From contig JAUXGM010000045.1 in the NCBI GenBank assembly GCA_030622125.1, positions 1 to 14,721 on the forward strand: 14,721 nt of DNA. Direction: 5' to 3'. Below are positions 1-14,721 of this stretch, one piece after another (position 1 is the stretch's first letter; the number at the start of each line of letters is the position of its first letter). The notes beneath the pieces were generated by a model. The model searched no databases. It was not told the origin of the DNA and saw only the letters and a program-made list of their open reading frames with translations. The position numbers and the translations under genes were made by a program. The stretch comes from a bacterium. GTDB taxonomy: Bacteria > AUK180.

Positions 1-21
1 TATTAAATTCAGAAAACAGGC

Positions 22-52
22 GGGACGTACCTCGGATGTTCAGGTGCGTCCC
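22..52. repeat. Imperfect inverted repeat (hairpin) of the GTGTCCC repeat family
   Basis: Arms gggacgtacct (22-32) and aggtgcgtccc (42-52) are complementary over 11 positions with a single T-G wobble, around a 9-base loop. The GGTGYGTCCC half-unit recurs at 64-73 and 234-243 and, inverted, at 14705-14714, so this hairpin belongs to a dispersed intergenic family. Its function is unknown. It looks like a REP-type palindrome, but no transposase lies in the window. Confidence 0.7.
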
Positions 53-80
53 AAGAAAGTTGAGGTGTGTCCCGGATTCT
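43..80 (+). repeat. Diverged copy of the dispersed GTGTCCC repeat
   Basis: This block has the same order of parts as the better copy at 227-262: ggtgcgtcccaaga, then a spacer, then gtgtcccggattct. The spacer here is longer (about 12 bases between the two conserved parts), so it is a diverged direct copy. It shares bases with the hairpin at 22-52. Confidence 0.65.
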
Positions 81-191
81 TCCTTAGATAACGATAGACC
101 ACCCGAGAACAGTATAGACAAGGCAATAAGGAAACAAGGGAATAAGGGAATAAGTAAAGAAGATTTAAGATTTGAAATTTGGAGTTTTCTG

Positions 192-225
192 TCACTATTC
201 ACTTTTCACTATTCATTTTTCACTT
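192..225 (+). repeat. Short tandem repeat, 14-base period
   Basis: Two full units, tcactattcacttt (192-205) and tcactattcatttt (206-219), differ at one position. A partial third unit (tcactt) ends at 225. Similar attcact words occur on the minus strand near 14583-14605, just after queH. It is noncoding simple sequence next to the dispersed repeat. Confidence 0.6.
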
Positions 226-226
226 G

Positions 227-262
227 TTTTTTTGGTGTGTCCCAAGATTGTGTCCCGGATTC
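227..262 (+). repeat. Dispersed GTGTCCC repeat, left copy of an inverted pair
   Basis: A run of seven T is followed by ggtgtgtcccaaga, one variable base, then tgtgtcccggattc. The reverse complement of 14686-14721 matches it at 35 of 36 bases; the only difference is t versus c at the 22nd base. The repeat therefore lies near both ends of the window in opposite orientation. It contains two GTGTCCC cores in direct orientation, 13 bases apart. It could be a small mobile or REP-like intergenic element. Confidence 0.85.
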
Positions 263-290
263 AATAGAATCGGCTACCAAGGAAATCCAG

Positions 291-329
291 TTGCCTGTCT
301 GCGTGCTGTCGCACAGCACAGGCAGGCAA
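291..329. repeat. Strong intergenic hairpin, GCCTG-rich
   Basis: Left arm 291-309 and right arm 313-329 pair over about 17 bases, with one G-T wobble, a 2-base bulge and a 3-base loop. The GC content stands out against the surrounding AT-rich spacer. No U-run follows, so it is not a typical intrinsic terminator, and the nearest + gene (rpsT) has its own promoter 90 bases further on. It is probably a repeated palindromic element. Confidence 0.65.
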
Positions 330-421
330 ACTCCGTAAACATCATTGTTGCAATATTTAATTCCGTCAAATCCGTGATTAAATAAATCTTATTTCGCAAA
401 AAACTAAATCAAAATAAAAAT

Positions 422-450
422 TTGACTTTTTATGTTTTTTTTGATAAAAT
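422..450 (+). promoter_or_regulatory. Sigma70-type promoter of rpsT
   Basis: TTGACT at 422-427, a 17-base spacer and TAAAAT at 445-450. The predicted start near 457 gives a 5' leader of about 24 bases, too short for a riboswitch or an autoregulatory leader. The leader contains the Shine-Dalgarno AGGAGA (468-473), 7 bases before the rpsT ATG. Confidence 0.85.
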
Positions 451-480
451 GGGGAATGAATATTTTTAGGAGAAATTGTT

Positions 481-762
481 ATGCCACAACATAAATCGGC
501 TATTAAAAGGATGAAGCAGAACCAAAAAAGAAGAGCAAGGAACAGTTATTATATTTCAACATTAAAAACCTATGAAAAGAAATTTTTAAAAGCGATTGAT
601 GATAAAAAAGATTATGATGAGTTGAAAAAACTATACAATAAACTTGTTTCTCTCTATGATAAAGTTGCTGATAAAGGAATTATACATAGAAATAAAGCGG
701 CGAGAAAAGTTTCAGCTTTCACAAAAAGAATCAATGGAATAAAACCGGCAGATTCTCAATAA
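481..762 (+). CDS. rpsT: Small ribosomal subunit protein bS20
   Basis: This 93-residue, very basic, mostly helical protein is a primary 16S rRNA-binding protein of the 30S subunit. The N-terminus MPQHKSAIKRMKQNQKRRARN is the family signature. The second hallmark, GIIHRNKAARKVSAFTKRI, lies at about residues 66-84. Length is slightly above the usual 85-90 because of a short C-terminal tail. The ATG is fixed by AGGAGA 7 bases upstream and by a clear promoter. The gene is monocistronic on the plus strand. Its last 32 bases overlap the 3' end of holA, read convergently from the other strand, so no terminator fits between them. Confidence 0.98.
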   Translation: MPQHKSAIKRMKQNQKRRARNSYYISTLKTYEKKFLKAIDDKKDYDELKKLYNKLVSLYDKVADKGIIHRNKAARKVSAFTKRINGIKPADSQ

Positions 763-1786
763 ATTCTTCAAAATAAAATTTTTTTAATGATTGAGTGGTA
801 ACTTCACCTTTTAATTTAAGTTCCAGGGTAAACAATAAACTCAATTGTTTTTTAAAATATTTTTGAGTTAATTTTCTTACAGATGTAACGATCTCCCTTT
901 TTTTATTAAATGGTGCCTGAAAAGAAGCTGCAATATCCTTTTCATTATTGGTTTTTTCCATTACCTTTTTTACGGACAAATTTCTTTTGTATGTCCACCA
1001 GAGTCGAGTCAATAGAGTCATATCCCAATTACTTGCAGATTCATTGATGATGCGGGTAAGATATTTTAATGCATTGTCCTTCCTGCCAAAAAGAGCGGCA
1101 TCGCAAAAATCAAAAAGTGAGATTATCTTGAAATCACCTACGCCTTCATTTATATCTGCCAATTCAATATAATCCTTATCGTTTGTATAAAGTATCAATT
1201 TATCAAGTTCTGATCTTATTGTAGCTAATGTTCCATCCGTTCCCTCAATAATGTAAGGTACTATATCGGGTGAAATTTTCTTTTTATTTGATCTCAGGTA
1301 GTTTAGTACCCATTGCGTCGTATCTCTTTCACTCAATTTATATGCAATATAGTAAGCAGCATACTTTTTTTCCAACAGTTTCTTGAATTCCGGCACCCAT
1401 TTTTTTTGAGGTGGTGTTTGGATCTTATTTGTAGAAAGGAGTATCACAACAATATCAACTGTTTTTGATACCCACCGTCCTGAATTTAACACCTTCAGTA
1501 TTCCTTCCTTTGATTTTGCGGAAAAGTCATCAAAATAATTAATTAAGATAACTCTTTTTGAGAAAAAAGATGCCTGACAGATATGGGTTTCAAGTGTTTT
1601 TTCATCCTCATAATTTTCAGGAAGAATCTCCTGATAACTAAAAGGACTGTTGTTGTTGCCGAGAACAACATTCTTTATTTTTTTTACACTTTCCTTTTTA
1701 ATGTAATATTCATCTCCATCAAGAATATAAAGTGGAAACATCGGGTCTACGATAATATCATCTGTTTTTCTTAATGTTTTTTTCAT
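731..1786 (-). CDS. holA: DNA polymerase III subunit delta
   Basis: Probable delta subunit of the clamp-loader complex, which opens the beta clamp at replication forks. At 351 residues it fits the family (about 330-350). The start resembles the family N-terminus (MFPLYILDGDEYYIKK, residues 16-31). A central helical part carries the typical TIRSELDKLILY (189-200), and the collar domain contains LELKLKGEV (321-329). As in other delta subunits, no Walker A motif is seen. The first ATG (1786) overlaps the lipM stop as ATGA; Met16 is an alternative start, and neither has a strong Shine-Dalgarno. It is the last gene of the minus-strand run and ends inside rpsT. Confidence 0.88.
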   Translation of the reverse strand: MKKTLRKTDDIIVDPMFPLYILDGDEYYIKKESVKKIKNVVLGNNNSPFSYQEILPENYEDEKTLETHICQASFFSKRVILINYFDDFSAKSKEGILKVLNSGRWVSKTVDIVVILLSTNKIQTPPQKKWVPEFKKLLEKKYAAYYIAYKLSERDTTQWVLNYLRSNKKKISPDIVPYIIEGTDGTLATIRSELDKLILYTNDKDYIELADINEGVGDFKIISLFDFCDAALFGRKDNALKYLTRIINESASNWDMTLLTRLWWTYKRNLSVKKVMEKTNNEKDIAASFQAPFNKKREIVTSVRKLTQKYFKKQLSLLFTLELKLKGEVTTQSLKKFYFEEFIENLPVLFH

Positions 1787-2544
1787 CGTTTAAATATCCA
1801 TTCCTTTGAACTGTATTTCTCATTTGCAAGTTTTTCAGCGAGTTTTTTTTCTTTATCCGATAGGGTATATTCGTTGGTTGTATATATCTTTGAAAGAGAA
1901 TTAATTACAGTATTCTCCACATCACTTACAGTAATTTCATTAGGTATGAGATCATTTATTCCCTTCACACTTTTTTTCAAGTGTGCAGCACTGATTTTAT
2001 AGATATCGCTCCAAAGATCGTAATCAATGGTAAAGATAATTGAACCATGCTGAAGAAACTTTTCATGATCCCTATACTGAGCACTGCCGATAACCTTATG
2101 TCCATTTAAAGTTATTTCATACAGGGAAGGAGCATCAAAACAATTGGGAGAATTTGATCTTTTTTCACTCTCGGAAACATTTATATCTATCCCGAGAACA
2201 TTAAACGCTTCTTTGAAAATTCCGGCAACCTTATAATATGATGTCAAAAGATCACTTTTTGCAAAGTAATGATCATACCCTCCGATCATGCTGTAAGTCA
2301 ATTCGTAATGATGGATCACCCCACGCCCTCCGGTCATTCGCCTAACGATAGAGATATCGTTTCTCTCTTTTAATTCCTTGAATGGCTCGGATCTCTGAAA
2401 ATACCCAAGAGAGAGAGTCGGTTTATCCCAAAGATAGAATCTAAAAAGCGGTGGAACTTCCCGATTATAGTTTTGAAATAACGCTTCATCAATGCCCATA
2501 TTTAAATAGGCATTATTACTCCTTACTTTCAGTATTCGTATCAT
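1783..2544 (-). CDS. lipM: Octanoyl-[acyl carrier protein]:protein octanoyltransferase, LipM type
   Basis: Cofactor transferase of the LplA/LipB/biotin-ligase fold, expected to move octanoate from ACP to lipoyl-dependent proteins such as GcvH as the first step of lipoate synthesis. Numbering from the ATG at 2544 (253 residues), [18 protein letters not shown] lies at about 68-85. [10 protein letters not shown] begins at Cys135, the position of the LipM nucleophile, and KVIGSAQYR with LQHGSI follows. The Cys in this context favours LipM over lipoate-protein ligase LplA, though family members are hard to separate by eye. A TTG six bases upstream is possible; no Shine-Dalgarno is seen. The start overlaps the chemoreceptor gene by 29 bases and the end overlaps holA by 4, suggesting translational coupling. 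Confidence 0.85.
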
Positions 2545-4234
2545 TTTCAACTTTTGTTATATGAAATTGGTCAACCTGCTTTTTTAAATTATTCGATATG
2601 TTGGAAAGTTCAATTGCTGCTGCCGAAAGTTCTTCCATTGAAGCTGCCTGTTCCTCCGTAGAAGATGATGCCTCCTCCGTAGATGCAGCACCTTCCTCCG
2701 AGATCGCTGCTATCTCAAGAATGGATTCATTTATCTTCTGTGTACTATCAACCTGTTCCCCTATCATCCCATTTATTTGATTAAGATTATCATTTGCTTT
2801 TGCAATGCCGTCTGCTATCTTTAAAAAAGCATTCTCTGTATTTGCAGAAAGATGGGATATTCCCTTTATAACCTCGGCTCCATTAGAAATTGTACTGGCA
2901 AGCGTTTCTATCTGTTTTTGAACACTTAATATTGTGATCTCTACCTTTTCGGATTCTTCAGAACTTTGTTCGGATAATTTTTTTACCTGCTCGGCAACAA
3001 CTGTAAAACCTTTTCCCGCTTCCCCGGCACGGGCTGCTTCTATTGCTGCATTGAGGGCGAGAAGATTTGTTTGGCTTGCAATATTTTTAATTGAATTTAC
3101 AAATTCTCCAACCTTGGTAGAAAGAATGCTTAATTCACTTATTAATTGTTCTATATTCTCAAAAAGTGTCGTTACTTCATCTAAATTGGTAAGTGAATTC
3201 TTAACCTCTTCTTTACTTCCGGAAGCAAGGGTTGAAAGTTCTTCAAAATTTACAAGGGTATTCTTGGAATTTTCCTTTATTGAAACTGAAAAATCAGCAA
3301 CCTTTTTAATAAAATTCTTCACATTCTCAACCTTTTCAGATTGATGCATCATACCATCGGAAAGTTCTTCTATCGTGGACGAGATCTCCTCTGTCGATGC
3401 CGACATTTCTTCTGCGGCAGAGGATAGATTCTCAGAATATTCAAGTATATTATTTGATATCTGAAATATCTTAGAGACCAGCCCTTCCAACATGCTCAAA
3501 AATTGGTTTATGTAATAACTCATTTCGCCAAGTTCATTTCTATCTTTATAATCTATCCGAAAGGAAAGATCTCCCTTACCTTCTACAAGTTCAAAAAGTG
3601 CTTTTTTTGTATTTCCCAATCCTGAATTCATCTTATTAATTACGAATATTCGCGTCAAAACTATAATACCCGCAAAGATAAGTAAAAATAGAATTGTAAT
3701 ATTGGCAATTAAGTTAATATTCTTTTTTATTACATTTCTGCTCAATATAACCTTAACATATCCGATTAGTTGACTCTCATCATTATAACCTGCATAAACA
3801 GGATCATAAAATAGAGATGTATCTTTTTTTGTTAAGATATTATTTTTGCCTTTCAAAATTGATCTTCTTAAATTCTCCGGAATTTGTTTTTCTTCCTTCT
3901 CATCTTTGCCCAGTTTGCCCAGCCCGATAATTAAACTACCTGTTTCATTATAGGTACCCGACCAGAGAACGCTCTTTACTCCTAAAAGAGGTTCTAATGA
4001 ACCTTTTAAAAGATTGGAGTCATCCGTTAAAATTCCAAGTTTAGTTGAAAAGGCAATGTTTTGACAAAGTGCTAATCCGACACTATTTATCTTTTCAATT
4101 GCATATTTTCTTGTCATAAAAAAGAAACATGCCATTACTACAAGTGAAATAAAGATAAAACTATACATCAACAATGATAGCTGAAAAGCAATACTTTTTT
4201 TAAATTTACCGGTTTTCACTTCTTTCTTTTTCAT
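2516..4234 (-). CDS. Methyl-accepting chemotaxis protein with periplasmic sensor
   Basis: Inner-membrane chemoreceptor of 572 residues. TM1 is at about 18-40, an extracytoplasmic sensor at 41-174 (single-Cache or CHASE8-like in layout, inferred), and TM2 at about 176-198. A HAMP domain follows (about 199-252), then a long signalling coiled coil. The conserved hairpin tip [20 protein letters not shown] spans 384-403. Two Glu/Ala/Ser-rich patches (about 271-292 and 515-540) look like adaptation methylation sites. The C-terminus (TESKE) lacks a CheR-tethering pentapeptide. The ATG follows a GAGG motif that overlaps the stop of the binding-protein gene 10 bases upstream. That placement suggests, but does not prove, that the receptor senses the same solute, directly or through the binding protein. 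Confidence 0.97.
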
Positions 4235-4244
4235 ATTATAAACC

Positions 4245-5519
4245 TCACTTATTTAATTCTGTTTTGATCCTATTTGCCGCTTTTTTTAATCCCTCTTCAG
4301 GCTCTATCATATCCAACATGATCATCTCAATTGCCTCCGATAAGATATTTCTTGAAGTATACCATCCGGAAGATCGGGGTTCAAAATAAGCATAATCAAG
4401 TTCCTTCATCGGGACAAGAATTGTAGGATCTTCTTCAATTGCCGCCTTCATAATTGTCGTTTCAAGGGCGGATCTTCTTACGGGCAGATAATTGGTTTTA
4501 ATCGCCCATTTTGCCGTTATTTCAGGACTCGTTAGCCAATGTAAAAATTCCCAGGCTGCTTCTTCTCTCTTCTTTGATGATTTTAATATAACAATATTTG
4601 TTCCACTTAATATAACACCTTTCTTTTTATAATACGGTACCTCTGTTATACCAAGGTTGAATGTGAGTTTATTTTTCAAAAAATATTTTGAAACACAAGA
4701 AGTCATGATCATACCGACATCTCCGGCAGCAAAATTATTTTGAAAATCAAAACCCTGTCTTTTAAAACCGTATTTTCTATCAAGCAAGGATTTCCACCAT
4801 TTTAGTGCATCAATACCTGGTTGTTCATAAAATTTGGGCTGCTTTTCAAGCCTATCGGTTATTTCACCACCAGACTGTAAAAGCAAGCATTCAAATGTCC
4901 AAACGCTTAAATTAAAGGCATATCCCCATTGATTGGGGATTCCATCCTGATCTTCATCCCTTGTTAATATTTTGCAAACAGTATCAAATTCACTTTCCGA
5001 TTCTATGGGACTCCATCTTTTAGGCGGCTCAACATCAAATTTTTTGAACATATCCTTATTGTAGTAAAGTACAGGTACGCTTTTGTTACAAGGAAGCGAC
5101 CAAAGCTTTCCTTGATAGGTATTATTTTTAATAAATGCAGGGAAAAAATCATTTTTCTCTTCCTCCGGTAACTTATCGAAATAATCCTGAAGTGGAACGA
5201 TTATATCATTATCGATGAGTTTTGATGTCCATGATTCATACGCTTGCGAGATATCCGGAAGATTCCGTGCCGGTATTCCTGCAAGAAGAGATTGGATCAA
5301 CGCCGAATAACTTCCTTTATTGATTGCCCTGATCTTATATTCCGGTTCTTTATGATTGTATTCATCAATTAAGCCATTTAAAACCTTAAGCATTGGTCCG
5401 CCCATTGAATGCCAAAAGACCAATTCTTTTCCTCTTGAATATTTTTTCGGATTTCTATTTCCGCATCCTAAAAGAAACAGCATTAAAAAAAATATGAGTA
5501 ATAATCTATACTTTTTCAT
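4245..5519 (-). CDS. ABC transporter solute-binding lipoprotein, family 1 (carbohydrate type)
   Basis: Extracytoplasmic solute receptor of 424 residues for the two permeases just upstream in the operon. It starts with a lipoprotein signal peptide ending in LLGC (Cys19), so it is lipid-anchored rather than free in a periplasm. FWHSMGG (35-41) recalls UgpB-like binding proteins. [20 protein letters not shown] (139-158) is the family-1 hinge region. [12 protein letters not shown] (188-199) is an EF-hand-like calcium loop common in sugar-binding proteins. The start is fixed by AAGGAGG 4 bases before the ATG. The ligand cannot be read from sequence; sugars, glycerol phosphates and nucleoside-like glycosides are all possible. 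Confidence 0.95.
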
Positions 5520-5528
5520 ATATCCTCC

Positions 5529-6938
5529 TTATCCCTTTAGACCTGTTGTAGCAAGACTTTCTATTATTCTTCTTTGAACGAAAAAATAGAGTACGATCAA
5601 GGGAAGTATAACTATCGTAGAGGCTGCCATTAAAAGATTCCAATCCGTTCCGAACGATTGTGAAAAATTAGAAAGTCCGACCTGTAATGTCTGCATTTTC
5701 GGATCATTGGTAATGATCAATACCCAGATAAATGAATTCCATTGAAAAATAAAAGAAAAAAGTGCGGTGGTAACAAGGATCGGCTTTGAAAGTGGAAGTG
5801 CAATGTGTATAAAACCCATCCATATATTTCCACCGTCTATTCTTATTGAATCAAAAAGATCATTGGGAATTGACTTAAAGAACTGCCTCAAAAGAAAAAT
5901 GTTGGTAACATTTGCAAGCCAGGGGAGAATAATGCCAAAATAGGTATTATAAAATCCCATCTTGCTTATGATAAGGTAATTAGGAATAAGAAGCATCTGG
6001 GATGGTATCATCATTGTTGCCAAAAATAGAGTAAATATCAGTTCTTTCCCTTTAAATATAAGCCTGGCAAACGCAAATGCCGCCATTGCGGCAAGTATCA
6101 TTTGCAATAATGTTGATATGGAAGATGTAAAAACACTGTTGAAAAGATAGTAATTAAAATATTTGCCTTGCACCCATGCTCTTTTAAAATTTTCAAAGAG
6201 GAATCGCCTTTTTGTTAATTTATTCAAACTCGTTAAAACAATTCTTGACTTCCATTTTCTACCGCTTTTAATGATCTTTTTAACGGGGATCACTTCTGTT
6301 TTAGAGAGTTTTAATATTTTTACTTCAACGGATTCTTTCGGGTTCCGATTTCTATTTGATGTAAGGAAAATGATCTCCGTTTCGGAAAATTTTAATATCT
6401 CAATTTCTTTCTTCTTAAATCCCGTATAAAATTTCCCATCTTCTTCAATAATGTCATCGGGGGAAAGTAGTTCAATCCCGCCTGTTTCTACAGATCTCAC
6501 CTTTTTATAGGGAACAAGCCCGTCTTTATAAATATAGAGATGCTTTTTCCCATCTTTAAACCCATGAATATTTTCTTCGTTTATATATCTAACACTATTA
6601 TCATTTAATAAACGGATTTTTTTATAGGGAATACACTCGGTATAGGTTTTATAAATTTTTACCTTTACCTTTTTCCCCGATTTTGTATAAAATGTCTCAC
6701 CTTTTTTTAGTAGTTCTTTATTATCCTTCAACTGTTTCCCCTGCGGATCAAAGAATTTCTTCTCCTTTTCAACAAAGTAATATTTTATCTTTGGCAATTG
6801 GAGGGGGTTCCCAAGAATTTCCGAGTCCGATTTTAATGCCGTATAAAGCATCCAGATGAATGGATAAAGAAAAATCAGTGCAAAAACAGATAAAATAACA
6901 TACAAGAAAAATTTAGAAAAATAGTCACCGATTTTCAT
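5529..6938 (-). CDS. ABC sugar transporter permease, MalG/UgpE type, with large inserted domain
   Basis: Inner-membrane permease of 469 residues; the family is usually about 270-300. TM1 (about 12-34) is followed by PLQLPK (45-50). The family sequence then resumes only at FENFKRAW (248-255) and continues through about five more TM segments. The ATPase-contacting EAA loop is DSIRIDGG...FIHIALPLSKP at about 363-386. About 200 Lys-rich residues (50-248) are thus inserted in the first extracytoplasmic loop. They contain repeated strands: YTECIPYKKIRLLN, DGLVPYKKVRSVE and KTEVIPVKKI. The start follows AGGTGG by 7 bases and overlaps the stop of the partner permease gene (ATGA). The inserted domain probably faces the binding protein encoded 9 bases downstream. 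Confidence 0.94.
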   Translation of the reverse strand: MKIGDYFSKFFLYVILSVFALIFLYPFIWMLYTALKSDSEILGNPLQLPKIKYYFVEKEKKFFDPQGKQLKDNKELLKKGETFYTKSGKKVKVKIYKTYTECIPYKKIRLLNDNSVRYINEENIHGFKDGKKHLYIYKDGLVPYKKVRSVETGGIELLSPDDIIEEDGKFYTGFKKKEIEILKFSETEIIFLTSNRNRNPKESVEVKILKLSKTEVIPVKKIIKSGRKWKSRIVLTSLNKLTKRRFLFENFKRAWVQGKYFNYYLFNSVFTSSISTLLQMILAAMAAFAFARLIFKGKELIFTLFLATMMIPSQMLLIPNYLIISKMGFYNTYFGIILPWLANVTNIFLLRQFFKSIPNDLFDSIRIDGGNIWMGFIHIALPLSKPILVTTALFSFIFQWNSFIWVLIITNDPKMQTLQVGLSNFSQSFGTDWNLLMAASTIVILPLIVLYFFVQRRIIESLATTGLKG

Positions 6939-7882
6939 TGATATACCACCTTTTTTTCAGCGATTTTTCTTTGTACTACTGTTATAATTAAAATAATAAG
7001 AAACATTATAAATGCCATTGATGCGGCGTAACCAAGTTCCATATCTCTAAATGCCTTTTTGTACATATAAAATGCGGTAACAAGAGTGGTTCCAGCGGGA
7101 GAACCGCCATTTTCATATCCGGTCATTATGTAGATCGGCCCAAAGACCTGAAAGGAAAAAATCACAGAGATCGTAATTAGGAAATATATTGCCGGCGATA
7201 ATAAAGGGATAGTTATATGAATGAACTGTTTTACTTTTGAAGCACCGTCAATCTTAGCAGCTTCATAGTAGGTAATCGGTATATTTTTTAATCCCGCAAG
7301 AAGAATGACGACCTGATAACCGCATACCTTCCATGATGTCATAAGAATAATTGAAAAAAGAGCCAATGACGGACCTCCGAAGAAGCCTTTCAAAAATTTC
7401 GCTTTCGGGTCAAACAATAATTGAAAGACACCTCTTGATTCTTCAAGCCATTTCAAACCTTGTCCTTTAGAAACAGATTGTATAATATAATTGAAGATAC
7501 CACTTGATGGATCATAAAAGACCTTCCATATCGCTGCAATAGCAACAAGCGATGTAATATACGGAAGGAAATAAGTAGTTCTGAAAAAATTCTGCCCCTT
7601 TATTTTTTCATTAAGAAATTGTGAGAGCATTAGGGAAAAAATAAGAGTTAACGGTACGGATATTGCGACATACCAAACCGTATTGCCAAGTGATTGCCAG
7701 AAACTTGCATCATGAAATACGCGTATATAATTTTTTAAACCGATAAAACCGAGATTCTTTAATTCATACCGTTCAAAACTCATTATCAAAGCGTAAAGCA
7801 TCGGAAATATCTTAAAGGTCAATAGTGCTAAAAGAGCAGGACCCAAGAATAATAAGACCCACTTAAAATTACTTTTTTTCAT
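6935..7882 (-). CDS. ABC sugar transporter permease, MalF/UgpA type
   Basis: First permease of the importer, 315 residues with about six TM segments. The EAA loop YYEAAKIDGASKVKQFIHITIPLLSP (about 205-230) is textbook and marks the contact with the ATPase. The length is normal for UgpA-like proteins; it lacks the large P2 loop of E. coli MalF. A moderately long extracytoplasmic loop (about 122-170) lies before the third core helix. The start overlaps the last 14 bases of ade, with AGGA 7 bases upstream inside ade. No ATP-binding subunit gene is near, so a shared MsmK/MalK-like ATPase encoded elsewhere is likely (inference). Confidence 0.95.
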   Translation of the reverse strand: MKKSNFKWVLLFLGPALLALLTFKIFPMLYALIMSFERYELKNLGFIGLKNYIRVFHDASFWQSLGNTVWYVAISVPLTLIFSLMLSQFLNEKIKGQNFFRTTYFLPYITSLVAIAAIWKVFYDPSSGIFNYIIQSVSKGQGLKWLEESRGVFQLLFDPKAKFLKGFFGGPSLALFSIILMTSWKVCGYQVVILLAGLKNIPITYYEAAKIDGASKVKQFIHITIPLLSPAIYFLITISVIFSFQVFGPIYIMTGYENGGSPAGTTLVTAFYMYKKAFRDMELGYAASMAFIMFLIILIITVVQRKIAEKKVVYQ

Positions 7883-9605
7883 TTTCCGGTCCTATAATAA
7901 GGGGAGTAAAATTAAAATTTTCCACATCAAACAACCCTTTGTCGGTGATTTTAAGTTTTGGAATAACGGGCAGTGCCATAAAACCGAGTTGCATAAAGGG
8001 ATCTTTAAGGGGACAGCCCATTTCTTTTGTAATTTTCAACAACTTCTGTAGCTCTCTATCGGTCTCTTCAATTGATATATTTGTCATTAAACCGGCAATG
8101 GGAAGTGGAAGATTCCCGATGATCTTGTTGTTCTTTGCAATTGAAAATCCGCCTTGCCTGCCTCTTATTCGTATTATCGCCCTTAGTATATCGGTAAAGT
8201 TCGTGCCAACGGCAATAATATTATGTGAATCGTGAGCAACGGATGAGGCAATTGCACCTTCTTTAAACCCAAAACCATGGATTAACCCTATGCCGATATT
8301 ATCACTCGCCCTATGACGTTCCACTACGGTTACTATCAAGTAATCCCTTTCAATGTCGGGAACAATTACCCCATTTTTGATCTTCGGACTATCTATGATC
8401 TCTTTTGTAATGATCTGATCGGGTATTATCTTTATTATCCTTGCCTTTGAATCCACAGCAGCATGAAGCATAAAATCACTTTCCGTCAACCATTTTATAT
8501 TTACGGTACCTCGTAATTGATAAGGAATGCTAATAGGAATTTTATAAATAAATTCATTATTATCAACAACTTTTTTACCATTTTTTATTACACTTTCAAT
8601 ATCAACTTTTTCCAGATCGTTCAATATAACAAGATCCGCCGTATATCCGGGAGAAATAGCGCCAAGCTCTCTCAATCCGAAATATCTTGCAGCCGTAAAT
8701 GAAGCTATCTTATATGCAATTATTGGCGAAATACCTTTTTCAATACTTCTCTTGATCATATAATCAATATGTCCTTCATTAATTAGTTCATGAGGGTGCC
8801 TATCATCTGTGCAGAACATAATTCTACCATGATTAAATTCATTGATCAATGGAATAAGAGCGTCAAGATTTTTTGTGGCAGTTCCTTCTCTTATCATTAT
8901 ATACATACCTTTTCCCATCTTTTCGGCAGCTTCTTTTAAGGTTGTTGCTTCATGATCCGAGTATATACCTGCTGCAATATATCCATTTAATTCTTTTCCG
9001 CATAATCCGGGTGCATGTCCGTCTATTATCTTGTCTTTTGCGAGACTGATTTTATCTAAAACAATGGGATCTTTCGCTAAAACTCCTGGAAAATTCATCA
9101 TCTCGGCAAGCCCCAAGACCCATTTTTCAGAAAAGAGGGGATGGATGTCAAATGCCCTTAAAGTGGAACCTGATGTTTCAAAGTTCGTGGCGGGAACACA
9201 GGACGGTGCCATCATAAAAACATTGATCGGGGCATATTTTGCAGAAAAAAGAATAAAACGTATTCCCTCAAGTCCCAAAACATTTGCGATTTCGTGGGGA
9301 TCTGCAATAACACTTGTTGTTCCATGCTGAACTACCGCCTTTGCATACTCATATACATTAACCAAAGAAGATTCTATATGAACATGTGAATCAATGAAAC
9401 CAGTGGTTATATATTTTCCCGAAGCGTCTATTTCTACATCTCCCGAATAACCCTTTCCAACACCGACAATTTTATCTTTGTAAATTGCAAGATCTGTCTC
9501 CTTATCAATTTTTCCTGTGAAAAAGTTTAATAAATTTCCATTTTTTATTATTAAGGTTGATTTAATATTACCTCTTGCTGCATCAATAATATCCGATAAA
9601 CTCAT
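7869..9605 (-). CDS. ade: Adenine deaminase
   Basis: Metal-dependent amidohydrolase converting adenine to hypoxanthine and ammonia in purine salvage; cytosolic. The 578 residues are typical of AdeC/Ade. Metal and catalytic landmarks are in order: GFIDSHVHIESS (His74, His76), HGTTSVIADPHEIANV (94-109), AEMM with Glu168 or nearby, IDGHAPGL (His197), YSDHEA (His218) and TDDRHPHEL (267-274). The C-terminal domain shows VERHRASDNIGIGLIHGFG and AHDSHNI, characteristic of this family rather than of other amidohydrolases. The start has a strong AAGGAG about 6 bases upstream and overlaps the deoB stop by 4 bases. With phosphopentomutase it suggests use of purine nucleosides or bases. Confidence 0.97.
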   Translation of the reverse strand: MSLSDIIDAARGNIKSTLIIKNGNLLNFFTGKIDKETDLAIYKDKIVGVGKGYSGDVEIDASGKYITTGFIDSHVHIESSLVNVYEYAKAVVQHGTTSVIADPHEIANVLGLEGIRFILFSAKYAPINVFMMAPSCVPATNFETSGSTLRAFDIHPLFSEKWVLGLAEMMNFPGVLAKDPIVLDKISLAKDKIIDGHAPGLCGKELNGYIAAGIYSDHEATTLKEAAEKMGKGMYIMIREGTATKNLDALIPLINEFNHGRIMFCTDDRHPHELINEGHIDYMIKRSIEKGISPIIAYKIASFTAARYFGLRELGAISPGYTADLVILNDLEKVDIESVIKNGKKVVDNNEFIYKIPISIPYQLRGTVNIKWLTESDFMLHAAVDSKARIIKIIPDQIITKEIIDSPKIKNGVIVPDIERDYLIVTVVERHRASDNIGIGLIHGFGFKEGAIASSVAHDSHNIIAVGTNFTDILRAIIRIRGRQGGFSIAKNNKIIGNLPLPIAGLMTNISIEETDRELQKLLKITKEMGCPLKDPFMQLGFMALPVIPKLKITDKGLFDVENFNFTPLIIGPENEKK

Positions 9606-11296
9606 ATATTGCTCCTTATTAAACTATTCAATTTTTCATTGATTCTTTTAAAACTAATTATTTGATACCCCATTTCCCTCAATTTTGAAAGAAATTCTCT
9701 TCTTTTTGAGATAATTTTATATGATAGAGTTTCATTTACCCATCGGTCGGGGTATGTAACAATTGGATAGTTTCCATTTTTTAGCTCATTGAATATCGTA
9801 CGGTACAATGGTTCTTCACTATTAAAATTGATTAACGACATAGCAATGCCGTCTTCCGTAAGCGGTATTACAATAGTATCGTAATGTTCTTTTTTGTTTG
9901 AAGGAATGGTACTGTAAAGGCACTCGCCGGTTTCAAAGGAACATGTTTGTTTTAACCGTTCTGAAATAAAAATATTTACAGTATTTCCGCTATTTTTTAA
10001 GCCATAAGTTATATTGTAGATATCCGTTCTATAATCACCCATTTCAAACAGAAAGAGATCAAAATTAAAGTTTGAGATATCTATCTTTAAATTATCGGCT
10101 TCCGGTAGCAATTCCGATAGAAAACTTTTGCCGTCAATCGTTCTATTTATCTTCAGCATATCGGCAACGGTTTGACCAATATCTGCAAAGCTATTCCTTA
10201 CACCAAGGTCTATTCCCCTTCGTATCTCCTGCCCGTAAATAATGATTGGAATATATTCTCTTGTGTGATCCGAACCGGGAGCAGACGGGTCATTCCCATG
10301 ATCGGCTGTCAAAATAAGGATATCTTCCCTTTCCATAAAACCGATAATTTCAGGAATATAATTATCAAATTCCTTTAAAGCATTAAAATAACCATCAATA
10401 TCTCTTCTATGTCCGTATTTTGTATCAAAATCCACAAGATTTGTAAATATGATTCCATGCTCAACATTATTCTCCGGAAGTTGTTTTCTAATTGCTTGAA
10501 TTGTTTTAAAAATACCGTCTTTATTTGATTTCGTATGAACAGCACTCGTTAAACCCTTGCCGGCAAAGAGATCTTCGATTTTTCCTATACCAAGAACGGA
10601 AAGACCTGCTATTTTTGCATTATCGAGTAGAGTATTTTCCGGAGGAATGGCAGAGTAATCCCGTCTATTTGAGGTTCGTTTAAAATTTCCGGTCGTATCC
10701 CCGATAAAAGGTCTGGCAATTACCCTTCCGACCAGATCCTTATTTTTCAATATATTCCTTGCGATCCGACACCACTTATATAATGTTTCAAGGGGTACAA
10801 TTTCCTCATGAGCTGCAAGTTGAAAAACAGAGTCCCCGGATGTATAAACAATTGGAAATCCCGTTTTGAGATGCTCCTCGCCAAGTTCATTTATTATTGT
10901 TGTCCCTGATGCGGGATAATTTCCAAGAATATCACAACCTATCATCCTTTTAAATTCATCTATGATCCTATCAGGGAAACCATCCGGATAAATTGGGAAC
11001 GGTTCCCTTTTTATGTACCCGGCGAGCTCCCAATGTCCGGAAGTTGAATCTTTTCCTGTTGCAAGTTCTTTTGCTTTCCCGTAGGAACCGAAAGTATATC
11101 TAAGATGATTCAGTCCAATATTATCAGGCATCAAGTTGCCGAAGCCAAGCATTTCCATATTGGGAAGTTGCCCGGGATACTTTTCTGAAATATGATGAAG
11201 AGTATTAACATTTGTATCACCATACATATATGAATCAGGACATTCTCCAACGCCGACACTGTCTAAAACGGTTACAATAACTCTTTTTATATCCAT
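9602..11296 (-). CDS. deoB: Phosphopentomutase with C-terminal flavoprotein-like extension
   Basis: Interconverts ribose-1-phosphate (or deoxyribose-1-phosphate) and the 5-phosphate, linking nucleoside breakdown to pentose metabolism. Starting at MDIKRVIVTVLDSVGVGE gives 564 residues. Residues 1-397 are a complete alkaline-phosphatase-superfamily DeoB (usual length about 390-405). By spacing, Asp12, Asp291, His296, Asp332, His333 and His344 match the two-metal site known from Bacillus cereus. The phospho-acceptor position is Ser84 (GKDSTSGHWE) instead of the usual Thr. Residues about 398-564 are extra; DTIVIPLTEDGIAMSLI (473-489) in an alpha/beta context resembles flavoprotein-family folds. 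An upstream ATG (11377) would add 27 residues not found in the family and is less likely. The end overlaps ade by 4 bases. Confidence 0.93.
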   Translation of the reverse strand: MDIKRVIVTVLDSVGVGECPDSYMYGDTNVNTLHHISEKYPGQLPNMEMLGFGNLMPDNIGLNHLRYTFGSYGKAKELATGKDSTSGHWELAGYIKREPFPIYPDGFPDRIIDEFKRMIGCDILGNYPASGTTIINELGEEHLKTGFPIVYTSGDSVFQLAAHEEIVPLETLYKWCRIARNILKNKDLVGRVIARPFIGDTTGNFKRTSNRRDYSAIPPENTLLDNAKIAGLSVLGIGKIEDLFAGKGLTSAVHTKSNKDGIFKTIQAIRKQLPENNVEHGIIFTNLVDFDTKYGHRRDIDGYFNALKEFDNYIPEIIGFMEREDILILTADHGNDPSAPGSDHTREYIPIIIYGQEIRRGIDLGVRNSFADIGQTVADMLKINRTIDGKSFLSELLPEADNLKIDISNFNFDLFLFEMGDYRTDIYNITYGLKNSGNTVNIFISERLKQTCSFETGECLYSTIPSNKKEHYDTIVIPLTEDGIAMSLINFNSEEPLYRTIFNELKNGNYPIVTYPDRWVNETLSYKIISKRREFLSKLREMGYQIISFKRINEKLNSLIRSNI

Positions 11297-11302
11297 AAAT
11301 AT

Positions 11303-11331
11303 ATTAAATAATAAAAATGACTTTTTTTCAA
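11303..11331 (-). promoter_or_regulatory. Possible internal promoter before deoB
   Basis: On the minus strand TTGAAA (11331-11326), a 17-base spacer and TTTAAT (11308-11303) lie in the 49-base gap between the FHA gene and deoB. Transcription would begin at or next to the deoB ATG (11296), which has no Shine-Dalgarno, giving a leaderless mRNA. The -10 box is weak, and AT-rich sequence makes chance matches easy. Confidence 0.4.
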
Positions 11332-11345
11332 GTTTTTTTGAAATA

Positions 11346-12911
11346 CTATTCTTTGCGGAATAATAATTCAACCTCATTGTTGCCTAAAATAATCTTATCT
11401 TTATCTGAAAGAACGGATTTGTTAATCTTTTGGATGTTTAAGAATGTTCCATTAACCGATGTATCTATAATAAAGTAGTTATTCCCGTCAAAAACCAGTT
11501 TAAAATGCCGGCGAGAAATAAGTTTATTTGAGGGGAAAAATTCATTTCGCCCGAAAACGATCTCATCACTTGTTAATAATATTTCTTTTCCCGTTAACGG
11601 ACCGCTTTTAACGATCATTTTATATATTTCCTTTGTTTTTTCGGTTTTATTTTGCCCTATAAGTTCATAAAATTCCTTTGCCATTTTCATCTTAGGTATA
11701 TCCATTGATGTTATTGATTTTGTAATGCTGAATTCCACTCTTTTGGCAAAAAATCTTTCTTTCGAACCGATCTTTTCCCCATAGATATTATTTCCTGAAA
11801 TAAAACTGATATCATCACGATTTTTAATCCCTTTGTGATAGAGGATATTTGACTTTTCTAATAAAATTGAAATTGTATTTTCTTGTTTGGGATCAACGAC
11901 TATTACCCAATTTATATTTTTATAGTTAGTAAGTATATCAAGATTATTGATAAATTTAGAAAGAAGATTCGGCATCTTAATAAAATCAATTATTATCACC
12001 ATTGATTTGTTATAATTGGATATGGAAAGGTTTAAAAGCTTTTTTAAAATAATAAAACTTTCAAGCTCTTTATAATAAATATCGAATTTATCAGAAATGT
12101 AAAAAGATGTTACATTGTGAAATTTTGCCAGATTTGCCATTAGGTCAGTAGATATTTCCAATCCTGAAAATAAGAAATCACGATGTTTTGTAAATCTTTT
12201 TTTTGCTTTCTCAATAAATTTATTGAATTCTTTTTCGGAAATATTTAATTTCCCAGACATCGTTCTAAAAGATTCAAGTATTCCAAAAAGATCATTGATA
12301 CTTTCAATTTTTATTTTCTTTTTTAAAATAGCACCAACTAAATATTTAATTAAATTAATATCTTTGTTTACAATAGCAGAGTTTGAAGTTTCATTTAAAA
12401 AATTTGCATAGAAGGTAAAATATTCTTGTGCAAGATCTTTACTTTTAAAAAAATTCAAAGAAAAGGGAGTATTGTAAACCGCTCTATGTCCCTGAAAACC
12501 TTCATACAGCAAGAAGAATACTAAATTATTTTTGTAATTGTTGAAATGTTCCATGTCGTTAAATGAAACAAGCTCTTCCCTAATTTTTGCTGAGTATTCA
12601 AGTGCTCGCAATTCAGGAAATTCCCCTTCCTTATAAGGAATTGTAAGAGCGATTTCATCACTGTTCTCAGGATCAAATGTCAAACCCAAAGAGGTGAGAT
12701 AACCGTTGACATCTATTGTATAAACATCATCCTCCTGTAGAAAAAAGTCCTCGGCAATAGTTTTAGCAAGAGCGTAACTATCCTGAGATTTGCTACAAAC
12801 TATTGAAATCAAAGAACCGTTTTTTTCAAGTATTGTTTGATGATCAGCAGACTTTGCTGTTGATTTTTCATTCTTATTATTGATTAGTTTTCCAAGATTC
12901 AAAATTCTCAT
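11346..12911 (-). CDS. FHA-domain protein with probable degenerate P-loop NTPase region
   Basis: Cytosolic protein of 521 residues, first gene of the long minus-strand run. The C-terminal FHA domain (about 431-519) is clear: GR (454-455), SRRH (466-469) and D-x2-S-x-NGT (483-489), the phosphothreonine-binding loops. The remaining 430 residues are not recognised with confidence. GSLISIVCSKSQDSYALAK (32-50) followed by VYTIDVNGYLTSL (63-75) resembles the start of HerA/VirB4-like ATPases without Walker A residues. KSMVIIIDF (302-310) and INWVIVVDP (333-341) resemble the Walker B and next strands. This is inference. No signal peptide or TM segment is visible, and no Ser/Thr kinase gene is nearby. 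The ATG has no Shine-Dalgarno and lies at the predicted transcription start. Confidence 0.85.
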   Translation of the reverse strand: MRILNLGKLINNKNEKSTAKSADHQTILEKNGSLISIVCSKSQDSYALAKTIAEDFFLQEDDVYTIDVNGYLTSLGLTFDPENSDEIALTIPYKEGEFPELRALEYSAKIREELVSFNDMEHFNNYKNNLVFFLLYEGFQGHRAVYNTPFSLNFFKSKDLAQEYFTFYANFLNETSNSAIVNKDINLIKYLVGAILKKKIKIESINDLFGILESFRTMSGKLNISEKEFNKFIEKAKKRFTKHRDFLFSGLEISTDLMANLAKFHNVTSFYISDKFDIYYKELESFIILKKLLNLSISNYNKSMVIIIDFIKMPNLLSKFINNLDILTNYKNINWVIVVDPKQENTISILLEKSNILYHKGIKNRDDISFISGNNIYGEKIGSKERFFAKRVEFSITKSITSMDIPKMKMAKEFYELIGQNKTEKTKEIYKMIVKSGPLTGKEILLTSDEIVFGRNEFFPSNKLISRRHFKLVFDGNNYFIIDTSVNGTFLNIQKINKSVLSDKDKIILGNNEVELLFRKE

Positions 12912-12916
12912 ATTTC

Positions 12917-12945
12917 ATTTTATAAAAAAAGTAAAAAAAAGTCAA
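12917..12945 (-). promoter_or_regulatory. Promoter of the minus-strand operon, leaderless
   Basis: On the minus strand TTGACT (12945-12940), a 17-base spacer and TAAAAT (12922-12917). Only five bases separate the -10 box from the ATG at 12911, so transcription should start at or within a base of the ATG; no ribosome-binding site is present. The -35 box lies 6 bases from that of the divergent promoter, with the two forming the inverted pair AGTCAA/TTGACA. Confidence 0.75.
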
Positions 12946-12951
12946 ATAAAC

Positions 12952-12980
12952 TTGACATAAAAAATTATTTTTGATATACT
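12952..12980 (+). promoter_or_regulatory. Promoter of the lipoprotein gene
   Basis: Near-consensus TTGACA (12952-12957), a 17-base spacer and TATACT (12975-12980). Transcription should start near 12987, just before the AGGAGG ribosome-binding site (12991-12996). It is back to back with the operon promoter on the other strand, so RNA polymerase or a regulator bound here could affect both. Confidence 0.9.
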
Positions 12981-13000
12981 GTAAAAAAATAGGAGGAACT

Positions 13001-13867
13001 ATGAGAAGATGTTTCTTTTTTATCGGTTTCACATTATTAGTAATATTAGGATTGTTTTTTAGCAGCTGCATAGAAAATAAGAATGAGTTAACGCCGGATA
13101 ATTCATCGCCGTTAATTAATAAATTCGATCTTTTCCCTATTCAGATAATTCGTTACAATACTACTACAATATTGGTAAAGTATAATGATTACGACGGAGA
13201 CAATGTTGAAATGGCTATTGTTCCTGATTATGAAAAGAATGACACGGCTATACCAACAGTATATAATTCTCCCGACGAATACATACCGGAGCCCGGTGAT
13301 CCTGTTTATGATGAGTATATAAAAGATCCAACACACCATAAAGCATACCACTGGTTTGCCTCATCCGCTAATGGAAGGTATTGGTTTAAAGCAACAGCGA
13401 CCGATGGGAATTTTACAACGGAGTCTGTATTCTCAATTATTGTTCTTTCACGACCACCTGATATTTATTGGGAATCCGAACCATTCAATTCTTGGACAAT
13501 TAACCCGACCGTTAACCAGCAATTTGAAATTAGTGTGACAGATGTAGATGAGCCGCCTACAACAACGGTTACAGCAAAATTATTATTGATTGAGGATTTT
13601 CCGGATACCTATCCTGATGGCCAAATTTGGTTTGATAAGGCAACCGGTAACGCAGATGCAATTACAATTGATGATTCATATACCGCAACAATAACAATAA
13701 ATGACCCGTCAAAAATATATTCTATTATAGGATATTACAATGCTAGTGCCGAAGATTCTGCTGCAACCCCAATTGATTATTATAATACCTATACACTTAA
13801 AATCCTTGTTACCGATGAATGTAATAATGAGAATACGATTTTAAAGCAAATAACAATTAGCAAATAA
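13001..13867 (+). CDS. Putative lipoprotein with Ig-like domains
   Basis: Hypothetical surface or periplasmic protein of 288 residues. I do not recognise a named family. The ATG at 13001 is chosen over an upstream TTG because AGGAGG lies 4 bases before it and the TTG would fall inside the -10 box. The N-terminus is a signal peptide ending FFSSC (Cys23), an acceptable though not ideal lipobox. The rest is beta-rich with two probable Ig/cadherin-like units (about 35-149 and 150-288), including acidic turns YNDYDGDN (61-68), TATDGNF (132-138) and VTDVDEPP (179-186) that could bind calcium. No enzymatic motif is seen. It appears monocistronic, and its role is unknown. Confidence 0.75.
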   Translation: MRRCFFFIGFTLLVILGLFFSSCIENKNELTPDNSSPLINKFDLFPIQIIRYNTTTILVKYNDYDGDNVEMAIVPDYEKNDTAIPTVYNSPDEYIPEPGDPVYDEYIKDPTHHKAYHWFASSANGRYWFKATATDGNFTTESVFSIIVLSRPPDIYWESEPFNSWTINPTVNQQFEISVTDVDEPPTTTVTAKLLLIEDFPDTYPDGQIWFDKATGNADAITIDDSYTATITINDPSKIYSIIGYYNASAEDSAATPIDYYNTYTLKILVTDECNNENTILKQITISK

Positions 13868-14046
13868 GAGTGGACAAATCTGGTACAGCAGATTTATAAT
13901 TGATACTGGAAGGTTTTTTATTAAAATTAGGTTCAGGACTGGAATAGATTGCTCCTATATTTTCTAATTTTAAAAATATTTACAGGGATAGATTAAAAAA
14001 GTAAAATTGGATAAATGAAGTTCCATATTGGTATTAAAAAAAAATA
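13868..14046. other. Intergenic spacer between the lipoprotein gene and queH
   Basis: AT-rich, no protein-coding gene of normal size. A weak hairpin AAATCT/AGATTT (13876-13895, 8-base loop) follows the lipoprotein stop, but the nearest T-run (13914-13919) is 18 bases further on, so it is at best a poor terminator. The rest carries the queH promoter and a 10-codon mini-ORF, listed separately. Confidence 0.6.
13979..14007 (+). promoter_or_regulatory. Promoter of queH
   Basis: TTTACA (13979-13984), a 17-base spacer and TAAAAT (14002-14007). The predicted start is about 14014, one base before the ATG of the mini-ORF at 14015 and 33 bases before queH. The same -10 sequence occurs in the rpsT and FHA promoters of this window. 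Confidence 0.75.
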
Positions 14047-14047
14047 A
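14015..14047 (+). CDS. Possible 10-codon upstream ORF of queH
   Basis: ATG at 14015 encodes MKFHIGIKKK and stops at TAA 14045-14047, which shares its last A with the queH ATG (TAATG). The ATG falls at the predicted transcription start, so it could be read leaderlessly and deliver ribosomes to queH, which has no Shine-Dalgarno. It ends in nine A, a potential slippage run. It could equally be chance in an AT-rich leader. Confidence 0.3.
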   Translation: MKFHIGIKKK

Positions 14048-14589
14048 TGAAGAATAAACCAAAACCGACCATTTTAATTCATATCTGTTGTGCACCGGAT
14101 GTCATTTTTTCTTTGCCATTATTGCGAAGAGAATACAAAGTTGTCGGCTATTTTTTCAATCCAAATATTTTTCCGAAAGAAGAATACATCAAACGGCTCA
14201 ATGAGGTAAAAAAACTAAGTCAATTACAAAAATGGCAGCTTATTAAGGGTAAATATAATCAAAAGAAATGGTTTTCTCTCATAAGGGGTTATGAAAATGA
14301 ACCCGAAGAGGGAAAAAGATGCGAGATATGTATCGGACATTCCCTTTTGGAAACAGCAAGAAAAGCAAAAGAACTTGGCTTTGATTGTTTTACAACAACC
14401 CTGACGAATTCACCTAAAAAAAGAATTGAAATGATAACAAAACTCGGATTTCAAATAGAAAAAAAGATCAATATTAAATATCTGGAAACAAACTTTAAGA
14501 AAAATAATGGCTATCTGAAAAGTGTACGAATGAGCAAAAAGCTAAATATTTATAGACAGAGCTATTGCGGATGTAAGTATAGTAAATAG
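14047..14589 (+). CDS. queH: Epoxyqueuosine reductase QueH
   Basis: Last enzyme of queuosine biosynthesis: it reduces epoxyqueuosine to queuosine in the anticodon of tRNAs decoding NAY codons. This is the DUF208-type enzyme unrelated to the cobalamin-dependent QueG. The 180 residues match the family. Landmarks are IHICCAPD (Cys14, Cys15, Asp18), RCEICIGHSLLETA (Cys92, Cys95), TTTLTNSPKK (116-125) and YRQSYCGCKYS (Cys174, Cys176); these Cys hold the iron-sulfur cluster. The ATG has no Shine-Dalgarno and directly follows a mini-ORF (TAATG). The gene has its own promoter and stands alone. Other queuosine genes are not in the window. Confidence 0.94.
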   Translation: MKNKPKPTILIHICCAPDVIFSLPLLRREYKVVGYFFNPNIFPKEEYIKRLNEVKKLSQLQKWQLIKGKYNQKKWFSLIRGYENEPEEGKRCEICIGHSLLETARKAKELGFDCFTTTLTNSPKKRIEMITKLGFQIEKKINIKYLETNFKKNNGYLKSVRMSKKLNIYRQSYCGCKYSK

Positions 14590-14631
14590 TGAATGGTAAA
14601 TCGTTAATAGTAAAAATGTGGAAACAAAGAA

Positions 14632-14662
14632 GATCTGTCATTCTGAGCACAGCGAAGAATCT
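14632..14662. repeat. Dispersed TTCTGAGC/GCGAAGAA palindromic repeat
   Basis: The stretch around ttctgagcacagcgaagaa (14641-14659) forms an imperfect hairpin: TTCT pairs with AGAA and GC with GC, around a 3-base centre. On the minus strand it reads ttcttcgctgtgctcagaa, a form I recognise as a very widespread intergenic repeat in many bacterial phyla. It lies between queH and the terminal GTGTCCC repeat. Its function is unknown. Confidence 0.6.
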
Positions 14663-14685
14663 ATCTTTGACCTTTGAAATAATAA

Positions 14686-14721
14686 GAATCCGGGACACAG
14701 TCTTGGGACACACCAAAAAAA
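14686..14721 (-). repeat. Dispersed GTGTCCC repeat, right copy of an inverted pair
   Basis: Reverse complement of the repeat at 227-262 with one mismatch in 36 bases, including the run of seven T at its outer end. The window stops at its last base, so the repeat may continue. If the window is a contig, assembly may have broken here because of repeat copies elsewhere. Confidence 0.85.

Follow-up and report, generated by a model that had tools for sequence, protein, structure and literature searches.

The question raised by this locus was why a gene for phosphopentomutase (DeoB) runs on well past the end of the enzyme, and what its additional segment may do. In the window (the whole stretch of 14,721 nucleotides that was analysed), the minus-strand frame 11296-9602 encodes 564 amino acids with no internal stop. 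DeoB serves in the recycling of DNA sugar by converting deoxyribose-1-phosphate into deoxyribose-5-phosphate, and its catalytic core occupies residues 1-397 (10106-11296, minus strand) according to NCBIfam and PDB alignments and to motifs. Two NCBIfam equivalog models matched the core above their cut-offs: PRK05362 (E=1e-150, 501.6 bits, cut-off 256), which ends at residue 395, and TIGR01696 (E=3e-137, 457.6 bits, cut-off 341.2), which ends at residue 391; PDB phosphopentomutases cover residues 3-396 of the protein only. The KDS, NLVDFD, ADHGNDP and DHTRE motifs are kept and the metal-ligand motifs are intact, so that the models and the metal-site motifs together place the protein among the phosphopentomutases. 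Its whole core and metal-site motifs are like those of solved phosphopentomutases of the alkaline phosphatase superfamily (B. cereus PPM 3m8w, etc.), from which it differs by an extra C-terminal domain of ~155-167 residues. A Thr-to-Ser change at the nucleophile position was also observed and is not confined to the tailed class of DeoB.

The additional segment, hereafter the tail, comprises residues ~397-564 (9605-10108, ~167 residues): a linker (residues ~397-408, 10073-10108, minus strand) joining the end of the region matched by DeoB models to the first strand modelled in the tail, and a C-terminal HFCD-flavoprotein-like domain (residues ~409-564, 9605-10072, minus strand) delimited by AlphaFold2, VIA-align and hhalign, whose folded part begins near residues 409-411. 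A preliminary description of this DNA had already proposed a core complete by about residue 397, a frame open to residue 564 and a tail at 9602-10105; all three hold, the boundaries being correct within one codon. Its suggestion of a new salvage enzyme found no support, as the core keeps its metal-ligand motifs and gives no sign of a new reaction. DeoB with its tail is instead a new domain architecture made of known parts.

The tail is a regular part of the gene in the relatives of this bacterium. It was present in all the genomes of the window's family with detectable deoB (4/4), and the tails of the three other genera were about 51-52, 44 and 41% identical to that of the window, in single deoB frames of 592, 594 and 586 codons, tail included; a search of GTDB contigs returned the same three tailed records. 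An origin by frameshift or read-through was ruled out because four genera share one deoB-tail frame. Silent sites are saturated among the deoB genes of the family while the amino acids of the tail are conserved (dN 0.47-0.74), which places the tail under purifying selection, at an evolution rate ~2 times that of the core. A divergent tail was also found in another family of the same phylum (genome G006), on contig C298, which starts inside deoB; a first weak match in this genome, on contig C149, contained three in-frame stops and belonged to an unrelated gene. The survey of DeoB homologues proposed earlier thus recovered the same architecture in four family genomes and in G006. Five of the seven genomes examined in the phylum carry the tail and the remaining two gave no deoB match. 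Outside the phylum, 386 genomes sampled from the whole domain, mostly at one per family, yielded no tail, and eight DeoBs from outside the family end, untailed, 65-70 residues past the DHG motif.

The fold of the tail was identified by structure rather than by family models. Searched on its own against Pfam, NCBIfam and PDB sequences, the tail gave no significant match, PF02441 did not match it at E<=10 (the sole PF02441 match in the window's genome is a CoaBC-sized protein), and matches to YaaA and DUF3698 (E 0.05-0.08) were dropped as noise. AlphaFold2 modelled the tail alone, from a shallow alignment of four sequences (few exist), with pLDDT 81.3 and pTM 0.81 and with alternating strands and helices; confidence fell below pLDDT 50 near model residues 59-62 and 67-70. 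The model for full-length DeoB, also from four sequences, was poor (pLDDT 46.7) and was not used. With the tail model, the best Foldseek matches were UbiX-like FMN proteins (E 4e-4). In VIA-align, ranks 1 to 37 were all HFCD proteins (Z 12.6-9.7) and the next fold followed at Z 8.9; the top match was DmrB (Z 12.6 over ~149 residues), and MrsD, SpaF, CoaBC, DpaB, EpiD and UbiX were among the others. Response-regulator and B12-domain proteins (Z 8-9) were considered to reflect a general Rossmann-like likeness. The three methods therefore agree on an HFCD Rossmann-like fold. The earlier label of a PF02441-like flavoprotein holds as regards the fold, but the tail has no Pfam match to that family and does not keep the canonical FMN motifs.

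These results also bear on whether the tail has any function. It could be a functionless remnant, now decaying, of two genes fused by accident, as its faster evolution and the loss of motifs and of a terminal module in the window's family (described below) might suggest. This is very improbable: the frame has stayed open in four genera, its amino acids are conserved despite saturated silent sites, and the tail has invariant positions and a confidently predicted fold.

Profile comparisons connected the tail to a particular group of HFCD proteins, the flavoproteins encoded in the loci of bacterial microcompartments (BMCs, protein-shelled organelles), represented by a set of eight sequences from eight genomes. 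The tails of the family matched this set by hhalign with E=4e-4 and the G006 tail with 7.5e-6; when HFCD domains fused to DeoC (see below) were added to the set, the values were 1.5e-6 for the family tails and 1e-10 for the five tails including G006. Shuffled-column decoys reached 0.05 at best, one decoy scoring 132 being set aside as a 3-column numerical artefact on inspection, and the best of 138 unrelated proteins reached 0.004; matches of the flavoprotein profile to CoaBC among the negative controls were true HFCD homology rather than false positives. Outside the phylum, the best match of the tail profile among the 386 genomes was a BMC-locus flavoprotein in G322, a weak one (E=0.0015). 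The G006 tail ends in a TPxARD (EutQ-N-like) module, ILTISDVKELI...RLTPEARDYLKEKGYKL, and the same end module closes BMC-locus flavoproteins, EutQ-like sequences and several RpiB proteins. From the profile values (1.5e-6 to 1e-10, against decoys at 0.05 or above) and the fold, the identification of the tail as an HFCD domain akin to BMC flavoproteins is made with high confidence.

The kinship is not identity. Stand-alone BMC-locus flavoproteins (TIGR02536 "eut_hyp"-like or PF02441-like, with a C-terminal TPxARD module) have in common with the tail an HFCD-type domain and, in the case of G006, the C-terminal module as well, but here the domain is fused to DeoB, and the version of the window's family lacks both the C-terminal TPxARD module and the N-terminal encapsulation-like helix. 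The window tail scores below the TIGR02536 and PF02441 cut-offs (no match to TIGR02536, against a weak 0.038 for the G006 tail), and no encapsulation peptide is recognisable in it. The missing peptide and module count against a role in assembly. The lack of the module in the family, and the fact that core and tail form one chain in every member, would also suit an appendage unrelated to BMCs that acts allosterically on DeoB or stabilises it, and that resembles BMC flavoproteins only as any member of the HFCD superfamily would. The profiles speak against such an appendage, since they tie the tail to BMC flavoproteins (1e-10) and not to the CoaBC-type profile tried (0.17, a single sequence, L027); further evidence on this point is given below with the BMC locus and DeoC.

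A second alternative concerns the flavin. Likeness to the HFCD flavoproteins CoaBC/CoaC, EpiD/MrsD, UbiX, DmrB and DpaB is one of fold: the DeoB tail is ~10% identical to them, FMN motifs are not kept and nothing points to a role as a free-standing decarboxylase or prenyltransferase. The preliminary description had proposed a possible flavin- or nucleotide-binding domain, and the segment that it singled out, DTIVIPLTEDGIAMSLI, does align with the segment of CoaBC that binds flavin, P-x-S-x-N-T; the canonical FMN motifs, though, are eroded. When two CoaBC sequences were aligned, the G-S/G-I-A-A-Y-K loop, P-x-S-x-N-T and P-A-M-N motifs were found to be missing from the DeoB tails or changed in them, whereas BMC flavoproteins keep some of them. 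A working FMN (or related ligand) domain, acting as a redox sensor or electron carrier that regulates DeoB or recycles cofactors, for instance with a PduS-like protein, would agree with a fold typical of FMN proteins, with the description of the top structural match, DmrB, as a protein cage for redox transfer, with the frequent presence of flavin-linked domains, PF02441 included, in BMC loci (PMC4207490), and with the PduS/RnfC-like protein (Nuo51 FMN-binding and 4Fe-4S domains) of this genome's own BMC locus. Two cysteines might also be counted in its favour: C452 and C459 (C-x6-C), in the segment C-[ST]-F-[ED]-T-G-[ED]-C (9920-9943, minus strand), are invariant in the four family members. 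They lie, however, in the low-confidence loop of the tail model and are missing from the divergent G006 tail; together with the altered motifs and the lack of a PF02441 match, this makes a working flavin domain doubtful.

The surroundings of deoB in the window form an operon of deoB, ade, two ABC permeases and a solute-binding protein, all on the minus strand, whose order is conserved among relatives. The adenine deaminase gene ade (7869-9605; Pfam Amidohydro_1 and Adenine_deam_C) overlaps the deoB stop with its start codon (ATGA), and the succession of deoB and ade with an overlap of 1-4 bases is kept in all the relatives of the family with a tail; this order and overlap were seen in L002, L003, L004 and L018. 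They are followed by a MalF-like ABC permease (6935-7882; Pfam BPD_transp_1, order conserved in relatives), a MalG-like ABC permease (5529-6938, from its frame and the conserved gene order) and an ABC solute-binding lipoprotein (4245-5519; Pfam SBP_bac_8 / SBP_bac_1, order conserved in relatives). The coupling to adenine deaminase highlighted earlier is thus borne out as a conserved operon, but the more telling partners of DeoB appear to be the enzyme DeoC and an SPU (sugar phosphate utilization) microcompartment.

A BMC locus (L028) lies in the same genome, on contig C82: it encodes two BMC-P proteins, RpiB, BMC-T, the PduS/RnfC-like protein, AldDH, BMC-H and PduL, and its RpiB carries a EutQ-like C-terminal module. 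Shell proteins, AldDH, PduL and RpiB occur together in one locus, and by this gene content it is classified as being of the SPU type. DeoC and RpiB are the enzymes through which the literature links SPU microcompartments to the breakdown of DNA sugar (PMC4207490, PMC8217296); the type is among the most widespread, and the 2021 catalogue (PMC8217296) lists it in 26 phyla. The genome shares with those systems the genes for shell proteins, AldDH, PduL, RpiB and a DeoC aldolase; unlike them, it has deoC and deoB outside the BMC locus (contigs C143 and C88, respectively), both with HFCD domains. No DeoC-type aldolase gene is found in the BMC locus itself, and the window's genome yielded no stand-alone BMC flavoprotein. 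The position of the deoB operon, which does not adjoin the BMC locus, argues against a role of the tail in assembly and in favour of a mere appendage of DeoB; on the other side, every genome examined in the phylum is BMC-positive (7/7). Genome G018 has an untailed deoB with a BMC-H gene and a stand-alone BMC flavoprotein ~2.4 kb away. By term search, the two SPU catalogue papers revealed no fusion involving DeoB, "phosphopentomutase" being absent from PMC4207490 (2014) and "flavoprotein" from PMC8217296 (2021), and no literature pairing phosphopentomutase with a BMC fusion was found, a provisional result given the limited coverage of subscription papers.

Deoxyribose-phosphate aldolase (DeoC) is the enzyme that acts after DeoB. 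The DeoC of the window's genome has 428 amino acids, of which the first ~205 are extra, and its gene lies between rny and eno; the five family genomes and G005 all have this N-terminal extension. By hhalign, the extension matched the enlarged flavoprotein set with 8e-10 and the BMC flavoproteins alone with 5e-6, and on these profiles it is assigned to the HFCD/BMC-flavoprotein group. A related HFCD-like domain therefore occurs on two successive enzymes of the pathway, in the window's own genome among others, with the difference that it is N-terminal on the aldolase and that linker and motifs differ; the DeoC extensions of the family lack the P-x-S-x-N-T segment. HFCD-DeoC proteins were also detected beyond the phylum, in BMC-positive genomes of four families (G074, G138, G215 and G024). 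The G024 gene shares a stretch of DNA with AldDH, BMC-H and nucleoside-transporter-like genes, and the G215 gene has an ordinary deoB immediately after it. That the following enzyme of the pathway carries a related domain in BMC-bearing genomes is a further argument against the appendage without any BMC link, which is accordingly considered quite unlikely.

We lean towards a role of the tail mainly in assembly, by which DeoB would be tied to DeoC and to the SPU microcompartment. The comparisons above establish the fusion and its conservation, the fold, the kinship to BMC flavoproteins and the co-occurrence with an SPU-type locus and an HFCD-DeoC in one genome; interaction, location and the loss of flavin binding and catalysis are inferred here: the association role is deduced from the related domain on DeoC, from the stand-alone occurrence of the domain in the BMC loci of other phyla and from the eroded FMN motifs in DeoB. 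An HFCD flavoprotein of a BMC locus (HFCD domain plus module) may have been joined to the C-terminal end of DeoB within this small phylum; the C-terminal module would then have been lost in the window's family, where another HFCD domain sits on DeoC, and the domain, with its FMN motifs eroded, would now be mainly an association module. The HFCD domains on DeoB and DeoC may assemble together or share a binding partner in the core or shell, and as a consequence deoxyribose-5-phosphate would be made at the site of the SPU enzymes and acetaldehyde released into the compartment. A specific contact between DeoB and DeoC is only a guess, because the direct comparison of family DeoB tails with family DeoC extensions was moderate (hhalign, E=2.9e-4).

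More tentatively, the HFCD domain of BMC flavoproteins might serve nucleoside-sugar catabolism in general as an address and assembly module, a means of recruitment unlike the short encapsulation peptides; its copies on DeoB and DeoC would co-assemble and the SPU pathway would be extended upstream to deoxyribose-1-phosphate. Such a module would bear on how the sugar-phosphate enzymes of SPU microcompartments gather and on where deoxyribose-5-phosphate arises. A domain common to DeoB, DeoC and stand-alone BMC flavoproteins would link a cytosolic salvage enzyme to the organelle through a testable module, and would offer a possible non-redox role for the unexplained flavoproteins of BMC loci.

The protein gene immediately upstream of deoB in the window (11346-12911, minus strand) lies on the same strand and appears by eye to encode a putative FHA domain at its C-terminus. 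At 14047-14589 (plus strand) a frame with CC and CxxC motifs was also picked out by eye, and may encode a QueH/DUF208 epoxyqueuosine reductase-like protein. The plus-strand open frames that overlapped with long minus-strand genes, including 2934-3344, resemble antisense shadows rather than genes.

A BMC-T shell protein usually contains two BMC domains; one protein of about 288 aa carried three in tandem (PF00936; L046:6139-7005, plus strand, on contig C15 of genome G004), and its gene was followed in G004 by gmk- and coaBC-like genes. The triple-PF00936 protein was also present in four other genomes (G001:C9, G002:C348, G003:C13 and G138:C2), and a literature search for the phrase “three BMC domains” together with microcompartment found no match among the papers searched.

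A EutQ-N-like “IT..DV...TPLARD” module was carried by RpiB of SPU-type loci at either the C- or the N-terminus, as in the SPU-type locus of the window's genome (L028:8918-9532, minus strand) and in loci L051, L052, L070, L075 and L076. The same module formed the C-terminal end of the BMC flavoproteins and the end of a PduL-like protein (L059), and was present in tandem in L073.

DeoC, the next enzyme after DeoB, was extended at its N-terminus in several genomes. In the window's genome, a 428 aa DeoC (L042:1453-2739, minus strand, G000:C143) had an HFCD-like domain there, an architecture also seen in several BMC-bearing families. Extensions with an amphipathic helix were observed in both BMC-bearing and other genomes (L085, L086, L089, L090, L094, L123, L124 and L136), often with a short “GAxRxG”-like segment immediately N-terminal to the aldolase core, similar to the “AGAxRIGAS” motif at DeoC's own C-terminus.
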